NCBI GenBank assembly: GCA_017399665.1
Contig: JAFQBR010000092.1
Span: 1 to 6,085 of the forward strand
Direction of reading: 5' to 3'
DNA length: 6,085 nt
From: Clostridia bacterium
Lineage (GTDB): Bacteria; Bacillota_A; Clostridia; Christensenellales; Borkfalkiaceae
Part shown: one piece after another, positions 1-6,085 of the stretch
How positions within the stretch are numbered: position 1 is the first letter of the stretch
Layout of the letters: every line of letters begins with the position of its first letter
Program-made: the position numbers and the translations under genes
The notes under the pieces: generated by a model
What the model was told of the DNA's origin: nothing
Databases searched by the model: none
What the model saw: the letters and a program-made list of their open reading frames with translations, nothing else

Positions 1-1367
1 GTGGAATGACTTTATACAGTAAAGGTGCAAAAATATCTTTAACCCCTGTTGGTGATGCATTCGGTACATATATGATTAAGAAAAAGCGCATATTGTTACT
101 AATTTTTATGGGCATTTTTCTTGGATTTGTTATTACTGTGGCGGAACCAGATTTAAGCGTTTTAGGTGAACAATTAGGAAGTATTAAATGGACTTTAATT
201 ATTACAATTGCTTTAGGCGTTGGCGTCTTTTTAGCAATTTCCTTATTAAAAACCTTACTTAAACTTGATTTCTCATTTTTAATCATTTGTCTTTATGCAG
301 TTGTATTTTTAATAGCCCTGTTTGTGGACAATAAATATCTAGGTCTTTGCTTTGATTCTGGCGGTGTTACCACAGGTGCATTAACCGTTCCATTTATTCT
401 TGCCCTTGGCGCATCTGTTGCCGGTGCTGTCGGTGGTAAAAATAAGTCCGAAAACAGCTTTGGTATGACGGCCATTTGTTCAGTTGGACCAATCATGATG
501 ACTATGTTGCTTTGCCTCATATTTAAGCCAACCGTTAACCCAGACATTACCCCTGAAAACGTAACAAACGTTACTTCCCTACTTATTCTTTACGGCGATA
601 AACTTTTACATACATTACTTGAAGTTTTACTTGCATTAGCCCCAATTGCCGTAGCTTTTTATCTTTTTAACGCATTTAGCTTTAAAATACCTAAAATCGA
701 GCTTTCAAGAATAACCATCGGTTTTCTATACACTTATTTTGGCTTATCGTTTTTTTTAACAGGTGTAAACGCCGCTTACATGGGAACTGGTTATTTTATT
801 GGACAAAGTTTAGGCAATCTTGATAATAAATGGATTTTGGTTGCAGTTGCTGCCTCAGTCGGTTTACTTATTATTTTGGCAGAGCCTGCAGTAAACGTTT
901 TAGTAAAACAAGTTGAAGAGGTTTCAAGTGGTACTATAAAGAAAAGGACTTTAAAAATTGCACTTGCAATTTCAATGGCGTTTGCCCTTGCAATTTCAAT
1001 GCTACGCATAATTTACGGTTTTTCTTTATTGTTAATTATAGGAATCGGATATATTATTGCATTAGGTCTTTCTTTTCTTGTCCCAAAAATTTATACAACG
1101 ATTGCATTTGACGCAGGCGGTGTTGCATCTGGACCGATGACAGCAACATTCCTTCTGCCCCTTGCAATTGGTGCAACAAAAGCAATATCCTCAGCAGACA
1201 ACATTCTTTCGTTAGCGTACGGACTTGTAGCAACCGTTGCACTTATGCCGTTAATTACTATTCAGCTTTTGGGCTTTACCGGTAAACTTAAAAGAAAATA
1301 CGTTGAGCATAAAAATGCTCAACTTATTAGCAAAATCAATAAAGAAGATATTATTGAATTTGAATAA
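1..1367 (+). CDS. DUF1538-family polytopic membrane protein, 5'-truncated by the window edge
   Basis: Putative transporter or channel of unknown substrate in the cytoplasmic membrane. At least ten hydrophobic segments are visible. Numbering from the ATG at position 6, two homologous halves can be seen. The first has an AEP motif at residues 46-48 and FDSGGVTTG at 116-124. The second has AEP at 292-294 and FDAGGVASG at 368-376. These motifs are the hallmark of the DUF1538 family and indicate an internal duplication. The second half has a full leading helix (about 236-256, with FFLTG at its end) for which the first half has no counterpart. The frame is also open to base 1, so the ATG at 6 is probably an internal Met and the real start lies upstream. 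The charged C-terminal tail (about 427-453) is likely cytoplasmic. Two PII-like genes follow 17 bases downstream, suggesting that PII proteins control this membrane protein. Family assignment is confident; function is unknown. Confidence 0.85.
   Translation, partial: GMTLYSKGAKISLTPVGDAFGTYMIKKKRILLLIFMGIFLGFVITVAEPDLSVLGEQLGSIKWTLIITIALGVGVFLAISLLKTLLKLDFSFLIICLYAVVFLIALFVDNKYLGLCFDSGGVTTGALTVPFILALGASVAGAVGGKNKSENSFGMTAICSVGPIMMTMLLCLIFKPTVNPDITPENVTNVTSLLILYGDKLLHTLLEVLLALAPIAVAFYLFNAFSFKIPKIELSRITIGFLYTYFGLSFFLTGVNAAYMGTGYFIGQSLGNLDNKWILVAVAASVGLLIILAEPAVNVLVKQVEEVSSGTIKKRTLKIALAISMAFALAISMLRIIYGFSLLLIIGIGYIIALGLSFLVPKIYTTIAFDAGGVASGPMTATFLLPLAIGATKAISSADNILSLAYGLVATVALMPLITIQLLGFTGKLKRKYVEHKNAQLISKINKEDIIEFE
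1302..1323 (+). other. Perfect 9-bp hairpin inside the 3' end of the DUF1538 gene
   Basis: GTTGAGCAT, the loop AAAA, then ATGCTCAAC: a perfect inverted repeat within coding sequence, 42 bases before the stop codon. It is followed by TTATTAG rather than a true uridine tract, so it is a poor intrinsic terminator. It could protect or define an mRNA end or partly attenuate transcription, changing the ratio of membrane protein to PII proteins. The structure is seen directly; the role is inferred. Confidence 0.55.
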
Positions 1368-1370
1368 AAC

Positions 1371-1377
1371 AAAGGAG
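1371..1377 (+). promoter_or_regulatory. Ribosome binding site of the first PII-like gene
   Basis: AAAGGAG lies seven bases before the ATG at 1385, immediately after the stop of the membrane protein gene. It fixes the start of the first PII-like gene. Confidence 0.85.
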
Positions 1378-1384
1378 TACTTAC

Positions 1385-1726
1385 ATGAATTCAAGCCAAA
1401 TAAAACTGCGTTGTCTTATAATTATTGCTAATCGCGGACTTGGCGATCCCATAAGTAATTTAGTTAAAGACTATGCTCACTTCCAATCAATAATTTTAGG
1501 TAGAGGTACTGCAAGTAGCGAAATCAAGGCTAAACTTGGCATATCAGAACCCGAAAAAGATATTATTTACTGTTTTATTGAAGAACATAACGTTAAATAT
1601 ATTTTTAAATTAATTGATGAAAACTTTGACTTTTCAAGAAAACATTTAGGAATTGCTATGACTATACCCGTTTCTTCGGTTGACGGGCTTACCTCTTTTA
1701 AAATTTTAACTGGAAAACACGATTAA
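1385..1726 (+). CDS. PII-like signalling protein, first paralog (B-loop altered)
   Basis: A 113-residue protein with the PII ferredoxin-like pattern: a first strand at about 7-15 (LRCLIIIAN), a helix, then GRGTAS at 39-44 leading into the T-loop region, LGIS at 51-54, a strand at 59-65, and a final strand around TIPVSSVDG at 93-101. PII proteins are trimers that sense nucleotides and metabolites and dock onto transporters or enzymes by the T-loop. The T-loop region lacks the uridylylation Tyr51 of GlnB/GlnK. The B-loop position, normally a glycine-rich nucleotide-binding turn, reads SRKHLGIA (84-91) without the PGxG seen in the neighbouring paralog, so ATP/ADP binding may be lost or changed. 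It sits between the DUF1538 gene and a second PII-like gene in a tight operon. PII superfamily membership is likely; ligand and target are unknown. Confidence 0.78.
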   Translation: MNSSQIKLRCLIIIANRGLGDPISNLVKDYAHFQSIILGRGTASSEIKAKLGISEPEKDIIYCFIEEHNVKYIFKLIDENFDFSRKHLGIAMTIPVSSVDGLTSFKILTGKHD

Positions 1727-1730
1727 GGAG
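1725..1730 (+). promoter_or_regulatory. Ribosome binding site of the second PII-like gene, overlapping the previous stop
   Basis: AAGGAG begins on the last two bases of the TAA stop (1724-1726) of the first PII-like gene and lies eight bases before the ATG at 1739. Termination and re-initiation are therefore very close, consistent with coordinated synthesis of the two paralogs. An out-of-frame ATG at 1734 is ignored. Confidence 0.8.
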
Positions 1731-1738
1731 AAAATGAT

Positions 1739-2053
1739 ATGGATAAAAACTATGAACTTATAGTTGCGATTGTAAATCACGGCTTTGAAGAAGAAGTTAT
1801 GTCTGCTGCAAGAGCTGCCGGTGCTAGAGGTGGTACCGTTTTCAATGCGAGAGGTACTGCAACGGCAGATGATGAAGTTAAATTTTTAGGAATTTCTTTA
1901 CATCCACATAAAGAAATTGTCTTCATTTTAACCCAACACGACAAAAAGAACGATATTATGCACGCCATAAAAGAAAAGGCTGGGCTTGCAACGCCGGGGT
2001 CAGGTATTTTATTTACCCTACCTGTTGAATCAGTTCTTGGTGTTGAATTTTAA
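1739..2053 (+). CDS. PII-like signalling protein, second paralog (B-loop intact)
   Basis: A 104-residue PII-family protein, slightly shorter than GlnB/GlnK (112). The first strand is YELIVAIVN (5-13). It is followed by a helix, GARGGTVFNARGT (28-40) entering the T-loop, LGIS at 50-53, a strand at 60-65, a helix, then the B-loop TPGSGI (85-90) and the closing strand LFTLPVESVLG (91-101). The glycine-rich B-loop suggests that nucleotide binding is possible. Tyr51 of classical GlnB/GlnK is absent, so uridylylylation-type control is not expected. It aligns with its upstream neighbour through the shared RGTA, LGIS and PV-SV-G elements, so the two are divergent duplicates that might form hetero-oligomers. 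It is the last gene of the DUF1538 operon and is followed by a hairpin terminator. The likely role is metabolic gating of the membrane protein, by analogy with GlnK-AmtB; this is inference. Confidence 0.85.
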   Translation: MDKNYELIVAIVNHGFEEEVMSAARAAGARGGTVFNARGTATADDEVKFLGISLHPHKEIVFILTQHDKKNDIMHAIKEKAGLATPGSGILFTLPVESVLGVEF

Positions 2054-2071
2054 TTATAATTATTAAGAAAT

Positions 2072-2112
2072 AAAAAAGGCTTTTGCACTTAAAACTGCAA
2101 ACGTCTTTTTTA
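2072..2112. terminator. Bidirectional intrinsic terminator between convergent operons
   Basis: The arms 2072-2087 (AAAAAAGGCTTTTGCA) and 2096-2111 (TGCAAACGTCTTTTTT) pair over 16 positions with one G-U pair and one mismatch, around the 8-base loop CTTAAAAC. The A-tract on one side and the T-tract on the other give a uridine run in both directions. It can therefore end the PII operon on the + strand and the ABC transporter operon on the - strand, whose stop is at 2130. Confidence 0.85.
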
Positions 2113-2129
2113 ATATTAAAAACAAAACG

Positions 2130-2984
2130 TTACAAAACCTTATTTAAAAATTCCTTTAGTCTTTGCGACTTTGGATTTGTAAAAATTTCTTTAGGTGTGC
2201 CTATTTCGGCAATCACCCCTTCATCCATAAAGACAACCTTATTAGAAACGTTTTTAGCAAATGCCATTTCGTGAGTAACAACTATCATTGTTATACCTTC
2301 CAAAGCTAAATCGCTCATTACGGATAAAACCTCACCAACCATCTCCGGATCTAGCGCGCTTGTAGGCTCGTCAAAAAGCAAAACGTCAGGATTCATTGCA
2401 AGTGCCCTAACAATTGCAACTCTCTGCTCTTGCCCGCCCGAAAGGGTTTTGGGATAAGAATTTGCTATATGCTCAAGTCCGACCTTTTTTAATAGTTCAA
2501 AGGCTTCTTTAGTGGCAACCTCTTTATCAATATTCTTTAATGAAACCGGAGCTAAAATAATATTTTCTAAAACTGTTAAATGTGGAAACAAATTAAAACG
2601 CTGAAAAACCATTCCCACTTTTTCTCTAAACTTATTTATTTTACTTTTTATTTGTCTATTAACTATCTTTTCATTTTTGGTTGCTGATTTAATTTCTTTT
2701 ACGGTTAAATCATAAGCATCGTCATCTTTTGTAAGATTTTTTAACTTATTAACAAGCTCATACGATTTGTTGCTAAAAATAACTTCATTTTCAAAAACTA
2801 TTTCACCACCAGAAGGCACTTCTAACAAATTTATACAACGCAAAAAGGTGGATTTACCGCAACCAGACGGACCAATAATTGAAATTACGTCACCCTTATT
2901 TACTTCAAGATTAACCCCTTTTAAAACCTCTTGATTTTCAAATGACTTATGTAAATTTTTAATTTCTATTAACCTACTTAACAT
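2130..2984 (-). CDS. Polar amino acid ABC importer, ATP-binding subunit
   Basis: The nucleotide-binding subunit of a polar amino acid uptake (PAAT/GlnQ-type) ABC transporter, which acts as a dimer on the cytoplasmic face of the permease. All catalytic motifs are visible: Walker [10 protein letters not shown] (38-46), Q-loop in [10 protein letters not shown] (126-135), signature LSGGQ (171-175), Walker B VLLFDE (191-196) with catalytic Glu196, D-loop SALD (199-202) and switch His228 (VTHEM). [12 protein letters not shown] is typical of amino acid importers. At 284 residues it exceeds the usual 240 or so, because of a Lys/Asp-rich insertion at about 72-117 between Walker A and the Q-loop. The ATG at 2984 overlaps the end of the permease gene by 11 bases and has AAAGGAG 11 bases upstream inside that gene, so the two are probably translationally coupled. 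The substrate cannot be assigned precisely. Confidence 0.95.
2634..2771 (-). other. Charged insertion in the ABC ATPase (about residues 72-117)
   Basis: Between the strand after Walker A ([12 protein letters not shown]) and the Q-loop (EKVGMVFQ), GlnQ-type ATPases usually have only some 10-15 residues. Here about 45 extra residues occur, rich in Lys, Asp, Glu and Asn and predicted mostly helical by eye. The catalytic motifs on both sides are intact, so this is an in-frame accessory segment and not a broken gene. Confidence 0.6.
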
Positions 2985-4497
2985 CGCGATTCATTCTCCT
3001 TTCAAACAGCTTAATCAGCCACGCAATAAATATTATTATCACTAAATAAATAAGAGCTAAAACGATATAAGGTATAAAATAGTCATACGTACTTTCTGCT
3101 ATTGCGGTAAAAGATCTAGTTAAATCGGTTACTGCAATTAGATTTGCAACCGAGGTTTCTTTTATTAAGGCAATAAATTCGTTTCCAAGTGTTGGGATTA
3201 CGTTCTTTACAGCTTGTGGTAAAACAATTTTAATCATTGTTTGAAGAAATGAAAATCCAAGTGCTCTACCAGCCTCCATCTGACCTTTATCTACAGAATT
3301 TATACCACTTCTAATTGCTTCAGCCATATATGCACTACTGTTCAAGCCATAAACAATAACAGCCTCTGCAACATAGCTTATATCTATTCCAAGAGCTGGG
3401 AAAATTGCAAAGTGACAAAGTAAAAGCTGAACAAGAATAGGCGTTCCACGAATGACCGTTACGTAGCCTTGCGTTAACGCTTTAAAAAATTTAATTACTC
3501 CGTTATCTGCAGGGGCAATTTTAACCGTTGCCAAAACCGCACCCAAAATAAAACCTATAATTAAACCTAAAATCGAAATAATAATAGTATTTTTAAGACC
3601 TTCTAGCGTTAATTTATAGCCATTCTGAATTATAAATTTATTATAAAACGCCTTAAGAGTTGAAGAGTTTAATGAATTAACAATTTCTTTTGCGGGTTGC
3701 ATATCTAAAACCACGGCGTCTAATTTACCATTAAGTAAATCTTTTATTGCAAGCGCGCCGGTCGTAAATCCAACAGGTGTAAGATTAGTAAAGCCCTCGT
3801 ACCCAAAACCACTATCGCCAGCAATATACATATAGCCCGTGGTGCCGTTTTGCATACCTATTTTATAATTTTTGTCTTTACTTTTTAAAACATTTTCGAC
3901 GTCAGCAGCATTGCTACAGCCATCAAATTCACTGTTATTTTCATTTAAAACTAAAACCTGTGAAGAAGTATAATACGAAATAGAAAAATCAACAACCTCA
4001 AGCCTGTCATTACTTACGGTAAGTCCAGCCATAGCTAAATCACAGTTTCCATTTTGAACGCTACCTATTACCCCTGAAAAGTCCATGTCCTCTACGTATA
4101 AGACTTTTCCTATACTCTTGGCAAATAAATGAGCTAATTCAATGTCTATACCAGCAAATTTATTACCGTTATAATATTCAAAGGGTGGAAAGTAAGCATT
4201 CGTTGCCAAAATAAGGCATCCCTCTTTATTCGTAGGATTAAGATAAGTAAAGGTATTTCCACCTCCAAAATAAGAGTTAATTATATTTTCTAACTCTCCA
4301 GTAGCTTTTAACTCTGTTATAAAATTGTTTACCTGTTCTTTAAGTTGACTATTTTCTTTTGCTAACGCTATCGCATAAGGCTCAGAGGTAAGCTCGATTG
4401 CAGATACCTTTGCTTTAACCTTGCTGGTTGTATTCGAGCACCCAAAAGAACTAACTGTTAATAATAAAATTAGTAGTGTAAATAATATTTTTTTCAA
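2974..4497 (-). CDS. Fused lipoprotein substrate-binding domain and amino acid ABC permease
   Basis: A 507-residue chain, taking TTG at 4497 as start, that joins the extracellular binding domain and membrane permease of a polar amino acid importer, as in GlnP. Residues 1-19 are a lipoprotein-type signal ending SSFGC with Cys20 as the likely lipid-anchor site; the lipobox is imperfect because Phe sits at -2. Residues 34-77 resemble the C-terminal tail of a family 3 binding protein ([12 protein letters not shown] onward). Residues 94-276 form the two lobes: PPFEY, Arg165 in SNDRLE for the ligand carboxylate, GTTG 218-221, and Asp265 in LDAVVLD for the amino group. The HisM-type permease spans about 283-500, with the EAA loop EAGRALGFS (408-416) and LPQA (426-429). 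The ATPase gene overlaps its end. The start is chosen because the longer TTG at 4560 lies in the -35 box, while 4497 has AAGGA nine bases upstream and begins a proper signal peptide. Confidence 0.92.
4267..4398 (-). other. Displaced C-terminal tail of the substrate-binding domain (circular permutation)
   Basis: Codons 34-77 of the fused permease protein encode [14 protein letters not shown], then a helix ([19 protein letters not shown]) and NSYFGG. In ordinary family 3 binding proteins this pattern (EPY-IAV-K, paired helices, K-YFG) is the very end of the domain. Here it precedes the N-lobe, and the same tail is missing after Asp265, where the chain runs straight into the permease ([11 protein letters not shown]). 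The order is seen directly; circular permutation is the simplest reading. Confidence 0.7.
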
Positions 4498-4506
4498 ATT
4501 AAAAAG

Positions 4507-4511
4507 TCCTT
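4507..4511 (-). promoter_or_regulatory. Ribosome binding site that decides the TTG start of the ABC permease gene
   Basis: On the - strand AAGGA (within GAAGGAC) is nine bases before the TTG at 4497. It lies downstream of the promoter at 4532-4560, so translation must begin after it. Confidence 0.75.
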
Positions 4512-4531
4512 CATTTTTTCGCACGGCGCTT

Positions 4532-4560
4532 ATTGTAACATTTAAGATTTTTAATGTCAA
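4532..4560 (-). promoter_or_regulatory. Consensus sigma-A promoter of the ABC transporter operon
   Basis: On the - strand: -35 TTGACA (4560-4555, perfect), a 17-base spacer, and -10 TACAAT (4537-4532), preceded by TGT, which gives an extended -10. Transcription would begin near 4525, about 28 bases before the TTG start. The DNA just upstream (4561-4600) is extremely AT-rich, as for an UP element. The match is strong enough that the operon could be well expressed unless repressed. Confidence 0.85.
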
Positions 4561-4572
4561 ACAAAATTGTAT

Positions 4573-4589
4573 AAATATTGAAAATATTT
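4573..4589. repeat. AT-rich dyad just upstream of the ABC operon promoter
   Basis: AAATATT, GAA, AATATTT: a perfect 7-bp inverted repeat 13 bases upstream of the -35 box. It could be a repressor or activator site, or simply low-complexity AT-rich DNA acting as an UP element. Confidence 0.3.
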
Positions 4590-4618
4590 GAATATTTTTT
4601 GCTAAGATTTTTATTTTT

Positions 4619-4633
4619 ATGAATAATATTCAT
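4619..4633. repeat. Inverted repeat ATGAATA-A-TATTCAT, possible operator
   Basis: A perfect 7-bp inverted repeat with a single central base, about 59 bases upstream of the -35 box of the ABC operon. Its outer half-sites (TGAAT and ATTCA) resemble an ArgR/AhrC box, but the centre is one base shorter than that consensus. It may be an operator for amino acid control; low confidence. Confidence 0.35.
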
Positions 4634-4659
4634 TTTCTGCATTTTTTTAATGTATAAAT

Positions 4660-4690
4660 GAAAAAAAATAAGACGGAAAACTTCCGCCCC
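4660..4690 (-). terminator. Intrinsic terminator of the YfcC-like gene
   Basis: Read on the - strand, GGCGGAA (4688-4682), the loop GTT, and TTCCGTC (4678-4672) form a 7-bp stem with one G-U pair. It is followed directly by TTATTTTTTTT (4671-4661). It lies about 50 bases after the stop of the carrier gene and isolates it from the downstream ABC operon. Confidence 0.88.
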
Positions 4691-4703
4691 ATTTTATATT
4701 ATA

Positions 4704-4717
4704 TATTAACGTTAATA
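4704..4717. repeat. 14-bp perfect palindrome after the carrier gene
   Basis: TATTAACGTTAATA reads the same on both strands and lies between the stop codon of the YfcC-like gene (4738) and its terminator. No function is evident; a chance AT-rich palindrome is possible. Confidence 0.3.
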
Positions 4718-4737
4718 AATACCTTAAGCTTATAATT

Positions 4738-6085
4738 TTAACAATACCCAATTGCTGTTGCAAACCATAATATTAAAATTGTAGAGGCAAAAACAAAAAT
4801 TTGTAATGGCCAAGTCCAACGCACCCATTTACCGTATGAAACGCCGGCTATTGATAATCCTATAAGCAATACGGGATTTGTGGGCAATATTACGTCCGTG
4901 AATCCGTCAGCTATACAATAAGTAAATATAACAAGAGCGGGTGAAATGCCCAATGTTTGACAAATAGGCAATACTATAGGCATAATAAGCATAATTTTTG
5001 CTGACGCAGATCCAATGAATACCTGCAAGAAAAGTATTAAAAGATAAATTAGAAGTATACAAACAAACGGGCTTTTATCTTTTAAACTTTCAATAACGAA
5101 ATTCATTATTGTATCTATAATATTACTTTCCGTCATTACAAGCTTAACCGATGACGCAAATGCGATCATAACTATAGCAGGTAACATTGCTACTGCCCCG
5201 GATATAATATGTTTAAAGACATCTTTTTTGCATTCACAGACACACAATCCTGAAATTATACCAGCAATTAAGAATGATGCGGCTAAAATAGGTATTGCAT
5301 AGTCGGAAATTGCGGAAATGCTTGCAACTAAAATTAACACTACTAATTGAATTAAAAAGAAAGCTGCAAAAACTTTAAAAACATGCTTATCATGTTGGCT
5401 TTCAGCTAAAGAATTTTCAAAATTAAGACTAGCAAGTTTTTCTTTATCTAAGGCATAGGTCAATGATTTTTGAGGATTACTTGCTATCCTTTTTGTGTGA
5501 ATTAATAAGAAAGCGCATACGGCAATATAGATAAATACAAAAAATGCAGCTCTTAACCAAAGACCATCGAAAATTGCAACGCCTGCAATTTTGGAGGCTA
5601 AACCAACTGAAAAAGGATTTGTAATCGCTGAAGAAAAGCCAAAGCATGCAGCCAACAAACAAACACCAAGCCCCGTTAAGGTATCAAACCCCATTGAAAG
5701 CATAAACACGACAACAATTGGTATTAGTGTTGCAAGTTCTTCAAACATACCAAAGAAACTACCAAAAAGCATGAACACGAATACTGCAATACAAACAACA
5801 AGCTTTTTGCTATTTACAAAACGGCTAACGATTTTACCAATAAAAATCTTTACTCCACCCGTTTTTTCCATAAGGTTAAAGACCCCACTCATAATAAGTA
5901 AAAATAGACTAATCATTATTATAGTTAAGGCGTCTTCAGATGCAAATACTCTAAAAGGTGCTGTAATTACTCGCCAAAAGGCAATACCTTTTACTTGCCC
6001 TACAACATACGTCCCAGGTATAATTACTCCTTTATGGTCGCGTGTGAATGAACCTTGAGGAATAAAATAAGACAAGCAACCGCTA
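4738..6085 (-). CDS. YfcC/DcuC-family secondary carrier, 5'-truncated by the window edge
   Basis: A polytopic cytoplasmic membrane carrier of the YfcC family (DcuC-type, ion transporter superfamily), whose members are predicted to move amino acids or C4-dicarboxylates. Numbering from the TTG at 6075, these family features are visible: YFIPQGSF and a loop ending VIIPGTY (3-23), typical of the segment after the first helix; FGMFEE (108-113); a first re-entrant-type motif ITNPFSVGLA (151-160); GSASAKIMLIMPIVLP (355-370); and a second motif ADGFTDVILPTNPV (389-402). A hydrophilic loop at about 184-230 separates the two halves. The TTG at 6075 is probably an internal Leu: the frame stays open to the edge and the first membrane helix is missing. 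About 25-35 residues are therefore likely outside. It has its own terminator and appears monocistronic at this end. Substrate is unknown. Confidence 0.88.
   Translation of the reverse strand, partial: SGCLSYFIPQGSFTRDHKGVIIPGTYVVGQVKGIAFWRVITAPFRVFASEDALTIIMISLFLLIMSGVFNLMEKTGGVKIFIGKIVSRFVNSKKLVVCIAVFVFMLFGSFFGMFEELATLIPIVVVFMLSMGFDTLTGLGVCLLAACFGFSSAITNPFSVGLASKIAGVAIFDGLWLRAAFFVFIYIAVCAFLLIHTKRIASNPQKSLTYALDKEKLASLNFENSLAESQHDKHVFKVFAAFFLIQLVVLILVASISAISDYAIPILAASFLIAGIISGLCVCECKKDVFKHIISGAVAMLPAIVMIAFASSVKLVMTESNIIDTIMNFVIESLKDKSPFVCILLIYLLILFLQVFIGSASAKIMLIMPIVLPICQTLGISPALVIFTYCIADGFTDVILPTNPVLLIGLSIAGVSYGKWVRWTWPLQIFVFASTILILWFATAIGYC

Follow-up and report, generated by a model that had tools for sequence, protein, structure and literature searches.

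A circularly permuted family 3 substrate-binding domain in a putative amino-acid ABC importer, and sequence evidence that the permuted order arose more than once among its relatives

The window analyzed here, a stretch of DNA of 6,085 nucleotides, contains a reverse-strand gene which joins a substrate-binding domain to a permease and is followed by an overlapping gene for an ATP-binding subunit (Table 1). Positions 4398 to 3670 of the reverse strand, to which the earlier note referred, correspond to residues 34-276 of the 507-residue protein encoded by 4497-2974. The permease domain scores 87.1 bits against PF00528 (cut-off 26.4) and 66.1 bits against TIGR01726 (cut-off 42.2), which places it among the His/Glu/Gln/Arg/opine permeases. 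In the binding part, Arg165 and Asp265 are invariant in all 45 aligned sequences, and we take them to be the conserved Arg and Asp of the family 3 amino-acid site, with a role in ligand binding. The gene product would form the membrane part of an ABC importer for amino acids, the ATPase of which would be supplied by the next, overlapping gene. This ATPase (2130-2984) has 77 residues from Walker A to the Q-loop where 37 are usual, an excess of about 40; elsewhere the same stretch is longer with a different insert (104 in locus L001) or intermediate in length (64 in L021). The window also encodes a DUF1538 membrane protein (3-2053), in whose single chain both the UmpA and the UmpB model give sub-threshold matches. 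Two small genes come after it, the second of which is P-II-like. A DcuC-family carrier (4738-6075) falls under the NCBIfam cut-off for YfcC.

Table 1. Features of the permuted binding protein-permease gene and of the adjoining ATPase gene; positions refer to the window and residues to the 507-residue protein.
Feature	Positions	Strand	Remarks
Whole gene, permuted substrate-binding domain plus permease	2974..4497	-	507 aa, TTG start
Signal peptide and lipobox up to Cys20 (Cys20 codon 4440-4438)	4438..4497	-	Cys20 invariant in 45 aligned sequences
Permuted tail, residues 28-78: second hinge strand and two helices that normally close lobe 1	4264..4416	-	Profile, AncQR alignment, AF2
New linker, residues 79-91, from old C-terminus to old N-terminus	4225..4263	-	13 residues
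Residues 92-275: lobe 1 (N part) with the first hinge strand, then lobe 2	3673..4224	-	Arg165/Asp265 aligned to Arg and Asp of AncQR
Lobe 2-permease junction, 20 residues	3613..3672	-	In split members a stop codon and a new start codon lie here
Permease domain, His/Glu/Gln/Arg/opine type, residues 296-503	2989..3612	-	PF00528, TIGR01726
ATP-binding subunit	2130..2984	-	PF00005 123.4 bits (cut-off 25); 11-base overlap with end of permease gene

By sequence the binding domain of the window protein is a member of family 3 (PF00497, SBP_bac_3), while by order it is non-canonical. The match to PF00497 (102.8 bits, cut-off 26.4) is split over two stretches, and whereas in the canonical order the tail follows lobe 2, here it precedes lobe 1. 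A phmmer search of PDB sequences aligned residues 92-273 with residues 9-175 of AncQR (4zv1) and residues 30-78 with residues 184-232, i.e., in swapped order, the tail piece having an i-Evalue of 0.004. The tandem protein GlnP (6h30) was matched without any reordering, residues 41-265 of the window protein running along residues 187-393 of the chain and spanning the joint between SBD1 and SBD2. Since both pieces fit the one model PF00497, profile searches mask the permutation; the few source names visible for such proteins are ordinary binding-protein names.

The order was measured against a 221-position profile, for which 42 binding proteins in normal order were taken from the fetched loci. 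Unrotated, the window protein gave a core match of 158.1 bits and a tail match of 39.6 bits in swapped order, and moving the tail behind the core produced a single alignment of 210.0 bits over profile positions 2-220. When the cut point was scanned in steps of five residues the maximum of 210 bits was reached with cuts at 55-60 of the 247-residue domain, which lie within the linker. By itself the tail scored 45.1 bits, a value to be compared with at most 6.9 bits for 1000 shuffled versions. Together with the swapped AncQR alignment, these sequence comparisons confirm the proposal of the earlier note that the domain is circularly permuted, with its closing segment placed first.

A homologue search yielded 1360 matches, the best 120 of which were listed and, together with the window protein, make up a set of 121. 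All but one of these have the layout tail-CORE-perm (the window and 119 homologues with 42-91% identity to it), the remaining one being tail-CORE-tail-CORE (P0011); the closest homologue is 91% identical end to end and identical in layout. Among these best-listed homologues the order is thus a family trait, as the earlier note had suspected. Rotation improved the best single alignment in 119 of the 120 tail-CORE-perm proteins, which are of the type A order defined below, by a median of 51 bits, the lone exception changing by -0.2 bits. None of the 42 normal-order proteins gained upon rotation (median -59 bits), a control of which only the sign should be read since the same 42 proteins had trained the profile. 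In none of the 120 proteins did the stretch that joins lobe 2 to the permease contain a second tail above 8 bits, which agrees with the earlier observation that the tail is missing after lobe 2.

It should be noted that the listed homologues are probably fused because the ranking favours full-length matches. At 73 loci where a type A protein lies beside a permease, which cover every type A lineage and in certain cases hold the same gene, 72 carry two separate genes and one is fused (L019); the seven junctions printed all place the stop codon of the binding-protein gene before the permease start. Permutation is therefore the trait and fusion is variable: the fusion claimed by the earlier note is present in the window gene, but does not define the family. 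Named strains with the two-gene layout include Acetivibrio mesophilus N2K1 (L042) and Faecalicatena contorta ET52 (L079), and type A is also carried by Mordavella massiliensis (L080). The gap from core to permease is 20 residues in the window and has a median of 25 in the 120 fused type A proteins; with other profile ends, the median was 29 for the normal-order fusions (nine proteins) and 34.5 for those of type C (four proteins). The idea that the fusion forms a short rigid joint was dropped, and no mechanical claim is drawn from it, because this difference is modest. A lipobox was detected by a simple pattern in 78 of 80 type A, 35 of 38 type B or C and 67 of 75 normal-order proteins, the last figure being the reason for discarding it as a marker of the permuted forms. 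Of the five misses, one has a masked start (L009), one resembles a plain signal peptide (L163), one has a Cys after the hydrophobic stretch which the pattern overlooked (L227), and two have a hydrophobic segment at the N-terminus (L224 and L212). The last of these, L212:102-1109, is a type A permuted binding protein with the hydrophobic segment in place of a lipobox.

Four cut sites were found among the permuted relatives, one of them seen once. In type A, as in the window, the tail comes ahead of lobe 1 and the break falls on the second hinge crossing. Type B (L030, L037, L040, L043, L047, and L054) runs through the second half of lobe 2, the tail, lobe 1 and the first half of lobe 2, and type C (L077, L078, and others) shares this order with a cut approximately 20 residues earlier; in both, the old lobe 1 would become a continuous, inserted lobe. 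The single case is L218:1498-2364, a permuted binding protein with a further cut within the second half of lobe 2. Rotation gains were seen in all 119 type B proteins (median 92 bits) and all 49 type C proteins (median 136.5 bits), counts which omit one coreC-tail-CORE protein and 71 overlapping forms. For a census of layouts, profiles derived from normal-order proteins were run on the first 228 loci, taking open reading frames that contain an N segment and have at least 150 residues and counting identical ones once. It gave 79 nT-nN-nC plus one fused and 34 nC-nT-nN plus four fused among the permuted forms, and 66 nN-nC-nT plus nine fused in normal order. The rest were a triple tandem, a tandem gene that filled three rows, and six rows with other layouts: nC-nT-nC-nN twice, and four further layouts, that of L218 among them, once each. 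These numbers are not frequencies, as the loci were chosen by the queries. The triple tandem, L222:1413-4331, is a 973-residue protein with three complete normal-order binding domains fused to one permease. In the class of Shewanella benthica, L230:974-4093 encodes a 1040-residue binding protein-permease in which the segments C-T-N are repeated three times before the permease, i.e., an out-of-phase array, and the same genome carries a separate type C protein (L229:1273-2181).

The sequence trees and topology tests indicate that the permuted order arose more than once among these relatives. On trees of 93 rows we counted 6 changes of order for the rotated binding domain (three rows lacking a usable rotated domain being omitted and one replaced by its two domains) and 7 for the independently built permease tree, where a change may be a gain or a loss. 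When the sampling was widened to a quick tree of 144 rows, after removal of near-copies, 13 changes were needed, at least 6 of them forced by the starred branches. A single origin of all permuted forms was rejected by the AU test, both for all permuted rows as one clade (27 of the 51 chosen rows; p 0.0008) and for the nine permuted rows of a cystine-like subset (28 of the 144 rows; p 1.4e-7). Also rejected were the union of the window family with types B, C, and A2 (p 0.00035), the joining of L137 with L142 (p 2.5e-5) and, in the cystine-like subset, a grouping of L137 with L192, whether L210 was included (p 0.0004) or not (p 0.0037), whereas one origin was not rejected for C plus A2 (p 0.126), for type B (p 0.141) or for the L142/L220 group (p 0.247); except for the test on all permuted rows these values are weaker than they look, as the groups were named after the quick trees had been viewed. 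A clear pair is formed by the permuted L146, which is the same gene as L137, and the normal-order L193, the grouping of L193 with L137 having a support of 100/99. Normal-order relatives are up to 64.5% identical to permuted ones after rotation. Normal-order proteins of Helicobacter rodentium and H. magdeburgensis (L021 and L026) group with the permuted window family, with support of 84 in the permease tree, 80 in the binding-domain tree and 95 in the wider 144-row tree. Normal order was taken as ancestral because, among the chains listed in three PDB searches, only the tandem GlnP was matched across the permuted joint as one stretch.

The AF2 model of the window protein has a mean pLDDT of 80.7, with blocks of 84-93 over residues 31-80, and its N-terminal segment forms a long strand (29-41) and two helices (50-66 and 68-77), as expected for the tail. 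The fold aligner covered chiefly residues 90-279 of this model, with a few rows starting at 47-51; the predicted model of a type B relative reached a pLDDT of 92.0. In the reading that we prefer, and which we consider very probable as a whole, the protein belongs to an amino-acid ABC importer and bears a putatively functional permuted family 3 domain which packs its tail on its own lobe 1, is fused to the permease and originated by a phase shift in a tandem array. The chain would be opened where lobe 2 normally crosses back into lobe 1, and the tail would fold back on lobe 1 of the same chain, so that each lobe would be one continuous piece with a single covalent hinge crossing between them and the Venus-flytrap would close on the amino acid as usual. 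Lipid anchor and permease would both hold the domain on the lobe-2 side of the hinge, and not by lobe 1. Of the two tethers which the earlier note had assigned to opposite lobes, the permease indeed appears attached at the lobe-2 side, but the model and the family fold suggest that the anchor joins the second hinge strand at its lobe-2 end and does not lead into the body of lobe 1.

In the family 3 fold the original N- and C-termini are close neighbours. The linker which would join them has a median of 15 residues (13-23) across the 120 fused proteins, a length which together with the proximity of the termini suffices for closure within one chain. This argues against a domain swap, in which the tail would pack on the partner subunit's binding domain within a homodimeric permease, as does the retention of the order in separate-gene members that are free of the permease; the AF2 run was made on a monomer and does not discriminate in this matter, and we regard a swap as distinctly unlikely. 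Going by the titles of entries 6ggv and 6gpc, the PDB contains truncated and single-lobe structures of TmArgBP, which would lend some credit to the view that the domain works tail-less and that the tail is a leftover of a lost first domain with no structural role. The tail is however conserved, with Leu36, Glu39, and Tyr41 invariant in 45 of 45 aligned sequences, and N-terminal in the window and in 119 of the 120 listed homologues, so that we give this reading very little weight. An assembly chimera or frameshift in the window could be suspected since probably chimeric contigs occur among the relatives, but it is refuted by the recurrence of the layout in the 119 other listed proteins and, as two genes, in the A. 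mesophilus and F. contorta strains, which leaves it with practically no probability.

As for the origin, a tandem array such as that of GlnP would have been trimmed at both ends, losing the start of the first domain and the end of the final one. This tandem-duplication origin, which the earlier note had put forward, fits the collinearity of the window protein with the end of SBD1 plus SBD2 of GlnP 6h30, and is favoured by that match across the joint, by the tandem and triple relatives (L033 and L222) and by the out-of-phase array L230. The same observations speak against a tail that was moved or re-acquired from another binding-protein gene, an alternative which has some appeal since the accessible text on TpMglB-2 (PMC4990184) reports that its authors consider acquisition from a different gene, and since no genomic half-way form was found in 250 genomes with one overlapping protein as bait; on balance we judge it unlikely. 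Apparent half-way forms were encountered among metagenome proteins with duplicated segments, mostly of about 380-405 residues and including P0243 and P0250. Among the 120 matches listed in the type C search, 58 were coreC-tail-CORE-tail and 13 were CORE-tail-coreN. These overlapping forms are probably chimeric contigs between permuted and normal paralogues, and were rejected as genuine intermediates: the C-terminal halves of P0243 and P0250 are by eye nearly identical while their N-terminal halves are different, and no full-length match (E <= 1e-60) to one overlapping protein was present in the 250 genomes, for most of which at most 7 candidates were scored. P0011 and P0234 (coreC-tail-CORE) are each a single record and were excluded as evidence.

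The distribution of the permuted genes was addressed in sets of genomes. Of 196 genomes sampled from the class to which a Lachnospiraceae genome belongs, at least 37 distinct ones carried profile-verified permuted genes, a lower bound which counts only listed matches with fetched DNA. In the family of Acetitomaculum ruminis (250 genomes) a type C match, judged by query range, was counted by eye in at least 51 genomes among the matches listed, and in 17 of these 51 the match lies within a reported open frame of 501-556 residues with no stop inside it. As a reported frame can cross an intergenic stop, as in G008, where a frame of 502 represents two adjacent genes of 266 and 233 residues, only L224, L225, and L227, which were fetched, and L078 were counted as type C fusions. 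With the same bait, the matches listed in the class of Enterococcus raffinosus (151 genomes) start at or after query residue 149 and are therefore in normal order, except for three tandem proteins, one type A protein (G676, confirmed as L231) and a G746 row with an internal stop. In the class of S. benthica (143 genomes) two of the 20 matches listed are permuted, both in one genome (L229 and L230). The match rates of these sets are not comparable, as the bait is probably clostridial.

The closest precedent is TpMglB-2 (Tp0684) of Treponema pallidum, which is described in the accessible text (PMC4990184) as a solved, naturally permuted glucose-binding lipoprotein of "Type Ic / Cluster Bc"; proteins of this kind are also reported from Gram-positive gut bacteria, and its authors suggest a possible link to tethering. 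The window protein is likewise a circularly permuted binding lipoprotein of an ABC importer, judging by its lipobox and segment order. As far as that text goes, TpMglB-2 has the sugar-binding Type I fold, another cut site and an added fourth crossing, whereas the window protein lies outside Type I by fold and sequence, and its family belongs to PF00497, has its break either within lobe 2 or at the second hinge crossing and has more than one origin, the window member being fused to its permease. GlnPQ of Lactococcus lactis resembles the window in having its binding domains N-terminal to the permease, a separate ATPase and a similar linker length between tail and core; in the available part of its description (PMC8025302) SBD1 and SBD2 are joined by 14 residues and the domains are tied to the membrane part behind a normal tail by a 19-residue linker. 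GlnP however has two complete normal-order domains, while the window protein has a single core and a single tail, arranged as if the end of SBD1 were followed by SBD2 minus its tail. Ordinary family 3 proteins (GlnH, HisJ, ArtJ, and AncQR) share the sequence, the aligned Arg and Asp and the core fold with the window protein, and differ from it in running from lobe 1 through lobe 2 to the lobe 1 tail. Searches of the open PMC library listed no account of naturally permuted family 3 binding proteins.

Natural permutation, found in that literature for the binding domain of one solved sugar-binding family, is seen here as a recurrent event in an amino-acid-binding family, with several cut sites. 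A tentative extension, about which we are rather doubtful, is that gut Clostridia have undergone a natural "permutation scan," in which recurrent phase shifts open the domain at the hinge or at three lobe-2 sites and are kept because the tether moves from lobe 1 to the hinge or lobe 2; if so, which lobe is held and which one moves would change. The matched natural pairs of permuted and normal-order proteins may provide a route to the effects of tether position and of the number of hinge crossings on domain closure and on delivery to the permease.
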